From positions 62,001 through 126,000 of IMG/VR virus record IMGVR_UViG_3300025151_003852: a DNA stretch of 64,000 nt, one strand, 5' to 3'. Positions 1-64,000 of the stretch are shown here, one piece after another; within the stretch, counting starts at the first letter, position 1, and the number at the start of each line of letters is the position of its first letter. Origin of the DNA: a virus. The notes under the pieces are model-generated. The model saw only the letters and a program-made list of their open reading frames with translations. It made no database searches and had not been told where the DNA came from. The translations under genes were made by a program, and so were the position numbers.

Positions 1-2449
1 CTAAATCAACTGGTACGTCAGCAGGTAACACAGGGAAAGAATTTACAATAGACTTAAATGATGAAGCCGATGCCCCTATATTTAGATCGGCGCCTACGCC
101 CGGTAAGTCAAGCCCACTTTGATTGAGAGTATCTAATGCTGATACGATACCACCTGTAGCACCCGATAAAGCAGATGCTAACATAGCACCCGATCCGCTT
201 TTCATTTTTGACAAGACTGAAGTTTGTCCTCCAACAGGATTAATGTCTGAACCTTCGACAGCATACTTATTGACAATTGATGACACATCTTTTGCATTTT
301 CAAAAAGATCACCTTTATCGGCTTTTGTTGTCATTGTACCTTGCACAAGTGCTCCGATTCCTCCTTGAGATTCTTTACCAGATACAACACCTAACTTTTG
401 CAATACTTTTTGTCCTTTTTGTAAAACTTGTGCACCTGACTTTGCTTGTGCGGCAGATGCACCTGTAAATTGCTCTAATGAATTAATACCTGATTGTCCA
501 GAGAAGGCTTGAGCAGGCATTACTGAGGCTAATTTATCCGGGTTGATCCATCCTACATTATTTTCTGCTACACCTAAAGCCTGTTCAGTCTTTGAACCTA
601 TGCCTCCTGCATTAAGACCAATTAAAGTATTAACCATAGTGTCTGCGCCGGGCTTAAGAACACCACCTTGAGCCATCTGAGATGGTGTTTGACCAAACAC
701 ACCTACAACTGCTGTTGATGCAGTTCCTGTCACATCGTTAACGACATCAGTAATAGCCGCTTGAACTTCATTGCCTGATACCCCGATACCCACACCGAAA
801 TCAGTACCAGTATCTTGTGCTATGCTACCTAGCATTTGTGCAGTAGCATTTTTATCTAGTGCATCACTGATGCCACCTACTTCATTAATTGATGCGGCTA
901 TTGAAGGATTTGCTAGTTGAACGGCTCCTCCTAAATCTCCTGCTAAGTCTGAATTTAAACCCGCTATTGTTTCTGTAGGTTCTGCTGGCAGTGAGCCTTC
1001 AGCCGTGGGGTCTACTTGTACATCTGCACCTTGGTTTGCATTCATCCAAGGCATGTGAGCAGGCGCACGTGAAGTAATACTTGGGAGTTTTGCTAATGCG
1101 GCAGCCCAGCCTTTATTATCATCAAATAAAGTATCTGGGTGCATAATGACTTCTATTGGTTCAACTACGTCAGGACTCAAACTAGCCGCACCATCATTTA
1201 AATGTATCTTTGTGCCTTCGTTGTATATTTCAGAGTCAGATTTTATTCCTACTTGACCGACTGCTTCTAATGCAACAGCCGCATCTGCTTTAAATTTTAA
1301 ATTTTGCAATGCAAAAAGATTGTAATCTTCTCCTACCCTTTGTTTAAATTGTTTGTCTGCATTTAAGTAGGTATCCTCTGATGAATTTATGTTTACGTTT
1401 TTTCCACTGATGTTGACTGTTTCATCTGCATGTAAATTAAGATCACCTTGAGTACGTAAGTTAATAGAGTTTGTACTAAAAACATCTACTGTTCCTTCTT
1501 TACCTAATTCAATATATGATTGTCCATTTGCATGTAGGATAGATAACATTTGTCCGTCATCACTCATCGTTATCTGATGTCCTAATGCTGTACGTAATCT
1601 AATTAACTGGTCTCTACCAATGATGTCTCCATCATCCATAACAAGTGAGTGGCCACCTCGTCTTGTTACTACTCTAAAGTCTTCAGCATCATCTCCTAAT
1701 TTACCTGCAATGTCTTCATCTGTTGCACCACCCATATAAACAGGACGTCCCGGAGTACTAACACCCCAGCCTACTCTACTAGATGCTTCTCTTGTTGCAC
1801 TTGAGCCTATAGGACCTCTATATTTGTCTCTGAGAACACCTTGTTGTTGCATGATAGATGCAGTATAACTATGAACTGGTTTTGCATCTCTTAAATAATT
1901 AACACTATCAGCAATATCTTTGTTATTTGTATTAATATTAGTAGTTGGTAATCTTGCGGCGCCGCCATAGGATGCCGCTTCTGCTCCATTAAGAGTTACA
2001 TTTTCAGATGCACCTATTGCAGGTATCATTGACAATGTTTCTGGTTTAGGAATTGAACCTATATAAAAACCATAATTAGGATCACCATTAACAAATATAC
2101 AAATAACTTGTGTTTCTTTATCCGGGGGTGCGTTCCATTGTCCATATGAACTAGGGTTTAAAGTATATGCTCCGTACTGACCGCCACCTTGATCATCTGG
2201 GCCGTCAGGGCCTAACGGTGCTGTTTGTCCAGCAAATGTTGAAAGTCTGCCAACCCATAACCAATTATTACGATTGTATGCATCTTTGTTAAGATTCTCT
2301 GACGGATAGACTGCAATACGACCTTGGTGAGTAGGATCGACTGTACTCATTACTGTACAGATAATAGGTACTTCGATGACAGAGGCTACACCCGCGCCAG
2401 GTTGACTCTTTTTTAATTTACCTCTGGGTTTAAAAACGTCAATAGCCAT
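1..2449 (-). CDS. 5: Baseplate central spike, gp5-like (3' end outside the window)
   Basis: Reads open from ATG at 2449 to the window edge, at least 816 codons. The N-terminal part (about residues 40-150) looks like the gp5/VgrG OB-fold, with a 'GRIAVYP' stretch and 'NGDPNYGFYIGSIP', close to the gp5 pattern of a DPN(Y) motif before a beta-strand. It is followed at about residues 270-400 by short regular strands (for example 'GHSLVMDDGD', 'INLRTQGDLNLHADETVNI') typical of the triple-stranded beta-helix of gp5/VgrG spikes. I see no T4-type lysozyme domain between them. The C-terminal part is Ala/Gly/Ser-rich and unassigned. The start overlaps the stop of the upstream hub gene as TAATG, so the two are translationally coupled. 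Expected to sit at the centre of the baseplate and to be capped by the PAAR protein encoded at 43.1 kb. Confidence 0.82.
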   Translation of the reverse strand, partial: MAIDVFKPRGKLKKSQPGAGVASVIEVPIICTVMSTVDPTHQGRIAVYPSENLNKDAYNRNNWLWVGRLSTFAGQTAPLGPDGPDDQGGGQYGAYTLNPSSYGQWNAPPDKETQVICIFVNGDPNYGFYIGSIPKPETLSMIPAIGASENVTLNGAEAASYGGAARLPTTNINTNNKDIADSVNYLRDAKPVHSYTASIMQQQGVLRDKYRGPIGSSATREASSRVGWGVSTPGRPVYMGGATDEDIAGKLGDDAEDFRVVTRRGGHSLVMDDGDIIGRDQLIRLRTALGHQITMSDDGQMLSILHANGQSYIELGKEGTVDVFSTNSINLRTQGDLNLHADETVNISGKNVNINSSEDTYLNADKQFKQRVGEDYNLFALQNLKFKADAAVALEAVGQVGIKSDSEIYNEGTKIHLNDGAASLSPDVVEPIEVIMHPDTLFDDNKGWAAALAKLPSITSRAPAHMPWMNANQGADVQVDPTAEGSLPAEPTETIAGLNSDLAGDLGGAVQLANPSIAASINEVGGISDALDKNATAQMLGSIAQDTGTDFGVGIGVSGNEVQAAITDVVNDVTGTASTAVVGVFGQTPSQMAQGGVLKPGADTMVNTLIGLNAGGIGSKTEQALGVAENNVGWINPDKLASVMPAQAFSGQSGINSLEQFTGASAAQAKSGAQVLQKGQKVLQKLGVVSGKESQGGIGALVQGTMTTKADKGDLFENAKDVSSIVNKYAVEGSDINPVGGQTSVLSKMKSGSGAMLASALSGATGGIVSALDTLNQSGLDLPGVGADLNIGASASSFKSIVNSFPVLPADVPVDL

Positions 2450-4476
2450 TATGTATCACCTGTTCCTTCATCATCTTGTTCAGTTCCCTGATCTTGTGCG
2501 CCTGCTTCATCTCCTGTTGTTTCTATAGGTTCAGGATCTGCGAATGTATTAATTGCACAAGATAATTCTTGTGTAAATTTTCCTTCACTGAAGGTACTAT
2601 CTATAGTTATGATTTTATAACTTACTCCTTTAATTTGTTCTTCTATTTCTGCAGGATATCTGAAAAATAAAATAGAGTCATTGAGATCCATTACACCTGT
2701 TTCGCCATTGTAATCGATTGCTTCTTTAAAATCAATTTCAATAAAGACTTGACCGCCGTTTGCAGTAACTCTAAATCCATCGTCTCCGTAAAATCTTTGA
2801 TAAACACTATCTACTCCTCCCCGATGTTCTTGTACTAGAAAATCAGGGTCTCCTAATATTTTAATTTTTGCAGTAGCATAAGAATCAGGAGAATAAAGAC
2901 TTGTTACATATTCATTCTGTGACGATCTGCCTCCGCCTACAGCATTGAGTGTGGGCATTGACGTATTTTTGTTTGTTGCAACTGGAGTTTGTGCGGCTCC
3001 ACCAGAGCCTCTACCTTTTTGATCGTTGTCTTCATTATTTAAATTTGCATTTCCCAATACTTCATTATAAAATAAATTATCTAATTTCTGTGAGTATTCT
3101 AAAATCTCTCTGTTTTCTCCAGTCCACCAATATTCATATCTTTTATGGGGACCATAATAATCTTGTGCCGGGTTTGTAACACTCGTAGTAACAATAGGTG
3201 TTTCATATCTTTCTATTCTAAAAATAATTTGATATGCCCAATCAACTACAATACTATCCCATTTGGCTTTTTGAATAACCGGTGTTACTTTATACCACGC
3301 AACTTTTGTATCACTACCTGGATCTTCTTGTGGTTGTTCTCCTGTTGTTAAGTCAGGTGTAACCTGACTTTTATAAATGGCTTTTAACGCATCGTACATA
3401 TAACCACTGCCTTTAAGAACTTCATCAAAGATTTCTATAAACGTAGTATCAGCATTAAATATTATTTTTCTATGTGCATCGTCTGGTACTGCTGTCGCGG
3501 CTTCAGCATCAGTTGCTTCCTGAGTATTGAGAGGGCCGCCGTCTGGGCCGCACCATTTGCTTTTGTCTGTATCTGTAGGCAAAATAAGTCTAGCATCTTT
3601 AATAGCATCTACACCATCTCCTATGTATTCTACTTTGTATACATTTGCAAATTCTGCTTCTTCTTGTTGAACTTTTTGTGCCTCTATATTATTAAGTTGT
3701 GTAAATAATCCATTATCTCCTTGCATGGCTTGATCAAACGTTTGCCCAGAGATTGTTTTTGTTGAATCTATTCTACCTCTTTTTGTACCGAATGCTTTTC
3801 CAGGAGATAATGCTACACCTGATAGTGCATATCTTGTTGCACCGCCTTCGATTGAAAATTTAATACCCGTAATACTAATATCATAATATGTTTGAAAAAT
3901 AGAGTTACCACTTGCATTTGGATCTAGTACGTCGCCTTCAAAATCTTGGTCACCGGTTATTAAATTACCACTGTCATCATAGCCTAAAAATCTAACACCT
4001 ATAATAAAAAACTGCCTACTTGGATTTTCAACTGAGCCATTACCTGAATACCCTGTTTCATTATAATATGCTTGTAGTTGATCACTGGCTCTTTTTAATT
4101 TTGTGTTAAAAGAAAATCCATAAGGCTCTATGATATCAAACGAGACCGAATAAGTGTTAGTAGATGATTGAGTGGCTGCGCCATTGATTGCTTGTTTTAG
4201 TTTAAAATTATCTATATAATAATCTAAATCAAAACCAGGTGCCCTTTGAGATGCATCATTGTTGACTCCACCTGATTGTGCAATTAAATAAGCACCACCT
4301 GTATTTTCTTCTCCTGATGCTTCTGCTAATGCATTAATTGATCTTCTGCCTGTTGCATTAAAAGCATCATATGCATCTGGAGTAATCATATACAAACTTA
4401 ATTGATATGTATACGAGGATAACGCTCCAAGCGGGTTTTTTAGTCTTCTGCCAGGTGCATCTGTTGGGCTAGTCAT
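2449..4476 (-). CDS. Baseplate hub protein, probably gp27-like
   Basis: A 675-residue protein between gp53 and the gp5-like spike. It starts with ATG at 4476 overlapping the gp53 stop (TAATG) and ends in the same way on the spike start. Position, size and mostly beta-strand composition, and a C-terminal 'SYKIITIDSTFSEGKFTQEL' segment like those of hub and tail-tube-fold proteins, fit the hub subunit that carries the spike (T4 gp27 role). T4 gp27 is only about 390 residues, so this protein would contain an extra domain. The last 20 residues are very acidic (Asp/Glu/Gly). The family assignment rests mainly on context and is not certain. Confidence 0.6.
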   Translation of the reverse strand: MTSPTDAPGRRLKNPLGALSSYTYQLSLYMITPDAYDAFNATGRRSINALAEASGEENTGGAYLIAQSGGVNNDASQRAPGFDLDYYIDNFKLKQAINGAATQSSTNTYSVSFDIIEPYGFSFNTKLKRASDQLQAYYNETGYSGNGSVENPSRQFFIIGVRFLGYDDSGNLITGDQDFEGDVLDPNASGNSIFQTYYDISITGIKFSIEGGATRYALSGVALSPGKAFGTKRGRIDSTKTISGQTFDQAMQGDNGLFTQLNNIEAQKVQQEEAEFANVYKVEYIGDGVDAIKDARLILPTDTDKSKWCGPDGGPLNTQEATDAEAATAVPDDAHRKIIFNADTTFIEIFDEVLKGSGYMYDALKAIYKSQVTPDLTTGEQPQEDPGSDTKVAWYKVTPVIQKAKWDSIVVDWAYQIIFRIERYETPIVTTSVTNPAQDYYGPHKRYEYWWTGENREILEYSQKLDNLFYNEVLGNANLNNEDNDQKGRGSGGAAQTPVATNKNTSMPTLNAVGGGRSSQNEYVTSLYSPDSYATAKIKILGDPDFLVQEHRGGVDSVYQRFYGDDGFRVTANGGQVFIEIDFKEAIDYNGETGVMDLNDSILFFRYPAEIEEQIKGVSYKIITIDSTFSEGKFTQELSCAINTFADPEPIETTGDEAGAQDQGTEQDDEGTGDT

Positions 4477-4793
4477 TAAATGCTCAGTACTCTTTTAAGA
4501 GTATCCATAGTAGGAACATATATTTCTGCTCCTGAAGTAAAATTAAAATATGGATCAGGACCTAATAGATTAGGGTTACGTGCCGCAAATACCCACCACA
4601 AACGTGAGTCATTGTATAAATGTTGTGCTAACATATCAGGTCTAAATTCATACTGCGGAGTAATAGTAAAGGATGCATCTGATTTGTATCTAGGTATTTT
4701 TGGAAAATTATCTAGTATACCTAAATATTTGCCATCAACAATTTTTGTTCTGTTATATGGACTTGCTGGCGGATATATATTATTCTGAGCCAT
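4476..4793 (-). CDS. 53: Baseplate wedge protein gp53
   Basis: A 105-residue protein matching the small LysM-like gp53 family. The characteristic segment is 'LYNDSRLWWVFAARNPN' followed by an 'IYVPTMDTL' ending. I place the start at ATG 4793, which forms TAATG with the stop of the upstream gp48-like gene and has AGGAA in front. An upstream in-frame TTG at 4799 would overlap that gene and is less likely. gp53 joins the baseplate wedges around the hub in T4. It belongs to a four-gene baseplate operon read leftwards. Confidence 0.8.
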   Translation of the reverse strand: MAQNNIYPPASPYNRTKIVDGKYLGILDNFPKIPRYKSDASFTITPQYEFRPDMLAQHLYNDSRLWWVFAARNPNLLGPDPYFNFTSGAEIYVPTMDTLKRVLSI

Positions 4794-5566
4794 TACCAAA
4801 TTCCTGGTTTATCATTTTGTGATCCGCGTAGTAATTTTCCTGTTGCATATTCTTTAACACTAAAGTCATTACTAATTGTATTTCTACTGACAACAGGTAC
4901 GCATGTAAGTGTTATTGTAATTTTTGTAGGGACATATGTAATTGCTTGATCTGCTGTATCTGAGAACGTTGCTGGTGGCCTATTGCCGCCCGGTGTTAAT
5001 TGTCCACCTATCAAATTAAATTGAGAAGTTGATGGATCATCTGCATCTGTATTGGTTGCTCTAATGTAGTCAACGTTGTTAGGTAGATTATAAGCAAAGT
5101 TTGTAACAACAACAGGATGTGTATCTAACTGGAATGCTCCCAAACCATAAAAGAAGCCTAATGGGGGAGGAGTTCCGTTTGTTGGGTTTTCATCTTGTCC
5201 ATAAAACATTTTAGTCATTGACTTAAAAAAATGTATTGATGCTAACAAGTAATTTGCTTCAAATGTATCTTGTGCTGTGAAGTCCGCAGTTATTGTTACT
5301 TGCTCTACAGCACTATTCATATACTGCTGAATTCTAAAATTTGTATGAGTTGGCAATACACCATCATAGTTTGCTACATAAGAAGTATTAATTGTAGGAG
5401 TATATGGAAAAACAACTCCATCTGTTTTTGCTAGAGGAGCCATAATACCAGGTGAGTCTGCTCTGTACAAGTAATTAGCCGTAGGTGCTAACGACAGACG
5501 TACTCTCCAATCGGACAGTCTAATATCTGCGGCTGATTCGGTTTGCGAGTCTACTGGATCAGGCAT
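4793..5566 (-). CDS. 48: Baseplate tail-tube cap protein, gp48-like
   Basis: 257 residues, first gene of the leftward baseplate operon. The pattern 'FPYTPTINTSYVANYD', 'TITADFTAQDTFEANYLLASIHFFKSMTKMFYG' (split here for length) and 'GTPPPLGFFYGLG' resembles tail-tube cap/tube-initiator proteins of marine T4-type phages, which share a tube-like beta fold and a ring-lining 'IHFFKS' helix. T4 gp48 is longer (about 364 residues). gp54 is a less likely alternative. ATG 5566 is preceded by GGAGAA in the leader, and a late promoter GATAAATA lies at 5637-5630 on this strand, giving a leader of roughly 50-60 nt. Confidence 0.65.
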   Translation of the reverse strand: MPDPVDSQTESAADIRLSDWRVRLSLAPTANYLYRADSPGIMAPLAKTDGVVFPYTPTINTSYVANYDGVLPTHTNFRIQQYMNSAVEQVTITADFTAQDTFEANYLLASIHFFKSMTKMFYGQDENPTNGTPPPLGFFYGLGAFQLDTHPVVVTNFAYNLPNNVDYIRATNTDADDPSTSQFNLIGGQLTPGGNRPPATFSDTADQAITYVPTKITITLTCVPVVSRNTISNDFSVKEYATGKLLRGSQNDKPGIW

Positions 5567-5605
5567 TTCATTTTCTCCAAATATTTCCCAAGACTTACCT
5601 ATTTG

Positions 5606-5614
5606 TATAAATAG
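5606..5614 (+). promoter_or_regulatory. T4-type late promoter motif (TATAAATAG)
   Basis: Exact T4 late -10 motif TATAAATA in the divergent region between gp48 and gp55, facing gp55. Together with GATAAATA on the other strand at 5637-5630 it makes an overlapping divergent late pair. Confidence 0.55.
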
Positions 5615-5629
5615 TAGTCTTACATGATA

Positions 5630-5637
5630 TATTTATC
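5630..5637 (-). promoter_or_regulatory. Late promoter motif (GATAAATA) for the baseplate operon
   Basis: GATAAATA on the minus strand about 65 nt upstream of the gp48-like ATG at 5566. It matches the late motif found before other structural genes in this window. Confidence 0.6.
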
Positions 5638-5672
5638 TATTACAAAAACCACTAAATTTTACCCGTTCGACT

Positions 5673-5701
5673 TGCATTTGAATAGCAAGTCTTATAGAAT
5701 A
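5673..5701 (+). promoter_or_regulatory. Possible sigma70-type promoter for gp55
   Basis: TTGCAT, a 17-nt spacer and TAGAAT about 50 nt upstream of the gp55 ATG. It is an imperfect match, but a host-sigma promoter would be expected for a gene that must be made before late transcription. Confidence 0.4.
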
Positions 5702-5750
5702 GATATATCGACTCCACACTTGTCGAAATAATCAAACTAGAGGAATATTA

Positions 5751-6704
5751 ATGCCAGCACCGAGAAAAACAACAAATTATCTTAATAACAAAGACATTCT
5801 TAAAGAAATCCACAAAAGCAAAACATCTTATTGCTACTACACTAAAAAAGACTACCATCAATATGATCTAATTACAGATTTGGATCTTGCAAATGATGGT
5901 CAAGCAGGCATTGAAAAGAGTCTGACATGGGCACTTAAGCCAGAACAGATTCAACAAGCAAAAGAAAACAAAGCCGCACGTTTATCAGCAGAGCAAGGCT
6001 TGACTGGAAAGAACAAAATTGATCCAGCAACGATTGAAACAGATGGATTAATCTTTAGAGTTATGACTTGGGACCATATTCCTGTTGCACAAAAGCAACC
6101 TAGAAAAGTTGCTAAGAAAAAGAAAGCGGCAGACATTATTGACTTTGAAGATGATTTGAGTGCAAACCAAGATTTGTTTGCAGATATAGAAGACAAGAAA
6201 ACAAAGAAAGAAGTTGAAGACTTAGTTCATGTAAAAGTTAACTTCCCTCCTTTTCAGCATTTTAGATTAGATGCTGAAACAATGTCTACCCATTTAGTTG
6301 GCAAGTCACATTGGAAGGGTGGTCTTAAGACTGGTAAGTTTACTGCAACTGACGGTAATCTTACAGACAAGTTAGCACGTATGTACATTATGTTATGTGA
6401 AAAGTATGCTATGAAGTTTAACTGGCGTGGCTATACTTACAATGACGAAATGAGACAAAGTGCTATTCTTCAATTGACTTATGTGGGCTTAAGATTTAAT
6501 GAAGCCAAGTCAGCAAATCCATTCGCATATTACACTGCGGCAATTACAAATAGTTTCTGTAGAGTTCTTAACTCTGAAAAACGTAACCAAAATATCAGAG
6601 ACGATATTTTAGAAATGAATGGGTTGAATCCTTCATTCACTAGACAGATGAAAGATTACAACGGTTTAGGTTACGAAAAGAAAGCAGAAGCATATTCTGA
6701 GTAA
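5751..6704 (+). CDS. 55: Late-transcription sigma factor gp55
   Basis: 317 residues. The N-terminus 'NYLNNKDILKEI' (residues 9-20) matches T4 gp55 'NYVNNKELLQAI'. The conserved core is at about 204-280: 'KFNWRGYTYNDEMRQSAI' and 'NPFAYYTAAITNSFCR', the sigma region 2-like segment that binds the host RNA polymerase beta-prime subunit and recognises the late -10 motif. T4 gp55 is 185 residues; the extra length is a charged, lysine- and aspartate-rich insertion at about residues 40-200. The C-terminus lacks an obvious T4-like 'SLDFLY' clamp-binding tail. ATG 5751 has AGAGGAA in front. The presence of gp55 explains the many TATAAATA-like motifs in the window. Confidence 0.9.
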   Translation: MPAPRKTTNYLNNKDILKEIHKSKTSYCYYTKKDYHQYDLITDLDLANDGQAGIEKSLTWALKPEQIQQAKENKAARLSAEQGLTGKNKIDPATIETDGLIFRVMTWDHIPVAQKQPRKVAKKKKAADIIDFEDDLSANQDLFADIEDKKTKKEVEDLVHVKVNFPPFQHFRLDAETMSTHLVGKSHWKGGLKTGKFTATDGNLTDKLARMYIMLCEKYAMKFNWRGYTYNDEMRQSAILQLTYVGLRFNEAKSANPFAYYTAAITNSFCRVLNSEKRNQNIRDDILEMNGLNPSFTRQMKDYNGLGYEKKAEAYSE

Positions 6705-6735
6705 CATTTTCGGGCAAACAAGGCATCCAAATGTC

Positions 6736-6764
6736 TTGCTTTGCCTACCTTTATCATGTATACT
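6736..6764 (+). promoter_or_regulatory. Sigma70-type promoter for the gp47-gp46 operon
   Basis: TTGCTT at 6736-6741, a 17-nt spacer, TATACT at 6759-6764, 27 nt before the gp47 ATG. Good early/middle promoter candidate. Confidence 0.65.
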
Positions 6765-6791
6765 AGTTATTGAATACTGGGAAAACTAATT

Positions 6792-7808
6792 ATGTCAAAT
6801 CTTTTTAAAAAGGCAGCCGTATTCACAGACATACACTTCGGTTTAAAGAGCAATAGCATACAACATAACCGAGACTGTAGTGATTTTGTGGATTGGTTTA
6901 TTGAGAAATCAAAAGAAGAAGGCTGTGAAACATGTTTGTTCTTAGGTGATTGGAATCATCACAGAGCAAGTATTAACATGCATACCTTACAGTTTGGACT
7001 TAATGCGTTAGAAAAACTAAATGATGCATTTGAGAAAGTCTATTTCATAACAGGTAACCACGATCTCTATTATAGAGACAAACGTGACATTCATTCAGTC
7101 GAGTGGGCTAAACATCTTAAAAACGTAGTCATTGTCGATCACTTTATCGAAGAAGGTAACTGTGTGATTGCTCCATGGTTGTGTGGTGATGATTATAAAC
7201 TTCTTAAAAAGAAAAAAGGTAAGTATTTGTTTGCTCATTTAGAGTTACCGCACTTTTATATGAATGCTATGATAGAAATGCCTGATCACGGTGAGACTAA
7301 TGCTGACCATTTATCTCATTTTGAAAAAGTATTTTCTGGGCATTTCCATAAACGTCAAGCAAGAAAAAATATTTGGTATATGGGTAATGCTTTCCCACAC
7401 AACTATGCAGATGCAGGTGATGATGCTAGAGGCATGATGGTACTAGAATGGGATAAAGAACCTGAGTTTCATTCATGGCCAAATCAACCTGTATATAGAG
7501 TATACAAACTAAGTGAAGTATTAGATAACCCAGAAGGGTTGTTAATTAAGAATGCTCATGTTAGAGTACATTTAGACATCGATATATCTTATGAAGAATC
7601 GAACTTTATAAGAGAACAATTGATACCACAATATGATTTAAGAGAAATGTCATTGATTCCTGTTAAGTCTGATGAACATGCACAAGACTTAGCACCTGGT
7701 GAGATATCATTTGAAAGTGTGGATTCAATTATTATCGAACAAATTAAAAACATAGAATCTGATTTCTATGACAAAGGTGTATTACTGGAGATTTATCAGT
7801 CTATATGA
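6792..7808 (+). CDS. 47: Recombination endonuclease subunit gp47 (Mre11-like)
   Basis: 338 residues, the same length as T4 gp47 (339). All metallophosphoesterase motifs are visible: D13-x-H15 ('DIHFG'), 'GDWNHHR' at 52-58, 'GNHD' at 88-91, a His in 'FAHLE' near 148, and 'GHFH' at 183-186. With gp46 it forms the Mre11/Rad50-like nuclease that resects DNA ends for recombination-dependent replication and degrades host DNA. Its stop overlaps the gp46 start (ATGA), so the subunits are translationally coupled. Confidence 0.93.
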   Translation: MSNLFKKAAVFTDIHFGLKSNSIQHNRDCSDFVDWFIEKSKEEGCETCLFLGDWNHHRASINMHTLQFGLNALEKLNDAFEKVYFITGNHDLYYRDKRDIHSVEWAKHLKNVVIVDHFIEEGNCVIAPWLCGDDYKLLKKKKGKYLFAHLELPHFYMNAMIEMPDHGETNADHLSHFEKVFSGHFHKRQARKNIWYMGNAFPHNYADAGDDARGMMVLEWDKEPEFHSWPNQPVYRVYKLSEVLDNPEGLLIKNAHVRVHLDIDISYEESNFIREQLIPQYDLREMSLIPVKSDEHAQDLAPGEISFESVDSIIIEQIKNIESDFYDKGVLLEIYQSI

Positions 7809-9571
7809 TCAATTTAAAACATGTAACTCTCAGAAACTTTTTAAGTGTAGGATCAGTTACACAAGCAATTGACTTGCAAAATGAGGAACTAACCCTCATC
7901 TTAGGTGATAACTTAGATTTAGGTGGAGACGGTGCTAGAAATGGTACTGGTAAGACTACTATTATACAAGCAATCAGTTATGCATTGTATGGTGTTCCAC
8001 TTAACAATATCAAACAAAACAATTTAATCAATAGAACTAACGGCAAAGGCATGATGGTGACATTAGACTTTGAAGCCAATGGCGTTGAGTATCGTATTGA
8101 ACGTGGACGTAAGCCTCATGGCATGAAGTTCTTTATCAACGGTGTAGATGAAGAAGACAACGAAGCACAGGGCGAAAATAAAGAGACACAACAAGTTATC
8201 GAAGACATCGTAGGCATGTCTTCAGTGATGTTTAGAAACATCGTTGCACTTAATACATACAGTCAACCATTCTTAAGCATGACACAGGGACAACAACGTG
8301 ATATCATCGAACAGTTGTTGGGTATAACTCTGTTATCAGAAAAAGCAGAGAAGATTAAAATCATTATAAAAAATAACAAAGAAGAAATTCAACAAGAAGA
8401 ATTTAAAGTCCAAGCAATAGAAGAAGCAAACAAAAGAATTGAAGAACAAATAGATAGTCTTAGAAAGAGAGAAAGACTATGGACAGCAAAGACTAATGAA
8501 GATATTGGCACGTTAAAAGATAAGATTGAAACACTAGAAAAAGTGGATATCGATGCCGAATTACTTGGACATAAACAACTTGCTGTCTATAATGCTTTAG
8601 TTAAGGATCATGCAGATATCGACAAATTAATGTTAAGAACTCAAAACGATATTGATAGAGAAACTAAGTCAATAACCAAGTTTGAAAAAGAATTAGATAT
8701 ACTAAAACAAAATAAATGTCACACATGTGGACAAGATATATGCGATGATACGCATATTAGAATCATGGGAGACAAAGAAGAAAGTTTATCAGAGGCTACT
8801 AAACATGCCGAAGAACTAGCAGAAGTTTATGTAGAATTAGAAAAAGAGAAACATTCATTGTTTGAGATAGGAGAGAAACCAGAGACTTATTATAGTTCTG
8901 AAGAAGAGGCTATCGAACATAAGAATAAAATCAAAGACTTGTCAGCACAAGTTAAACGCAAAGAGCAAGAAGAAAATCCATACACAGATCAAATATCTGA
9001 AATGGAGTCTAGTGCATTACAAGAAGCAAACTTTGATAAAGTAAACGAATTATCACGTATAGGAGATCATCAGAAGTTCTTGTTAGACCTATTAACAAGC
9101 AAAGATTCATTTGTACGTAAAAAGATTATTGATCAAAACTTATCTTACTTAAATTCACGTTTAACAAACTACTTAGACAAGATGGGTCTACCTCATCAAG
9201 TAGTATTCCAAAATGATTTGTCTGTAGAAATTACAGAATTGGGCAGAGAGTTAGACTTTGACAATTTAAGTAGAGGAGAACGTAACAGATTAATCTTAGG
9301 ATTATCATTTGCGTTCAGAGATGTTTGGGAGAACTTGTACTTCCCAATCAATACATTGTTTATTGACGAGTTGATTGACTCAGGACTTGACACTATAGGT
9401 GTTGAGAATGCTATGGCTATTCTTAAAGACATGACACGTAGACGTAACAAATCTGTTTGGTTAGTGTCACACAGAGAAGAATTAGCAGGCAGAGTTGCTA
9501 GTGTGTTACAAGTTATTAAAGAGAACGGATTCACTACATACAATTCGACTAGGGAGTTGGAGCAGTTGTGA
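7805..9571 (+). CDS. 46: Recombination endonuclease subunit gp46 (Rad50/SMC-like ATPase)
   Basis: 588 residues (T4 gp46 is 560). Walker A 'GARNGTGKTT' at 43-52; long charged coiled coil at roughly 180-420 broken by a zinc hook 'CHTC' at Cys305/Cys308; ABC signature 'LSRGERNRLILGL' near 488; Walker B 'LFIDELIDSG' near 517. The hook dimerises two arms through zinc. It is the second gene of an operon with gp47 upstream (4-nt ATGA overlap) and a radical SAM gene downstream that starts inside the gp46 stop. Confidence 0.93.
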   Translation: MINLKHVTLRNFLSVGSVTQAIDLQNEELTLILGDNLDLGGDGARNGTGKTTIIQAISYALYGVPLNNIKQNNLINRTNGKGMMVTLDFEANGVEYRIERGRKPHGMKFFINGVDEEDNEAQGENKETQQVIEDIVGMSSVMFRNIVALNTYSQPFLSMTQGQQRDIIEQLLGITLLSEKAEKIKIIIKNNKEEIQQEEFKVQAIEEANKRIEEQIDSLRKRERLWTAKTNEDIGTLKDKIETLEKVDIDAELLGHKQLAVYNALVKDHADIDKLMLRTQNDIDRETKSITKFEKELDILKQNKCHTCGQDICDDTHIRIMGDKEESLSEATKHAEELAEVYVELEKEKHSLFEIGEKPETYYSSEEEAIEHKNKIKDLSAQVKRKEQEENPYTDQISEMESSALQEANFDKVNELSRIGDHQKFLLDLLTSKDSFVRKKIIDQNLSYLNSRLTNYLDKMGLPHQVVFQNDLSVEITELGRELDFDNLSRGERNRLILGLSFAFRDVWENLYFPINTLFIDELIDSGLDTIGVENAMAILKDMTRRRNKSVWLVSHREELAGRVASVLQVIKENGFTTYNSTRELEQL

Positions 9572-10584
9572 GTCTAGCCTTGTGGCACTGGCATATTGAA
9601 GTAAGCAGTAAGTGTACTTTAAAGTGCCCACGATGTCCTAGACAAGAAGTTCCTGATACATTAGTCAGTACTGAACTCAAACTAGATTTTTTTAAACAAA
9701 ACTTCCCTGCGTTCTTTATATTAGAACACGTAGAGAAACTAACGTTCTGTGGTGACGATGGCGATCCTATCTATGCACATGACTTCTTAGAAGTCATCCA
9801 GTATTTCAAATCAATTAAGCCTAGTATAGCAATCATTATCGTCACTAACGGATCATATAAAAATGAAGACTGGTGGGCAAGACTAGCAGAAATGCTTGAT
9901 GAGCAAGATCAGATTCACTTCAGTATCGACGGCTGGGACCATGAGAGTAATAATCTCTATCGAATCAATTCTAATTGGTCTAGTATCATTACAGGCGTCT
10001 CTATCATCAATGATAAGTCTAATTGTTATACCGTATGGGACGCAATAGGCTTTAAGTTTAACGAAGATAAGATTGGCGACATGCAGAATTATGCTAGAGA
10101 CTTAGGTTTTGATGCATTTCAATTAACACGTAGCACTAAGTTCGGTAAGATATACGAAGATTCTTATGGGAAAGAAGATGCTTTACAACCACGTGATGAT
10201 CTGTTATCATCTAGTCATAGATTTGAAAGAGAAGTCTTTAAGTTTACAGATAAAACAATTAAAGAACCTTGGATGAAGACAAACATTAAGTTGTATGATG
10301 AATCTAAGTTAGTAGGAAATGAACGACCTCTATGTCATATCGGCAATAAAGGTAGTTACATTAATGCTAGGGGCGAATTTTACCCCTGTTGTTGGGTTGC
10401 TACAAGATATGGACACAACAATAAATGGAATGAAATTGGCAAGAAATATAATCTACATGAATTGAGGTTACCCAAAATTGTAAAAGATAAATTCTGGGAA
10501 GCCGACTTTATACATGACTCTTACGAGTGCCAAACAAAATGTGCCCATCATAGGGTAGATAAAAATTATGCCACCGAGTGGTAA
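9568..10584 (+). CDS. Radical SAM protein with SPASM-like C-terminus
   Basis: 338 residues starting with GTG at 9568, overlapping the gp46 stop as GTGA. The radical SAM [4Fe-4S] motif is C16-x3-C20-x2-C23 ('CTLKCPRC'). A 'TFCGDDGDP' segment follows in the place of the SAM-binding 'GGEP' motif, and 'IIIVTNGS' matches a later barrel strand. The C-terminal part has cysteines near 256, two adjacent ones in 'GEFYPCCW' near 273-277, and 'CQTKCAHH' near 322, a SPASM/twitch-like auxiliary cluster arrangement. Substrate unknown; such proteins modify peptides or RNA or mature enzymes. Placement in the gp47-gp46 unit is not the usual T4 arrangement. Confidence 0.82.
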   Translation: MSLALWHWHIEVSSKCTLKCPRCPRQEVPDTLVSTELKLDFFKQNFPAFFILEHVEKLTFCGDDGDPIYAHDFLEVIQYFKSIKPSIAIIIVTNGSYKNEDWWARLAEMLDEQDQIHFSIDGWDHESNNLYRINSNWSSIITGVSIINDKSNCYTVWDAIGFKFNEDKIGDMQNYARDLGFDAFQLTRSTKFGKIYEDSYGKEDALQPRDDLLSSSHRFEREVFKFTDKTIKEPWMKTNIKLYDESKLVGNERPLCHIGNKGSYINARGEFYPCCWVATRYGHNNKWNEIGKKYNLHELRLPKIVKDKFWEADFIHDSYECQTKCAHHRVDKNYATEW

Positions 10585-10601
10585 GGAGATAACTATATAT
10601 A

Positions 10602-11189
10602 ATGCCATCACCATCTAAGAACAAAGGATCAGGATTTGAACGAGAAGTTGCAAAATTTCTCAGTGAGACTTATGAAGAAAGTTTCATACGTGCTCCTGGC
10701 TCTGGTGCTTATGTAGGTGGCAAAAATCAAAATCGTACAGAGATTTTGCATGAAGGACAAATCAGAAGTTTCAAAGGCGACATTGTTCCCGGAGAAAGTT
10801 TTCACAAGTTAAATGTAGAATGTAAGTTCTACGCAGATTTCCCTTTTCATCAACTTCTTTCTGGTTCATGCAGACAACTAGAAGAATGGCTCGACCAATT
10901 AATGGACGTGCATGATGAAGGGGATTTTGACGTTCTCTTTATGAAGTTTAATCGTAAAGGACGTTTTGTATGTGTACCAAGTAAATACACATTCGTAAGT
11001 GATCAATTCATATATTACACATCAGACAATCATGGTGACTGGGTAATATTTGGATGGGATCACTTTTTTAAATTCAATAAAGATATATTCAAAGCATACG
11101 CAGGCGACACAGAGACCAACTCAGAACCCACCGATGACACCAAGTCAGAACTAAAACTAAACACAACAACAACTACAGTAGACTTTTAA
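10602..11189 (+). CDS. PD-(D/E)XK nuclease-like protein (Hjc-type resolvase pattern)
   Basis: 195 residues. The pattern 'KGSGFEREVAKFL' (residues 8-20), 'APGSGAY' (31-37), 'KGDIVP' with D60, and 'NVECKF' with E73-x-K75 follows the archaeal Hjc-like/PD-(D/E)XK order: Glu in helix 1, then Asp, then E-x-K. The C-terminus (about 160-195) is low-complexity Thr/Asn/Glu. The catalytic residues appear complete. Last gene of the gp47-gp46-radical SAM unit, 17 nt after the preceding stop, with GGAGA before ATG. A role in branched-DNA or end processing is inferred from motif and context. Confidence 0.65.
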   Translation: MPSPSKNKGSGFEREVAKFLSETYEESFIRAPGSGAYVGGKNQNRTEILHEGQIRSFKGDIVPGESFHKLNVECKFYADFPFHQLLSGSCRQLEEWLDQLMDVHDEGDFDVLFMKFNRKGRFVCVPSKYTFVSDQFIYYTSDNHGDWVIFGWDHFFKFNKDIFKAYAGDTETNSEPTDDTKSELKLNTTTTTVDF

Positions 11190-11660
11190 AATTTAGTATG
11201 GTCGTAATTTGTACTCGACCCTCCTCGAGGATGCAGTAACCCTGCTGACGGATTTGGAGTAGTGTGTTATACACAATAAACCGACAGGGCAATTGTTATG
11301 GTAGCAAACCCTGAATGAGTTCATATCTACTTTGATTTGATGATATGAAACATGCGTTGCTGAGAGGTCATGCTCATTAGTATGATTGGCTCAACTACAG
11401 CCCAGTAAACATTACAGAGCAACCGGTTGCAATTGATTATAGTAACGTAATCGATTGGGGATAATCAACATGGATGACAGGCGGTAAAGAGGCTTGAATT
11501 TTTCGTGGTAGTGCTGAGTAGCACTACCATGGCTTCAAAACGGTAATAAGACTTTAAACAATAACCATTAAGAACTTTTACTTTATCCTTTTAAATAAGA
11601 AATTACGAATGAACGAAGTGAATGAGTAATTGGGTCTTCTTTGAAGACCCTTAAGAATGC
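11190..11660 (+). ncRNA. Candidate structured non-coding RNA (470-nt gene-free region)
   Basis: No ORF of note on either strand, but many helices can be drawn by eye: GGTCG/CGACC (11200-11204 with 11216-11220); CCCTG/CAGGG plus CGG/CCG plus TGTGT/ACACA (11240-11289); TTCATATC/GATATGAA (11320-11349); GTTGCT/AGCAAC (11356-11423); a 10-bp stem at 11430-11457 with one G-U; a 9-bp perfect stem TGGTAGTGC/GCACTACCA (11506-11529); AATTAC/GTAATT (11601-11631); and a terminal 8-bp hairpin (11632-11650). Local GC is higher than the flanks. Plus orientation is assumed because it follows the plus-strand operon. It does not match tmRNA, RNase P RNA or group I/II intron landmarks that I know. Confidence 0.55.
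11632..11650. terminator. Hairpin between convergent operons
   Basis: GGGTCTTC, loop TTT, GAAGACCC: an 8-bp stem between the plus-strand gp47-gp46 unit and the minus-strand gp26/gp51 unit, 19 nt beyond the gp51-like stop. It lacks a long T-run on either side, so it may be a bidirectional terminator or the 3' stem of the RNA candidate. Confidence 0.55.
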
Positions 11661-11668
11661 TCTAGTGT

Positions 11669-11899
11669 TTAGAAGAATGGCATTTGAGTTTTCTTAGTAG
11701 TTTCTAAGTGTTCCTCAATTAATTTGTTTATGGCTTTACGTTCTGATAGGGACATGTTAAGGACATCTTCATATGAGGCACCACCACGCATGTACCAAGC
11801 CAAAGTCAAGGCGTTTGACTTTAAGCCCTGAGTGTATTCTTCATATTTTTGTATTAACTCCCTTATCCCTTCAGGGTCGAGTGAAAGGAGTCTTAGACG
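11669..11899 (-). CDS. 51: gp51-like tail assembly protein, expressed as the -1 frame extension of gp26
   Basis: A 76-codon open frame beginning in the -1 frame at the gp26 stop and ending at TAA 11671-11669. It reads RLRLLSLDPEGIRELIQK..., then 'LTLAWYMRGGASYEDVLNM', and ends '...ETTKKTQMPFF', resembling gp51-type small hub-assembly proteins. There is no ATG, GTG or TTG before its conserved start; the first ATG lies in 'WYMRGG', mid-protein. Translation therefore most likely comes from -1 frameshifting at T_TTT_TTC (11905-11899), giving a gp26-gp51 fusion of about 361 residues. Independent initiation at a non-standard codon is the alternative. Confidence 0.72.
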   Translation of the reverse strand, partial: RLRLLSLDPEGIRELIQKYEEYTQGLKSNALTLAWYMRGGASYEDVLNMSLSERKAINKLIEEHLETTKKTQMPFF

Positions 11900-11905
11900 A
11901 AAAAA
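11857..11905 (-). promoter_or_regulatory. -1 programmed ribosomal frameshift signal
   Basis: On the minus strand: slippery heptamer T_TTT_TTC at 11905-11899 in the correct zero-frame register, the gp26 TAA four bases later (11895-11893), a 7-nt spacer, and an 8-bp stem (ACTCCTTT 11891-11884 with AAGGGAGT 11864-11857, one G-U pair) whose loop contains an additional CCC/GGG stem. All three parts of a canonical -1 signal are present at canonical spacing. Confidence 0.75.
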
Positions 11906-12753
11906 TCCGATGCGTTCAATGTGAATGGTTGCTTGTACTCATGTCCACATTCTTCTTTTTCTGGATCATCTGAACCTGCGGTGCATACAATAGTTAGAGG
12001 CTTAATTGTTGATTTCTCTCTAAGTTGCGTGTTGTGATCTCTTATAGTTTCATAAGTTTTCGTGTCAGCATTCTTTAGAAAGTCATGTATATGATCTGTA
12101 TCAGTAACTTCTCCTTCAGGAGTAACAATTTTTACGATTGTTTGAGATAAGATTTCCATTGTGAGTACTGTAATATCTTTCAATGCTTCAGCACTTACTA
12201 AGGTACGTTCTTGTTGATCTTCAATAGCAGATAAGTTTTTGTATTTTGCTTGAATTTCAAACTGTTTTAGACCTGCTTCATTCATTTCTTTGTACTTTAA
12301 GGGCGCAAAATAAATTTCTAACTCATTCATTCTTAAAGGAGTTTCATAATCTCCTGCCCCCAATGATCTTAGTAGAACTTGTAGATTAATACCATATGTA
12401 CCTTCTTCACCGCATTTCTCACATTTAGACTCAACATCAATAGTTTCTTGCCCACCTGCGGCTTTGATAGAGATTAATACTGTATCTAAATCAGTACTTA
12501 ATAATGCCCAAGGATTCTTAATTGCTGGTACACAACTTTTAATAATCTCTACCATGGCTGTACCATTAAACAAAGCATCTGGAGTCTTTGTCGTTATTTC
12601 ATCGATTGCTGTCATAGGATAGACAGGTAATTCTTTGTTCTCAGGCCATTCGATGTCTTCAGGTGCGTAACTTTCCCCACCTGACGGTAAAGAGATATGT
12701 ACAGCGGGTCTACGAAAAAACTGTCGTAGCGGATTATTTTCATTAATTGTCAT
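11893..12753 (-). CDS. 26: Baseplate hub assembly protein gp26-like
   Basis: 286 residues on the minus strand. A probable zinc-binding set is visible: C111-x2-C114 ('CEKCGEEG') and C257...C269-x-H271 near the C-terminus. Position beside the gp51-like frame matches the T4 gene order 26-51. T4 gp26 is 208 residues, so this version is longer. The 3' end carries the frameshift signal. The gene diverges from the tape-measure-like gene and has its own late promoter (CTAAATAT, 12816-12809). The neighbouring tape measure supports a chaperone-like function analogous to the frameshifted tail chaperones of siphoviruses; that functional comparison is inference. Confidence 0.7.
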   Translation of the reverse strand: MTINENNPLRQFFRRPAVHISLPSGGESYAPEDIEWPENKELPVYPMTAIDEITTKTPDALFNGTAMVEIIKSCVPAIKNPWALLSTDLDTVLISIKAAGGQETIDVESKCEKCGEEGTYGINLQVLLRSLGAGDYETPLRMNELEIYFAPLKYKEMNEAGLKQFEIQAKYKNLSAIEDQQERTLVSAEALKDITVLTMEILSQTIVKIVTPEGEVTDTDHIHDFLKNADTKTYETIRDHNTQLREKSTIKPLTIVCTAGSDDPEKEECGHEYKQPFTLNASDFFV

Positions 12754-12790
12754 ATATGTTCCCCATAATAAAATACGGTATTTTAAAAAA

Positions 12791-12798
12791 CTAAATAC
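12791..12798 (+). promoter_or_regulatory. Late promoter motif (CTAAATAC) before the tape-measure-like gene
   Basis: CTAAATAC 70 nt upstream of ATG 12861. Together with CTAAATAT on the minus strand (12816-12809) it forms a compact divergent late promoter pair. Confidence 0.6.
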
Positions 12799-12808
12799 TA
12801 GTGTGATT

Positions 12809-12816
12809 ATATTTAG
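12809..12816 (-). promoter_or_regulatory. Late promoter motif (CTAAATAT) before gp26
   Basis: Minus-strand CTAAATAT about 60 nt upstream of the gp26 ATG at 12753, on the far side of its plus-strand partner, so the two transcripts would overlap at their 5' ends unless start sites lie a few bases downstream of each motif. Confidence 0.6.
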
Positions 12817-12860
12817 TATCCCAAAACCATGCTAAATTAAAAATAATAGGACAACATTAG

Positions 12861-15800
12861 ATGGATGATTTTTCACCTGAAGAAATGCGAGAATTTAATG
12901 AGAATTTAAATTCTATGAATGCCTCTTTGGGAGCATTAAATTCAGGACTACAAAATTTATCTAATACCCTAAATCAAACATCACAGGCAAATCAGGAAGC
13001 CGCAAAACAGTCAGAAGAAAACACAAAACAGCAAACATCTTCTACTAATAAAAAGACAGAATCAGATGATAGAGCCGGCGAACAAATAAAAACAACTGCT
13101 GAAAAAATGTCAGGAGCATTGCGAACTGCTACTAGTGCAGTTGTTAGTTTTTCAGGTGCATTAGTTTCAGGTGTTGATGGTTTTGACAAGTATACTAAAG
13201 CAGTATCAGGTTTTGGAGACTCAGCAAAAGAAACTGGTGACGCATTAGGTGGATTCGGTAAGTTTTTAGGTAACGCAGTAAACATATTAGCCGAGTTTAC
13301 AGTCGTTACAATGAAACAGGCTGATGCACAAAATCAGTTTGCAAAAGAAATGAACCGAATGGGTGCTATTGTTGATACAACTACCCAAGGTTTAGCAGAA
13401 CAAGCAAGAGCCGCAGGCGCAAGTGCAGGTGACTTACAAGAATTAGCCGTAGTTATTACTCAAAGTTCTCAAGCATTAGCATCGTTTGGTGCAGGTACTT
13501 CTGAGGGTACAGCAAAAATGCTGGAAGTCTTCAGATTATCTGATGACCAAGAAAGAGAAATGCGTAGATATGGGTACACTCTAAGAGAAGCCCAAGAACA
13601 ACAAGCATATTACATAGAATTGCAAAGAACATCTGGTATTAATATGCAAGCCAGAGAGATGACTGAACAAGATGTTCGTATTAAGTCATTACAGTATGCA
13701 AAAACATTAAACACATTATCAGAGTTAACAGGTATTCAAGCCGGACAACTCAAAGAAGAACAAGCCGCAGTACAAGCAGACTTACGTAATAAGATTCGTA
13801 ATATACGTGATCAAAATGATATTGAAAGACTTAAGCAACAGTTAGACGGCAACATTACTGCTGAAAAAAGAAAATCGATAGAAGCAGAAATAAGAGCAAG
13901 AGAAGAAGAAATACAAGTAAGAGTCGATGCAGGTAACCAATTTGCAGGTTTACTAGGCAGAGACATGGCTGCCAAAGTGATGAACGTTATTGGTACTGGG
14001 GCATTTGATGAGAATACAAAAGAACTAGCAAACTTAGGTCTTAATGCCGCAGAACTTAAAGAAAGATTTGCAGGCTTGACTGCTGGTTCAGACGAATACA
14101 AACAAGCAGTTGCCGAAACAACAGGTGAACTCGTAGGTGGTGTTAGACGAAACGTAGATAGGTTCGGTAAGTCTATGGAACTTGCCGCTAACGCAAGTGA
14201 GATCGGCGCCGCAGTAGGTATTAACGAAAGAACAACAGATACAGCCAGACTTTTTGATAGCCAAGATCAGGCTACGAATAGAGTATTAGAAAGTTTTGAT
14301 AAAGTATCAGAGGCTACACAAGAAGGCGTAGATACACAAAAAGATTTGGCCGCTGAACTACAAGTATTTGAAACTAATGTTAGAACAGCCGCAGATGAGT
14401 TTTTAAATTCGATTAATCCGTTTACAGGTGGATTAGGATTAGGCACTATTGCACTAGGCGGTTTTACAATAGCATTAGGAACCGCTACAACTGCATTATA
14501 TGGCATGGCTGGTTCAGGAGCAGGAAGTGGCATGTTAGACATGTTCACCGGCGGCGGTAACGGTGGCGGTAAACGAGCAAGAGGGTTAAGAGCGGCCGGC
14601 AACTTCTTATCAAAAGGTGTTAGTAGATTAGCCGTACCACTAGCCGCAGGAATGTCTATTTATAGTGGAGTATCAGAAGCAAGTGCAGGACGAGATGAAG
14701 CAGATGCACAACTAGCCCAAGTAACAGACGCCGAAGACTCATCAGTAGCAGAAATATATCGTGCTAAAAAACAGCACGAAATAGACACTAAACAAGCCAA
14801 CAGAAAGGGGGCCGGTACAGCAATCGGCGGTACTGGTGGAGCCATTGCAGGTGCGGCCGCAGGTGCAGCCATAGGTTCGTTTATTCCAATCATTGGAACA
14901 GCAATTGGTGGTATTATCGGCGGAGCCTTAGGAGCATGGGGCGGATCTTCAGCAGGAAGTGCAATAGCAGAAAACTATCTAAGTCCAGAAGACTTAGAAA
15001 TGTATAATGCTAGTGATGCTGAATATGCTTTAATGACTGATGAAGAAAAAGAAAAATATAATGAGATCAGAGATGCTATTAAGGAACAAACACGATTACA
15101 AGAAGAAGAAGCAACACGTTTAGAAAAAGCATATAATGACAATTACGAGGAAATACAGAAGATAGGTCTATATGACAAAGACTTGCTTGGTAATAGTGAA
15201 GTAAACTTTGAAATGCTTGCCCAAATGAGAGACGATGGTACTCTCTCACAAGAAATGCTTGAGGCTATGCTATATGATAATGATTTAAGTGAAGCAGACA
15301 CGGCATTAGTGCAGAAACAGTTAGATTTGATGAAAGCAAACGCCGAAAAAGACGAAGTAAAAGAAAAAGAAAAAGAAGTAGCAGAAGTAAAAGAAGAAGA
15401 AGTAGGTGGCAGAACATTAGATATGTCTCCTGAAAATCTAGCCAAAATATTTGAGGCAGATATAAAAGCAGAAGAAAAAAGAAATGCAGAAAAACAAGCA
15501 GAACAACTTGCACTCGCACAAGCAAAAGAAGAAACTGTTACAGAACAAATTACACCTGAAGTTGTTGCTAATGCATTAAAAGAAACAGGAAGCGGCGCAC
15601 CTATTCCAGGAGTAGTTGATACAGAACAATTATTAGCAACAACAGACGTTGTTGAAAATATGATAGCAGATGCAGGGAAAGCCATTAGTACCCCTGCATT
15701 AGAAGAAATCACAACTACAGCAGAATCTGTCCCTATAGATGATATTTTAAAAGAAGTTCAAGTTTCTTCATCTAAAGTAGCAACTCTTATAGAATCACCT

Positions 15801-16337
15801 GCAATTAAAAAAGCAGTAGATCCACTAGATGAATTAAGAAATATGGATAATGGTTTTGGTGGAACTCTAGGAGACACGGTCACAAGAGACATGGTGAGAG
15901 GTGGATATATTGCTCATGGTCAATTTGGTTCATTAGATCCATTAACAGGTGAAGCACCTGAAATGGAAAGAAGACACTTTGAAACCGAAGAAGAAGCCCT
16001 TAGAGCAATGGCCGCTCCTCAAGAATGGGAAGCACAATTACAAGCAAAGTTGGATGCTAACTTTGCTGAGATGATGGCTGAAATAGATGCAGGATCACCT
16101 GGAACTATGCCCGTTGTTGATATTACTCCAGAACCAACTGAAGAAGAACCTAGTGCTGAAGTACAGTCCGATAGTCAACTTGCCCAAACTGATACTGGTG
16201 GTGGAGAAATGACTGAATTTGAAAAACGTAGTCTAGCCGCACTAGAAAAGCAGAATGAGAGACTTGCTAGAATTGAAAATGCATCTATAGAGACCGCAGA
16301 TGGTACCCAAAAAATTGCAATCAACTCGGCAGTTTAA
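12861..16337 (+). CDS. Tape-measure-like tail protein
   Basis: 1158 residues, rich in Ala, Gln, Glu and Lys with long predicted helices. Coiled-coil N-terminus ('NLNSMNASLGALNSGL', residues 15-30); long charged helices at about 280-330; Gly/Ala-rich hydrophobic stretches at about 510-560 and again near 650-700 ('GAIAGAAAGAAIGSFIPIIG'); strongly charged Glu/Lys coil near 825-880; Thr/Glu/Pro-rich C-terminus. Length and composition are those of tape-measure proteins, which fix tail length and leave the tail during injection. It is far longer than T4 gp29 (590 residues). Its location next to the gp26/gp51 frameshift pair mimics the chaperone-tape measure gene order of other tailed phages. Confidence 0.68.
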   Translation: MDDFSPEEMREFNENLNSMNASLGALNSGLQNLSNTLNQTSQANQEAAKQSEENTKQQTSSTNKKTESDDRAGEQIKTTAEKMSGALRTATSAVVSFSGALVSGVDGFDKYTKAVSGFGDSAKETGDALGGFGKFLGNAVNILAEFTVVTMKQADAQNQFAKEMNRMGAIVDTTTQGLAEQARAAGASAGDLQELAVVITQSSQALASFGAGTSEGTAKMLEVFRLSDDQEREMRRYGYTLREAQEQQAYYIELQRTSGINMQAREMTEQDVRIKSLQYAKTLNTLSELTGIQAGQLKEEQAAVQADLRNKIRNIRDQNDIERLKQQLDGNITAEKRKSIEAEIRAREEEIQVRVDAGNQFAGLLGRDMAAKVMNVIGTGAFDENTKELANLGLNAAELKERFAGLTAGSDEYKQAVAETTGELVGGVRRNVDRFGKSMELAANASEIGAAVGINERTTDTARLFDSQDQATNRVLESFDKVSEATQEGVDTQKDLAAELQVFETNVRTAADEFLNSINPFTGGLGLGTIALGGFTIALGTATTALYGMAGSGAGSGMLDMFTGGGNGGGKRARGLRAAGNFLSKGVSRLAVPLAAGMSIYSGVSEASAGRDEADAQLAQVTDAEDSSVAEIYRAKKQHEIDTKQANRKGAGTAIGGTGGAIAGAAAGAAIGSFIPIIGTAIGGIIGGALGAWGGSSAGSAIAENYLSPEDLEMYNASDAEYALMTDEEKEKYNEIRDAIKEQTRLQEEEATRLEKAYNDNYEEIQKIGLYDKDLLGNSEVNFEMLAQMRDDGTLSQEMLEAMLYDNDLSEADTALVQKQLDLMKANAEKDEVKEKEKEVAEVKEEEVGGRTLDMSPENLAKIFEADIKAEEKRNAEKQAEQLALAQAKEETVTEQITPEVVANALKETGSGAPIPGVVDTEQLLATTDVVENMIADAGKAISTPALEEITTTAESVPIDDILKEVQVSSSKVATLIESPAIKKAVDPLDELRNMDNGFGGTLGDTVTRDMVRGGYIAHGQFGSLDPLTGEAPEMERRHFETEEEALRAMAAPQEWEAQLQAKLDANFAEMMAEIDAGSPGTMPVVDITPEPTEEEPSAEVQSDSQLAQTDTGGGEMTEFEKRSLAALEKQNERLARIENASIETADGTQKIAINSAV

Positions 16338-16345
16338 CTAAATAT
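16338..16345 (+). promoter_or_regulatory. Late promoter motif (CTAAATAT) before the portal gene
   Basis: CTAAATAT directly after the tape-measure stop and 33 nt before the portal ATG. Confidence 0.55.
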
Positions 16346-16370
16346 ATAATATAAAGAGAACCTATACCAC

Positions 16371-18164
16371 ATGGCATATACAAAGAAATTTTTAAACAAG
16401 AGCGGAGTATCAAGTCCGATATCGGGAGGCAACAGTAATCCTGGGTCTTGGAACGGTGTAGGCGCATCAGAAGAAGGTTACTCAAACACTGATTTCGGTT
16501 ACAAGAATTACATGAGTAGACTTCCTGAAGTTTACACAGGACATCCTAACAGAATAGAAAGATACAATCAGTATGAGATGATGGATGTCGATGCTGAGAT
16601 CAATGCTTGTTTAGATATCATTGCAGAATTCAGCACACAAAAGAATGATCACAATCATACACCATTTAACTTTGAGTTTAGAGATGAGCCTACTCCACAT
16701 GAGATGGACTTGTTATCTAAGCAGTTACAACAATGGTGTAAGTTAAATGAATTTGATACTCGTATGTTTAAGATGTTTAGAAACGTCATTAAATACGGAG
16801 ATCAAGTCTTTGTAAGAGATCCAGAGAACTTTAAACTCTACTGGGTTGACATGGTTAAGGTCATCAAAGTTATTGTTAACGAAAGTGAAGGTAAACTTCC
16901 TGAACAGTATGTTATTAAAGACTTAAACATTAACTTACAGAACTTAACAGTTGCACAAAAAACAAACACAGATTTTGCCGCTAATCCAACAACAGGATTA
17001 GGTGGTACTGGTGGCGGTGGCGGAGCAGGTGGAGGCGGATATACTGTCCCATCTATGCCATACAACACATCAGGTAGTAGATTTACATTAGGACAAGCAG
17101 AATCAGCAATCGATTCTAATCATGTTGTTCACTTGTCACTAACAGAAGGCTTAGATCGTTTCTGGCCTTTCGGACAATCAATCTTAGAGAACATCTTTAA
17201 AGTATATAAACAGAAAGAACTATTAGAAGATGCTATCTTAATCTATCGTGTACAACGTGCGCCAGAACGTAGAATGTTTAAGATTGATGTAGGTAATATG
17301 CCTAGTCACTTAGCAATGGCATTCGTAGATAGAATTAAAAATGAGATTCACCAAAGACGTATTCCAAGTATTCACGGTGGGCAGTCTGTAGTTGATGCTA
17401 CATACAATCCACTATCAATGAATGAAGATTACTTCTTCCCAGTCACATCAGAAGGTAGAGGATCATCTATCGAAGTTCTCCCAGGTGGACAGAACTTAGG
17501 TGAGATTGATGACTTGAAATACTTTAATAATAGATTAGCAAGAGGACTACGTGTACCTAGTTCATACTTACCCACAGGTCCTGATGACAACACAACACCT
17601 CTGAACGATGGTCGTGTTGGTACTGCTATGATACAAGAGTTTAGATTCAATCAGTACTGTGAAAGACTACAGAACTACATCTGTCAAAAACTTGATGATG
17701 AATTTAAATTATTTTTGCGTTGGAGAGGATTCAACATCGATACACAGATGTTTGACTTATCATTTAATCCACCGCAAAACTTTGCCGCTTATCGTCAAAG
17801 TGAACTAGATACTGCAAGAGTAGGTACTTTTGGAGCAATGGAAGCATTCCCTTATGTTTCTAAACGTTTTGCACTAGAAAGATTCTTAGGATTAACTGAA
17901 GAAGAAATCAATAAGAATGAAAAACTTTGGGCAGAAGAAAACACTGAAGCACAAGATGCAGACCCATCAGGCTCTGATCTTAGAAACATTGGAGTGTCTA
18001 CAGGAGACTTTGATGCAGATATGGACACTAGTGAAGAAATCGAAGACCAAGAAAACTTAGACGATCTTGGAGACCTCGATGTAGCAGGTCCAGTAGGTAC
18101 CCCGGGGACAGCAACCGGTTCAGTTGAAGGTGCTGGTGAAGTAGGACCTGCTCAAGGCGTTTAG
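16371..18164 (+). CDS. 20: Portal vertex protein gp20
   Basis: 597 residues, the gp20 family by sequence and order. Visible landmarks include 'MMDVDAEINACLDIIAEFST' (dimer-forming helix region, near 70), 'HVVHLSLTEGLDRFWPFG' near 250, 'QRAPERRMFKIDVGNMP' near 300 and 'DLKYFNNRLARGLRVPSSYL' near 380, all typical of T4-type portals. It contains a Gly-rich loop (residues about 200-220) and an acidic C-terminal tail. As a dodecamer it forms the DNA entry channel and docks the terminase and neck. It heads the head-morphogenesis cluster 20-21-22-23. Confidence 0.93.
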   Translation: MAYTKKFLNKSGVSSPISGGNSNPGSWNGVGASEEGYSNTDFGYKNYMSRLPEVYTGHPNRIERYNQYEMMDVDAEINACLDIIAEFSTQKNDHNHTPFNFEFRDEPTPHEMDLLSKQLQQWCKLNEFDTRMFKMFRNVIKYGDQVFVRDPENFKLYWVDMVKVIKVIVNESEGKLPEQYVIKDLNINLQNLTVAQKTNTDFAANPTTGLGGTGGGGGAGGGGYTVPSMPYNTSGSRFTLGQAESAIDSNHVVHLSLTEGLDRFWPFGQSILENIFKVYKQKELLEDAILIYRVQRAPERRMFKIDVGNMPSHLAMAFVDRIKNEIHQRRIPSIHGGQSVVDATYNPLSMNEDYFFPVTSEGRGSSIEVLPGGQNLGEIDDLKYFNNRLARGLRVPSSYLPTGPDDNTTPLNDGRVGTAMIQEFRFNQYCERLQNYICQKLDDEFKLFLRWRGFNIDTQMFDLSFNPPQNFAAYRQSELDTARVGTFGAMEAFPYVSKRFALERFLGLTEEEINKNEKLWAEENTEAQDADPSGSDLRNIGVSTGDFDADMDTSEEIEDQENLDDLGDLDVAGPVGTPGTATGSVEGAGEVGPAQGV

Positions 18165-19018
18165 TGAAACTTAAACATATTATTACATCTGGATGCAGTT
18201 TCAGTGATGCTTATACTCACTGGACGTGGCCTCATGTATTAGAATCACATATCAAATCATTAGACCCTAACGTAACATTCGATCACAGAGGCATGGGTCA
18301 TCAAGGTCAAGAACTCATACAAAAGAAAACAACAAATGCTATTATAGATGCATTAGATAATGGGATTGATCCATCTGAAATAGGTGTTCTTGTTGCTTGG
18401 AGTGGTAATGATCGCAAAACTTGGTACATAACAAACAAAGATTATATTAGTGATATTAAAGATCACTGGAGTACGTCCGGTGGAGACAACTGGGACATAC
18501 AATTTTGTAATCTCAAAAACAATAAAGAAGGTGTTGAAGTATTAGAATATAATAATAAACACGGAAATTATTTTGTTCAATATAATCCCAACGGCGGGTG
18601 GTATCACTCCGCATGGAATCATAGAGAACCTAAATTTATCAATGATTATATAATGTTTACTGAACCTGTTACTGCCAGAGGTTATGATACACATAACATA
18701 CACTCGTTGCATCTTGCATTAGAAAATATGATTATGTTGCAAAATACATGTAAAGTACATGGTATTAAATTTTATCATCAATATTATATGGATCATACAT
18801 ACAAAGATATTGAAGCATGTAAAGATCATCCTATTATAGAATATCTCTATAAACAACTAGATCAAACGATTAGAGTAAAGCCTGCAATCCATGAATATGT
18901 CAAACCTTTTGGCATGACAGTATCAGAAAGAGATGTACATCCTAATGAAGAAGGGCATCAAAAATACTTTGATGATATTCTAAAACCCTTTTTAGAAGAA
19001 AAAAACTTTTTTGAATAA
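18164..19018 (+). CDS. SGNH/GDSL-hydrolase-like protein
   Basis: 284 residues starting with GTG at 18164 overlapping the portal stop (TAGTG). Block I is 'SGCSFSDAY' (residues 8-16) with the probable nucleophile Ser in G-C-S-F-S, and the C-terminal block V is 'DVHPNEEGHQKY' with the Asp-x-x-His pair. 'VLVAWSGNDRKTW' carries the Gly/Asn of the oxyanion hole. Members of this fold are esterases or deacylases; phage versions may act on host surface glycans or lipids. No signal peptide. It sits in the late head operon, where T4 has core-protein genes 67/68, so it may be a virion component. Confidence 0.7.
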   Translation: MKLKHIITSGCSFSDAYTHWTWPHVLESHIKSLDPNVTFDHRGMGHQGQELIQKKTTNAIIDALDNGIDPSEIGVLVAWSGNDRKTWYITNKDYISDIKDHWSTSGGDNWDIQFCNLKNNKEGVEVLEYNNKHGNYFVQYNPNGGWYHSAWNHREPKFINDYIMFTEPVTARGYDTHNIHSLHLALENMIMLQNTCKVHGIKFYHQYYMDHTYKDIEACKDHPIIEYLYKQLDQTIRVKPAIHEYVKPFGMTVSERDVHPNEEGHQKYFDDILKPFLEEKNFFE

Positions 19019-19026
19019 ATATTAAT

Positions 19027-19257
19027 ATGAAATTATTTGAAATGTTCGATGCGGCAACACCAGGATACCAAGAAGTTGGAGATGACAACTCCAAACCTAT
19101 TTGGAGAACATCTAGGAAAACAAAACTCACATTGAGTCAAATCAGAAAGTTACGTAAAATGTTAGATGTCAGAAATTATGAAAAAGCAAAACATCTGACC
19201 AAAGTTAGAAATCAGTACGGGGCAAAACCAGATCCAGAGGCTGGTCCTAGCATCTAA
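19027..19257 (+). CDS. Small conserved head-cluster protein of unknown function
   Basis: 76 residues: 'KLFEMFDAATPGYQEV' then a basic 'RKTKLTLSQIRKLRKMLDVR' helix. Small proteins with this RKTKLTL-type motif occur between portal and prohead core genes in marine T4-type phages (recollection). Its position corresponds to T4 gene 67/68, but I do not see enough to call it a core protein. It starts 9 nt after the SGNH gene. Confidence 0.6.
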   Translation: MKLFEMFDAATPGYQEVGDDNSKPIWRTSRKTKLTLSQIRKLRKMLDVRNYEKAKHLTKVRNQYGAKPDPEAGPSI

Positions 19258-19324
19258 TTTTAATAATCAGAAATACCTGATTTCCCCTATTTTCACCTCA
19301 AATACGCCAAAAACGCAAAAAAGT

Positions 19325-19345
19325 AGTACTTAAATAGTACTTTTT
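19325..19345 (+). terminator. Weak hairpin with T-run after the portal operon
   Basis: AGTACT, loop TAAAT, AGTACT followed by TTTT, in the 148-nt gap before the prohead core gene. A late promoter motif follows at once. Confidence 0.45.
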
Positions 19346-19356
19346 ATAACTACGCA

Positions 19357-19364
19357 CTAAATAT
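19357..19364 (+). promoter_or_regulatory. Late promoter motif (CTAAATAT) before the prohead core/protease/scaffold genes
   Basis: CTAAATAT about 42 nt upstream of ATG 19406, after a hairpin, so it restarts late transcription of the core-protease-scaffold-capsid genes. Confidence 0.6.
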
Positions 19365-19405
19365 CTCTACAAAGCCATACTTTATTATATCAGGAGAAAA
19401 GTACA

Positions 19406-20239
19406 ATGGAAAACAAGAAATTTGAACAATTAATCGATCTCATTATTAATGAAGACGAAGAACAGGCGAAAGAACTGTTTCACAACATTGTTGTCGAAAA
19501 ATCAAAAGAAATCTACGAGTCTATCATGGAAGAAGAAATGAAAGACAGTGACGACCTAGAAGAAGGCATGGGCGGTCAAGTCGGTGATCTTGCTGACGAA
19601 GTCCAAGCAGAAGAATCTGGTGTTGCAGAAGATGCTGAAGAAGAAATTGACGTTGATTCAGAAGAAGTTTTCGACATCGAAGGCGATGATGAAGTAGATG
19701 CTACTTTAGACATCGAAGCAAACTCATCTGAAGAAGTTGAAGATGCAGTTGTAAGAATCGAAGACAAACTCGACACATTATTAGACGAGTTTGAAGAACT
19801 CATGGCCGACCAAGACGAATTAAAAGGTCGTGATGACGAAATGGATGCTGACCTACATGACATCGAAGATAAAGAAGATGACATCGAAGGCGACATCGAA
19901 GACCAGGAAGTTGACGTAGACGTTTCTGTTGATGACGAAGAAGTAGTTGCTGAAGCAATTAATCTTCCTAAAGTAACAGCACACATGGGAGACAACGGTT
20001 CAAATACTAAATCTCCAGTAGACGCAAACTCAGGTCAAAAAGGAATGGACAGTAAGCCAGTAGATTTCGATCTAGGTGGTGATGAAAAAGGACGCCCTGC
20101 TCCGACTGCTAAAGACGTAGATGGTGCTTCTTCATTCCAAAACGTTCCTGGAAACAACAAAGGACCTAAATTGAGTCCTGCACCAAAGCCCGTAACATCA
20201 CAGGCTGAAGGTACTAACACTAAATCTGTAATAGATTAA
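19406..20239 (+). CDS. Prohead core-like acidic protein
   Basis: 277 residues, extremely acidic: residues about 45-190 are dominated by Asp/Glu ('DLHDIEDKEDDIEGDIED'). The N-terminus 'FEQLIDLIINEDEEQAKELF' is helical. The C-terminal third is Lys/Pro/Asn-rich. Acidic composition and placement just upstream of the prohead protease fit an internal core protein that is cleaved during head maturation, like T4 gp67/gp68; sequence similarity to those is not clear. GGAGAA precedes ATG. Confidence 0.6.
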   Translation: MENKKFEQLIDLIINEDEEQAKELFHNIVVEKSKEIYESIMEEEMKDSDDLEEGMGGQVGDLADEVQAEESGVAEDAEEEIDVDSEEVFDIEGDDEVDATLDIEANSSEEVEDAVVRIEDKLDTLLDEFEELMADQDELKGRDDEMDADLHDIEDKEDDIEGDIEDQEVDVDVSVDDEEVVAEAINLPKVTAHMGDNGSNTKSPVDANSGQKGMDSKPVDFDLGGDEKGRPAPTAKDVDGASSFQNVPGNNKGPKLSPAPKPVTSQAEGTNTKSVID

Positions 20240-20251
20240 GGACTGATACAA

Positions 20252-20893
20252 ATGGCTTTGTATCTTAAAGAACACTTATCATTCGACCGTGCTGAAATGA
20301 TGGTCGAATCGGTAAAAGAAGGTGATTCTAATTTGAAGACTCTTTATATGAAAGGAATCTTCATTCAGGGAGGGGTAAAAAACGCCAATGAACGTGTTTA
20401 CCCCGTTTCTGAAATCAAAACAGCCGTAGACACACTTAACGATCAAATACAAGAAGGTAATTCTGTGTTAGGTGAAGTTGACCATCCCGATGATTTAAAA
20501 ATTAACTTAGATCGTGTTTCACATATGATTACTAATATGTGGATGGATGGGCCTAATGGCTACGGTAAGTTAAAGATTTTACCAACTCCGATGGGTCAGT
20601 TAGTTCAGACCATGTTAGAGTCAGGGGTAAAACTCGGAGTATCTAGTAGAGGTAGCGGAAACGTTAATGATTTAGATGGCCGAGTCAGTGATTTTGAAAT
20701 AATCACTGTGGATATTGTTGCCCAACCAAGTGCTCCTAATGCATATCCTAAAGCAATTTACGAAGGTCTTATGAATATGACCAACGGACATAAAGTTTTA
20801 GAAATTGCAAGAGAAGCAAGAGGCAATAAACAAGTAGAACGGTTTTTGAAGGACGAGGTAACTCGTCTTATCAAAGATTTAAAAATCGACTAA
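20252..20893 (+). CDS. 21: Prohead core protease gp21
   Basis: 213 residues (T4 gp21: 212). The herpesvirus-assemblin-like phage protease motifs are present: 'GEVDHPDD' with His78 and 'KLGVSSRGSG' with the nucleophilic Ser at 131/132. 'FIQGGVKNANERVYP' near 37-51 is the conserved N-terminal strand. It cleaves scaffold and capsid proteins during maturation. It lies between the core protein and the gp22 scaffold in T4 order. Confidence 0.92.
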   Translation: MALYLKEHLSFDRAEMMVESVKEGDSNLKTLYMKGIFIQGGVKNANERVYPVSEIKTAVDTLNDQIQEGNSVLGEVDHPDDLKINLDRVSHMITNMWMDGPNGYGKLKILPTPMGQLVQTMLESGVKLGVSSRGSGNVNDLDGRVSDFEIITVDIVAQPSAPNAYPKAIYEGLMNMTNGHKVLEIAREARGNKQVERFLKDEVTRLIKDLKID

Positions 20894-20911
20894 AATAGAG
20901 GGGAAAACAGC

Positions 20912-22018
20912 ATGTTAGATGCTATCAAACCATTAATTGATTCAGGTCTTATTAACGAAGATGTCGCAGGTGAATTAGAAAGCACTTGGGAATCTAAGTT
21001 AACTGAGGCTAAAGATCAAGTTCGTGGTGAACTTAGAAATGAGTTCGCACAAAGATACGAACATGACAGAAGTGTGATGGTTGAAGCCCTGGATAAGATG
21101 ATTACAGAATCTCTCTCAGAAGAAATTAAAGAATTTCATGAGGAGAAGACTGCAATTAACGAAGACCGCGTAAAAGCAAAAATGAAACTTAAGGAAAGTG
21201 CAAAGAAATTTAATAACTTTATGGTAACTAAGTTAGCAGAAGAAATTAAAGAACTACGTGCAGACCGTAAGGTTCAGTTGGAAAACCAAGATAAACTTCA
21301 AAAGTTTATCACTCATGCATTGGCTAGAGAGATCAAAGAATTTGCTCAGGATAGACAAGCAGTGGTAGAACAACGAGTCAAGTTAGTTGCTGAAGGTCGT
21401 ACACAATTAGAAGCATTGAAAGAGAAGTTTATTTCTGAAAGTGCCTCAAGATTGAGTAAGTCAGTTTCATCTCATCTAAAAGGTGAATTATCACAACTTA
21501 AGGAAGATATTCAAATTGCTAGGGAGAATAACTTCGGTCGTAAGATTTTTGAAACATTTGCAGGTGAATTCAGCACAACTTATCTTAATGATAAGGCTGA
21601 AACACGTAAGATTGTTTCTGACTTGAACGACAAAGAACAAGAACTAGCAGAATCAAGGGTTCAACTTGCGAAAGCACAAGAACTCATTGAATCAAAAGAA
21701 CGTGAAGTTAACATTATTAAAGAATCTACTCAACGTGAAAAGACTTTAGACAGTTTAGTGTCATCTTTAAACAAAGAGAAGGCTCAAGTAATGCGATCTT
21801 TATTAGAAAGTGTTCAGACGCCAAAACTGAAGAACGCATTTGATAAGTATTTACCAGCAGTATTGAACGAAGGAAGTACCAAAGAGAAATCTGAAAAGGC
21901 TCCTCTTACTGAATCTGTTTCAACTGCACAAACAGGTAATAAATCTGCCAAGAAAGAACAAGAGGTTGAGGTAGATGACAGCAATGTTATCGATCTTAAG
22001 CGCCTGGCAGGGCTTTAA
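20912..22018 (+). CDS. 22: Prohead scaffold protein gp22
   Basis: 368 residues, almost entirely charged alpha-helix and coiled coil, as expected for the internal scaffold around which gp23 assembles. The 'EEIKEF' and 'REIKEF' segments repeat at about residues 70-160. The C-terminus 'DDSNVIDLKRLAGL' is a conserved short ending. It is 30-40% longer than T4 gp22 (269 residues). AGGGGA before ATG. Substrate of the gp21 protease. Confidence 0.88.
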   Translation: MLDAIKPLIDSGLINEDVAGELESTWESKLTEAKDQVRGELRNEFAQRYEHDRSVMVEALDKMITESLSEEIKEFHEEKTAINEDRVKAKMKLKESAKKFNNFMVTKLAEEIKELRADRKVQLENQDKLQKFITHALAREIKEFAQDRQAVVEQRVKLVAEGRTQLEALKEKFISESASRLSKSVSSHLKGELSQLKEDIQIARENNFGRKIFETFAGEFSTTYLNDKAETRKIVSDLNDKEQELAESRVQLAKAQELIESKEREVNIIKESTQREKTLDSLVSSLNKEKAQVMRSLLESVQTPKLKNAFDKYLPAVLNEGSTKEKSEKAPLTESVSTAQTGNKSAKKEQEVEVDDSNVIDLKRLAGL

Positions 22019-22055
22019 TTATAAACTAGACATAGAAATTTAGGAGAAAATAACC

Positions 22056-23255
22056 ATGTCACAAGTACTCTTAGAAAGCCGTTGGGACGAGACAAAAGAC
22101 GCCCTGTTAGAAGGCTTAAAAGGCACTCGCCGATCAACAATGGGTGTTATCCTTGAAAACACTCGCAAAGGTCTCTTAAATGAGAATGCTACCGCAGGTA
22201 GTACCTCTGCAGGAAATATTGCTACACTTAACCGTGTGATTTTACCAGTAATTCGTAGGGTTATGCCTACTGTTATTGCTAACGAACTAGTCGGCGTTCA
22301 GCCAATGACTGGTCCTGTTGGACAGATTCACACTTTACGTGTACGTTATGCTCAGTCATTGACTGACAATTCAGCAGCCGCTACTTCTGTAACTGCTGGT
22401 GAAGAAGCATTATCACCATTCAAAATCGCACAGGCGTACTCACGTACAGCCCAAGGAACTGCGACTGCGAACTCTTACACAGGTGCTGATACAGCAACTT
22501 TAGAAGGTAACGGTGGTAAGCAAATCAGTGTGCAAATCTTAAGACAGGCTGTAGAAGCCAAGTCACGTAAGTTACAAGCACGTTGGACTTTTGAAGCCGC
22601 TCAGGATGCTCAGTCTCAACACGGAATCGATGTTGAAGCAGAAATCATGGCCGCTTTAGCACAAGAAATCACTGCTGAAATTGATCAGGAGATTTTACTA
22701 TCTCTTAGAACATTGGCAGCAACTGAGTTCACATATAACCAGGCAGCGGTATCAGGTACTGCTACTTACGTTGGTGACGAACATGCCGCATTAGCAGTTC
22801 TAATCAACAGAGTTGCAAACTTGATTGCACAAAGAACACGTAGAGGCGCAGGTAACTGGGCTGTTGTTTCTTCTGCCGCATTAACTGTATTACAATCTGC
22901 TACTACATCAGCATTTGCACGTACAACTGAAGGTACTTTTGAAGCACCTACTAACACTAAGTTTGTTGGTACGTTGAACGGCGCTATGCGTGTTTTCGTT
23001 GATTCATATGCTCCTGATACTCAAGCAGTATTAGTTGGATACAAAGGATCATCTGAGACTGATGCGGCGGCATTCTACTGCCCATACATTCCATTAATGA
23101 GCAGTGGTGTTGTACTAGATCCATCAACATTCGAACCAGTCGTTTCATTTATGACACGTTACGGATATGTAGAGTTAACTAACACTGCATCTTCATTCGG
23201 TAACGCGGCTGACTACGTTGGTGAAATCGCAGTTCAAAACTTAACTTTCCAATAA
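22056..23255 (+). CDS. 23: Major capsid protein gp23
   Basis: 399 residues. Conserved segments include 'RVILPVIRRVMPTVIANELVGVQPMTGPVG' (split: 'MPTVIANELVGVQPMTGP') in the N-arm/P-domain, 'SRKLQARWTFEAAQDAQSQH' near 170-190 and 'CPYIPLMSSGVVLDPSTFEP' near 350. It is HK97-fold in the family and is shorter than T4 gp23 (521 residues). Strong GGAGAA ribosome site. A good terminator follows, as expected for the most abundant virion protein. Confidence 0.95.
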   Translation: MSQVLLESRWDETKDALLEGLKGTRRSTMGVILENTRKGLLNENATAGSTSAGNIATLNRVILPVIRRVMPTVIANELVGVQPMTGPVGQIHTLRVRYAQSLTDNSAAATSVTAGEEALSPFKIAQAYSRTAQGTATANSYTGADTATLEGNGGKQISVQILRQAVEAKSRKLQARWTFEAAQDAQSQHGIDVEAEIMAALAQEITAEIDQEILLSLRTLAATEFTYNQAAVSGTATYVGDEHAALAVLINRVANLIAQRTRRGAGNWAVVSSAALTVLQSATTSAFARTTEGTFEAPTNTKFVGTLNGAMRVFVDSYAPDTQAVLVGYKGSSETDAAAFYCPYIPLMSSGVVLDPSTFEPVVSFMTRYGYVELTNTASSFGNAADYVGEIAVQNLTFQ

Positions 23256-23290
23256 GCCGATTATTATATAATCAACTTATTATAAGTTTT

Positions 23291-23321
23291 AAGGAAGAGT
23301 CATTAGGCTCTTCCTTTTTTT
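23291..23321 (+). terminator. Rho-independent terminator after gp23
   Basis: AAGGAAGAG, 8-nt loop, CTCTTCCTT, then a T-run: a 9-bp perfect stem 36 nt after the capsid stop. Confidence 0.88.
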
Positions 23322-23348
23322 GTGGTTGCCCTTTTTTGTAGTAAATAC

Positions 23349-23377
23349 TTGACAATATTAACCAAAGGTTGTATAAT
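23349..23377 (+). promoter_or_regulatory. Consensus sigma70-type promoter
   Basis: TTGACA, exactly 17 nt, TATAAT: a perfect consensus 26 nt before ATG 23403. It starts a non-structural unit directly after the capsid terminator. Confidence 0.85.
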
Positions 23378-23402
23378 AGTAAGATAAGTTTGGAGAACAT
23401 TT

Positions 23403-24338
23403 ATGGCAAAAAGAATCTTTAGAATTGAAGCCGGTAGATACGGCGGAGAAACAGTAATGGGCACAGTAGACGAAGAATTTGTCTCAATAATGCTAGAAGA
23501 AGACCAAGAAGAACTCATTGATACCTGCACCAGTGCTGACGAAGAGGACTTTAAAGGAACACTTCCCTATGAGGGTTATTATATGTGGGAATGCGATGAC
23601 ATAGAACATCTTAATTCAGCATATGCAGACAGTGGATTTATTGTTACTGAAGTAACCAATGAAGATGACAAATATGCATACTCAGAAACTGAAACTGATT
23701 TTGAGCCAGTAGCATGTCTTTATGGTAGAGAAGCATATTCACAAAACAGTGAGCCTGATTGGGACGATATTGACAAAGAAAAAGATGATTATGTTCCTGT
23801 GCTAAGTTTTCACAGTTCTGAGAAAGGTAACTTTGGTTGCTGGTTTATAGAAACAGAAGGTGAACCATTCGACAAATATAAATTCACATATGGTATCGTT
23901 GAAACTAATATGGGAGAATTTATTGATAGAGTTTACTATGATGGTAAAGAACTAGAATGTGAATATGATTATTCTGATAGCATCGGTAAGGCTTATTATG
24001 CAGAAGTAGGCTGGATGAATAGAAGATGGCATGATAGTTATGACAAATATGATGAAGATCAATTAGACTCTATCTACTGGGAAGACTTTGCAGAAAATGT
24101 AGAGTACGAAAAGAAAGAAGCATCTACTACTGTACCTTTAAACATTTCAGCAGATGAAATTGTAGGAGAAGTAGGAACAATCGAAAATCCAGGTGACGTA
24201 GATCCTAGTATTGAACCAATCAACGAACCACCTGTTGTTAGTGAAAACGAAGCAGATACATATAAAGAACTACAAGATCAATTAACGCAACTTAACGGTC
24301 ACGGAGATGGTCGAGGGGAAGACGGCGAAGTACTTTAA
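23403..24338 (+). CDS. Acidic protein of unknown function
   Basis: 311 residues, rich in Asp, Glu and Tyr; no family recognised. The N-terminus 'KRIFRIEAGRYGGETVMG' looks like a small beta unit; 'GCWFIETEGEPFDKYKFTYG' and aromatic-acidic strands follow. The last 80 residues are low-complexity Glu/Asn/Pro. No signal peptide or membrane segment. It is preceded by a perfect sigma70-type promoter and GGAGAA, so it is expected to be expressed early and strongly, unlike its capsid neighbour. The next gene starts inside its stop codon (TAATG). Confidence 0.65.
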   Translation: MAKRIFRIEAGRYGGETVMGTVDEEFVSIMLEEDQEELIDTCTSADEEDFKGTLPYEGYYMWECDDIEHLNSAYADSGFIVTEVTNEDDKYAYSETETDFEPVACLYGREAYSQNSEPDWDDIDKEKDDYVPVLSFHSSEKGNFGCWFIETEGEPFDKYKFTYGIVETNMGEFIDRVYYDGKELECEYDYSDSIGKAYYAEVGWMNRRWHDSYDKYDEDQLDSIYWEDFAENVEYEKKEASTTVPLNISADEIVGEVGTIENPGDVDPSIEPINEPPVVSENEADTYKELQDQLTQLNGHGDGRGEDGEVL

Positions 24339-25054
24339 TGGCCAGATGTCGCCCAGAAGACTGTAACTTAGAAACAGACAACTTAACTATAATTTGGTAT
24401 CATAATTATTCAGGTGGCAAATTTATGGCTAATTGTCTGAGTCTATCTGATCATGGATTATTTGGTCACAAAGAAATGACCGAAGCACAACTTAGGGGAG
24501 AGTTGTCTCCGGATGACAAATTAAATTATTTGTTAGGTCAAATAGACGAAATCGAAAAAGGAGTTTATTGGACTGACCTTAATATATCAGATAATAAATT
24601 CTTTGGCTTTGACAAAAAAGACTACATCGATCCTTGGAGAGGTATATCATATCATAGTTATGTCAAAGATGTCTCTTATGGTGATTATAAATTTTTTATA
24701 GCATCACACTTCAATCCAGAAGTTATTGAAATCAAAAAGATTTGGAAGAATGCAAACATTATATTGTTTACTCATCCTCACGGTTATGTTGAAAAAAGAG
24801 CAAAGAACGATCCTCAAATCAGTGTTTTTTATGACAGACTTGTTGACTATGAAGACAACATAGCAGAAATGAGAGCATTGCCTAATGTCGTGTATGAATT
24901 TGATGTGCGAAAGTATGAGTCTGAAACTGAAACATTAGATGCAGTCAAAGAAATGTATGATATATTAAATATCAAAGGTTATGATAGAGACAAACTCTCT
25001 GTATATTATAATCACTGGTATAATAAGATAGAAGAAATTAAATACGAATCGTAG
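24338..25054 (+). CDS. Unknown protein, possible P-loop/sulfotransferase-like fold
   Basis: 238 residues, translationally coupled to the preceding gene (TAATG). 'NLTIIWYHNYSGGKFMANCL' (residues 16-35) resembles a P-loop at the first strand, as in sulfotransferase-type proteins where a short loop binds the 5'-phosphosulfate; later 'ANIILFTHPHG' could be a second strand. I see no further diagnostic motif, so the fold guess is weak. The 3' end overlaps the convergent HNH-like gene by 17 nt. Confidence 0.5.
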   Translation: MARCRPEDCNLETDNLTIIWYHNYSGGKFMANCLSLSDHGLFGHKEMTEAQLRGELSPDDKLNYLLGQIDEIEKGVYWTDLNISDNKFFGFDKKDYIDPWRGISYHSYVKDVSYGDYKFFIASHFNPEVIEIKKIWKNANIILFTHPHGYVEKRAKNDPQISVFYDRLVDYEDNIAEMRALPNVVYEFDVRKYESETETLDAVKEMYDILNIKGYDRDKLSVYYNHWYNKIEEIKYES

Positions 25055-25391
25055 AGTCTACAGACATCTCCATTTGCTTTTTACCCTCTCGTAACTTCTT
25101 GTTGCGTAGTCTACTACAGTTAGCACAGATTGTCAATATATTTTCTTTTGCTTTGTTGTTAGGATCAAAATCTTTATAAGCAATATCTAATTGAATTAAA
25201 TCTTCAGGTACAAAACCACATTCAATACACATAGTATTTTTCATTGGTATCTTTTTATTATAGATTGCTTTAGCACAATCTGTACAATATTTGTGCCATT
25301 TTTGAAAGCCGTGTTTGCTAACACCGTTTGGTTTAGCAAAAGATATGTTGCAGTTAGCACATTTTGGTCTTGCTGGTTGTCTTGTAAGCAT
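25038..25391 (-). CDS. HNH-endonuclease-like zinc protein, active site probably altered
   Basis: 117 residues. Two zinc ribbons: 'CANCNIS...CTDCAK' (residues about 12-39) and 'CIECGFVPEDLIQLDIAYKD' with 'CANCSRLRNKK' closing the fold. This is the HNH frame (CxxC, then L-D-x-x-H, N, CxxC), but the usual Asp-His pair is replaced by Ala-Tyr in 'LDIAYKDFD', so the catalytic His seems missing. It may be a degenerate homing-type nuclease or a DNA-binding remnant. It stands alone on the minus strand between plus-strand units, as homing genes often do. Confidence 0.6.
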   Translation of the reverse strand: MLTRQPARPKCANCNISFAKPNGVSKHGFQKWHKYCTDCAKAIYNKKIPMKNTMCIECGFVPEDLIQLDIAYKDFDPNNKAKENILTICANCSRLRNKKLREGKKQMEMSVDSTIRI

Positions 25392-25453
25392 AATTTTATT
25401 TATTAAAAAGATTCATTGGGTTCTTTTTTATGAGATCATTTTTATTATATCAG

Positions 25454-25462
25454 CATAAATAC
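25454..25462 (+). promoter_or_regulatory. Late promoter motif (CATAAATAC) for the tail-fibre region
   Basis: CATAAATAC 26 nt before ATG 25488. Confidence 0.55.
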
Positions 25463-25487
25463 AGTACATAACTAATGGAACTTATAC

Positions 25488-27011
25488 ATGGCCGCAGACA
25501 AATTTAATTCACTAACTGGTTATTCAGTAGGATTACCCGGGATAGACGTAATTGCCGCAAATGGCAATGTAGTTACTAATCATAACTATCCTCAAGGAAA
25601 CGTGACATCTAACAGTGTTTACGCAAATAATTATTATTTTTCTAATGGTCAACCATTCACAAGTGATCCAGCAGGATCAAACACTGAAGTTCAATTCAAT
25701 AATGATGGTAATTTTGGTGCTAGTCCAAATTTAGTATTTGATTCTACTACTGGAACATTGATCTCAGAAAATCTTACAGTAACAGGCAATACACTATTGG
25801 GCGATGTCGAAACAGTAACAATATTAGGCGGAACAAACGGATATGTTTTACAAACAGACGGTGCAGGTGGATTAAGTTGGACAGCCCAAACAGGTAACGG
25901 TGGCGGAAACGGATCACCTGGTGGCGCCAATATGCAGGTACAGTTCAATAGTGCTGGTTCGTTTGCAGGTGATGCAGGATTTATATATGATGTAGATGAT
26001 GATTTACTATCAGCAATTCATATTGCAGGTGAAGCAGGTAACCTTTCTAATCTAACATATTCTAATATTGTAGGTATTGGAAACATATCATCAGTTAATC
26101 TTACTGGTGAAGACAATAAAGTTTTATATGCTAATGGTATCTTTGCAGATATATCAGCAGGAGCAAGTGCAAACTTTGCTAACTATGCCGGCAACGTTAC
26201 AGTTGCCGCACAACCAAACATTACATCAGTAGGAACATTAACTGGCTTACAGATAAGCGGAGGATTGTCTGTAACCGGTAATATAGGTGTTAGTAATTTA
26301 GCAGTTACAGATGACACGACATTTTCAGGCCCTGTCAATTTTAGTACGTTAAGTAATGTTACAGTCTCATCAAATATAAACGCAATAACATCACCTAATG
26401 TTAATTTACCTATAGCAAACTTACATATTGACGGCGGACTTAACGGATATGTATTAGCCACAGATGGTGCAGGTAATCTTTCTTGGACAATTCAATCAGG
26501 TGGCGGCGGTGGAGGCACCCCAGGCGGAGCCAACACACAAATGCAGTTTAACAATCAAGGTGCATTCGGCGGTTCTGCTAACTTTGTTTATGACAGCACA
26601 TTAAACAAAGCAACAATGGCAGGAGAGTTTGTCGCAAATAATTTAACAGTAGGTTCAGGAGCATATTCATTTAGAACTACTAAAGTTAAAAACGGTGTAA
26701 CAACCACTACTTCAGCAGTTGAAATATGTGCAACAGAAGCAGATACAGTATCAGCAATTGATTATACTATTGTTGCTACAGATCCTGCAAATTCATCCAG
26801 ACAAACTACAAAATTAACAACAGCAGTATATGGAACAACAGTTAACTACATAGAATATGCAACTATCTCTGTAGGATCATTACTTGCTGATTTTGAAGTA
26901 ACTTATGTGCCGGGAGATGCATTTAGAGATGCTCAAGTAGTACTTTATGCTACCCCAGCCACAACAAACGAAACAACTTATAAAATTTTATTAGAGGAAT
27001 ATTCCTCTTAA
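25488..27011 (+). CDS. Tail-fibre-like structural protein A
   Basis: 507 residues, Gly/Asn/Thr/Val-rich with fibre-like periodic sequence. The N-terminus 'FNSLTGYSVGLPG' is shared with two other genes in this run and may be a virion-anchoring peptide. 'AGSNTEVQFNNDGNFGAS', 'GGANMQVQFNSAGSFAGD' and 'GGANTQMQFNNQGAFGGS' are three copies of a phage-fibre motif; 'AAQPNITSVGTLTGLQISG' occurs once. The last 110 residues form a compact beta-domain ('TTKVKNGVTTTTSAVEIC...'). Its role is probably a neck, whisker or side fibre; not distinguishable here. Confidence 0.72.
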   Translation: MAADKFNSLTGYSVGLPGIDVIAANGNVVTNHNYPQGNVTSNSVYANNYYFSNGQPFTSDPAGSNTEVQFNNDGNFGASPNLVFDSTTGTLISENLTVTGNTLLGDVETVTILGGTNGYVLQTDGAGGLSWTAQTGNGGGNGSPGGANMQVQFNSAGSFAGDAGFIYDVDDDLLSAIHIAGEAGNLSNLTYSNIVGIGNISSVNLTGEDNKVLYANGIFADISAGASANFANYAGNVTVAAQPNITSVGTLTGLQISGGLSVTGNIGVSNLAVTDDTTFSGPVNFSTLSNVTVSSNINAITSPNVNLPIANLHIDGGLNGYVLATDGAGNLSWTIQSGGGGGGTPGGANTQMQFNNQGAFGGSANFVYDSTLNKATMAGEFVANNLTVGSGAYSFRTTKVKNGVTTTTSAVEICATEADTVSAIDYTIVATDPANSSRQTTKLTTAVYGTTVNYIEYATISVGSLLADFEVTYVPGDAFRDAQVVLYATPATTNETTYKILLEEYSS

Positions 27012-27073
27012 AAAAAATAGTAAAAAAATAATCGCAAAAAACCATTAGTTAGCAGTTATTTTTTGCGGAAACA

Positions 27074-27081
27074 TATAAATA
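27074..27081 (+). promoter_or_regulatory. Late promoter motif (TATAAATA)
   Basis: Perfect T4 late motif TATAAATA 27 nt before ATG 27108. It supports 27108 as the true start, since the open frame reaches upstream into the promoter. Confidence 0.7.
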
Positions 27082-27107
27082 CAACTATAGTTTACGGAGA
27101 CCAAACC

Positions 27108-29285
27108 ATGGCAATCAAAGCATTTAACTCGGTTGCGGGATTTTCAGTAGGAGAAACCCCGGCCAACATAATTTTATCGAACGGTTATATCACAACAAAC
27201 GGCGCAACGTTTACAGCAAATATTGCGGCATTGGGTGTATTGACCGATAACTTATATTACGCAAACGGCGTACCCTGGGACTTACAAGAACCAGCAGGTG
27301 CTAACACTCAAATCCAGTTCAACAATCAACAGGACTTTGGTGCATCAGCAGACTTAACATTTGATACGGCTACATCTAATTTAGATGTTTCTGGTAATGT
27401 TAATCTAACAACTGGTAAGTACTATGGTGACGGTTCAGCATTAACAGGTATTGATGCTACAGGCATTCAAAACGGAACATCAAATGTTCGTATACCATCA
27501 GCAGATGGCAATATCGAAATGAATTCAGGTGGCAATTTAGTTGCAAACATTACAGATACAGGAGCAAATATTTCAGGTACATTAAATGTAACAGGTATTG
27601 TTACTGTTCCTAGTAGCACAGGAGCAATTGATGTTGCATTAGGAACACCTACTCAAGGAAATCTAACATCTAATGCTTTAACTTTAACAACTTCATCGTC
27701 GGTCTCCAATTCGATTGCACAGTTGAATGAAGTATTAGGAAAATTAGTTCCTGAAAGCCCAGATAACTTCCCGGGCGGACAAAGCATTACTATTGCAAGT
27801 ACATCTTCATACAGAATGGCAGATGGCTTCACTCAGCCTGACAACACAGCAGGTGGATCAGCGGCAGTGGCAGCAGGTACAACAGTATCTAAAACACGTA
27901 GAGCATCATCATACAATGTTAATGCGATTACAAACACTGGCCCTGGTGACAACGGAACGATTTCTGTTCAAAAGAATGGTGCAGCCGCAGGTAGCAGAAC
28001 TTTAACTACTTCTTTAGACGGTAACGGAACTTACAGTGACTTGATTATTTCAAATAACGTAGACTATAACTCTGTAAATTCAAATGTAGCGGCAGGCTTC
28101 TGGTCAGTCTTTACAGCAGACGCATCAGGTACTGTATCAGACGGATGGAACGAAGTATTAATTGATGATACTGCAACGACATCTACAAACAAAGAAACTT
28201 GGTACTATGATTCATCGAATCCTGGTACACCTCAATTTACATCAACATCATTTACTGCACCAGGTGCACCTAGTTATACATACAGTTCAACTGTACCTCA
28301 CTATAACAACACAAATGATTTTGCTGTAGCATTTAATGTAAACAGATTATCAGGTAACATGTATCCAACAAGTGATACGTTTGTTACAGGATCATCAGGT
28401 GGTGCTTTCTCATCACCTAGTAGTGTAACATATTCAACTGCTGGAGTGACAACTCCATTAGCGGCTCAGTTACACGTAGCATCAGGAAGTCAAGCAGTTA
28501 CAACTACTTCTTCTATCATTTCAGGATTTGGTTCAAGTACATCGGGTCCATCAGTCTCTGTCTTTAACTCTTATGCAACAGGAGTACAATCATTCTCTCC
28601 TGGAGGCACAGTACTTTATAAGACAGGTACTTCATCTTCTTCAAGCAGAATCGAAGAAGCAAACGTGTATATTGGTTCATCAATTGGTTCAGGATCAGGG
28701 TTAGCACAACGTATTGAAAACCCAGGTTCAACTGATACACCTAGTTTCTCTGCAAGTGCAACTGTGTTTAACAGTGAAACTTCAACATTAGAGACATATG
28801 ATGCAACAGTCGTTGGTGATGTATTAAGCCATGATGAAACTGATTATTCTTCTGGTCATTTACCAGCAGGACCTGACTTATCAGCAGGTAGATCAGGTGA
28901 CCAATACTTTACATTCAAATTTGTAAGAACATCAACATCGAAGTTTGATGTTAAATTTACTGGAACGTTGGCAGGTTGTTGGGTAGCAGTACCCGGCAGT
29001 ACAATTGACTCAGCATCTTCATTGAACGGTTGGGTTGACATGGCAACATCTTACGCGGGAGCAGGTGTCCCCGGTGCTAATACAGGCTCTGGTGGTAATG
29101 GTTCAAACGGGTGTGCGTTAGGCGGCGTTATACCTACAGGATCTGCTCAAACAAATAAATCAACAACTGCTACTTTTGGTACAGTAAGTTCATCTAGTAC
29201 AGCAACTAATGAAATTTATGTTCGTATCAAGTTAGAGAGTGGTCAATCGATAACAGCCTTATCACTAGAATCTGCGAGTAACTAA
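27108..29285 (+). CDS. Tail-fibre-like structural protein B
   Basis: 725 residues from ATG 27108 (GGAGA upstream); an in-frame TTG at 27063 precedes the late promoter and is rejected. The N-terminus 'AIKAFNSVAGFSVGETP' is the shared anchor. 'YANGVPWDLQEPAGANTQIQF' (20 or fewer per copy) links to the fibre motif seen in protein E. Residues about 190-480 are Ser/Thr-rich; the C-terminal 150 residues form a distinct beta domain ('DQYFTFKFVRTSTSKFDVKF', 'GTLAGCWVAVPGSTIDSASS') that looks like a carbohydrate- or receptor-binding type domain, by inference only. Confidence 0.7.
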   Translation: MAIKAFNSVAGFSVGETPANIILSNGYITTNGATFTANIAALGVLTDNLYYANGVPWDLQEPAGANTQIQFNNQQDFGASADLTFDTATSNLDVSGNVNLTTGKYYGDGSALTGIDATGIQNGTSNVRIPSADGNIEMNSGGNLVANITDTGANISGTLNVTGIVTVPSSTGAIDVALGTPTQGNLTSNALTLTTSSSVSNSIAQLNEVLGKLVPESPDNFPGGQSITIASTSSYRMADGFTQPDNTAGGSAAVAAGTTVSKTRRASSYNVNAITNTGPGDNGTISVQKNGAAAGSRTLTTSLDGNGTYSDLIISNNVDYNSVNSNVAAGFWSVFTADASGTVSDGWNEVLIDDTATTSTNKETWYYDSSNPGTPQFTSTSFTAPGAPSYTYSSTVPHYNNTNDFAVAFNVNRLSGNMYPTSDTFVTGSSGGAFSSPSSVTYSTAGVTTPLAAQLHVASGSQAVTTTSSIISGFGSSTSGPSVSVFNSYATGVQSFSPGGTVLYKTGTSSSSSRIEEANVYIGSSIGSGSGLAQRIENPGSTDTPSFSASATVFNSETSTLETYDATVVGDVLSHDETDYSSGHLPAGPDLSAGRSGDQYFTFKFVRTSTSKFDVKFTGTLAGCWVAVPGSTIDSASSLNGWVDMATSYAGAGVPGANTGSGGNGSNGCALGGVIPTGSAQTNKSTTATFGTVSSSSTATNEIYVRIKLESGQSITALSLESASN

Positions 29286-29287
29286 AA

Positions 29288-32200
29288 ATGAGTATACCTA
29301 TTTCACAAAAAGTCGACCTACTTTATAAACAGGCATTTGGTGTCACTAAAACTGACACAGAATCTAATAAAAGTCCAAGTAACGAGGCTATTGCTAGCCC
29401 ATTACTAAATCGTGGTGATACACTATGGTCACAGGCTGATCAGATCCCAGGAACAGCGGCAGCCGTTGCTAGTATTGTTCAAGCATATACAGGATCTAAT
29501 GCAGTCGAGTGTACAGCAGATAATACTACTGTACCAGTTGGCGGTGTTTACCCCACATGGAAAACTGATTTAACTTACTGGATCCCACAAGAATTTGGTT
29601 CTACTTATGCAGTCCAAGTTTGGGTAGATGATTCAGGAGTTGCAGATCCAACTTCAACTGGTACTCAAATCTTTGGTGCTGGTTCAGGTGGAACTGGTGA
29701 GTTCTATTATAACTATCAATCAGGTGTTCTTAACTTTATCGGAGAAACTATTCCGACTGCTCTAACAAGTAGTAAAGTTCTTTACATCGTAGGTTATAGA
29801 TACATTGGTAAGACAGGTGTTACTAACTTACCAGACTCACAGATTGGTAACTTAGATATAACTGATCAGACTATTACTGGTCAAGACACAGATGCTAACA
29901 TTATCTTTACACCAAATGGCACAGGTCAAGTTGTCACTGGTGGTAACATTACTGCTTCATATTATTATGGAGATGGTTCTCAATTAACAGGTATTGACAC
30001 AGCAGGTGTGTCAAACGGTACATCAAATGTTCGTATTGCAGTCGCAGATGGTAATATCGAACTAAACGTCAACGGTGGATTAACAGCAAACGTTACTGAT
30101 GACGGCATAGTAATGACAAGTGGTAATTTAGACCTCGGTAATGTCATTGCAACAGGCGTTGTAACTGCAACAGGTAATGTAGCAGGTGGTAACTTAACAT
30201 CAGGTGGTGTTGTAGAAGTAACAGGTAACGTAATCGGCGGAAACTTAACTACAGCAGGCGTTGTAGACGCAACAGGCAATGTTGCTGGTGGAAACTTAAC
30301 TACAGCAGGTGTTGTAGAAGCAACAGGCAATGTTGCTGGTGGAAATATTACAACAGCAGGCGTAGTCGAAGCAACAGGTAACGTAATTGGTGGAAATATT
30401 ACAACAGTAGGTGTTGTAGCCGCAACTGGTAACGTATCAGGTGGTAACGTATCAGGTGGAAACTTAGTAACAGCAAACTTCTTTACAGGTACATTAATCG
30501 ACGGTACATCAAATGTTACAGTTAATAATAATGGTAACGTTGATTTAGTAGCCGCAGGAAACACAACTGCTGTTATTACTGATACTGGCGCAAACATTAT
30601 TGGTACAATTAATGCAAATGGTACAGGTACTTTAGGAGCATTAATTACTCCGACTGTTACTGGTACTACAGGTAATTTAACATTAACAGCGGGTTCATCA
30701 GATGATTACGTTGAGATCAGACCTACTGGTACTGGTCAAGTTCACGTAGGTGGATTTAAAATCGAAGCAGTTGGAACTCCAACAGCATCAACTGACGCCG
30801 CTACTAAGCAGTACGTAGATGACGTAGCACAAGGACTTGCAGTTCATGCACCTTGTATCGTAGCATCAACAGATACATTGGCAACAATGTCTGGTGGTAC
30901 TGTAACATATGACAACGGCACAGCAGGTGTCGGAGCGACTCTTACAATTTCTGGTGCAACATTAACAGCAATTGACGGAGTAACTTTAACTTCAAATGAT
31001 AGAATTTTAATCAAAGACGAGTCAACAGGTGCTAATAATGGTATCTATGTATATACAAGTTCAACTGTTTTAACAAGATCAGATGACTTCAATACTCCGA
31101 CTGAAATGGCAGGCGGTGACTTTACATTTGTACAACAAGGTACAGTTTATAATGATACTGGTTGGGTAATGACTGATCCAGTAACAACAGTTGGTACTTC
31201 TACTGTTAACTTTGTTCAGTTCTCAGGTGCAGGATCATTCACAGCAGGTGCAGGTCTTACATTAACAGGTACTGAATTCTCTGTTAACGTTGATAACTTA
31301 ACAACAGATATTCAAGGTGGAAACGTAGTTGTTAAAACTTCTGCTCAGTTAACTACTCCAAACATCGGAGCGGCAACAGGTACAAGTTTAACTACAACTG
31401 GTAATGTAGCAGGTGGTAACTTAACAACAACAGGTGTTGTAAGTGCTACAGGTAATGTAGTCGGTGGCAACCTAACAACAGGTGGTGCAGTAACTGCAAC
31501 AGGTGCAGTAACTGGTGGCAGTTTAACAGATGGCACAGCAACATTAAGTTCAGGTGCATTAAGTGGTGCAACTACAGGTGCATTTAGCGGCAACGTAAGT
31601 GCTGGTAACTTAACTTCAACAGGTGCTGTTTATACTGACACTATCAATGAAGAATCTACTAATGCAGGCATTACTTTTGGACATGAAGTTCTAGGTGGAG
31701 CGGCAACTTTCTCTGCTAACGTAGCAGGTGGTAACTTAACAACAGGTGGTGTTGTAAGTGCAACTGGTAATGTAACAGGTGGTAACTTAACAACAGCAGG
31801 CGTAGTTGAAGCAACAGGAAATATCGATTCAACATCAGGTATCTTTAATGGTGACGGTTTTGGATTATCAAATATCCCGGCCGCAAACATTACAGGCTTA
31901 AGTCTTTCAGGTATCGCAAATGGTACATCTAATGTAGACATTGCATCTGTAGACGGTAACATCACAATGGGTGTTAACGGAACTGCTGACGTAATAGTCG
32001 TATCAGACGGTGGACTTGATGTAAAAGGAACAGCAGATATTACTTCTACTGTAACAGCACCCGCATTTACTGCGAACACAGGACTATTTACTGGTGACGG
32101 TGGTGGTTTATCTAATGTCGCAGGTGGTAATGTAACTGGTGAAGTTGCATTCGCGGCGACTGCTAACGCAGTAGCAGGTGGAAATGTATCAGGTCAAGTA

Positions 32201-32650
32201 GCAAACGCACTTGTATCAGGTACTGTCTACACAGCGGCACAACCTAACATTACTTCTGTAGGTACTTTAACAAGTGTTGAAGTAAGTGGTACAGCAAATG
32301 TAGCAGGTAACTTAAATGTCGGTACTAGTGAGATTTCAACACTAGCGGCAGGAACAGTAACTACTACAACTACATCACAAACAGCAATTGCTAGTTTCGC
32401 AGTTTCAGGAATAAACGGAATTGAGTTCTTAGTAAAAGGATATGACGCAACATCAGGAAATACTTCTGTAGCATCAGTACTAACTGTAACAGACGGATCA
32501 ACAGTTGATTTCGTTACATACGGTCAGACATACTTAACAGGAGCACCTGGTGTATTAGCAGTAGGCTTAAACGGTAGTGACTTAGAATTGTTGGTAACAC
32601 CAGCATCAACTAATTCAACTGTTTGGGTTACACAATATAGGTTTATTTAA
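29288..32650 (+). CDS. Large tail-fibre-like structural protein C with tandem repeats
   Basis: 1120 residues. The N-terminal domain (about 1-180, 'SIPISQKVDLLYKQAFGVT' and 'WIPQEFGSTYAVQVWVDD') is an attachment domain found in marine T4-type virion proteins (recollection). The central part contains six tandem 17-residue units (VVEATGNVAGGNLTTAG type) encoded at 30158-30463, with further copies near 31390-31480 and 31725-31815. Residues about 497-667 are a domain duplicated in protein E ('DAATKQYVDDVAQGL' start). The C-terminal ~105 residues are a beta-domain resembling those of proteins A and D. Confidence 0.75.
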   Translation: MSIPISQKVDLLYKQAFGVTKTDTESNKSPSNEAIASPLLNRGDTLWSQADQIPGTAAAVASIVQAYTGSNAVECTADNTTVPVGGVYPTWKTDLTYWIPQEFGSTYAVQVWVDDSGVADPTSTGTQIFGAGSGGTGEFYYNYQSGVLNFIGETIPTALTSSKVLYIVGYRYIGKTGVTNLPDSQIGNLDITDQTITGQDTDANIIFTPNGTGQVVTGGNITASYYYGDGSQLTGIDTAGVSNGTSNVRIAVADGNIELNVNGGLTANVTDDGIVMTSGNLDLGNVIATGVVTATGNVAGGNLTSGGVVEVTGNVIGGNLTTAGVVDATGNVAGGNLTTAGVVEATGNVAGGNITTAGVVEATGNVIGGNITTVGVVAATGNVSGGNVSGGNLVTANFFTGTLIDGTSNVTVNNNGNVDLVAAGNTTAVITDTGANIIGTINANGTGTLGALITPTVTGTTGNLTLTAGSSDDYVEIRPTGTGQVHVGGFKIEAVGTPTASTDAATKQYVDDVAQGLAVHAPCIVASTDTLATMSGGTVTYDNGTAGVGATLTISGATLTAIDGVTLTSNDRILIKDESTGANNGIYVYTSSTVLTRSDDFNTPTEMAGGDFTFVQQGTVYNDTGWVMTDPVTTVGTSTVNFVQFSGAGSFTAGAGLTLTGTEFSVNVDNLTTDIQGGNVVVKTSAQLTTPNIGAATGTSLTTTGNVAGGNLTTTGVVSATGNVVGGNLTTGGAVTATGAVTGGSLTDGTATLSSGALSGATTGAFSGNVSAGNLTSTGAVYTDTINEESTNAGITFGHEVLGGAATFSANVAGGNLTTGGVVSATGNVTGGNLTTAGVVEATGNIDSTSGIFNGDGFGLSNIPAANITGLSLSGIANGTSNVDIASVDGNITMGVNGTADVIVVSDGGLDVKGTADITSTVTAPAFTANTGLFTGDGGGLSNVAGGNVTGEVAFAATANAVAGGNVSGQVANALVSGTVYTAAQPNITSVGTLTSVEVSGTANVAGNLNVGTSEISTLAAGTVTTTTTSQTAIASFAVSGINGIEFLVKGYDATSGNTSVASVLTVTDGSTVDFVTYGQTYLTGAPGVLAVGLNGSDLELLVTPASTNSTVWVTQYRFI
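30158..30463 (+). repeat. 51-bp tandem repeat array (six units)
   Basis: Six consecutive 51-bp units in protein C, each coding VV-x-x-TGNV-x-GGN-x-x-x-x-G. Units share codons closely and could recombine. Two further partial blocks of the same unit occur at about 31390-31490 and 31725-31815. Confidence 0.8.
30773..31290 (+). other. Duplicated fibre domain, copy 1
   Basis: A ~170-residue domain in protein C starting 'PTASTDAATKQYVDDVAQGL' and containing 'YDNGTAGVGATL', 'NNGIYVYTSSTVLTR' and 'PTEMAGGDFTFV'. The copy in protein E (36783-37302) is collinear and largely identical. Confidence 0.8.
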
Positions 32651-32652
32651 TA

Positions 32653-34200
32653 ATGGGAATTAGATCCTTTAACTCAGTTGGAGGGTTTTCGGTAGCCGAA
32701 ACGCCCGTTGAGATAATCAGTAATGTGGGTAATGTTACCCCTACTAACTTAGATGTTAGTACTGGACTATCTGATCTAGGTGCTATTGGCAATATTACGA
32801 TTACTGGAGGCTCCGCAAACCAAGCAATTATCACTGATGGTTCAGGTACATTATCATTTGGTGAAGCAGGCATGTCGGCAAATTCAGCCGCTACTATGCC
32901 ATATCAAATCAATGCATCTGAATCATATACAGTGGGTGCTAATCTTCAGGGTCTATTTGCAGAAGCAATCACAATCGATGGAGAATTAGATGTAGAAGGT
33001 ATTCTTATCGAAGTAGGCGTCTCTCAAAACGCAGAATCATCACAGATTTATTTTGACAATGCAGGTACATTCTATGGTAACACAGGATTTACATTTAATA
33101 TAAATTCTGGTAATTTAGATGTACCAGGAAATATTAATCCTACTGGAAGTATTATTCCTAGTGCAAATGTCACATACGATTTAGGATCAGCAAATTATCG
33201 TTGGAATGATCTATATCTTGCAGGAACATCTATATTCTTAGGTGGTGGGTCAATAGCAGAAGCCGCAAATGGCGCTATGGTCATGACTAACGGTGACGGC
33301 GGACAATTTATATTCGATGGTACTGCTGATTTTCATACATATGCAATATCACATGGTAACTCTAATGTATCTATAGACACATCAGGTTCAGCAGTCACAA
33401 TGGGTGTTGCTGGAAATGCTGACGTATTTTCAATGTCAGGCGGTGGTGTCTTAACTACGACAGGTAATGTCGTACCATTAGGTATTAAAACAGACAATTA
33501 TTATTATGCAAATGGAGCCGCAATTACTTTTGGTGAATCAGCGGCAGGCTCTGATACACAAGTACAGTTTAATGACAACGGATCATTTGGTGGATCAGGT
33601 AACTTAACATTTGCAGATGCTTCAGGATTACTGACAGCATCAGGCAACGTAGTAGGTAATAACTTTATATCTACATCTGGCGATATGCTATTTGGCACAG
33701 GTGTCGGACAAGGTACTATATCAGTAGATACAAGTACAACAACAGCCGGTGTATTCACAACCACAATGACAGACGTTAATATCGGATTAAATGCTAACGT
33801 TGTAATTTGTGGTACAGGCAAAACATTAACAGCACGTGGTAACGTGTCTGCGGACAATTTAAATTCAACAACTTTATCAGTTGACGATTTATATAGTAGC
33901 AGAACAGCAGTTTCTGTAGGAAGTGCTAATACAACAATTGATACATTTGCCGCATCTTCTTATAGATCAGCAAAATATACAATTAAGGTTTCGGATAACA
34001 CGGGTTATCAAGCAATAGAGGTACTTCTTGTACATGACGGTGTAACTCCGATAATGACAGTATACGGTTCAATATCGACAACAAGTGCAGATTTAATTAC
34101 ATTATCTACTGTAATGTCAGGGACTAATGTATTATTAAGAGCATCACCTGAAAATAGCAGTACTAGTGTTAATTTAATGGGTACGTATGTCCCAGACTAA
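32653..34200 (+). CDS. Tail-fibre-like structural protein D
   Basis: 515 residues. N-terminal 'GIRSFNSVGGFSVAETPVEI' is the anchor shared with proteins A and B. 'AGSDTQVQFNDNGSFGGSGN' is the repeated fibre motif, 'YYANGAAITFGE' the linker. 'ANVTYDLGSANYRWNDLYLAG' is a common phage fibre segment that often precedes a knob or intramolecular chaperone region. The C-terminal 100 residues ('YTIKVSDNTGYQAIEVLLVH', then 'VYGSISTTSADLI') form a beta-domain like that of protein C. It starts 3 nt after protein C. Confidence 0.72.
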   Translation: MGIRSFNSVGGFSVAETPVEIISNVGNVTPTNLDVSTGLSDLGAIGNITITGGSANQAIITDGSGTLSFGEAGMSANSAATMPYQINASESYTVGANLQGLFAEAITIDGELDVEGILIEVGVSQNAESSQIYFDNAGTFYGNTGFTFNINSGNLDVPGNINPTGSIIPSANVTYDLGSANYRWNDLYLAGTSIFLGGGSIAEAANGAMVMTNGDGGQFIFDGTADFHTYAISHGNSNVSIDTSGSAVTMGVAGNADVFSMSGGGVLTTTGNVVPLGIKTDNYYYANGAAITFGESAAGSDTQVQFNDNGSFGGSGNLTFADASGLLTASGNVVGNNFISTSGDMLFGTGVGQGTISVDTSTTTAGVFTTTMTDVNIGLNANVVICGTGKTLTARGNVSADNLNSTTLSVDDLYSSRTAVSVGSANTTIDTFAASSYRSAKYTIKVSDNTGYQAIEVLLVHDGVTPIMTVYGSISTTSADLITLSTVMSGTNVLLRASPENSSTSVNLMGTYVPD

Positions 34201-34220
34201 AAATCAAGTCGGGAAATAAC

Positions 34221-34229
34221 GATAAATAG
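34221..34229 (+). promoter_or_regulatory. Late promoter motif (GATAAATAG)
   Basis: GATAAATAG 46 nt before ATG 34275. Confidence 0.55.
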
Positions 34230-34274
34230 AATTATGCTCAAAAGGCAAATTTAACTATAATAGGGTAATAGGAA

Positions 34275-37200
34275 ATGTTAATATTAAAACAAAATACGGC
34301 GGCATCAGTCCCCACCCCGGCTGCGGGAAAAGGTACAATCTTCTTAAGTGATTCAGATGTACTGTCAGTCAAAAAGAGTTCAGGAAGTGTTGAATCGTTT
34401 CCAACAGTAAGCGGTTCAAATACGCAGGTCTTCTTCAATGATGACAATGCAATTAATGGTGATGCAAACTTTACGTTTGATAAAGCCACTGATGTATTAA
34501 CAGTCACAGGAAACGTTGCGGCGACTAGAGTTTTAACAGATAATCTTTTATATGCTAATGGAGTTGCATGGGACTTGCAACAGCCAGCAGGTTCAAATAC
34601 ACAAGTTATCTTCAATGATGAAGGTGATTTTGGTGCAGACTCAACATTTACATTTGACAAAGTTACAGATACCCTATCATCAACTAATGTTGTTGCAACT
34701 GCATTAACAGGTGAATTACAAACTGCATCTCAAACTAATATTACAAGTGTTGGCACCCTAACAGCACTAGCAGTAACAGGTAATTCAGACGCCGGAAACC
34801 TTAACGCAACTAACACAATAAGTGGTACAGATTTAAGTATTTCAGGAAACGGAGTAATTGGTGGAAACTTAACAGTTAACGGAGATTTAACTTACGTCAA
34901 CGTAAGTTCTTTCGATGTCGAAGATCCAATTATCACAATGGGAGGTGGCCCAAACGGAGCGGCTCCTACTTCAGATGACGGTAAAGATCGTGGTACAGCA
35001 TTACAATATTATGACGGTGGTGCAATTGTAGGATTCATGGGTTGGGACAACTCAGGATCAGAGTTTATCTTCGGTGCTGATGTTACTAACACAGACGAAG
35101 TAATCTCAGTTAATACATATGGTAACGTTCATGGTAACGTATTCATTGGTTCAGGTGCTGGATTATCAGCAATCGCCGGTGCAAACGTTACAGGCACAGT
35201 AGCAAACGCAACTTATGCAGTATCAGCGGGTACAGTCGAAACTGCCGCACAACCAAACATTACTAGTGTTGGTACATTAACAAGTGTTGTTGGTGGAGAA
35301 GGTTCTGCATCAGATTTCGGAAACGCAACAGCAATATTCGGCAAAGACAACACAGGTTCATCATTAGGTGATAACATCGGTGTTGTTGGTGAAGCCGCGG
35401 CAAACTCAACAGCAGGCATCAATGGTATCGGTGTATATGGTTATGGTGCAACAAACGGATCAGATAAAGGTACTGGTGTTTATGGACAAGGTGTCATAGG
35501 AGACACTAATGACACTGGAGCGGCAGTAGGTGTACGAGGTACAACAGCCGGAGTACATGCTAGTGGTATGAACGTAGGTTTATATGGTCTTGCTTCTGGT
35601 TCAAGTGTTTCTAACTATTCTTTGTATCTTGTACAAGGTAGCATCGGAACTATAGAAAACCCAATTACATGGGAAGTTGCAGACAACGAAGCAGGCGCAT
35701 TAAGATGGAGTTCAGCAGGTAAAGCAAACATCTTTATGATCGAATCTACTGATAATGCTGAAGGTATTTCAACAACAGGTTACTTAAACGTAACAGGTAA
35801 TATTACTGCAACAGCAGGTATTAAAACAGACAACTATTATTATGCAAACGGAGCACCAGTTGACTTTCAACAGCCAGCAGGTTCAAATACAGAAGTTATC
35901 TTTAATGATGGCGGAGACTTCGGAGCAGATTCAACATTTACATTTGACAAAGACACTAATGTCTTGTCAGCATCAACAGTAACAGCAACAACGTTAAACG
36001 GTACTTTAGGTACTGCATCGCAAACTAACATTACTTCAGTAGGAACATTAGGTTCACTATCTGTTACAGGTAATGTTGGCGCAGGTAATGTTAATGGCAC
36101 AGGTGGTGTATTCACATACGTATCAGGAGATGGTGCTAACTTATCATCAACTGCTGGTGCAAACGTAACTGGTGAAGTATCATTCGCCGCAACAGCAAAC
36201 GCAGTCGCAGGTGGAAACGTATCAGGCGCAGTTGCATTAGCAACAAGTGCAACATCAGCAAATGCAGTAGCAGGCGCTAATGTAACTGGTGAAGTAGACT
36301 TTGCGGCAACAGCAAATGCTGTAGCAGGCGCAAACGTTTCTGGTACAGTTGCTCTTGCTTCAGTAGCAGGAACAGTATCAGGAGCCGCACAAGCAAACAT
36401 TACATCATTAGGTACATTAACCGGCTTAGGTGTTAACGGAACAATCACTGCTTCAGCAATCACAGCAAATACAGGAGTGTTTACAGGTGATGCAGGTGGT
36501 TTATCAAACGTAGTCGGCGCTAACGTAACAGGTACAGTATCAAGTGCTACAACAGCAGGTACTGTAACAACAGCCGCACAACCTAATATTACTTCAGTAG
36601 GAACTTTAAGTTCTGTAACAACTTCTGGTAATGTTGATACAACAGCAAACGTTGTAACTGATGATATTATTGGTAAAACAGGCGGAGTTACAATTACAGC
36701 AATCGGCGCAGATCAGCCTATCTCATTAGTAACAACAGGAACAGGTTCAGTTGATGTAAACTCAGCAAGAATTACAGAACTAGCAACACCAACAGCCGCA
36801 ACAGATGCCGCAACAAAAGCATATGTTGACAGTGTTGCAGAAGGCTTACATGTACATGAGTCTTGTGAAGTTGCAACTACAGGAACACTTACATCTATCA
36901 CAGGTGGAACAATCACTTATGATAACGGAACAGCAGGTGTTGGCGCAACATTAACAACATCTTCTGGTAACTTTGATACAATTGACGGACAATCATTCTC
37001 AAACGGAGAAAGAATTCTTGTTAAAGATGAATCAACAGCCGCAAACAATGGTATTTACGTTAAAACATCATCTACAGTTCTAACAAGAGCAGATGATTTT
37101 GACACACCAACTGAAATGGCAGGTGGAGACTTCACATTCGTATCAACAGGTACACAATACAATGATACAGGTTGGGTAATGACTGATGCAGTAGCAACAG

Positions 37201-38459
37201 TTGGTACTAATGCAGTAAGTTTTGTTCAGTTCTCAGGTGCTGGTACATTCACAGCAGGTGCAGGCCTTACATTAACTGGCTCAGAGTTCTCTATTACAAA
37301 TACAGCAGTCTCAGCCGCATCATATGGTAACGGTACTCATAATGCAACATTCACTGTTAATAGTAGAGGTCAATTAACAGCGGCGGCTAACGTTGAAATT
37401 ACTGCAGGCGCAGGTTCATTGACTGGTACAGTTCTTAATTCAAGTGTTGTAGATTCATCACTGACATCAGTTGGCACAATTGATACAGGTGTATGGCAAG
37501 GTACAGCAATTGGAGCGGCGTACGTTTCAACTCTTAACCAAAACACAACAGGTTATGCCGCAACTGTTTCAAGTGCCGCACAACCTAACATTACTTCTGT
37601 TGGTACACTAACAGGATTAACAGTATCATCTACAATTTCTGGTTCAATTGACGGATCAGCCGCATCTGCTACAACAGCAGGTAGTGTAGATAACTCTGTT
37701 ACATTTAACAACAGCGGTTCAGGTGCAGCCTCAGGAACAACTTATAACGGTGGTACAGCAAGAACTATATCTTATAACTCAGTTGGTGCGCCAAGCACAA
37801 CTGGTACAAACGCATCAGGTACTTGGGGTATTAATGTTTCAGGTTCAGCAGGAAGTGCAGGATCAGCAACAACTGCTGGTACTGTAACAACAGCGGCTCA
37901 ACCAAACATCACTTCAGTCGGTACTTTAGGCTCATTAACAGTATCAGGTACTACTAACAGCGGAACATTACAGTCACAAACATTGACATCAGGTTCAAAC
38001 TCAACAGCAGGTGAAATTATCGGTGACTGGACTTTATCTAGTGGATCAACACTTAACGCAACATATGCTGACTTGGCGGAGAAATACACAGCAGACTCAG
38101 ACTATGAGCCTGGCACAGTTGTAGTATTCGGCGGTGATGCAGAATTGTCAGTAACAGGTCAACATGCATCGCATACTGTTGCAGGTATCGTTACAACTAA
38201 TCCTGCTCAAGTCTATAACGCAGAATGTACTGCAGGCGAAGGCGAATTTGTTGTAGAATTAGCATTGATCGGACGTGTACCGTGTAAAGTAATCGGTCCT
38301 GTTATGAAAGGTGATCTAATTGTTACTTCTGAAAATGCAGGATATGGATGTGCAGGTGACCCTGAAAACATCAAGCCTGGTACTATCATCGGTAAAGCAA
38401 TCTCAGATTTCAACGATGGTTTAGACGGCGTAGTCGAAGTACTAGTAGGCAAAAACTAA
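34275..38459 (+). CDS. Largest tail-fibre-like structural protein E
   Basis: 1394 residues. The N-terminus ('LKQNTAASVPTPAAGKGTIF') differs from A, B and D. The sequence 'AAQPNITSVGTLT' or close variants occurs seven times, spaced along the chain, and the GSNTQV-x-FND fibre motif three times. Residues about 837-1010 repeat the domain of protein C. The C-terminal ~130 residues ('ADLAEKYTADSDYEPGTVVV', 'GLDGVVEVLVGKN') form a compact domain common at the ends of marine phage fibres (recollection). Probably the main long fibre or one of its shaft segments. A terminator hairpin follows. Confidence 0.75.
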   Translation: MLILKQNTAASVPTPAAGKGTIFLSDSDVLSVKKSSGSVESFPTVSGSNTQVFFNDDNAINGDANFTFDKATDVLTVTGNVAATRVLTDNLLYANGVAWDLQQPAGSNTQVIFNDEGDFGADSTFTFDKVTDTLSSTNVVATALTGELQTASQTNITSVGTLTALAVTGNSDAGNLNATNTISGTDLSISGNGVIGGNLTVNGDLTYVNVSSFDVEDPIITMGGGPNGAAPTSDDGKDRGTALQYYDGGAIVGFMGWDNSGSEFIFGADVTNTDEVISVNTYGNVHGNVFIGSGAGLSAIAGANVTGTVANATYAVSAGTVETAAQPNITSVGTLTSVVGGEGSASDFGNATAIFGKDNTGSSLGDNIGVVGEAAANSTAGINGIGVYGYGATNGSDKGTGVYGQGVIGDTNDTGAAVGVRGTTAGVHASGMNVGLYGLASGSSVSNYSLYLVQGSIGTIENPITWEVADNEAGALRWSSAGKANIFMIESTDNAEGISTTGYLNVTGNITATAGIKTDNYYYANGAPVDFQQPAGSNTEVIFNDGGDFGADSTFTFDKDTNVLSASTVTATTLNGTLGTASQTNITSVGTLGSLSVTGNVGAGNVNGTGGVFTYVSGDGANLSSTAGANVTGEVSFAATANAVAGGNVSGAVALATSATSANAVAGANVTGEVDFAATANAVAGANVSGTVALASVAGTVSGAAQANITSLGTLTGLGVNGTITASAITANTGVFTGDAGGLSNVVGANVTGTVSSATTAGTVTTAAQPNITSVGTLSSVTTSGNVDTTANVVTDDIIGKTGGVTITAIGADQPISLVTTGTGSVDVNSARITELATPTAATDAATKAYVDSVAEGLHVHESCEVATTGTLTSITGGTITYDNGTAGVGATLTTSSGNFDTIDGQSFSNGERILVKDESTAANNGIYVKTSSTVLTRADDFDTPTEMAGGDFTFVSTGTQYNDTGWVMTDAVATVGTNAVSFVQFSGAGTFTAGAGLTLTGSEFSITNTAVSAASYGNGTHNATFTVNSRGQLTAAANVEITAGAGSLTGTVLNSSVVDSSLTSVGTIDTGVWQGTAIGAAYVSTLNQNTTGYAATVSSAAQPNITSVGTLTGLTVSSTISGSIDGSAASATTAGSVDNSVTFNNSGSGAASGTTYNGGTARTISYNSVGAPSTTGTNASGTWGINVSGSAGSAGSATTAGTVTTAAQPNITSVGTLGSLTVSGTTNSGTLQSQTLTSGSNSTAGEIIGDWTLSSGSTLNATYADLAEKYTADSDYEPGTVVVFGGDAELSVTGQHASHTVAGIVTTNPAQVYNAECTAGEGEFVVELALIGRVPCKVIGPVMKGDLIVTSENAGYGCAGDPENIKPGTIIGKAISDFNDGLDGVVEVLVGKN
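36783..37302 (+). other. Duplicated fibre domain, copy 2
   Basis: Collinear partner of 30773-31290, within protein E ('PTAATDAATKAYVDSVAEGL' start). The divergence is concentrated in the first 60 residues. Confidence 0.8.
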
Positions 38460-38499
38460 TTCTAACTACCTTAGAATCGTTAAGTCACACTTAACATGT

Positions 38500-38525
38500 A
38501 GAGAGAGTCGAAAGACTCTCTTTCC
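38500..38525 (+). terminator. Hairpin terminator after the fibre operon
   Basis: AGAGAGTC, GAAA tetraloop, GACTCTCT followed by TT: an 8-bp stem 42 nt after the protein E stop. Confidence 0.7.
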
Positions 38526-38570
38526 ATATATGGAATTTGTTCGACAACCTGATTTAAGATAAGTAGATAT

Positions 38571-39008
38571 ATGAATACTTTTACGATGAGTTTCGATACT
38601 CGGCTGGCCGAATGGTATCAATTGCGTGAATCACTAAAAGATTCAGATTTAGAAAAAATATGTATAGACGTAGATAAATTTTGGCAACAATGTCCACTAA
38701 ATAACTATTATCTACATCCACATGATATAAAAGATTGGCCCAATCCATGGCAACTCTTACAAGATAATCATTACTGTTTTTATGCACGTGCATTGGGTAA
38801 CATATATACTTTGGCAATATTGGGCATAAAAGGTGTTGACTTAGTATCAGCAATAGATTATACTGATACAGAAGTAGTATTAGTCCTAGTAGACAACGCA
38901 AAGTATGTGTTGAATTACTGGCCGGACTCTGTAGTAAATACAGTGCTGTCGGATTTTAAGAATGTCAAGCATATTGACATAGAACCGTTGTATAACAAAA
39001 TAAATTAG
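38571..39008 (+). CDS. Unknown protein upstream of nrdA
   Basis: 145 residues: 'FDTRLAEWYQLRESLKDSDL' start, Trp/Tyr-rich middle ('QCPLNNYYLHPHDIKDWPNP'), then two hydrophobic strands. No family recognised and no membrane segment. It lies 7 nt upstream of nrdA, with the same orientation, so it is probably transcribed with the ribonucleotide reductase genes. Similar small Trp-rich proteins occur next to nrd genes in related phages only as far as I recall loosely; function not assigned. Confidence 0.6.
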   Translation: MNTFTMSFDTRLAEWYQLRESLKDSDLEKICIDVDKFWQQCPLNNYYLHPHDIKDWPNPWQLLQDNHYCFYARALGNIYTLAILGIKGVDLVSAIDYTDTEVVLVLVDNAKYVLNYWPDSVVNTVLSDFKNVKHIDIEPLYNKIN

Positions 39009-39015
39009 GTAAAGA

Positions 39016-41349
39016 ATGAACATTAAAGTCACTAAAAGATCAGGAAAGGTAGTAGAATTACAACTAGAAAAGTGGCAAGCACAAGTAGCAAAAGTATGTG
39101 AGGGAGTATCAGATGTATCACAATCGATGATTGAAATTACATCGCAACCACACTTCTTTGATGGTATCACTACAAGAGAAATTGATGAACTCACACTACG
39201 TGCTATCGTTGATTTGATTGATGAAGAACAAGCACCCGAAACAGGACACACCAATTATCAGTTTGTTGCAGGCAAGCAACGTCTATCTATGTTACGTAAA
39301 GATGTATATGGAGACTATCAACCTCCTCATCTATATGAGATTGTTAAGAAGAATATAGAAGCAGGTTTATATACTACAGACTTGCTTGAATGGTATTCTG
39401 AAGATGATTGGAACAAAATGGAAAAGATCATCAACCATGAGAAAGATGAAAATCTATCTTATGCCGCTATCGAACAAATGATAGGTAAATATCTAGTCAG
39501 AAATAGATCAACAGGGCAGATATACGAAACTCCGCAAGTTAGATATATGGTTGCGGCCGCAACAGTATTTCATAAAGAAGAACCTTTATCAGCAAGAATG
39601 AAATATATTAAAGAATATTATAACTGTGCTAGTGATGGGTTATTTACACTAGCAACTCCTGTACTTGCTGGATTAGGAACACCTACTAAACAGTTCAGTT
39701 CTTGTGTATTAATTAAAAGTGATGATGACTTAGATAGTATCTTTGCATCAGGTGAAATGATGGCTAAGTATGCTAGTAAACGTGCTGGCATAGGTCTTGA
39801 AATAGGTCGTTTAAGACCCCTAGGAGCGCCTATAAGAGGCGGAGAGATCATGCATACGGGAATGATACCCTTCTTAAAGAAGTGGTTCGGAGACTTACGT
39901 TCATGCTCACAAGGTGGCATTCGTAATGCTAGTGCTACAGTCTTTTATCCTATTTGGCATCATCAATTTGATGATTTAATCGTACTAAAGAACAATCAAG
40001 GTACTGAAGAAACAAGAGTAAGACATATGGATTATGGCGTATGTCTTAATGCATTCTTTTGGAAACGTTTTAAAAACAAAGAAAACATTACATTCTTTGA
40101 TCCAAACGAAGTGCCTGATTTGTATGAAGCATTCTATTCAGATACTGCTAAATTTGAGGAACTGTATCTCAAATATGAAAGGTCCCGTAGCCTCAGTAAG
40201 AAAGTAATGTCAGCAGAAGAAGTATTTAAATCTGGTGTATTAAAAGAAAGAACAGATACAGGAAGAATTTACTTAGTGTATGTAGACAACGTATCTAACC
40301 AAGGTCCGTTTGATACTACTGAACATCCAATTTATCAAAGCAATCTATGTTGTGAGATATTATTACCTACAAAGCCTTTTAAACGTTTAGATGACGATGA
40401 GGGACGTATTGCATTGTGTACATTGGGATCGATCAACTGGGGAGCATTCAGAAACCCTGAGGACATGCGTAGAGCATGTCGTGTACTACAACGTAGTTTG
40501 TGTAATATCTTAGATTACCAAGATTTCTTATCGATTCAGAGTCAATTAAGCAATGATGAAATACAACCTTTGGGTATTGGTGTTACTAATTTAGCATATT
40601 GGCATGCAAAACGTGACTACATATATGGTGACAAAGATGCATTACAAGATGTTAAAACTTGGATGGAACATCAAGCATTTTTCTTAACAGAAGCAACAGT
40701 AGAACTAGCAAAAGAAAGAGGCAAATGTTTAGATAGTGATAAGACATGGTATGGTAAAGGCAAATTCCCTTGGGAACGTAGAGCAAAGGGTGTTAATAAA
40801 CTAGCAAACTTTAAGCCAGAGTGTGATTGGGAATCATTAAGAAAAGAAATGAAAGAACATGGTGTCAGAAATGCGACTCTGATGGCAATTGCTCCAGTAG
40901 AATCATCTAGTGTAGTTATTAATTCTACAAACGGCATCGAAATGCCAATGAGTTTAATCTCTGTTAAAGAAAGTAAAGCAGGATCATTAACACAAGTAGT
41001 ACCAGACTATCATATCAAACGTGTAAGAAACTCTTATCAATTGATGTGGGAACAACAAGATTGTGATGCATATTTAAAGACTGCGGCAGTACTAGCGGCT
41101 TATGTTGATCAAAGTATATCAACAAATACATTTTACAATCCAGCACATTTTAAAGATCAGAAAGTGCCTACGACACTGATCGCAAAGAACTTAATGCAGG
41201 CACATCAATGGGGACTTAAGACTTTTTATTATTCTTTAATAAATAAAGCAGGAGTCAAAAGACAAGACGAACAAATAGTAGAAATAGCAAAACAATACAT
41301 TGACGAGCCAGCATTTGATGATGATGACTGTGAAGCATGTAAGTTATAA
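39016..41349 (+). CDS. nrdA: Ribonucleotide reductase class Ia alpha subunit NrdA
   Basis: 777 residues (E. coli NrdA 761). An ATP-cone-like segment is retained at the N-terminus ('KVTKRSGKVVELQLEKWQ'). Active-site elements: 'KQFSSCVLIKSDDD' (redox Cys), 'NQGPFDTTEHPIYQSNLCCE' (Asn and Cys/Cys), and the C-terminal 'CEACKL' CxxC that accepts electrons from glutaredoxin. It reduces ribonucleotides to deoxyribonucleotides for phage DNA synthesis. It is followed at 9 nt by nrdB and then by a glutaredoxin gene. Confidence 0.95.
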   Translation: MNIKVTKRSGKVVELQLEKWQAQVAKVCEGVSDVSQSMIEITSQPHFFDGITTREIDELTLRAIVDLIDEEQAPETGHTNYQFVAGKQRLSMLRKDVYGDYQPPHLYEIVKKNIEAGLYTTDLLEWYSEDDWNKMEKIINHEKDENLSYAAIEQMIGKYLVRNRSTGQIYETPQVRYMVAAATVFHKEEPLSARMKYIKEYYNCASDGLFTLATPVLAGLGTPTKQFSSCVLIKSDDDLDSIFASGEMMAKYASKRAGIGLEIGRLRPLGAPIRGGEIMHTGMIPFLKKWFGDLRSCSQGGIRNASATVFYPIWHHQFDDLIVLKNNQGTEETRVRHMDYGVCLNAFFWKRFKNKENITFFDPNEVPDLYEAFYSDTAKFEELYLKYERSRSLSKKVMSAEEVFKSGVLKERTDTGRIYLVYVDNVSNQGPFDTTEHPIYQSNLCCEILLPTKPFKRLDDDEGRIALCTLGSINWGAFRNPEDMRRACRVLQRSLCNILDYQDFLSIQSQLSNDEIQPLGIGVTNLAYWHAKRDYIYGDKDALQDVKTWMEHQAFFLTEATVELAKERGKCLDSDKTWYGKGKFPWERRAKGVNKLANFKPECDWESLRKEMKEHGVRNATLMAIAPVESSSVVINSTNGIEMPMSLISVKESKAGSLTQVVPDYHIKRVRNSYQLMWEQQDCDAYLKTAAVLAAYVDQSISTNTFYNPAHFKDQKVPTTLIAKNLMQAHQWGLKTFYYSLINKAGVKRQDEQIVEIAKQYIDEPAFDDDDCEACKL

Positions 41350-41358
41350 GGGTTAATT

Positions 41359-42459
41359 ATGAGTAAAGAACAATACGATTTAGCAAAACAAACAAATTAT
41401 TTAGATAGCACTATGTTTTTAGATCCATCGGGTCCTGTAACTATCCAAAGATTTGAAGAAGTAAAATATGATAAGATAGCAAACTTTGAAGAAACTGCTA
41501 GAGGTTTCTTTTGGATACCAGAAGAAATTAGTTTAACAAAGGACGCATCTGATTTTAAAGATGCTAGTGATGCGGTTAAACATATTTTTACTGCTAATCT
41601 ATTAAGGCAGACTGCATTAGATAGTTTACAAGGTAGAGGCCCTGCACAAGTTTTTACTCCTGTAGTAAGTCTACCTGAAGTAGAAGCATTATGCTACAAT
41701 TGGTCTTTCTTTGAAACTAACATTCACTCACGTTCTTATAGTCACATCATTAGAAACATCTACAACGTACCTAAGGACATATTTGACACTATCCATGATA
41801 CTAAAGAAATCGCAGATATGGCATCTAGTGTAGGTGAGTACTATGAAGCACTACATCAAATTAATTGCAAAAAAGAAATGGGTCATAAGATTGACGAGTA
41901 TGAGCATATTAAAGCAATTTGGATGGCACTACATGCAAGTTATGCCTTAGAAGCATTAAGATTTATGGTATCGTTTGCTACATCATTAGCAATGGTAGAA
42001 AACAAAATTTTTATTGGTAATGGCAATATCATTTCATTGATTTTACAAGATGAATTGCTACATAAAGGTTGGACAGGTTGGATCATCAATCAAGTAGTAA
42101 AAGAAGACAAACGATTCTTAAAAGCACAAAAAGACTGTGAACAAGAAGTATATGCTATGTATATGGACGTGATCAGAGAAGAAAAAGAATGGGCTGATTA
42201 CTTGTTTCAGAAAGGTCCTGTGATCGGTTTGAACGCAAACATTCTTAAAGAATTTGTAGACTACACAGCATTAGAATCACTTAAAGCAATCGGTATAAAA
42301 TATAATGAGCCTGCACCAAAAGCAAGTCCTATCCCGTGGTTTAATAAGCACAGTGATACTAGCAAAAAGCAAACAGCATTACAAGAAAATGAATCGACTA
42401 ACTATGTAATAGGCGTCATGTCAGAATCACTAGATTATGATGCTTTACCTGAGTTATAA
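41359..42459 (+). CDS. nrdB: Ribonucleotide reductase class I beta subunit NrdB
   Basis: 366 residues. By alignment to E. coli NrdB the metal ligands are Asp88 ('ALDSLQGR'), Glu119, His123 and the radical Tyr127 ('ETNIHSRSYSH'), then the Glu of 'ALEALRF', and Glu and His in 'QDELLH'. The spacing between Glu119 and His123 is one residue longer than in E. coli (E-T-I-H). The rest of the helical bundle is collinear. It supplies the radical for NrdA. Confidence 0.94.
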   Translation: MSKEQYDLAKQTNYLDSTMFLDPSGPVTIQRFEEVKYDKIANFEETARGFFWIPEEISLTKDASDFKDASDAVKHIFTANLLRQTALDSLQGRGPAQVFTPVVSLPEVEALCYNWSFFETNIHSRSYSHIIRNIYNVPKDIFDTIHDTKEIADMASSVGEYYEALHQINCKKEMGHKIDEYEHIKAIWMALHASYALEALRFMVSFATSLAMVENKIFIGNGNIISLILQDELLHKGWTGWIINQVVKEDKRFLKAQKDCEQEVYAMYMDVIREEKEWADYLFQKGPVIGLNANILKEFVDYTALESLKAIGIKYNEPAPKASPIPWFNKHSDTSKKQTALQENESTNYVIGVMSESLDYDALPEL

Positions 42460-42466
42460 AATTTAT

Positions 42467-42495
42467 TTGCTGTAACAAATCGTATTAAATATACT
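42467..42495 (+). promoter_or_regulatory. Sigma70-type promoter before the glutaredoxin gene
   Basis: TTGCTG, 17 nt, TATACT, 28 nt before ATG 42523. It provides independent expression of glutaredoxin and the genes after it. Confidence 0.65.
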
Positions 42496-42522
42496 ACATA
42501 TAACATTTAACTAGGAGAAAGA

Positions 42523-42747
42523 ATGAAAGCCATTGTATGGAGCAAAGATAATTGCACTTATTGTGATCAAGCAAAGAAACTATTAGAATCAAAAGGTGTT
42601 GACTTTGAAGAAAAAAAGATCGGACACGGATATACTTTAGAAGACTTACTAGCAGTTGTGCCTAATGCACGTACTGCACCACAAATCTTTTTAGATGAAG
42701 ATTACGTTGGCGGATTTACTGAACTTAAACAAAAATTGGAGTCATAA
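42523..42747 (+). CDS. Glutaredoxin
   Basis: 74 residues with the dithiol active site C11-T-Y-C14, the cis-proline 'TAPQIF' and 'GGF' glutathione-binding region. It is the likely electron donor of the NrdAB reductase encoded just upstream (the role of NrdC in T4). Its stop overlaps the next start (TAATG). The family is short, and this is a full-length one-domain member. Confidence 0.92.
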   Translation: MKAIVWSKDNCTYCDQAKKLLESKGVDFEEKKIGHGYTLEDLLAVVPNARTAPQIFLDEDYVGGFTELKQKLES

Positions 42748-43052
42748 TGAGTGATATAATTAAATTAGGACAGGTCTACTCTTTTAAACTAAACAGTGGG
42801 GAAGAAGTAGTATCTAAAGTAGTAGGGAATGAAGATGGATTTTTTGAACTTGAAGATCCAGTATCTCTTGCACCCAGTCAGACTGGCATGGCGCTGATCC
42901 CTAGTATATTTTCTGCATCAACCGCCGAAAATCCAAGACTAAATACTAATAGTGTTTCTCTTATTGCTGTTACAGCAGACGAAGTTAAAGACAAATATAG
43001 AGAGGCGACAACCGGCGTAACGGTACCGGAGAAAAAAATATTAGTAGGGTAA
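42747..43052 (+). CDS. Small Sm-like-fold protein, unknown function
   Basis: 101 residues, start coupled to the glutaredoxin stop. 'GQVYSFKLNSGEEVVSKVVG' is the strand-turn-strand typical of an Sm-like barrel start, followed by 'FFELEDPVSLAPS'. Proteins of this type are common in marine T4-type phages and unassigned. The fold is inferred from the pattern only. Position next to the PAAR and large virion genes suggests either regulation or virion assembly. Confidence 0.55.
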   Translation: MSDIIKLGQVYSFKLNSGEEVVSKVVGNEDGFFELEDPVSLAPSQTGMALIPSIFSASTAENPRLNTNSVSLIAVTADEVKDKYREATTGVTVPEKKILVG

Positions 43053-43058
43053 AATTAC

Positions 43059-43337
43059 ATGGCGAAATTAAGCCGCAAAGGAGATAAAAACACTACAGGT
43101 GGAAAAATTCTCAAAGGTTCAGAAACTGTCTTTGCAGAAGGAAAACCAGTAGGTCTTCATGTTAGTGAAATTTCTCCACATGATCCTAAGCCAAATGAAA
43201 AGCCTCATAAAAATGCAAAGACAACTGAAGGTAGTCCCACAGTATTTTGCGAAGGTAAACCCGTACTCAGAGTAGGGTCTGGAAACGATTGTAAACATAA
43301 AATCGTAGAAGGTGCAGAAACGGTCTTTGTCCCGTAG
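43059..43337 (+). CDS. PAAR-motif spike tip protein
   Basis: 92 residues made of short repeated strands: 'GSETVFAEGKPVGLHV', 'GSPTVFCEGKPVLRVGS', 'GAETVFVP', with His-containing turns ('SPHDPK', 'KPHKN', 'CKHKI') able to hold a metal at the tip. This is the PAAR pattern of T4 gp5.4 and type VI secretion tips. It would sharpen the gp5-like spike encoded at 1-2449. Confidence 0.85.
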   Translation: MAKLSRKGDKNTTGGKILKGSETVFAEGKPVGLHVSEISPHDPKPNEKPHKNAKTTEGSPTVFCEGKPVLRVGSGNDCKHKIVEGAETVFVP

Positions 43338-43345
43338 GATAACAT

Positions 43346-46300
43346 ATGGCAGATACAGGTAAACAAAGTCCTTTAGGTCAAAATGTATTAGGCGGTCTCT
43401 TACAAAATAGATGTCTTAGAATCAACCCCAATGCCCAATTCTTCATGGGTATTAGTAGATCAAACACAGAGTATCAGTTTGGTGCATTAGTTCAGAATAC
43501 CGTGCTTAGAATGCTTGTATGGGCTATTAATGATGCTTATTTAAGGGGTGTAGTGGGAAGTGGCACATACAACAATCTTATTTCTATTAATGGTTATGGT
43601 ACATGTTATGCATTAGGAAATGCAAAACCTCCCACATACATAGCAGAAGATGCCTCAGAATCTTGGGCAGGAAAAACACAATACTCATCTGACTGTAAAG
43701 CAGTAGAATTTGCTCAATCAAAAGGCGTAGTAGGCGCACTACCTGGTCCTGCAAATGCAGGATATTCCGTAACTGGCACCACAGATTACGGACAACAAGC
43801 AACTTGGTTACCTTACAATATGTCAAATCCAAACAGTAGTATTACTCAATGGGGTTGGATTAGATGTCATGCTCTACAAGCACACAATGAATTTAATTGG
43901 CATGCAAAAGAAGGCAATGAAGGACAAGCAGTTCCTAGATATGAAGATTTTTTAGGTTCGTTTAACGAAGCATATAGTTTTATACAATATAATAATAGAA
44001 CAATTTCTACAGCACAAAATGCTGAGGAGTTTTTAGAAGGATCATTTAGTAACATGAATGATCTAATTACAGGAGATGTAACAGGTGTATCTTTATATAC
44101 ACAGGGTCTAGCAAGTGACTTACAAACTTTACAGAAAATCTTTGATTTTAAACGACTAGATCGATTTGGATTCCCTTCAACATTGCTACAGCAATTATAT
44201 GAACATGGCGGATTAACAACAGATTTAAATTTAGCCTTAGGAGCATCTGGCCTTGAAGAAAGAGAAATTAGAAGTTTATCCAGAGCAAACGATCACGGCA
44301 CAGCAGAACAAGAAAGAAAAATATATACTGCATTTTTATCTATAACCGGAGAAAATTTAAAAGTCTGTTTATCAGCATTAACCAATAGTAGATTTATGTT
44401 GGCGACCAGGCTCGACCCAGATTATAATGATTCCATGACATTACGTACATTAGCAGATTGTTTAAATCCATGGTATCTATTTTTTAACAGCAGACAAACT
44501 CTTACGACGCCTCTATATAATACATCAGAAAATGAATTGAATGTAACAGGTTCTAAAACATATTATCTAATTTATAATAATGATTTTTTTCCAGAGAAAT
44601 CAGAATCTGCAGGGGTAAATCCTGCACTTGGCACCGATACACTGAGAACCCGCGTTGGTACATTAGTTACAAAAGGAGCGCCTAATCCTAATGAGGCATC
44701 GGCGAGTGATACACCTAACTTTGTAGCACCTAGAGGATATGATTCATACTTAGGTCAACCAAATGAAATTTTACCTGAGGCTATCGGACTAGCCGCAGGC
44801 GCATTAAGATATGCTTTCCTACAGATTAGTAATATCGAACAGATTACTCCCGGTAAATTAGGCAATTGCCTTCAAAACTTAGAACTGATGGAAAATGATA
44901 CTGGTCTTGCCACTGCTAACACTGGAGGAGTTCAAGGAGTCTCATTACAAAAACCTGTAGATCCTTTGTTAGTAGATGAAATACAAGAGCAAATGGGATT
45001 AGGATCTAATGTAGGCGGCAATTACAGAATGGATGACTTTTTAGGTAATATGTCAGGTAATCCATATAACTGGGCTAAGTTGTATAGTTTTCTTGCAGGA
45101 GAAGATGAAATACAAAACGTTACTGCTTCTGCAGGATCTTCAGATTTGGCTGCTATCTATCAACAATTGTTTTTAGCAGTATCTTGGGAACCTGCCGCAA
45201 TTACTTTAGAATTAGAGTATACGTGTATCAACTCGGGACCTGGTACTCGGCCAGCAATAGAAAACGCATCCAACCCAGATTATCAACCGGATCCTGCACT
45301 ACCAGATTATAATCCTTATCTCTATGAACTTGTAGATCCGTCTACTGGTCTTCCCTATGATCCTAAACAATATACAAATAATCAATGGCAACCTTCACTG
45401 TGGGCACCGGGTTATAGAATTAAACCAAGTAACGGTGAGTATAACCCACTAACTAATGACGGTGGAGGATATGGTAGGGGCGGCGCACCAGATCCAGCAG
45501 TCACTATTAATTACACAACATTTAATTCAGAAGGATCAAGTATTAAGATTAGTGGTATAGGTAGAAACGATGCAGAGACAGGTAGCAATGGCGCCGGCAG
45601 ATTCGGACGTTGTTTGTCCGCAGAAGTTTACGGCGGTTCCCCTACTTATTTTGCTACGGGCGTCCCCGGCGCAAATTGGGAAGGTTCTGGTATCCCACAA
45701 CCAACTGATCCGCCTGTTGGATATGAAAATCCAGGTGGTATTTTTCCTAACTTCCAAGATTCAAATCCAGGATACGGTGGTCCTGTTGCTAACGTAGATG
45801 TTTTTGCAGAACCTGAATATCCCCCAATAGGCACTTATAATTGGAGACCTGCAACCGGTGCAACAAATTCACCTTATGGATCTAGTTATAATTATAATTC
45901 TGTTACTCAATATTATATTAATGCGGCTAACAGTGAAATTTATTCTATATCTCGTAATTCACCTAATGCAATACGAGAAGTAAATGTTATTTGGGAAATT
46001 TGCGGTAAACAAATGAAGGTAGAGCAACGTAGTAGATATAATGCTTTGGGTAGAGTAGAAATTCCTCGTGACCCGTTTACATACACCAACCAAGACTTGG
46101 TATCATTTGTAGATAGTATGCCTGATTATTCTGACTTTAAAACAGGACTTCAAGGAAGAGATACTATAGAACTTATTATTAAAAGAGATTGTGATGTTGG
46201 GCAAAATATTATGGCTCAAATGAGACAAGAAAGAAATGAAAAGGCTCTTTCAAATTGTGGCATACCTATTAATAATAATATTGCAGACAGAATTGCGCCT

Positions 46301-46768
46301 TCTACAATACGAACATTGGTTACAAATGGTACAGTACCAGGTGCACAAGAAGGAGTTGTAATCGGTGATACTGAATGGGTGAATCCTGGTTGGCCCGATC
46401 TTTCACCTCCAGGGGGTGTAACAGTGCAACCACCGGGTGTAGTAGATAACGGAGTTACTTTAACTCCTCTATCAGGTTCGGAGCCTGGAGATTTTACTCC
46501 TTTGTTTACACAGGTACAATACCCAGTTATAGGACCAGTAATATCAGTTGGTCCACCTTCTATAATCGATAGACCACCAAATGAGGGTAATGAAGGAGAA
46601 CCCGGAGGAGGAGAATTTGAACCCGGCGAAGGTGGCGGTGGTGCAAACTCAGGTGGCGGAACCCCCGGAGGTCCAAATAATCCGTTTGTTCCCCCTCAAA
46701 ATGTCGATAGTGCAATCGAACAAGTTATTCATTGTAATTGTGATTGTTGGGACCTAATTGGAGCCTAA
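43346..46768 (+). CDS. Large virion/baseplate-associated protein, unknown family
   Basis: 1140 residues following the PAAR gene at 8 nt. The N-terminal half is helical and rich in Asn, Tyr and Trp ('NTVLRMLVWAINDAYLRG'); 'EICGKQMKVEQRSRYNALGR' near 880 starts a compact domain; the tail from about 1020 is Pro/Gly/Glu-rich low complexity, and the protein ends with 'HCNCDCWDLIGA', a Cys/His cluster. Size, lack of enzyme motifs and location support a structural role. I do not recognise a T4 counterpart. Confidence 0.6.
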   Translation: MADTGKQSPLGQNVLGGLLQNRCLRINPNAQFFMGISRSNTEYQFGALVQNTVLRMLVWAINDAYLRGVVGSGTYNNLISINGYGTCYALGNAKPPTYIAEDASESWAGKTQYSSDCKAVEFAQSKGVVGALPGPANAGYSVTGTTDYGQQATWLPYNMSNPNSSITQWGWIRCHALQAHNEFNWHAKEGNEGQAVPRYEDFLGSFNEAYSFIQYNNRTISTAQNAEEFLEGSFSNMNDLITGDVTGVSLYTQGLASDLQTLQKIFDFKRLDRFGFPSTLLQQLYEHGGLTTDLNLALGASGLEEREIRSLSRANDHGTAEQERKIYTAFLSITGENLKVCLSALTNSRFMLATRLDPDYNDSMTLRTLADCLNPWYLFFNSRQTLTTPLYNTSENELNVTGSKTYYLIYNNDFFPEKSESAGVNPALGTDTLRTRVGTLVTKGAPNPNEASASDTPNFVAPRGYDSYLGQPNEILPEAIGLAAGALRYAFLQISNIEQITPGKLGNCLQNLELMENDTGLATANTGGVQGVSLQKPVDPLLVDEIQEQMGLGSNVGGNYRMDDFLGNMSGNPYNWAKLYSFLAGEDEIQNVTASAGSSDLAAIYQQLFLAVSWEPAAITLELEYTCINSGPGTRPAIENASNPDYQPDPALPDYNPYLYELVDPSTGLPYDPKQYTNNQWQPSLWAPGYRIKPSNGEYNPLTNDGGGYGRGGAPDPAVTINYTTFNSEGSSIKISGIGRNDAETGSNGAGRFGRCLSAEVYGGSPTYFATGVPGANWEGSGIPQPTDPPVGYENPGGIFPNFQDSNPGYGGPVANVDVFAEPEYPPIGTYNWRPATGATNSPYGSSYNYNSVTQYYINAANSEIYSISRNSPNAIREVNVIWEICGKQMKVEQRSRYNALGRVEIPRDPFTYTNQDLVSFVDSMPDYSDFKTGLQGRDTIELIIKRDCDVGQNIMAQMRQERNEKALSNCGIPINNNIADRIAPSTIRTLVTNGTVPGAQEGVVIGDTEWVNPGWPDLSPPGGVTVQPPGVVDNGVTLTPLSGSEPGDFTPLFTQVQYPVIGPVISVGPPSIIDRPPNEGNEGEPGGGEFEPGEGGGGANSGGGTPGGPNNPFVPPQNVDSAIEQVIHCNCDCWDLIGA

Positions 46769-46787
46769 AACTTTTTCTGCCTACCCC

Positions 46788-46816
46788 TTGACTCGTATTA
46801 AATATTAGTATACAAT
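46788..46816 (+). promoter_or_regulatory. Sigma70-type promoter for metK
   Basis: TTGACT, 17 nt, TACAAT (TATACA at 15 nt overlaps), 17 nt before ATG 46833. Confidence 0.7.
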
Positions 46817-46832
46817 ATACTAAAGGACATAT

Positions 46833-47966
46833 ATGAGTTATTATTTTACTAGTGAAAGTGTCTCAGAAGGGCACCCAGATAAAGTTGCAGATGCAATTAG
46901 TGATGCTATACTTGATTCGTTTATGCAACACAGAGATCCTACTTTGCGTTGTGCATGTGAAACACTTGTAACTACAAATAAAGTAGTAGTTGCAGGAGAA
47001 TACAAAGGAGCAATTGATAGTTTAGATGTTGAATATCTTGTACGTAGAGTCGTTAAGAATATCGGCTACGAACAAGAAGGCTTTCATTGGAAACACTTAG
47101 ACATTCAAAATTTGTTACATGGTCAATCTCCTGATATTGCATTAGGCACAGACACATTTGGCGCAGGTGATCAAGGCATCATGTTTGGTTATGCAACAAA
47201 AGACACAGAAACATATATGCCCGCACCTTTGTATTATTCTCATAGAATTGTAGAAATGCTGTCATATGTGAGAAAACAAGGAATTCTTCCTTGGTTAGGT
47301 CCTGATTCTAAGTCACAAGTCACTGTAGAATACAATGACGATAACACAGTTAAACGTATCGATAAAGTAGTTTGTTCTACTCAGCATGTCGATCAGGTCG
47401 ATATAGAGACTGTGAGGGCACAAATACAAGAAGTAATTCAGAAAACATTACCAGAAGAACTTTTAGATGAAAACACGCAATACTTAATTAATCCAACAGG
47501 TAGATTCGTCATTGGTGGACCTGACGGAGATTCAGGTCTAACTGGTAGAAAGATTATAGTAGATACATATGGTGGTATGGCACCTCACGGGGGAGGAGCA
47601 TTTAGTGGAAAAGACCCGTCTAAAGTAGATAGATCAGCGGCGTATATGGCTCGTTATCTTGCAAAGAATATCGTAGCAAGTGGACAAGCAGACTGGGCTA
47701 ACATTCAGTTAAGTTATGCAATTGGAGTAGAACAGCCTACTAGTGTTTACGTAGAAAGTGACAGAGATAGCAGAGATTTAACTAAATGGATCACAGATAA
47801 TGTAGACTTATCACCTAAAGGTATCATTGATAGATTTGACTTATTCACTCCTATATATGGTGCGACTACTAATTACGGTCACTTCGGTAAAGATTACTTA
47901 CCTTGGGAAAGACTTGATTTGTTCCCAGAAGAAAAGCCAAAGAAGAAAACAGTTAAGAATAAATAG
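46833..47966 (+). CDS. metK: S-adenosylmethionine synthetase MetK
   Basis: 377 residues, full length (bacterial MetK about 384). Signatures: 'SESVSEGHPDKVADAISDA' at 7-25 with the catalytic His; 'GAGDQGIMFGYA'; 'GPDGDSGLTGRKIIVDTYGG'; 'PHGGGAFSGKDPSKVDRSAA'; all residues of the ATP- and metal-binding loops appear intact. It makes SAM from methionine and ATP. In this window users of SAM are a radical SAM enzyme and four methyltransferase-like proteins. Phage-encoded MetK is uncommon. The C-terminus is basic ('EEKPKKKTVKNK'). Confidence 0.96.
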   Translation: MSYYFTSESVSEGHPDKVADAISDAILDSFMQHRDPTLRCACETLVTTNKVVVAGEYKGAIDSLDVEYLVRRVVKNIGYEQEGFHWKHLDIQNLLHGQSPDIALGTDTFGAGDQGIMFGYATKDTETYMPAPLYYSHRIVEMLSYVRKQGILPWLGPDSKSQVTVEYNDDNTVKRIDKVVCSTQHVDQVDIETVRAQIQEVIQKTLPEELLDENTQYLINPTGRFVIGGPDGDSGLTGRKIIVDTYGGMAPHGGGAFSGKDPSKVDRSAAYMARYLAKNIVASGQADWANIQLSYAIGVEQPTSVYVESDRDSRDLTKWITDNVDLSPKGIIDRFDLFTPIYGATTNYGHFGKDYLPWERLDLFPEEKPKKKTVKNK

Positions 47967-47988
47967 AATTAGACAAAGGAGTCTAATT

Positions 47989-48042
47989 ATGAATCAGACT
48001 ATCAAAGTAGTATCAACGAGAGTTGGTACTCATGGCTTATAG
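47989..48042 (+). CDS. Possible 17-residue leader peptide before the IscU-like gene
   Basis: ATG 47989 with a good AAAGGAG site, 17 codons (MNQTIKVVSTRVGTHGL), ending at TAG 48042, so it overlaps the IscU start at 48032 by 11 nt. It may couple translation of the scaffold gene or be a chance reading frame. No stalling motif recognised. Confidence 0.4.
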   Translation: MNQTIKVVSTRVGTHGL

Positions 48043-48412
48043 TGATAAAGTATTAGATCATTACGAAAATCCTCGCAATGTAGGTAAAATGGATGATAAC
48101 GACTCAGATGTGGGTACGGGCATGGTAGGTGCTCCCGCATGTGGAGATGTTATGAGATTGCAAATCAAAGTAAATGACGAAGGAGTTATTGAAGATGCTA
48201 AGTTTAAAACGTATGGGTGCGGGTCTGCAATTGCATCAAGTAGTCTCCTCACAGAATGGGTCAAAGGACAAACCCTCGAACAAGCAGAAACAATTAGAAA
48301 TACTGAAATCGCGGAAGAACTCGCACTCCCCCCGGTCAAGATCCACTGTTCGGTATTAGCAGAAGATGCAATCAAAGCCGCAGTCAACGATTACAGAACA
48401 AAACAGCAGTAG
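48032..48412 (+). CDS. iscU: IscU/NifU-type Fe-S cluster scaffold
   Basis: 126 residues from ATG 48032; an upstream in-frame TTG at 48023 adds only three residues and has a worse context. 'KVLDHYENPRNVG' opens the IscU fold; the three cluster ligand cysteines are C37 ('GAPACGD'), C63 ('YGCGSA') and C106 ('HCSVLAED'), with Asp39 conserved. Full-length relative to bacterial IscU (128). It builds [2Fe-2S]/[4Fe-4S] clusters for transfer to apoproteins; in this phage the likely client is the radical SAM protein or host enzymes. Confidence 0.93.
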   Translation: MAYSDKVLDHYENPRNVGKMDDNDSDVGTGMVGAPACGDVMRLQIKVNDEGVIEDAKFKTYGCGSAIASSSLLTEWVKGQTLEQAETIRNTEIAEELALPPVKIHCSVLAEDAIKAAVNDYRTKQQ

Positions 48413-48572
48413 ATCTCCTTGTAAAGGCATATGTAATTTAGACTTTGAAACACATCAAGTATGTCAAGGTTGCGGAAGAACAATAGATGAAATTGCTAAT
48501 TGGTCGATATATACTAATGAAGACAAAATGCTAATAAATGAAAAAGCAACCCAACGATTACAAGGATTTTAA
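48366..48572 (+). CDS. DUF1289-family small cysteine protein
   Basis: 68 residues; the domain 'SPCKGICNLDFETHQVCQGC' and 'GRTIDEIANWS' is the DUF1289 signature, with four cysteines (CxxxC and CxxC). The open frame overlaps the IscU 3' end by 47 nt using ATG 48366; no in-frame ATG/GTG/TTG is nearer, so the overlap seems real. DUF1289 proteins are of unknown function and probably bind a metal or Fe-S cluster. Overlap with IscU suggests joint regulation. Confidence 0.82.
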   Translation: MQSKPQSTITEQNSSRSPCKGICNLDFETHQVCQGCGRTIDEIANWSIYTNEDKMLINEKATQRLQGF

Positions 48573-49515
48573 AACAGAAATGGATATGACTCCCAAAGGC
48601 TTCGGTTTACCAAAAAAACTTTGGAGACAACTATTAAAGTATCGTAACAGAACAGTAGATAAATGTGCATCTGATGAAATGTTCAGTAAGATGCCATTCT
48701 ATAACGCATACATGCAACTACATCCAGTCAGAGATTTTCAATACACATTCAATTCATGGGGATTTCGTGCTGACTACAACTATGAAGATTTAAACGTAGA
48801 CGGTAAAAAAGCAAAAATCATACTAGCAATCGGTGATAGTTTTACTATGAATGTTGGTGGACCGTTAGAACATAGTTGGCCTAGTCAGTTACAAGAACGT
48901 TGTAATATTCCAATTCTTAACGGTGGAGTAGATGGCTTAGGTCCTGACTCTTATCATCTTATCGTAGACAAAATGAGAAAGTACTTTGATGTACAACATA
49001 CATTTTGTTTGTTTAACTTACACGGCGGAGCCTCAGCAGATCAACTTGCAGATGCTAATTCTACAGAACAAAAAATACATATCTTAAAAGAATATGAGTG
49101 GCCAGTTGGATCTGAAATTGCATTTATCCCACCTTGGTGCTGGAACCCTGACATGCGAAAAATTTTGTTATCGCATTTTCCAGATGCATTTGATTATATG
49201 AGACAAATTCCACTAGTATGGAAAGATATACCTTATGAAGTGTTTATGTTAATGGCACAGCAAGACTATCAAACATACTCTAACAGCAATTGGCCTTCAT
49301 TAGATGCTATCTATACACAATTAGCAGGGCATAATCACATGGACAACATGTTAAGTGATGTAGATAGACACTTTTTTATGAAACAACTTAGTGAAAGATG
49401 CGGTGGATATGCCTATCGCAATAGAGACTTTAGACATATGAGTGAACAAACTAACGGGTTTGTTGCTGATTATTTTTACGAGAAACTAGATCCAAAATTT
49501 ATAAAACTTAGATAG
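48538..49515 (+). CDS. SGNH-hydrolase-like protein 2
   Basis: 325 residues. Block I 'ILAIGDSFTMNVGGPLE' near 97-113 (G-D-S), 'GVDGLGPDSYHLIVDKM' for block III, and a Trp-rich C-terminal part. A clear block V Asp-x-x-His is less obvious than in the 18.2 kb gene ('DVDRHFFMKQL' near 275 is a candidate). ATG 48538 overlaps the DUF1289 stop by 35 nt; ATG 48580 ('MDMTPKGFG') is an alternative start. Function unknown: glycan or lipid deacylation is the family norm. Confidence 0.6.
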   Translation: MKKQPNDYKDFKTEMDMTPKGFGLPKKLWRQLLKYRNRTVDKCASDEMFSKMPFYNAYMQLHPVRDFQYTFNSWGFRADYNYEDLNVDGKKAKIILAIGDSFTMNVGGPLEHSWPSQLQERCNIPILNGGVDGLGPDSYHLIVDKMRKYFDVQHTFCLFNLHGGASADQLADANSTEQKIHILKEYEWPVGSEIAFIPPWCWNPDMRKILLSHFPDAFDYMRQIPLVWKDIPYEVFMLMAQQDYQTYSNSNWPSLDAIYTQLAGHNHMDNMLSDVDRHFFMKQLSERCGGYAYRNRDFRHMSEQTNGFVADYFYEKLDPKFIKLR

Positions 49516-49535
49516 TTAATAAGGGGACATATCTA

Positions 49536-49655
49536 ATGAGTGCAAGACGTAGGTTTTCAAATCGGTTGCGTTCCAACCAACAAAGGAATCGTAGAGTTCA
49601 GTTATTGAATAAAAAGAAAGAAAATAAAACGGTGATTAAGTTAAAAGAATCTTAA
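49536..49655 (+). CDS. Small basic protein (39 residues)
   Basis: ATG 49536 with AAGGGG upstream; MSARRRFSNRLRSN..., about one third Arg/Lys, ending '...KTVIKLKES'. It resembles no family I know; composition is like small nucleic-acid-binding or ribosomal-protein-like peptides. It lies just downstream of the SGNH gene. Confidence 0.6.
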   Translation: MSARRRFSNRLRSNQQRNRRVQLLNKKKENKTVIKLKES

Positions 49656-49762
49656 TTCTCTAAAGGACACACTCTGTTCCAAACTTTATGGATTCTTCCT
49701 GCCTTCATTATTTTATGTAATTTTTTGTATAATCTTATCATATGTGTACCTATTGTGTCAGT

Positions 49763-49784
49763 TATGTTACAAAATTGTGACATA
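49763..49784 (+). promoter_or_regulatory. Hairpin in the leader region of the peroxiredoxin gene
   Basis: TATGTTACA, loop AAAT, TGTGACATA: a 9-bp stem with one G-U in the 220-nt gap before the peroxiredoxin gene. No T-run follows. A TATAAATC and an AGTAAATAC element lie further down at about 49829-49850. Confidence 0.4.
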
Positions 49785-49874
49785 TAAGTATATATGCCTT
49801 TTGGCACCAAAAAAATATTTTTACTCTTTATAAATCAAGTAAATACTACACAATAACTTATTTAGGAGAACATA

Positions 49875-50396
49875 TTGAAAACAGTAGGAGAAAAATTTCC
49901 CGCATTCTCACTTCCGGGAATCGATGAAAATAATGAATTTGTCACAGTAAATATCGAAGAAGGGTATACACCACACAAAAAAGATTGGTCTGTAGTTTAT
50001 TTTTATCCCAAAGACTTTACTTTTATTTGTCCAACTGAAATTGCAGGTATGGATGTTTTAACAGAACATGCTAATGTAATTGGAATCAGTGGTGACAATG
50101 AGTTCTGCAAGTTAGCATGGAAAAAAGATAACGCATTAATAGGTGATATCAAACATGTCTTGGCTGCCGACTGTGGACTTGGTTTATCGCACACACTAGG
50201 TATTGTTAATGAAGAAGCAGGTGTTGCATATCGTGCAACGTTTATCTTTGATAAAGAAAGAACTATCCAGCATGTTTCAATCAATGCTTTGGATACCGGC
50301 AGAAATGCAGATGAAGTATTAAGAACACTTAAAGCATTACAAGCAGGTGGATTAACTGGTTGTGCTTGGGACGAAGGCGACGAATTACTAGGCTAA
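49875..50396 (+). CDS. AhpC/Prx1-type peroxiredoxin
   Basis: 173 residues with a TTG start preceded by AGGAGA. The peroxidatic Cys is C52 in 'FYPKDFTFICPTEI', with the conserved P-x-x-x-(T)-x-x-C pattern; a probable resolving Cys is C163 in 'LTGCAWDEGD' near the C-terminus, as in short AhpC proteins. It reduces peroxides, presumably protecting Fe-S and radical enzymes during infection. The tRNA-Ser gene begins 9 nt after its stop, so they share a transcript. Confidence 0.9.
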   Translation: MKTVGEKFPAFSLPGIDENNEFVTVNIEEGYTPHKKDWSVVYFYPKDFTFICPTEIAGMDVLTEHANVIGISGDNEFCKLAWKKDNALIGDIKHVLAADCGLGLSHTLGIVNEEAGVAYRATFIFDKERTIQHVSINALDTGRNADEVLRTLKALQAGGLTGCAWDEGDELLG

Positions 50397-50404
50397 AATA
50401 AATC

Positions 50405-50494
50405 GGAAGATTGGCAGAGTGGTTGAATGCACTGGTCTTGAAAACCAGCATACGAGAGATCGTATCGAAGGTTCGAATCCTTCATCTTCCGCCA
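50405..50494 (+). tRNA. tRNA-Ser(TGA)
   Basis: Cloverleaf with acceptor GGAAGAT/ATCTTCC, anticodon loop CTTGAAA (anticodon TGA), long class II variable arm, T arm GAAGG-TTCGAAT-CCTTC and an encoded CCA. 90 nt. It immediately follows the peroxiredoxin gene. Confidence 0.95.
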
Positions 50495-51046
50495 TCACTT
50501 GTGACCAATTAACATAAATCTATTATAACTAGAACTCCCGTAGTCGAAATATTTTGTTTCTGAGTATAGGAGTTCTGACATTTGAAATCTCTCTTTTAAT
50601 ACTTCTATAGACGGACAAGGGTTCGATATTAGCCACGGGTCTCTGTGTTCTGTAACATCACTAGACTGAATACATACTAATGCATTTGGGTCAACATTAG
50701 CATACCAGTCATCTTTCATATGCTCTACACTACAGTTAATTACTACGTTATGTCCTTGCAAATCGTAGGTATCTGCGTTTGCACATGTGTTTCTAATCTG
50801 TGAGTTTCTGCCTAACATAAAGCCCTGACATAGCATATCAGCGCCTCTAATCGCCTCTGAGTCAATATCTATGCCTAAGATGTGTTGATACTTGTTTTTA
50901 TTACGAGTTAAAAGCATAAAACCTAATAAATTATACCAGCACCCAGGCACTGCAACTACAGCATCTTTTGGTATATACGGTTCGATAGTTTCACACAACC
51001 AAAGTTTAGATTGTGTTTGACCATGTGAGAAAGATAATAGATCCAT
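50495..51046 (-). CDS. Class I methyltransferase-like protein
   Basis: 183 residues. 'DAVVAVPGCWYNLLGFMLLT' is the first strand and glycine turn of a Rossmann-like fold, followed by 'ILGIDIDSEAIRGADML' (acidic end of strand 2), 'NADTYDLQG' and 'NVVINCSVEHM' (motif IV-like). The glycine-rich motif is weak, so SAM binding is inferred. Convergent with the tRNA-Ser gene, whose CCA it touches. Confidence 0.55.
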   Translation of the reverse strand: MDLLSFSHGQTQSKLWLCETIEPYIPKDAVVAVPGCWYNLLGFMLLTRNKNKYQHILGIDIDSEAIRGADMLCQGFMLGRNSQIRNTCANADTYDLQGHNVVINCSVEHMKDDWYANVDPNALVCIQSSDVTEHRDPWLISNPCPSIEVLKERFQMSELLYSETKYFDYGSSSYNRFMLIGHK

Positions 51047-51073
51047 AATACTATTTAATGGGTAAAAAAACCG

Positions 51074-51102
51074 TTGACAAAAAATAATGATGCTGATATA
51101 AT
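51074..51102 (+). promoter_or_regulatory. Consensus sigma70-type promoter for the tRNA cluster
   Basis: TTGACA, 17 nt, TATAAT: perfect consensus, 24 nt before tRNA-Thr. This is the second perfect consensus promoter in the window. Confidence 0.88.
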
Positions 51103-51125
51103 GACTACTAAATATATGAACAAAT

Positions 51126-51201
51126 GCTCCAGTAACTCAGTTGGTAGAGTAACTGATTTGTAATCAGTAGGTCGGCGGTTCGAATCCGTCCTGGAGCTCC
51201 A
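51126..51201 (+). tRNA. tRNA-Thr(TGT)
   Basis: Acceptor GCTCCAG/CTGGAGC, anticodon stem ACTGA/TCAGT with loop TTTGTAA (anticodon TGT), T arm GGCGG-TTCGAAT-CCGTC with one G-U pair, encoded CCA. 76 nt. Confidence 0.95.
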
Positions 51202-51218
51202 TATTTTAGAGGGAAAGT

Positions 51219-51431
51219 TTGAACCTTACAGAGAAGATTAATGATAGAATGGATCAATTGCAAGCCTGGATGGAGAGCAATTATCACTTAAATCATGCAG
51301 AAGAAGTCTACGAACACACTCTTAATATCAGTAAGTTTTGGTCTGTTTTATCAGAAGAAGACAGAGAATATATACAGTGTGCCCAAGATGCTATCGAAGA
51401 ATCTACTCCATGGGGAGATCCAAATAAATGA
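51219..51431 (+). CDS. Small conserved phage protein between tRNA genes
   Basis: 70 residues with a TTG start and AGAGGGA upstream. 'RMDQLQAWMESNYHLNHAEE' and 'ISKFWSVLSEEDREYIQCAQ' match a small all-helical protein widespread in marine T4-type phages (recollection), function unknown. It ends 3 nt before tRNA-Ala, so it is embedded in the tRNA transcript. Confidence 0.75.
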   Translation: MNLTEKINDRMDQLQAWMESNYHLNHAEEVYEHTLNISKFWSVLSEEDREYIQCAQDAIEESTPWGDPNK

Positions 51432-51434
51432 AAG

Positions 51435-51510
51435 GGGGCCGTAGTTCAGTTGGGAGAACGTCTGGTTTGCAACCAGAAGGTCGGCGGTTCGACCCCGCCC
51501 GGCTCCACCA
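51435..51510 (+). tRNA. tRNA-Ala(TGC)
   Basis: Acceptor GGGGCCG/CGGCTCC (one G-U), anticodon stem TCTGG/CCAGA with loop TTTGCAA (anticodon TGC), T arm GGCGG-TTCGACC-CCGCC, encoded CCA. 76 nt. Confidence 0.93.
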
Positions 51511-51526
51511 GTGTTCAAAAAGTTTT

Positions 51527-51613
51527 GCCCGAGTGGTGGAATTGGTAGACACAAGGGACTTAAAATCCCTCGACCTTACGGTCATGCCGGTTCAAGTCCG
51601 GCCTCGGGTACCA
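51527..51613 (+). tRNA. tRNA-Leu(TAA)
   Basis: Acceptor GCCCGAG/CTCGGGT, anticodon loop CTTAAAA (anticodon TAA), class II variable arm, encoded CCA. 87 nt. Its 3' end lies five nt before the ATG of the reductase gene. Confidence 0.95.
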
Positions 51614-51618
51614 ATCAC

Positions 51619-52332
51619 ATGTTAAAAGAAAAAGTAATACAAGTCAATCATTGGTCTGATCGCACATTTAGTTTTAGAACAACTAGAAGTGAATCGTTCA
51701 GATTTAACTCAGGTGAGTTTGCAATGATTGGACAAGAAATAGACGGTAAAAATGTATTACGTGCTTATAGTATCGTCAGTCCTGATTGGGCTGATTACTT
51801 AGAATTTCTAAGTATTAAAAATGTAGGGCCTTTAACTAATCAACTTAGTACAGTAGAAGAAGGTGCAGAAGTACTGTTGCTTCCAAAATGTACTGGAACA
51901 TTGCGTGATACTTTTCTTACTGAAGGTGGTAAGAGATTAGTATTGTTAGCAACAGGAACAGGTCTTGCTCCTTTCATGTCAACTATAAGAGATATTAATT
52001 TAGTAGAAGCCTATGATAAAATTCATTTAGTTCATAGTGTAAGAAACAGAGACGATCTTGCATATTGGTATGAACTACTATCTGCATTTGAAGACGAACC
52101 TGATCTGCATGAGTTACTAAGATATAAATTAGAATACACTTCACTAGTTACAGGAGAAGGAGATCAACGTATAGATGCAAGATTTATACAAGCAGATGAT
52201 CGGGTAATGGCATGTGGTAATTTACAGTTTAATTATGATGTCGTTGAATGGTGTAAAGCATTAGGCATGACTGAAGGATCAAATAGAGAGCCTGGCCAAT
52301 TCGTTATTGAAAAAGCATTCGTGGATCAATAG
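51619..52332 (+). CDS. Ferredoxin-NADP reductase family protein
   Basis: 237 residues from ATG 51619; the longer open frame upstream runs through tRNA-Leu and is rejected. FAD-binding 'RAYSIVS' at 48-54 (R-x-Y-S), NAD(P)-binding 'LLATGTGLAPFMSTI' near 109-123, and 'ACGNLQFNYDVVEW' near 195-208. It reduces ferredoxin/flavodoxin or takes electrons from them; a role in supplying electrons to the ribonucleotide reductase or to the radical SAM enzyme is possible. No Shine-Dalgarno fits: the tRNA-Leu 3' end is 5 nt upstream. A terminator follows. Confidence 0.9.
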   Translation: MLKEKVIQVNHWSDRTFSFRTTRSESFRFNSGEFAMIGQEIDGKNVLRAYSIVSPDWADYLEFLSIKNVGPLTNQLSTVEEGAEVLLLPKCTGTLRDTFLTEGGKRLVLLATGTGLAPFMSTIRDINLVEAYDKIHLVHSVRNRDDLAYWYELLSAFEDEPDLHELLRYKLEYTSLVTGEGDQRIDARFIQADDRVMACGNLQFNYDVVEWCKALGMTEGSNREPGQFVIEKAFVDQ

Positions 52333-52337
52333 CCAAT

Positions 52338-52363
52338 AAAAAGCAGACCGAAGTCTGCTTTTT
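52338..52363. terminator. Bidirectional terminator
   Basis: AAAAAGCAGAC, CGAA loop, GTCTGCTTTTT: an 11-bp perfect stem that gives a U-run in both directions, between the plus-strand reductase gene and a minus-strand small membrane protein gene. Confidence 0.92.
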
Positions 52364-52375
52364 AATATTCTAAAT

Positions 52376-52597
52376 TTACTCTTTTGTAAATAAATGAATT
52401 AGTATGATTGCTACTAATAGTCCAACTAGTCCGGCATCGCCTAGAGTGTTGACTAAGTTTAGCAATCCGCCGACAACATCAGTACCTAATAGGTCACCGA
52501 ATAATATGCCTGCTAAAACACCAAGACCTAAGAGTCCCATAAAGATGTTTGTTAGTCCTTTGACCACGTCATTGACTATTGAGATTACATTATTCAT
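52376..52597 (-). CDS. Small two-segment membrane protein
   Basis: 73 residues with two hydrophobic segments ('IFMGLLGLGVLAGILFGDLL' and 'GLVGLLVAIILIHLF') joined by a short turn, ending in 'TKE'. No family recognised. A late promoter lies upstream on the same strand (CTAAATATTA near 52651-52642). Holin-like size and topology, but there is no other evidence for lysis function. Confidence 0.65.
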   Translation of the reverse strand: MNNVISIVNDVVKGLTNIFMGLLGLGVLAGILFGDLLGTDVVGGLLNLVNTLGDAGLVGLLVAIILIHLFTKE

Positions 52598-52641
52598 ATT
52601 GAGTCCTCCTCAAATGTTTTGCATTATTGCATTTCCTCACT

Positions 52642-52651
52642 AATATTTAGT
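52642..52651 (-). promoter_or_regulatory. Late promoter motif (CTAAATATTA)
   Basis: Minus-strand late motif about 45 nt upstream of ATG 52597. Confidence 0.5.
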
Positions 52652-52722
52652 GGATTTAAGGGTGTTTATAAAGAAGTATACTTAAATCCTTGGATTAACA
52701 AGGAAAAAACGGGTAAAAAATG

Positions 52723-53352
52723 TTATAATTTCTTAATAACCCACATTTTTGACTCTGCTGTTGCATTATTATCAGGTAGTACAACAAATGATTCTGAAAC
52801 TTCATCAACGATAATTTTATTATCTTTTTCTAGTTGTAATATCTTATCAGCAAACCCATATGATTCATAAATGTTTTCTCCAATAGAACAAATTAAATGT
52901 CCACCTGGCTTGAGTATTCTAAACACTTCATCTAATATCGGCGCTCTCATATGTCCTCTGCAAAAAAAGCCAGTACACATAATTGCATCAATACTATTTG
53001 AATCGATTACGTCTATTGGCTTTGTCAAGTCTGCTTCGGTTAATGTTTGATATATCTTTTTCTTTTCTGCTTGTGATAGCATACTAGTAGAATAATCTAT
53101 ACCATGCAAATTAGTGAATCCTTCTTCATGTAGTGTTTTTCCTACGTAGCCTGAGCCACAAGCCAAATCTAAGATTTTAGCAGTTTTGTAAACCCACTTA
53201 GAAAAAAGTTCTTTAACATATCTATTATATGCATATCCATATTCGACCATTTCATCGTCATAACATTCAGACCAGCCGACATATAGATTTTTTAATTTTG
53301 AGTTGTCAGTTTCCTCATAGGTAACCTTCAACCAATTGATTTTATCTTCCAT
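52723..53352 (-). CDS. SAM-dependent methyltransferase, paralogue 1
   Basis: 209 residues. Motif I 'AKILDLACGSGYVGKTLHEE' at 58-77, motif II 'LHGIDYSTSML', 'IDAIMCTGFFCRGHM' for motif IV, and 'VFRILKPGGHLICSIGENIY' after it. The N-terminal 'LYVGWSECYDDEM' is the W-x-x-x-YD-x-x-M segment of METTL27-like methyltransferases. It shares gene layout and end ('WVIKKL') with the two genes upstream. Late promoter CTATAAATAA at 53412-53403 lies 50-60 nt upstream. Substrate unknown. Confidence 0.82.
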   Translation of the reverse strand: MEDKINWLKVTYEETDNSKLKNLYVGWSECYDDEMVEYGYAYNRYVKELFSKWVYKTAKILDLACGSGYVGKTLHEEGFTNLHGIDYSTSMLSQAEKKKIYQTLTEADLTKPIDVIDSNSIDAIMCTGFFCRGHMRAPILDEVFRILKPGGHLICSIGENIYESYGFADKILQLEKDNKIIVDEVSESFVVLPDNNATAESKMWVIKKL

Positions 53353-53400
53353 TTTATCTCCTATAGATAATAGTTAGTTAATTGTCATCGACACTGACAC

Positions 53401-53412
53401 ATTTATTTATAG
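53401..53412 (-). promoter_or_regulatory. Late promoter motif (CTATAAATAAAT)
   Basis: Minus-strand TATAAATA 50-60 nt upstream of the paralogue 1 ATG (53352). Confidence 0.6.
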
Positions 53413-53425
53413 GGTATATGGGGAG

Positions 53426-54100
53426 TTAAAGTTTTTTAATAGACCATATTTTTGATTTAGCAGTTCCAAACTCTGCATTTGGTACTACTAAGAAAGGATC
53501 TGATGTGTGATCTATCTCAACTTTATTGTCATCTTGTAGTTGTTGTAATTTTTTATCAAAGCCGTCTGTTTCAAATACGTTTACACCTATAGAACAAATT
53601 AAATATCCGTTTGGTTTTAGTATTCTAATAAATTCGTCTATTGGCTCAGATCCCATATGTCCACTTGCTAAAAATCCTATACACATAACAACATCAAATG
53701 TGTCTGTCGCAAAAGATATAGGATTAATTAAATCGGCTACTGTCAAACTTTTATATATATTTTTCTTGTTTGCTTCTCTTAACATTTCTAAAGAATAATC
53801 TATGCCATGTAAATCAGTATATCCCATTTCATGTAATGCCATTGTAGGGTATCCTGTACCACATGCGGCATCTAGTATTTTAGAATCAGTTTTAATTTTA
53901 GATTTTATAAATGCGGCCTTCATAGGCTCTGTATAGTTATAATCTATCTTAGGCATTTCATCATCGTATTTTTCTGCCCAAGATCGATATAATTCTTGTA
54001 ATTTTTTGCTGTTGTTTTTACTAAAACCAATATGTGTCCAATCTACTTCTTGCATTAGTATTGATTTGATTCGGTTAAATACAGGTGAATCTTGTTTCAT
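53426..54100 (-). CDS. SAM-dependent methyltransferase, paralogue 2
   Basis: 224 residues. 'SKILDAACGTGYPTMALHEM' is motif I at 73-92. It is closest to paralogue 3: both start with about 45 residues on the pattern FxRxKSILMQEVDWT, absent in paralogue 1. Ends 'IWSIKKL'. The start (ATG 54100) overlaps the end of paralogue 3 (stop TGA... ATG) by 4 nt. Confidence 0.82.
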   Translation of the reverse strand: MKQDSPVFNRIKSILMQEVDWTHIGFSKNNSKKLQELYRSWAEKYDDEMPKIDYNYTEPMKAAFIKSKIKTDSKILDAACGTGYPTMALHEMGYTDLHGIDYSLEMLREANKKNIYKSLTVADLINPISFATDTFDVVMCIGFLASGHMGSEPIDEFIRILKPNGYLICSIGVNVFETDGFDKKLQQLQDDNKVEIDHTSDPFLVVPNAEFGTAKSKIWSIKKL

Positions 54101-54885
54101 AGTTTTTTAATAGAAAAAATATTATGGGGATATGTACGCCGTTTTTGGCTCGGCTTGCCGCACTCGTCTGTATGGGTATACCTACGCGGTCGCCAAAACA
54201 CCGTCTTATCTGGTCCCTTGACATAATCAAGCATGCCATCTACAGGATTAGGTATATCAAAAGTATAATTATTATCTGAGTTAAAAGATTCTGATTTATA
54301 TTCTATCTCAATAATATTGCTATCTTGTAGTTGTTGAAATTTTTTATCAAATCCATCATCAAATATTTTTTTACTTATAGAACAAATTAAACGTCCTTTT
54401 GGTTTCAATACTCTGATTAACTCGTCTATTGGTTCATGCCCCATGTACCCGCCTGCAAAAAATGCTATGCATGTAACAACATCAAAAGTGTCAGTTGGGT
54501 AAACTATAGGATTAATTAAATCGCCTAGTGTCAGGCTTTTATATATATTTTTCTTTTTTGCTTCTTCTAGCATTTCTGGACAAAAATCTATGCCGTGTAA
54601 ATTTTTATATCCCATTTCATGTAATGCCATTATAGGATACCCAGTACCACATGCGGCATCTAATATCTTAGCATCAGTTTGAATGTTAATTTTTTTAAAT
54701 GCTTCCTTCATCGGTTCTATGTGACCATAACTTATTTTGGGCATTTCTTCATCATAGTCTTTTGCCCAATGACGATAAAGTACTTGTAATCTTTTATTAT
54801 TATTTAGAGTGAATCCAGCAGTCCAATCTACTTCTTGCATCAATATTGATTTAACTCGGTCAAACACGTGCAAACCTTGATTCAT
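54097..54885 (-). CDS. SAM-dependent methyltransferase, paralogue 3, with a GC-rich insertion
   Basis: 262 residues. Motif I 'AKILDAACGTGYPIMALHEM' at 72-91. Compared with paralogue 2 it carries about 35-40 extra residues near the C-terminus ('YVKGPDKTVFWRPRRYTH...'), coded by DNA that is much GC-richer than its surroundings (54125-54240), before the shared ending 'SIKKL'. Upstream, an AGGAAG ribosome site and the late-type motif CTAATAAATAG at 54919-54909. Confidence 0.8.
   Translation of the reverse strand: MNQGLHVFDRVKSILMQEVDWTAGFTLNNNKRLQVLYRHWAKDYDEEMPKISYGHIEPMKEAFKKINIQTDAKILDAACGTGYPIMALHEMGYKNLHGIDFCPEMLEEAKKKNIYKSLTLGDLINPIVYPTDTFDVVTCIAFFAGGYMGHEPIDELIRVLKPKGRLICSISKKIFDDGFDKKFQQLQDSNIIEIEYKSESFNSDNNYTFDIPNPVDGMLDYVKGPDKTVFWRPRRYTHTDECGKPSQKRRTYPHNIFSIKKL
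54125..54240 (-). repeat. GC-rich segment with inverted repeats inside methyltransferase 3
   Basis: About 115 bp of clearly higher GC than the rest of the gene, with TTTTGGC/GCCAAAA near its two ends and internal CGGC-TT-GCCG and GGTATACC palindromes. It corresponds to the coding insertion absent from the paralogues. Confidence 0.5.
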
Positions 54886-54949
54886 AGTTACTTCCTTTGT
54901 GAATAGTACTATTTATTAGTATAATACTATTATAAACACCGTTTTTTGA

Positions 54950-54957
54950 CTAAATAA
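54950..54957 (+). promoter_or_regulatory. Late promoter motif (CTAAATAA)
   Basis: CTAAATAA about 60 nt upstream of ATG 55015. It probably also serves the outer-membrane protein gene. Confidence 0.5.
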
Positions 54958-55014
54958 TAACACGGAATAGCATTTATGCCATTTCGTAAAGATAAATCTA
55001 ATGGAGGAAACAAT

Positions 55015-55173
55015 ATGGATTTTCAAACAATACTAGCAATTGCTATTGTAGCAGGTATCGTTTTTTTCGTAGTGAAGAAACGCGGCGCCAGTAAAAAATC
55101 CTCAGGAGGCAAAGGCTCTGGAGGTTCTGGGGGCGGTTCGATCTCAAAAAGAGGCAGTGCCAAACGCAAATAA
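55015..55173 (+). CDS. Small single-pass membrane protein with a basic Gly/Ser tail
   Basis: 52 residues from ATG 55015 (GGAGG 9 nt upstream); an upstream in-frame ATG at 54976 lacks a ribosome site. 'ILAIAIVAGIVFFVV' is one membrane segment, followed by Lys/Gly/Ser-rich sequence ending 'KRGSAKRK'. No family recognised; topology suggests a cytoplasmic basic tail. Confidence 0.65.
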   Translation: MDFQTILAIAIVAGIVFFVVKKRGASKKSSGGKGSGGSGGGSISKRGSAKRK

Positions 55174-55229
55174 GAATTAACCCACCTTATAATATAATAA
55201 TAATTGCAAATTAAGCAAAGGAGAAAAAT

Positions 55230-55886
55230 ATGTTAGAAAGCATTAAGGGTCTTTTATCGGCCCATTTCGATAACGTAATCAAATTAGTGGTAGCACTATC
55301 ACTTGTTTGTATTGCATCAGGAGTCAACGCCGCCCCTACAGTAGGCGGATCAGTTGGCGTATCATCAGACTATCTTATGCGAGGGCAATCCATGCACATA
55401 GGTAACCATCAATTGTCTGCTAGTTTAGACGCAGAGTGGTTAGGTATGTACGGATCTGTTTGGGCATCAGAAGTAGACGCAGGCGATGGCAAAGCCACGC
55501 ATGAAATCGATACAGTAATCGGTCTTAAAAAAGACTGGGAACATATCGGCTTTAATGTAGCCTATATTGATTATGCTTATAGAGGCGACTCAAGTAGAGA
55601 CTTTGAAGAAATTATGCTGTCTGCAACCTTAGCAGGCATCACAGTGTCGCATTACATGGGACAAGATGATGCACAAGACTATACATCATTTTCAACAGGA
55701 CTTTTAAAAGTCGTTGATCTGACATATGGTGATAGAGAAGGTTTCGGTACTCACTGGACAATTTCAAAAGATTTTGAATTTATGAAAGGTCACGTAACCG
55801 TGGGATGGTCAGAGTTTTCAGCAGATGACAACTCACATCACGTTGATGAAGATAATTTATATATGAGTTACGTATACAAATTCTAA
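55230..55886 (+). CDS. Outer-membrane beta-barrel protein, Gcw_chp (TIGR02001) type
   Basis: 218 residues. A signal peptide is visible: positively charged start, hydrophobic 'VIKLVVALSLVCIASGVNA' and a probable cleavage after 'VNA'. The mature part 'PTVGGSVGVSSDYLMRGQSM' begins a barrel of alternating hydrophobic strands ('YGSVWASEVD', 'GFNVAYIDYAYRG') and ends in an aromatic terminal residue ('MSYVYKF'), the usual sorting signal of outer-membrane proteins. It resembles the Gcw_chp porin-like family. A phage gene of this type could alter the host surface, for example to block superinfection or change nutrient uptake. GGAGA before ATG; terminator after. Confidence 0.8.
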   Translation: MLESIKGLLSAHFDNVIKLVVALSLVCIASGVNAAPTVGGSVGVSSDYLMRGQSMHIGNHQLSASLDAEWLGMYGSVWASEVDAGDGKATHEIDTVIGLKKDWEHIGFNVAYIDYAYRGDSSRDFEEIMLSATLAGITVSHYMGQDDAQDYTSFSTGLLKVVDLTYGDREGFGTHWTISKDFEFMKGHVTVGWSEFSADDNSHHVDEDNLYMSYVYKF

Positions 55887-55901
55887 ATCAATAAAAGCAA
55901 C

Positions 55902-55936
55902 AAGGCGCCTCTCATTTTGATTGGCGCCTTTTTTTA
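55902..55936 (+). terminator. Rho-independent terminator
   Basis: AAGGCGCC, 13-nt loop, GGCGCCTT and a long T-run, 16 nt after the outer-membrane protein stop. Confidence 0.93.
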
Positions 55937-55965
55937 TGGATAAAATATACTTTTGTTATTCCAGG

Positions 55966-55974
55966 CATAAATAG
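55966..55974 (+). promoter_or_regulatory. Late promoter motif (CATAAATAG)
   Basis: CATAAATAG after the terminator and 68 nt before the first of six small genes. Confidence 0.6.
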
Positions 55975-56041
55975 AGTCGAAACATTTATAACCACACGTT
56001 ATAAAGTTTTATAAGACACATGAATAAAGGGAATGACACAC

Positions 56042-56134
56042 ATGCATAGACATTATAAGATAAAAGATAGATTAGAACTTCTAACACTCGTCTCTATTTT
56101 CCTTCTGTCGATCATGGCCGTTAGTCCCTCATAA
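56042..56134 (+). CDS. 30-residue membrane peptide
   Basis: ATG 56042, MHRHYKIKDRLELL..., then the hydrophobic 'LTLVSIFLLSIMAVS'. AGGGAA upstream. First of six tiny open frames that follow each other with short gaps or overlaps. No family recognised. Confidence 0.55.
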   Translation: MHRHYKIKDRLELLTLVSIFLLSIMAVSPS

Positions 56135-56152
56135 ACACACAGAGGGAACAAG

Positions 56153-56290
56153 ATGTTAAACACAGTTAGATTTAGTTTTTACGCAATGCTGATGGTGTCA
56201 CTTCACGTATTAGATAGTGGAGCCGGCATACATTCAACACTACGTCAAATAAAAGATTTACAACACTACAGACATACAGGAGTATTATGA
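56153..56290 (+). CDS. 45-residue small protein
   Basis: ATG 56153 with GAGGGAAC upstream; MLNTVRFSFYAMLMVSLHVL opens with a short hydrophobic segment, then a polar basic tail ending 'HYRHTGVL'. Its stop TGA overlaps the next ATG (ATGA). Confidence 0.6.
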   Translation: MLNTVRFSFYAMLMVSLHVLDSGAGIHSTLRQIKDLQHYRHTGVL

Positions 56291-56418
56291 ATACTATTAA
56301 ATTAGTAATTGACAAATCAGGCATTTTTAAAAAAGTCGACCAAAAGATAGAAACGTTATGTTATGCTATGCTTTGGGGATCGATGTTTGTATGCATGTCA
56401 CAACTAGCATACATGTAA
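56287..56418 (+). CDS. 43-residue membrane peptide
   Basis: ATG 56287 overlaps the previous stop by 4 nt with CAGGAG upstream. 'LCYAMLWGSMFVCMSQLAYM' is a hydrophobic C-terminal segment. Confidence 0.6.
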   Translation: MNTIKLVIDKSGIFKKVDQKIETLCYAMLWGSMFVCMSQLAYM

Positions 56419-56427
56419 GGAAACAAC

Positions 56428-56487
56428 ATGAAGAAGTTAAAAGCAATCATTTTTAAATACTGGATTCAGCCATGGCACCCAGCATAA
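56428..56487 (+). CDS. 19-residue peptide
   Basis: ATG 56428 after AAGGAAAC; MKKLKAIIFKYWIQPWHPA. Basic, then aromatic. Its end overlaps the next start by 16 nt. The ribosome site is good but the length makes it uncertain. Confidence 0.45.
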   Translation: MKKLKAIIFKYWIQPWHPA

Positions 56488-56651
56488 AAAACGCAACTCC
56501 AGAACAACAAAAAGAATGGTTAGAGACAGACTTCTTTATGAAAGGCGATTTTAGTGTAATGAAACTATTTGTAGTTGTACCTGCCATCATTCAAGTAATG
56601 TGTCTAGGTATGATGGGTGCAGTAATGTATCTAAATTCGTTTTTGTTTTAG
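56472..56651 (+). CDS. 59-residue membrane protein
   Basis: ATG 56472; the polar N-terminal 'NATPEQQKEWLETDFF' is followed by a hydrophobic segment 'LFVVVPAIIQVMCLGMMGAV'. Its TAG overlaps the next GTG (TAGTG). Confidence 0.6.
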   Translation: MAPSIKNATPEQQKEWLETDFFMKGDFSVMKLFVVVPAIIQVMCLGMMGAVMYLNSFLF

Positions 56652-56815
56652 TGTTAAAAAATGCGTTTAAGGCTCTTGCGGGCCTAGGTAAACCGAGTGG
56701 ACCAATTGAATTGACTGCTTCAAATATTTTGTTATTTGCATTCCTCCTTGCTTCATTATTTTTAGGAACAGTTACAATTTGTTTACTCGGTTTTTATCTT
56801 CTTAAGACTTTCTGA
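56651..56815 (+). CDS. 54-residue membrane protein
   Basis: GTG 56651 overlapping the preceding stop; 'NILLFAFLLASLFLGTVTIC' and 'LLGFYLLKTF' form one long or two short membrane segments. Another in-frame ATG at 56600 lies inside the previous gene. It overlaps the convergent GNAT gene end by 33 nt. Confidence 0.6.
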   Translation: MLKNAFKALAGLGKPSGPIELTASNILLFAFLLASLFLGTVTICLLGFYLLKTF

Positions 56816-57349
56816 TCTAACATCTTTGAATACTTGATTTACTTTTTCGTTATCAAATACTCTTAATGCTTTGCTATTCATCTGTCCTTGCTTGTTCTCT
56901 TCCCATTGAAAATTAAACTCTTCACCTGCTAAATGCAAACCGACAGTTGCGTATGACTTCCATGCTGTCCAACTAGGATAACTCCAAATACCAATTGCAT
57001 TTTCAAAATATGCCTGTGAAATAGTTTTAAGTAATAACTTTCGTGCTATACCCTGTCCTCTATATTTTTCTTCAACATATAAGCCACGGGACCGATATAA
57101 GTTATATAAGGTCATGTGACCAGAGTTTACACCTATTAATAATTCATTGTCGAATGCTCCCCAAAAAGTAGGAGTAAAGTTTTGATTTTGTAAGTCATAT
57201 GTATCAATTTCTTGTTGCTCATAATTATCATTTAAAACAATACTTCTTGGACATGTCATTGCACTTGTCGGTTCAATAGTCATGTTTGGCATATGCATTT
57301 TCCACATGTCTCGGGTTTGCTCCCATCCAATTTTTTTAATAGTAATCAT
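56783..57349 (-). CDS. GNAT-family acetyltransferase
   Basis: 188 residues from ATG 57349, which overlaps the TGA of the upstream gene (ATGA). Motif A 'EEKYRGQGIARKLLLKT' (R/Q-x-x-G-x-G/A acetyl-CoA loop) near 108-124; 'TPTFWGAFDNELLIGVNSGH' and 'GIWSYPSWTAWKSYATVG' are the flanking strands. Acceptor unknown. Translational coupling to a 2OG oxygenase suggests a shared small-molecule or protein-modifying function. Confidence 0.8.
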   Translation of the reverse strand: MITIKKIGWEQTRDMWKMHMPNMTIEPTSAMTCPRSIVLNDNYEQQEIDTYDLQNQNFTPTFWGAFDNELLIGVNSGHMTLYNLYRSRGLYVEEKYRGQGIARKLLLKTISQAYFENAIGIWSYPSWTAWKSYATVGLHLAGEEFNFQWEENKQGQMNSKALRVFDNEKVNQVFKDVRSESLKKIKTE

Positions 57350-58119
57350 ATTGGAAAGTCTATACTCCACATTGATTTTTCAGGAGAACCGGGTAAATAT
57401 AAATCATCTTTATGTGCCCATCTGACTGTAAATGCTAAACGAGGTTTTTTATCTTTGCTCATGTTAGAATTAACACCATGTACTGCACCATTGCCGTTGA
57501 TTGATATTGCTTCATTTTGTTTAGGTTCATAAACATAACCACTTAAAGAATATAATTCTCCACCGCAATTTTGTACGTGATCATGTAGATAAAATGTCAA
57601 TGATCTTGCTCTAGCAGTTTTACATGTAGGAGTATTAAAAAATTGATCAGCCATATCAACATGAGGGTGAAGATAACTTTGATAGGGCAAATAATTAAGA
57701 TGTAATCTATGCGGTACCCAATTTTGATCAATAGGTTCTTTATCTTTAAAGTAATTTATATGATGATAAAATACAGGATGAATAGAATTTTTTAGTGTGT
57801 TCCAACTCCAGTCAACAACTGTGTCGGGTGTTTGATTCCACCAACCTTTTTCAGCAGTTAAATCGTATATTACTTCTTGTTCTCTTGTGTTTTGTTTGTG
57901 TGATATAATATGATGACGTTTATTATTGTGAGTAAATGATGTTCTATGAGTTAAATATGTAAGTTTATTAGGTCTGTCTAAGTACGATTGAACTGTGTCT
58001 TTTAATAATTTATAATAATTTTTATCGTATACATTAGAATATTTGTACACATGCAACGGCTGAGTCATGTCTGACCAATGCTTGTTGGGCTTGTCTTCTT
58101 TGTATTCGGTAACGTCCAT
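57346..58119 (-). CDS. 2-oxoglutarate/Fe(II)-dependent dioxygenase-like protein
   Basis: 257 residues. The facial triad is visible: H153-x-D155 ('LHPHVDM') and H214 ('GAVHGVN'), with R227 ('KKPRLAF') placed to hold 2-oxoglutarate. Surrounding strands ('RSLTFYLHD', 'GGELYSL', 'NEAISING') fit a double-stranded beta-helix. Substrate unknown. Pairs with the GNAT gene. Confidence 0.8.
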   Translation of the reverse strand: MDVTEYKEDKPNKHWSDMTQPLHVYKYSNVYDKNYYKLLKDTVQSYLDRPNKLTYLTHRTSFTHNNKRHHIISHKQNTREQEVIYDLTAEKGWWNQTPDTVVDWSWNTLKNSIHPVFYHHINYFKDKEPIDQNWVPHRLHLNYLPYQSYLHPHVDMADQFFNTPTCKTARARSLTFYLHDHVQNCGGELYSLSGYVYEPKQNEAISINGNGAVHGVNSNMSKDKKPRLAFTVRWAHKDDLYLPGSPEKSMWSIDFPI

Positions 58120-58146
58120 AAAGATATTTATGACGTTTAGGTTTGC

Positions 58147-58545
58147 TTAATTATTAACTTTGAACCATTGTCCTGGATCATCAAACTTCATAAAGTATTT
58201 AAAATCATACTTTGGTTTGCTTTTCCAATCGTAAGGATTATCATATCTATTTTCTAAGATATAAGTTTTGCCGTCAATAGCAACACCGCAAACTAAATGA
58301 TCCTCACCTGTTTCAGTCACACAGTATATCACAGATACATCTGATTTGTCAATGCCTTCTTTGATTAATAATTCTGCACATGTATTAGCAAAACCATCAC
58401 AATCATCACTAAAGTCTTCGCCTGCTAATACTTTATCAGCATGACTAGTCCAATGTTCGGCTTGCATGTATTGCTTATCATCATGTAGATAAGTAAATTT
58501 ACTTTCGACTAATGCGTGAACTTTGTCTGCAATTTCCTTACTCAT
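58147..58545 (-). CDS. Transglutaminase-like cysteine peptidase (BTLCP type)
   Basis: 132 residues. The catalytic triad candidates are Cys49 in 'DDCDGFANTCAELL', His83 in 'EDHLVCGVAIDGKTY', and an acid/amide in 'ILENRYDN'. The order and flanking residues fit the bacterial transglutaminase-like cysteine proteinase (BTLCP) family. No signal peptide. Possible roles are cleavage or cross-linking of cell-envelope or virion proteins. The start overlaps the lipoprotein stop by 8 nt. Confidence 0.78.
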   Translation of the reverse strand: MSKEIADKVHALVESKFTYLHDDKQYMQAEHWTSHADKVLAGEDFSDDCDGFANTCAELLIKEGIDKSDVSVIYCVTETGEDHLVCGVAIDGKTYILENRYDNPYDWKSKPKYDFKYFMKFDDPGQWFKVNN

Positions 58546-58741
58546 CTACTTCTTCCTTCTTACAAAGAGTTGATTCAGGTTCACGTTCACACATTTCTTT
58601 TTGTCCCTTAAGGACGATGTTGACAGGTTCTCCTGTCATTTCTGTTGGTCCTGTTTCTTCAACAGTTGTGGCGCAACTTACTAAAAAGCAAATTGCAAAT
58701 AGACTAATTAGCCTTTGTATTCTTCTTTCCATAATGTCCAT
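58538..58741 (-). CDS. Small lipoprotein
   Basis: 67 residues, or 64 if ATG 58732 ('MERRIQRLI') is used. A lipoprotein signal ends 'LFAICFLVSCA' with the lipobox Cys of 'LVSC', giving a mature chain of about 45 residues rich in Glu/Thr with two more cysteines. The size is like an outer-membrane spanin subunit (Rz1), but proline content is low. It lies between a membrane protein gene (overlap 34 nt) and the BTLCP gene. Confidence 0.75.
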   Translation of the reverse strand: MDIMERRIQRLISLFAICFLVSCATTVEETGPTEMTGEPVNIVLKGQKEMCEREPESTLCKKEEVDE

Positions 58742-58908
58742 GCACCGTATGCGATAGCGGCATAAGCAACTAGTGTTGCAATACCCTTAAACATTAAGAA
58801 ACATACGCCTGCAGTAATTAAAGCGGCTCCGTCCCAAGATGTTCTTTCTTTTAATCTGGCACTTACCCAACCTTTAGCAAAACTGAAAATTGATTTAATT
58901 TTATCCAT
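58708..58908 (-). CDS. Small membrane protein
   Basis: 66 residues: amphipathic N-terminus 'MDKIKSIFSFAKGWVSARLK', then two hydrophobic segments ('GAALITAGVCFLMF' and 'ATLVAYAAIAYGAWTLW'), basic end. No family recognised; holin-like size and topology. First small gene downstream of the subtilase. Confidence 0.6.
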   Translation of the reverse strand: MDKIKSIFSFAKGWVSARLKERTSWDGAALITAGVCFLMFKGIATLVAYAAIAYGAWTLWKEEYKG

Positions 58909-58920
58909 AGTGTTATCCTA

Positions 58921-60720
58921 TTATTTTAATGAACGACTCCAAGTAGCAAAGAAACTGATACTGTTAACATCAGTCAATGCGAGTGTAACGTCTGCTTCTA
59001 ATGAATCATATGCTTCTTGGTCATTCCATGAGTTTGAATGGAAGTAAAAAAGTGTAGTAGATTTAATTGTGGTTCTACTTGATTTTGCAACACCTACAAA
59101 TTCAACCATTTCTAGTTTTGTGTCGGCGGGTAATATAATACCTGTTGCAGTTTTGATTTCGATAATACCTGTTGCAGGATCTAATACTACATATTCACTA
59201 TATTTTTCTTTAATATCTTCTTTTAAAAATTCGATAGAATATGTAAATTCATCATCTGGATATAACTTTTGCCATTTTGATAAATCTATGTTTGAATTTA
59301 AATCAACAACAGTGGCATCACCTTCTAATGAGTTTGCGACACCTATGTATGAAACCATGTCTGCGTCTTTGTAGTTAGAAAGTGGATCAGCAGTAAACAC
59401 ATATGCTAATTTATTTTGGTCTTCTGTGAATGTTGTGTCTTCAAATAACAATGCGTTAGGAGTTGCAGTATCTAAAATCATGTCTTTCATTTCAGTTGCT
59501 GTTACCATGCCGTCATTCATAGAACCAATAACACCACATATACCTGCGACTAATGGAGCCGCAAATGATGTACCAGATGTGATACCATATGGCTTACTTG
59601 CGCCTGCACAATGTGCTACCATTACTTCTTCACCCGGAGCAAATAAGTCTAATGATAAACCTGCACCTGTTGTGAGCCCTTCATCACTAGGTGAAATGTT
59701 GTTGAAACCTGCTGGGATATCATACTTATCAGTTGCACCAATTGTTAAACAGTCATTAATACCTGCTGGACTAACTAATTCAACATCAATACCGCTGTTA
59801 CCGGCTGCCGCAATAAGTGTTACACCTGCTGACATTAGTGATTCAAATTTAGCATCTAAGTATGCTGAACGAGCAACACCCCAAGACACATTTAAGATAC
59901 GTGTTTTGTTTGGATTTGCTACTACTTCTGCTTCTAGTGCATCTAATGCTTTACCTAACTCTAAAATTGATGCTTGTTTGCTTACGCCCGGCTCAATCAA
60001 ATTGCCGTTTTCGTCTGTTTCGTTACCTGCAATTTTGATAACTCTAAGTTTCACATGATCTGAAATACCTAAATTTTTACCTACTGCCATTGATGCTACC
60101 GCAGTTCCGTGACCCTTTTGATCACCTGGCTCCCAAATACCGTCTAAACACCAAAACGTATCAGACTCTAAATCTGTGCCTGAAAATTCATCATGGGTAA
60201 GATCAACACCTGTATCCATTATATAAAGTTCAGGTTTGCTTAAAAAATTTGTGTCATGCATTGAGTATGAAGTGACTAGCGGACGATATGTTGATGCAAC
60301 CCTGATGCGAGCCCATTGTCCTTCAGCACTATTTGGATTAATATCTGTATCTGTTGAATCCATTTGAGATACAGTACTTGTACCTAAAAATTCTACAGGA
60401 GAATCTGAAGGATCAATCCCTTCAACTGCTTCTCCTAATGCTAGTCCTTTAGATGATTTAACTCTAAAGAAACCGTTACCTAAGTCTTCTTCGACAGTTG
60501 TTTCTTCACATGCTTCGATTGCGGCTTTGTCGCCTTTAACAATAAACTCATGCTCATCTTCGTCTTTTTGTTCTAGTGAACACGATTGATCTTTTATTGC
60601 ATCTTCCGCTAGATGCCACTCTATGTCGAGTGTATCGCCTTCAGGGGCAGACAGTTTCCACTTATCGGCAAATGCCTTAGCATTTACATCACTGTCAAAT
60701 GTGACTTTTAATTTACTCAT
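58921..60720 (-). CDS. Subtilisin-family serine protease
   Basis: 599 residues from ATG 60720 with GGAG upstream; an upstream in-frame ATG at 60735 is not preferred. The triad is D169 ('YIMDTGVDLTHDEF'), H204 ('GHGTAVASMAVG') and S385 ('GTSFAAPLVAG'), with oxyanion Asn308 ('AAGNSG'). There is an N-terminal region of about 160 residues and a C-terminal region (about 430-599) of beta-rich sequence; no secretion signal. It could process virion or host proteins. Late-type promoter GATAAATA lies upstream on this strand (about 60764). Confidence 0.92.
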   Translation of the reverse strand: MSKLKVTFDSDVNAKAFADKWKLSAPEGDTLDIEWHLAEDAIKDQSCSLEQKDEDEHEFIVKGDKAAIEACEETTVEEDLGNGFFRVKSSKGLALGEAVEGIDPSDSPVEFLGTSTVSQMDSTDTDINPNSAEGQWARIRVASTYRPLVTSYSMHDTNFLSKPELYIMDTGVDLTHDEFSGTDLESDTFWCLDGIWEPGDQKGHGTAVASMAVGKNLGISDHVKLRVIKIAGNETDENGNLIEPGVSKQASILELGKALDALEAEVVANPNKTRILNVSWGVARSAYLDAKFESLMSAGVTLIAAAGNSGIDVELVSPAGINDCLTIGATDKYDIPAGFNNISPSDEGLTTGAGLSLDLFAPGEEVMVAHCAGASKPYGITSGTSFAAPLVAGICGVIGSMNDGMVTATEMKDMILDTATPNALLFEDTTFTEDQNKLAYVFTADPLSNYKDADMVSYIGVANSLEGDATVVDLNSNIDLSKWQKLYPDDEFTYSIEFLKEDIKEKYSEYVVLDPATGIIEIKTATGIILPADTKLEMVEFVGVAKSSRTTIKSTTLFYFHSNSWNDQEAYDSLEADVTLALTDVNSISFFATWSRSLK

Positions 60721-60755
60721 GTGTTTGGGCTCCAAAATTTGTGTGCATAACTATA

Positions 60756-60764
60756 TTGTATTTA
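60756..60764 (-). promoter_or_regulatory. Late promoter motif (GATAAATAC) for the subtilase gene
   Basis: Minus-strand GATAAATAC about 40 nt upstream of ATG 60720. Confidence 0.5.
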
Positions 60765-60833
60765 TCATTAATCGCAGATACACAAGGATAAGCACAATAT
60801 TTTTACAGTACTATTTATCGATTAAATATCATT

Positions 60834-61652
60834 ATGTCCTTCAAAGTGCATTTAATACATGATTTATATTACGGGTTTAATGAACCTACTGATCCTGCTG
60901 ATTTAGAGTTGCCTGAATGTGATTTAGTTATTATTAATGGTAATATCGCAGAAAACAACAAACGTAGTGTATTATATGCATTTGAACTTGCACATCTGTA
61001 TCCTAACATACACTTTGTGTATAATGAAGGCTATACAGAAAGATACCAACTTATCTCTGAAAAATGGGAGTACGAATACGAAAACAGCATGTCTATTCGT
61101 TCAGAGCAAGACGCATGGCCTAAAAACTTACATTGGAAAGATCCGAGATCACCTCAAGGGTTAGAAATCTTACTACAAACAGGTCAAACTGTATCTGTTT
61201 GGTGTGCATTTGGTTTCCCTAACGTTGTAAAGTGTAACAGTGATTGGGAAGATACATGGTTTTATTGTAATATATGTCAAGGTCAAATACCAGTATACAA
61301 TTTAGACTCAGATATTTTGCCAAGTACAGATTTAAAACTTTTTGGAGATATGGATCTATGGGCTAGTAAAGAATTTATAGAACAAAAGTATACTGAACAA
61401 CTTGATATGATTAGAGATTGGGAAACTAAACAGATAGCAGACAAGTATTACGGCATATTAGTAACGCATTTAAGTCCTTATAAAGATACTAGACTTGAAG
61501 GCATATCATATACAGGATATAATATTCATCTACATAATCGTATATGGGCAACTACACACATAGAATCAAATGTAAATTATGTGGGTGCAGATTTAGTGTC
61601 AAACCCGGGAAGAGGCTCAGGGCCTCGCGGGAAAGTGCTTGAAGTAGATTGA
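60834..61652 (+). CDS. Metallophosphoesterase-like protein with altered motifs
   Basis: 272 residues. 'HLIHDLYYGFN' corresponds to the D-x-H motif, 'DLVIINGNIAENN' to the G-D-x-(x)-D/N motif with Asn in place of Asp, and 'GILVTHLSPY' to the later His motif. A GNHD equivalent is replaced by 'FVYNEGYTERY', so metal binding is probably impaired or modified. Similar altered members are seen in marine T4-type phages (recollection). It overlaps the convergent PP-loop gene by 36 nt. Confidence 0.6.
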   Translation: MSFKVHLIHDLYYGFNEPTDPADLELPECDLVIINGNIAENNKRSVLYAFELAHLYPNIHFVYNEGYTERYQLISEKWEYEYENSMSIRSEQDAWPKNLHWKDPRSPQGLEILLQTGQTVSVWCAFGFPNVVKCNSDWEDTWFYCNICQGQIPVYNLDSDILPSTDLKLFGDMDLWASKEFIEQKYTEQLDMIRDWETKQIADKYYGILVTHLSPYKDTRLEGISYTGYNIHLHNRIWATTHIESNVNYVGADLVSNPGRGSGPRGKVLEVD

Positions 61653-62618
61653 ATCTAAAAATACTTTTTGATCTTTCGGCACATCTATTTCGTAGTTGTT
61701 ATTGTCTACTTTAGTTCCGGGTAATCTACTCAAAGGATATCTAAATTGTTTCTCAAATGCCCAGCCGTCTCCAGTCTTTTCTTCAAATAATTCTTTGACT
61801 TTTTCAAACCCTGTATACTTAGTTGGTTGTTGCATAATATCAAAACCTATACGTTTATAACCAATTATTTTTTGCTCATATTTAAGATGACGTAATTTTT
61901 GATATTCGTCCCAGTCTGAAATCGTATCTGGTAATTCTTCTTTTGTCATAGGAGTAGATACTGCTAATGCTAGTGCTAGTTCAGGACTAAACGATAAAAA
62001 ACTACCTTGCACTGCTATCTGAAATTTATCATGGCATGTTACCCAATGCATTTGATTTTTTTCTAAATTTCTACCATAGCCTGTTAAGTTCTTGTCTGGA
62101 GCATTGCCACCAAAACATACACCAGTATATCCCATGTGAGTTAATACTTCTACAAATCTATAATGCGTATTAAACTGAGGACTGAATCCACCGTACTGTT
62201 CAGTCACTGATAGATTGTCTCTAGTTAAAAACGAAACAATATCAAACTCTATTTCTCTATATGGTATGTCGAAAGTATGACAGTATGCTTTGGCATGATC
62301 AACGTCATGTTTATTCAAATCATCATTGTACTTAAATATAACAACATGTGCTTCAAGGTCTGCTTCTGCAAAACAATGTAACATTGCTTGACTATCAATG
62401 CCACCACTGAAACACAATGCTGGAAAGGGTCCTAGTGTTTCATGGCATCTTTTTGCGGCATCTACTCGCCACTTTTTTAATTTTTCATCGTTGATGTTTT
62501 CTAAATCACGTATGAGTTTTGTAGATACATTCATTTTGTGATGTTGACCATCGCCGGCAATCATGCCAGACATGTCTAACCAATTATTATAGAAAGGAAC
62601 TGATTTATACTGCGACAA
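61617..62618 (-). CDS. PP-loop ATPase (N-type ATP-pyrophosphatase, asparagine synthetase-like)
   Basis: 333 residues. The PP-loop is 'SGGIDS' at 71-76 in 'FPALCFSGGIDSQAMLH'; 'VVIFKYNDDLNKHDVDHAKA' gives the second strand. Such enzymes activate a carboxyl or carbonyl group by adenylation, for example for amidation or RNA thiolation. No glutaminase domain is fused. Upstream, the 2OG-oxygenase-like gene overlaps its start by 14 nt, so they are likely functional partners. Confidence 0.82.
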   Translation of the reverse strand: MSQYKSVPFYNNWLDMSGMIAGDGQHHKMNVSTKLIRDLENINDEKLKKWRVDAAKRCHETLGPFPALCFSGGIDSQAMLHCFAEADLEAHVVIFKYNDDLNKHDVDHAKAYCHTFDIPYREIEFDIVSFLTRDNLSVTEQYGGFSPQFNTHYRFVEVLTHMGYTGVCFGGNAPDKNLTGYGRNLEKNQMHWVTCHDKFQIAVQGSFLSFSPELALALAVSTPMTKEELPDTISDWDEYQKLRHLKYEQKIIGYKRIGFDIMQQPTKYTGFEKVKELFEEKTGDGWAFEKQFRYPLSRLPGTKVDNNNYEIDVPKDQKVFLDSIYFKHFPARP

Positions 62619-63237
62619 TTTTTTTCACCATTTTCTTTAAAATATGCTCATCTGTGTTTACATTAAGAACTAACATTAAACAATTATCAACAAAACTAAA
62701 CAAACTGTGTAGTCTGCTTGTGTTAATAAAGTATGTTGCTCCTAAATCGAATCTTAATAATTTTTCTTCTTGCACCCACTTCATATCATTAATACCAAAG
62801 TTGTATATTGGTATCATAATTCTAAATGTAGGTACAGCAACTATTGCTCCGTTATCTCTATGCGGTGGAAAAAATCCACCTTTATCTAATCTAAGAAAAT
62901 GTGTTCTTCCTAAATTAGGTTCCCAAAAATTCAAATACTCATCTAGTTCTGGAAGCAATGCACAAACATTTGTTCGTGTAGTAAAGTCTGCTTCATTGTA
63001 GGCTTCACCATGCATACGTTCCCACTCTCTTAAACTATTTAAATCGGGTCCGTCAAATCTTCCATCTAAACTTGTAACACTTAGTCCAAATCTATTGTTG
63101 GGCTTTTTATGACCTTGATACTCTTTCCATCCTGGATGATTATCACAGACTTCTTTGACTTTGTTTAAGTCCATCTTAGGGAAGTCTAGTTCAACAACAT
63201 CTCCCCAGTTAATTATAAAATCTGTTAACGTAGCCAT
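62605..63237 (-). CDS. Aspartyl/asparaginyl beta-hydroxylase-like 2OG oxygenase
   Basis: 210 residues. H126-x-D128 in 'GFFPPHRDNG' and H177 in 'INTSRLHSLFSF' form a facial triad, with Arg further on likely binding 2-oxoglutarate ('VPTFRIMIPIYN'). Architecture is a short double-stranded beta-helix with a long N-terminal extension. It could hydroxylate a small molecule or peptide later processed by the coupled PP-loop enzyme. Start ATG 63237. Confidence 0.78.
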   Translation of the reverse strand: MATLTDFIINWGDVVELDFPKMDLNKVKEVCDNHPGWKEYQGHKKPNNRFGLSVTSLDGRFDGPDLNSLREWERMHGEAYNEADFTTRTNVCALLPELDEYLNFWEPNLGRTHFLRLDKGGFFPPHRDNGAIVAVPTFRIMIPIYNFGINDMKWVQEEKLLRFDLGATYFINTSRLHSLFSFVDNCLMLVLNVNTDEHILKKMVKKIVAV

Positions 63238-63265
63238 ATATCATATTTATTCAGTAAATAGATGT

Positions 63266-63700
63266 ATGCAATTAAACTTTATCTTTCCAAAAGACATCAC
63301 TGACCCTAACAAATGCAATGTAGCACGTGCAATTTGTGATGGTGTTGCAGAGATGATATCTTTGCCTGACACACTTACAATAGAGTTCTCGTTTATGCCT
63401 CAGAATGTATATGGCGATTCTACATTAGATAACAAAAGTAATAAACTAGTAAGGTTAAATATAGAGTTGCGAGTACAAGATATAATGATTCCTTTAGTAC
63501 ATGAGTTGATACATGTCAATCAAATGCACGAAGGTAAGTTGATGATAACAGAAGATGGTATTTTTATTTGGGATACTGTGCCCTATGAAGTCGATTTAAT
63601 AAACATACATTATAAAGACTATCAGATGCTACCCTGGGAAGCAGACGTTAGACACAGACAGCCTAAGGTGCTACGAGAACTACTTAAATCTTACAAGTGA
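63266..63700 (+). CDS. Zincin-like metalloprotease (HExxH)
   Basis: 144 residues from ATG 63266; a longer open frame starting at 63155 overlaps the divergent oxygenase and is not used. 'LVHELIHVNQMHEGK' holds H79-E80-x-x-H83, followed by 'PWEADVRHRQ' near 127-136, where a Glu could be the third ligand. Substrate unknown. It overlaps the next minus-strand gene by 17 nt. Confidence 0.7.
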   Translation: MQLNFIFPKDITDPNKCNVARAICDGVAEMISLPDTLTIEFSFMPQNVYGDSTLDNKSNKLVRLNIELRVQDIMIPLVHELIHVNQMHEGKLMITEDGIFIWDTVPYEVDLINIHYKDYQMLPWEADVRHRQPKVLRELLKSYK

Positions 63701-63998
63701 TCGATGTAGTATCTACATAATCAGATAACGAAATTCCATATCTTTCGCATTCAGTAATTTTATCTTCTTTCGTCATCGTGGGCCATTCTCTACTTTTAAG
63801 TAATAGAGTTTCTGTATCTCTACTATCTAGCCAGTCCAGTCTAAACACATTAGGGCGTACCATATGAGCATTACACCAGTCTTGTATACAAACAATCATC
63901 GGAGTGTGAAGGTTAGATACAACGTACTCTCGTATTTCTATCTGAGTTCCCGGACCGTTGCCATTTGTGTATATACAATAGTCTGAATGATATCGCAT
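63684..63998 (-). CDS. Hypothetical protein (start may lie outside the window)
   Basis: 104 residues visible if ATG 63998 is the start; the frame may continue beyond the window. 'MIVCIQDWCNAHMVRPNVFR' and 'LLLKSREWPTMTKEDKITEC' are seen. No family recognised. Confidence 0.5.
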   Translation of the reverse strand: MRYHSDYCIYTNGNGPGTQIEIREYVVSNLHTPMIVCIQDWCNAHMVRPNVFRLDWLDSRDTETLLLKSREWPTMTKEDKITECERYGISLSDYVDTTSITCKI

Positions 63999-64000
63999 GT

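Follow-up and report, generated by a model that had tools for sequence, protein, structure and literature searches.

A large, pseudoknotted non-coding RNA, supported by covariation, at a fixed locus in uncultivated T4-like phages

Introduction

What, if anything, is encoded in the gap between the PDDEXK nuclease gene (PF24608; 10602-11189, + strand) and the convergent T4-type baseplate hub gene (PF12322; 11893-12753, − strand) of an uncultivated phage? The gap lies in a stretch of 64,000 nt that was analysed as a whole and is termed the window; all coordinates given without a locus name are window positions. To our knowledge very few RNAs of such size and conservation exist as the one described here, and those known from phages (ROOL and GOLLD) are without an assigned function. 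Both have been described as large, pseudoknotted, phage-borne and non-coding, and both build cages made only of RNA (PMC12286853). The original prediction, made from the window sequence, was of a structured RNA comparable in kind to these two and unlike them in sequence. The analysis supports this finding, which is larger than first thought: judged from covariation among homologues, the gap encodes a real, conserved RNA with a knotted fold, on the + strand. The RNA is new to Rfam, and its secondary structure, including the pseudoknots, is supported by covariation.

Coding content of the locus

The gap is bounded by the stop codon of the nuclease gene and by minus-strand open reading frames (ORFs) that end at 11669 and 11893. 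Inspection of the ORFs of the window revealed no plausible gene at 11190-11660, as had been predicted. An unrecognised protein gene could be sought in the one ORF (43 aa) on the minus strand of the gap; however, across 85 aligned homologues each forward frame contains at least two stops, every reverse frame is stopped in almost all of them, and the insertions and deletions have lengths that are not multiples of three, and a protein gene can be dismissed with near certainty.

Between the RNA and the hub gene there is a minus-strand ORF of 46 aa (11669-11809) with no PHROG match, and DNA resembling its 3′ part reappears after the RNA in many homologues. Upstream, a radical SAM gene (9568-10584) is found between gp46 and the nuclease gene; it is missing from some of the homologous loci and is therefore not tied to the RNA. 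The tRNAs of the window are located at 50405-51613, ~39 kb from the RNA (11190-11650).

Homologues and their distribution

Homologues were collected from IMG/VR by way of nuclease and hub gene relatives, alongside a scan with a 17-base pattern of the RNA. The original prediction had looked to related phages for homologous sequence, and this was found in at least 217 viral loci: a profile HMM matched 217 of the 225 loci collected, the remaining eight being a truncated contig (L019) and seven chance pattern matches. Removal of duplicates left 116 distinct sequences with 52-100% identity to the window, and the window RNA and its homologues are about 460-520 bases in length. The RNA starts 3-121 nt past the nuclease stop codon, and the nuclease gene is directly upstream in 199/200 loci that have upstream sequence, the sole exception (L222) having gp46 upstream and the hub gene downstream. 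A convergent hub gene follows the RNA wherever the loci extend far enough. A riboswitch or leader, which would precede a co-directional gene under its control, was considered and rejected, as loci with downstream sequence have a convergent gene next to the RNA. In one divergent member (L145:2119-2574), an insertion separates the 5′ domain from the core.

A covariance model of the RNA core (R1, 193 positions) matched 77 of the best 80 nuclease loci from a second search, and the other three contigs run out no more than about 70 nt past the nuclease stop codon. Exactly one copy was found in each of 11/11 contigs of 128-525 kb, and R1 had no match in six other contigs of 250-385 kb or in the whole genomes of PA5oct, SCTP-2 and Phosso. 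In the nuclease tree, all 109 sequences from RNA-bearing loci form one exclusive clade (support 0.85), the sister of which (L301; support 0.99) carries the 5′ domain of the RNA. The RNA is present in every sampled clade member with sequence beyond the nuclease gene, and these members are uncultivated phages, some of them huge. No homologue was found by blastn against cultured phages and plasmids, and when about 85,000 species genomes were scanned with a pattern, 13 matches were obtained, none of which is an RNA of this family (five that were inspected lie in unrelated sequence, and the two strongest are inside coding genes). Judged by the gp46-like protein, the nearest cultured relatives belong to the PA5oct group (49% identity). 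No description of the RNA was found in the literature searched, outside which most subscription papers lie.

Covariation and the transcribed strand

Compared with dinucleotide shuffles, the window stretch folds with z-scores of −3.1 on the + strand and −3.5 on the − strand, and the means over 15 homologues are −2.9 and −2.7, respectively. Folding energy cannot pick the strand, because both strands lie about 3 standard deviations beyond the shuffles. Covariation was examined with a background-corrected G-test, in which the 116 sequences were set against 40 null alignments that had been simulated along the inferred tree. It was found that canonical pairs in the helices P3, P5, P6 and P8, and at both ends of the pseudoknot PK1, top essentially all of the ~3.3 million null scores (E ≤0.025 per alignment against this tree-simulated null). 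The named structure of 64 pairs, including two pseudoknots, was scored in an independent alignment (A1) made with MAFFT from 85 sequences, where it is 96.6% paired, compared with 81.5% when shuffled; 46/64 pairs changed on both sides, compared with 34.5 in the shuffles. Its covariation score was 0.462, compared with 0.177 after shuffling and 0.06-0.09 after sliding. Since these sequences partly served to draw the structure, the slid control flatters it, and fairer tests are provided by the shuffles and the simulated null. Compensatory change keeps the helices beyond the phylogenetic background, which is the mark of a structured non-coding RNA, and the covariation above background that had been anticipated was thus observed against both the simulated null and the shuffles. 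The alignment contains 309 G-U cells and 48 A-C cells, and the transcribed strand is therefore the + strand.

Helices and pseudoknots

The conserved body of the RNA, as defined by homology in the at least 217 loci and by covariation, comprises about 363 nt (11190-11552), and all of the elements described here are on the + strand. At the 5′ side is the hairpin P1 (GGUCG/CGACC, 11200-11220), which is present at this place in 84/85 homologues with 39 different stem pairs among them. It is followed by P2, in which CUCC (11221-11224) pairs with GGAG (11256-11259) around the hairpin P2a; P2 (11221-11259) is 99.1% paired, and double changes to CUCU/AGAG and CUUC/GAAG are found in homologues. The stretch CCUCCUU had been considered as a mimic of the anti-Shine-Dalgarno sequence, an idea that was dropped since the stretch is half of P2 and covaries with its partner. 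P3 (11262-11274) is a variable hairpin in which every pair has changed on both sides. The core multi-branch is closed by P4 (11279-11283/11424-11428), which is supported by covariation, and within it P5 pairs CAGGG (11285-11289) with CCCUG (11309-11313) beneath a conserved loop; P5 (11285-11313) is 100% paired, with double changes in 4/5 pairs. The three-part stem originally drawn at 11240-11289 finds no support: this stretch belongs to P2/P2a and P3, together with the 5′ halves of P4 and of P5, which covary with 11424-11428 and 11309-11313, respectively.

P6 (11316-11327/11342-11352) is a hairpin with double changes in 10/10 pairs, several of which score above every simulated value (E = 0 at a resolution of 0.025). 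Its loop takes part in the pseudoknot PK1, in which UUGAU (11332-11336) pairs with AUCAA (11464-11468); PK1 is 96.2% paired, with double changes in 5/5 pairs and two pairs at E ≤0.025. P7 (GUUGCU, 11356-11361; AGCAAC, 11418-11423) is contiguous with P4 and is crossed by a second pseudoknot, PK2, formed by CCC (11401-11403) and GGG (11458-11460), which is 96.5% paired and has double changes in 4/4 alignment pairs. The position just before the 3′ strand of P7 covaries with the outer pair of P4: among the 116 sequences, the three positions read U/U/A in 74, C/C/G in 14 and A/A/U in 9, and a base triple between them is possible. Two of the stems originally drawn are real. The 10-bp stem placed at 11430-11457 is the hairpin P8 (11431-11455), in which double changes are found in 10/10 pairs, and the 9-bp stem at 11506-11529 is exact and conserved as the hairpin P10 (UGGUAGUGC...GCACUACCA; 98.6% paired). 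The stem of P10 is nearly invariant in sequence, such that the letters and not the pairing alone are conserved. The joining strands ACCGA, UGCGUU and AACCGGU of the RNA are also invariant.

Ends of the RNA

The motif P0 (GACACCAAGTCA, 11136-11147, + strand) is unique in the window and lies inside the nuclease ORF, as it does in most loci. The pattern GACAC(C)(A)(M)GTC is found 28-85 nt upstream of the RNA in 113/119 loci, compared with 2 occurrences in 2.1 Mb elsewhere. Within the nuclease ORF it usually reads D-T-[K/T]-S. It is, however, constrained at the nucleotide level, because L061 and L167 retain it in a different frame, an additional copy lies past the nuclease stop codon in L199, and the relatives L270 and L302 have GCCACCAAGGC at this place, a change that preserves pairing. 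P0 may form a small hairpin (GAC-ACCAA-GUC) with which the RNA begins.

On the 3′ side, a hairpin at 11601-11631 (+ strand) carries a tandem G-A motif (GAACGAAGUGA, 11611-11621), which is found 3′ of the RNA in 90/126 loci, compared with 3 occurrences in 2.2 Mb elsewhere; those of the remaining loci that were inspected have variants of this hairpin. It is followed by a terminator-like hairpin (GGGUCUUCUUUGAAGACCC, 11632-11650, + strand), which is a perfect inverted repeat and has equivalents after the RNA in the homologues inspected. A terminator scan that required a longer T run did not report it; the hairpin is the probable 3′ end of the RNA. The functional element therefore probably spans 11136, inside the nuclease ORF, to about 11652, with both transcript ends inferred from sequence. 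Of the extent first proposed, 11190-11660, the non-coding RNA stretch stands and the boundaries are probably those just given.

P0 and the G-A motif, near-unique in the sampled sequence, and a single site per genome would also be expected of an element acting at the level of DNA (a replication origin or packaging site) with an incidental resemblance to RNA, or of the primer RNA of an R-loop. Such an element is very improbable, since the excess of G-U over A-C (6 to 1) in compensatory changes and the covariation of the pseudoknots require RNA, and there is no switch of GC skew at the RNA locus; the need for RNA does not tell against a primer, which would itself be RNA.

Comparison with known RNAs

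Searches with Rfam at the gathering score and at E ≤10, using the window and two divergent homologues, gave nothing credible. In particular, the covariance models of ROOL and GOLLD did not match the window RNA at either threshold, and no tmRNA, RNase P RNA or group I/II intron was matched by the Rfam models (or by ARAGORN, for tmRNA); the original prediction had recognised none of their features either. The topology of a group I intron, with its P3/P7 pseudoknot, had been considered and was set aside, as its helix order is not that of the RNA and there was no model match. A catalytic RNA that cleaves or processes itself would have the invariant unpaired strands and an H-type pseudoknot as its active site, and the joining strands ACCGA, UGCGUU and AACCGGU, together with a pseudoknot with a possible base triple, would suit it; against this, no Rfam model of a group I/II intron, RNase P or ribozyme matches and the RNA is not inserted in a gene, which leaves a catalytic role distinctly unlikely.

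The window RNA is most likely a trans-acting, ornate phage RNA that resembles ROOL and GOLLD in kind and is a member of neither. Like them, it is large, pseudoknotted, phage-borne and without coding capacity, which fits what was first proposed. Unlike them, it is shorter (about 460-520 nt), has no sequence or covariance-model match to either, and is fixed between the nuclease and baseplate hub genes and not beside tRNA genes, whereas GOLLD is often near a tRNA island. The most abundant transcript of the Vibrio phage ICP1 is a non-coding RNA of about 800 nt that lacks an ORF (PMC7567579). This RNA is likewise large, without an ORF and near no tRNA, but its locus is a different one, beside the lysis cluster. 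The packaging RNA of phi29 (174 nt) is a phage RNA that serves as an assembled structural part; it differs from the window RNA in fold and genome context, and the latter has no Rfam match.

RNAs at the same locus in sister lineages

Nuclease loci without a match to R1 have mutually similar gaps of 420-790 nt beside the nuclease gene. A model of the 5′ domain that includes P1 (R2) matched L270, L300, L301 and L302 (E 6e-6 to 5e-4), L290 (0.01) and L262 (9e-8), and P2 in the sister RNAs reads, for example, CUCA/UGAG, CCCA/UGGG or CCUA/UAGG. A window-type 5′ domain with another core (CUGACUAUA...CUAGAGUAGGG) was observed at L270:4548-4930, L300:4527-4900 and L302:4538-4900, and the pattern of this core matches only 5 stretches in IMG/VR. 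Similar P5 loops, as seen by eye, suggest that the different cores may be homologous.

Other loci hold the RNA Polynucleobacter-1 (RF01718). It is found just past the same nuclease gene in L288:4624-4768, L294:4551-4707 and L279:4539-4695, a locus equivalent to that of the window RNA, and some 850 nt past it in L316:5345-5495; four copies are present in one contig of 327 kb (G005). By the 37-bit criterion it is absent from the window and from G000 and G007-G010. RF01718, the published model of which is only 141 nt, is matched by neither the window RNA nor its homologues. Rfam lists Polynucleobacter-1, an orphan family, for Burkholderiales and fresh water; here it is found in uncultivated phages. 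Sister lineages with different RNAs at one place, including Polynucleobacter-1, provide comparative leverage on the roles of large phage RNAs.

The gene order gp47-gp46-nuclease > RNA < hub is retained by types with different RNAs. In PA5oct-like contigs (e.g. L244 and L252), the gap lies between the hub and nuclease genes, with gp46-gp47 elsewhere, and a further large structured RNA of about 550-700 nt without an Rfam match was observed there (L244:2605-3368, L252:2638-3346, L260:2687-3316). Its alignment contains 124 G-U and 11 A-C cells, which places this RNA on the strand opposite the nuclease gene and convergent with the hub gene. This arrangement argues for the RNA as a unit of its own and against its being no more than the 3′ UTR of the nuclease operon. 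As a cis-acting 3′ UTR of the gp47-gp46-radical SAM-nuclease operon, the RNA would protect the message from 3′-exonucleases or feed back on the expression of the nuclease, for example through nuclease binding, and its start so soon after the nuclease stop codon, the position of P0 within the nuclease ORF in most loci, the terminator-like hairpin after the RNA and the near-constant adjacency of the nuclease gene (199/200 loci) are all in keeping with this. The fold is, however, far more elaborate than a hairpin that stabilises an mRNA, the related RNA of PA5oct-like contigs is on the other strand with gp46-gp47 elsewhere, and the class of RNA is exchangeable while the operon persists; the 3′ UTR is a rather unlikely reading.

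The best explanation, with a probability of about 0.68, is that this uncultivated clade of T4-like phages has at the locus the gene of a large non-coding RNA that folds stably and acts in trans; one point against action in trans is that a place right after the operon is also expected of a 3′ UTR element. Transcription would run in from the gp47-gp46-radical SAM-nuclease operon or begin at a promoter close to P0 (a scan of the window sequence recognised no promoter for the RNA), and processing near P0, together with termination at about 11650, would free the RNA. The RNA would not regulate a downstream gene, because none is found on the same strand before the terminator. The freed RNA may act in trans as a folded object, be it as a single molecule, in an oligomer or in complex with a protein of the phage or the host, and its acting parts would be the invariant joining strands and the sequence-conserved hairpin P10, as expected for RNAs of the ROOL/GOLLD type.

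More tentatively, and at somewhat less than even odds, the place beside the gp46/47-nuclease and hub genes may be a fixed ‘RNA locus’ of T4-like huge phages, occupied in each genome by one member of an exchangeable superfamily of large RNAs with a shared 5′ domain and 3′ end and different cores, of which Polynucleobacter-1 would be one version; this would point to a required and hitherto unseen RNA-based function. In cultured phages, gene-poor long gaps beside the nuclease gene are found in Sinorhizobium phage Phosso (L228:2486-3500) and Pseudomonas phage PA5oct (L227:1978-3491), and these gaps, with few or no annotated genes and with inverted repeats, are possible equivalents.

Follow-up and report, generated by a model that had tools for sequence, protein, structure and literature searches.

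Phage lambda makes a short tail assembly chaperone, gpG, from a gene next to the tape measure gene, and a -1 shift at the 3' end of this gene gives a minority long form, gpGT (Xu, Hendrix and Duda 2004). For T4-like phages, the tail assembly chaperones have likewise been identified (Vladimirov, Gautam and Davidson, Virology 2022;566:9-15). As that work is summarized elsewhere, some T4-like phages replace the frameshift with two genes, one for a short form and one for a long (fusion) form (PMC10885494, citing Vladimirov et al. 2022), and the short-form genes of T4-like phages carry a poly-T slippery site (PMC12846349, citing Vladimirov et al. 2022). For the Vandenendeviridae/Andersonviridae, including phage Adele, the latter source also describes a -1 frameshift that is conserved and has a poly-T motif (GTTTTT), and annotations there usually list the downstream frame as a hypothetical protein of its own (PMC12846349). 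The same is true of some relatives of our locus. The Adele chaperone locus belongs to other phage families and is likened to ours by arrangement.

Here we analyze a gene of the T4 gp26/gp51 family of tail assembly chaperones in a 64,000-nucleotide stretch of viral DNA (hereafter the window). Judging from sequence comparisons, programmed -1 ribosomal frameshifting very probably allows this gene to encode two proteins. As in the T4-like chaperones (TAC-N/TAC-NC), a PF12322 family protein is followed by a similar C-terminal extension, but the genome of the window falls in a jumbo-phage-like group. The likeness to lambda is one of arrangement: our locus has T_TTT_TTC and a divergent tape measure gene, whereas the lambda slippery heptamer is GGGAAAG and its tape measure gene lies directly downstream. 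Kyanoviridae cyanophages (S-CAM8 and relatives) resemble the window in that their gp26 genes end with AGT, TCT, or GCT followed by TTT TTC, continue into a -1 extension, and represent the only PF12322 copy. However, the WYMRGG motif is missing from their extension, whose sequence is closer to that of T4 gp51, and their gp26 gene adjoins tail tube and lysozyme genes.

The abstract of the previous study on T4-like chaperones reportedly mentions genes 26 and 51 of T4 and presents frameshifting as a conserved feature of several T4-like groups. A preliminary description of this DNA was aware of no account of such a signal for gp26/gp51, but there is one in Vladimirov et al. 2022 (as cited in PMC10885494 and PMC12846349). 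Thus, going by these sources, the two-form principle is already known in T4-like phages, and the comparisons below make the jumbo-phage case a well-supported further example. Relative to what these sources report, our analysis adds the reach of the system into jumbo phages, the contrast between a near-invariant heptamer and a variable hairpin, and the pattern of single-copy versus two-copy genomes.

Anatomy of the chaperone junction

The features of the locus are listed in Table 1. The gp26-family open reading frame (ORF) ends with GAT TTT TTC GTC TAA, in which T_TTT_TTC fits the X_XXY_YYZ register of the 0-frame. A -1 shift at this heptamer enters a frame that is open to position 11669, giving a predicted fusion of 361 amino acids whose extension contains RLRLLSLDPEGIRELIQ...WYMRGGASYEDVLNMSLSERK. 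No ATG, GTG, or TTG is present in the -1 frame upstream of the heptamer, and the first such codon downstream is a TTG at codon 31 (position 11809). Beyond the spacer, an 8-bp stem (ACUCCUUU/AAGGGAGU) pairs positions 11891-11884 with 11864-11857, and an additional G-U pair (11892/11856) extends it to 9 bp with a 6-nt spacer and a predicted energy of -13.1 kcal/mol. The preliminary description had reported each of these parts (the heptamer in register at the gp26 stop, the lack of a start codon before the conserved region of the -1 frame, the 361-residue product, and the 8-bp stem after a 7-nt spacer), and all of them are borne out, as is its placement of the fusion next to a tape-measure-like gene.

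Table 1. Positions of the features at the chaperone locus, numbered along the window
Feature	Position	Strand	Description	Basis
Short-form TAC-N	11893..12753	-	gp26-family tail assembly chaperone, 286 aa, 0-frame	PF12322, phrog_150, AlphaFold2/BFVD
Slippery heptamer	11899..11905	-	T_TTT_TTC, 0-frame GAT TTT TTC	Conserved across relatives
Spacer	11893..11898	-	6 nt (7 without the outermost G-U pair), includes 0-frame GTC TAA	
Stop codon	11895-11893	-	TAA of the 0-frame ORF	
Predicted stem-loop	11856..11892	-	Possible frameshift stimulator; outer stem of 9 bp (11892-11884/11864-11856) plus an inner 3-bp stem	
TAC-C	11669..11899	-	C-terminal domain restricted to the long form, 76 aa + stop	Conserved, dN/dS, likeness to gp51 C-terminus
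Tape-measure-like protein	12861..16337	+	1158 aa, divergent neighbor, presumed client	phrog_794, phrog_167

In profile searches, the short-form ORF matches PF12322 at 42.8 bits (curated cut-off 24.5, E 6.3e-11) and the baseplate hub family phrog_150 (E 2.7e-13). Its AlphaFold2 model (pLDDT 82.8) retrieves T4-like baseplate hub assembly proteins from BFVD with a best E of 5.8e-21, and a fold search of the PDB with the same model matched no solved structure. The divergent neighbor matches tail length tape measure families phrog_794 (E 3.2e-16) and phrog_167 (E 2.7e-13). An adjacent divergent gene for a large structural or tape measure protein is also present in Phosso, PA5oct, SCTP-2, XaC1, SNUABM_47, 121Q, RaK2, and Munch. 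Between an SbcC/gp46-like gene and the chaperone region, the window also holds a radical SAM-like ORF of 338 aa (9568-10584, + strand) with a CxxxCxxC-like start (CTLKCPRCPRQ).

The sequence TTTTTTC is by itself a common motif, occurring 22 times in the window compared to 23.5 expected. Likewise, the stem is unremarkable alone, with a dinucleotide z of -1.24 and 22 of 200 shuffled sequences folding equally well. Because neither the heptamer nor the stem is rare when taken singly, the case depends on comparison with relatives.

Conservation of the heptamer and the extension

Three sets of relatives were compared: 26 IMG/VR viral loci with 54-100% identity (L001-L026), nine cultured jumbo phages with 27-33% identity (L027-L035: Phosso, Atu_ph07, PA5oct, SCTP-2, XaC1, pEa_SNUABM_47, 121Q, RaK2, and Munch), and 85 further loci that are mostly cyanophage-like. 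Scans of viral contigs with gp26 of RaK2, Phosso, and PA5oct returned few loci. The junction alignment that the preliminary description had proposed as a check yields the heptamer in register in all 26 IMG/VR relatives, down to 54% identity, in 9/9 jumbo phages, and in 81 of the 85 further loci, although, because the lineages share ancestry, fewer of these observations are independent than the raw counts suggest. The other four loci carry T_TTT_TTA or T_TTT_TTG, which retain the slippery pattern. In every jumbo phage, the -1 frame opens into an extension that mostly starts R-x-x-L-L, and it leads into a related extension in 85/85 of the further loci, reaching 31-75 codons beyond the stop (the 31-codon extension is one short case, L081).

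The distance from the heptamer to the 0-frame stop varies from 0 to 11 codons, and therefore the conserved element is the heptamer rather than the position of the stop. The residue that precedes Phe-Phe is also variable (D, H, S, R, N, or A), yet the last base of its codon is always T. Given the codon usage of each gene, the chance of this Phe-Phe spelling is 0.07-0.17 per gene, and these values were left unmultiplied because the sequences are related. On this comparative evidence, the conservation of the heptamer is not a matter of chance.

The extension has the properties of a coding sequence. A comparison of six near relatives gives dN/dS values of 0.13-0.44 and zero stops for the -1 frame, whereas the two remaining frames have values mostly above 1 and 4-11 stops. 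Both the WYMRGG motif and the E-R of an SxxER motif are invariant throughout the clade of the window. These substitution patterns indicate that the extension is translated as protein and is under purifying selection.

A rival explanation is that the extension is a small gene in its own right, read from its own start or by termination-reinitiation. The extension is in fact annotated separately in some relatives (Phosso XYS97476 and 121Q gene 595) with an ATG at most two codons from the junction, and in Phosso, Atu_ph07, and 121Q the extension could also be translated separately, from an ATG close to the junction. Pseudomonas phage Cygsa01, which does not belong to the main set, lacks the T6 heptamer and has overlapping stop and start codons (TAATG). 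However, there is no start at the junction in the clade of the window, PA5oct, RaK2, Munch, XaC1, or SCTP-2. In the window, the -1 frame opens with 30 codons that contain no start even though that stretch is conserved, and the PA5oct extension has no start anywhere. A separate gene also leaves the invariant heptamer unexplained, and we regard this explanation as improbable.

Current annotations treat the extension unevenly. In RaK2 (L034, 4849-5214) and PA5oct (L029, 4849-5073), no gene is annotated for the conserved extension. In 121Q, Munch, XaC1, Atu_ph07, and SNUABM_47, it is partly listed as a separate hypothetical protein, and the Munch extension is matched by phrog_18291, a family that carries no annotated function. 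Three other phages have variant junctions. In Synechococcus phage S-SCSM1 (L039:3175-3400), gp26 ends TCT TTT TTC GCT TAG and a gp51-like extension lies in the +1 frame as an annotated gene with its own ATG, either because this phage has turned to translating it separately or because the record contains an indel. Serratia phage Kevin (L040:3140-3350) and Cygsa01 (L041:2750-2990) have related -1 extensions, with GTT TTC or ATT TTC in place of the T6 heptamer, and the overlap in Cygsa01 may be used for reinitiation.

A run of six T is a homopolymer, and the fusion could in principle arise from RNA polymerase slipping on this run to produce mRNAs of altered run length. Tracts known to cause transcriptional slippage are usually longer, about 8-9 or more. 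In all sequences examined, the run consists of six T followed by C, A, or G in the X_XXY_YYZ register and is never longer, and many relatives have a hairpin after it, which makes transcriptional slippage highly improbable compared to slippage by the ribosome. Finally, homopolymer errors are common in assemblies, but a sequencing error or a decaying pseudogene is already refuted as the source of the broken frame by the comparative data, since 26 metagenomic contigs share this arrangement with finished genomes of cultured phages at about 30% identity, and the purifying selection on the extension argues against a pseudogene.

The downstream hairpin

The stem-loop is less constant than the heptamer. 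When codons of the -1 frame were permuted synonymously, the clade of the window gave a z of about -0.5, which is not significant. The same procedure gave values of -2.3 to -2.9 for three of the IMG/VR loci (L019, L020, and L024), -2.8 for 121Q, and -4.9 for Atu_ph07. In the 85 nt examined for RaK2, Munch, and SNUABM_47, there was no strong hairpin, and z was near or above zero. Among 27 non-redundant other loci, the mean z of the hairpin is -1.55, with 23 of the 27 values negative. The three of these loci that carry the altered heptamers TTTTTTA/G, the cyanophage-like contigs L123, L125, and L126, have unusually strong hairpins (z of -2.5, -3.7, and -5.5), as if the site and its stimulator had changed together.

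The preliminary description had suggested asking whether compensatory changes preserve the stem. In the clade of the window, 89% of cells are paired, compared to at most 64% in slid controls, and the core pairs are kept, but double changes occur at only 2 of 12 stem pairs. Support from covariation is also modest because the structure was derived from one of those sequences. Since hairpin strength differs among relatives, ranging from strong to weak or absent, downstream structure appears to be a tendency of the family rather than a fixed part of the signal. Of the originally proposed -1 signal, the heptamer is conserved, as is the -1 frame that it leads into, and the stem-loop is present as described but not universally conserved. 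We also considered the stem-loop as the key conserved part, and this was not upheld generally, given that permutation z values and slid controls were variable or modest. A role for the hairpin as a frameshift stimulator is plausible.

Gene copy number and a proposed mechanism

T4 gp26 and gp51 are paralogues, with PF12322 E values of 8.8e-64 and 3.9e-52, respectively. PF12322 spans residues 1-201 of T4 gp51 and is followed by about 48 further C-terminal residues. When seven gp51 sequences were compared with extensions using hhalign, the probability was 95.6% for the cyanophage extensions and 87% for all extensions pooled, with the alignment at the gp51 C-terminus. Jumbo-type extensions alone gave a weak 42%, and the controls gave 0.5% (N-terminal part of gp51) and 0.3% (gp26). 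Similarly, phrog_634, annotated as ‘baseplate hub assembly catalyst’, matches both a cyanophage extension (4e-29) and T4 gp51 (1.2e-23). This likeness requires profile-profile comparison, as a search of single T4 sequences with an HMM of the fusion protein returned nothing useful for gp51.

Therefore, the -1 frame is ‘gp51-like’, as it was first called, in that it resembles the C-terminal ~50 residues of gp51, but it bears no likeness to the rest of that protein. The notion of gp26 fused to gp51 has to be corrected. Because T4 gp51 is a gp26 paralogue with an extension-like C-terminal addition, the counterpart of gp51 is the complete frameshift product, and that of gp26 is the short product. 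We also considered gp51 as an independent domain, which is ruled out by T4 gp51 being an entire PF12322 protein plus the extension.

The number of PF12322 copies differs among these phages. One copy is present in the 128-kb record of the window (which is possibly incomplete), in eight of the nine jumbo phages, and in cyanophage S-CAM8. In the ninth jumbo phage, SCTP-2, PF12322 scores below threshold, yet gp26 is found by tblastn. Two copies are present in T4, RB43, Aeromonas 31, phiP4-3, FL15, and Melville. In T4, genes 26 and 51 are divergently transcribed, with gene 51 on the opposite strand. The same frameshift was sought in T4 and rejected, as gp26 there ends TTC TTT GAG TTA CTA TAA directly on gene 25 and the heptamer is absent. 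One copy with a frameshift versus two copies in Straboviridae suggests alternative routes to the same pair of proteins. We lean slightly toward a history in which the one-gene -1 frameshift is ancestral across T4-related and jumbo phages, with U_UUU_UUC persisting near-unchanged while phages repeatedly lost or rebuilt the RNA stimulator, and in which Straboviridae escaped recoding by duplication into genes 26 and 51.

In the mechanism that we propose, the majority of ribosomes would terminate at the TAA and release the 286-aa short form, the counterpart of gp26. A minority would slip back one base on U_UUU_UUC, with both tRNA-Phe re-pairing with UUU, and would read 76 more codons to yield the 361-aa long form, the counterpart of gp51. 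The downstream hairpin probably aids this slippage. Frameshifting at this site is as strongly supported as comparative genomics permits. By analogy with lambda gpG/gpGT, both forms may coat or chaperone the tape measure protein encoded by the adjacent gene, and the extension may recruit tube or hub components.

These findings bear on how such genomes are annotated. The small ‘hypothetical protein’ ORFs that follow gp26 in jumbo phages, such as 121Q gene 595 and members of the phrog_18291 family, probably do not constitute genes of their own, and the RaK2 and PA5oct annotations miss this conserved extension domain entirely. They also provide a sensible and testable answer to the long-standing question of why hub assembly in T4 depends on both gp26 and gp51, which would be the short and long forms that single-gene phages make.
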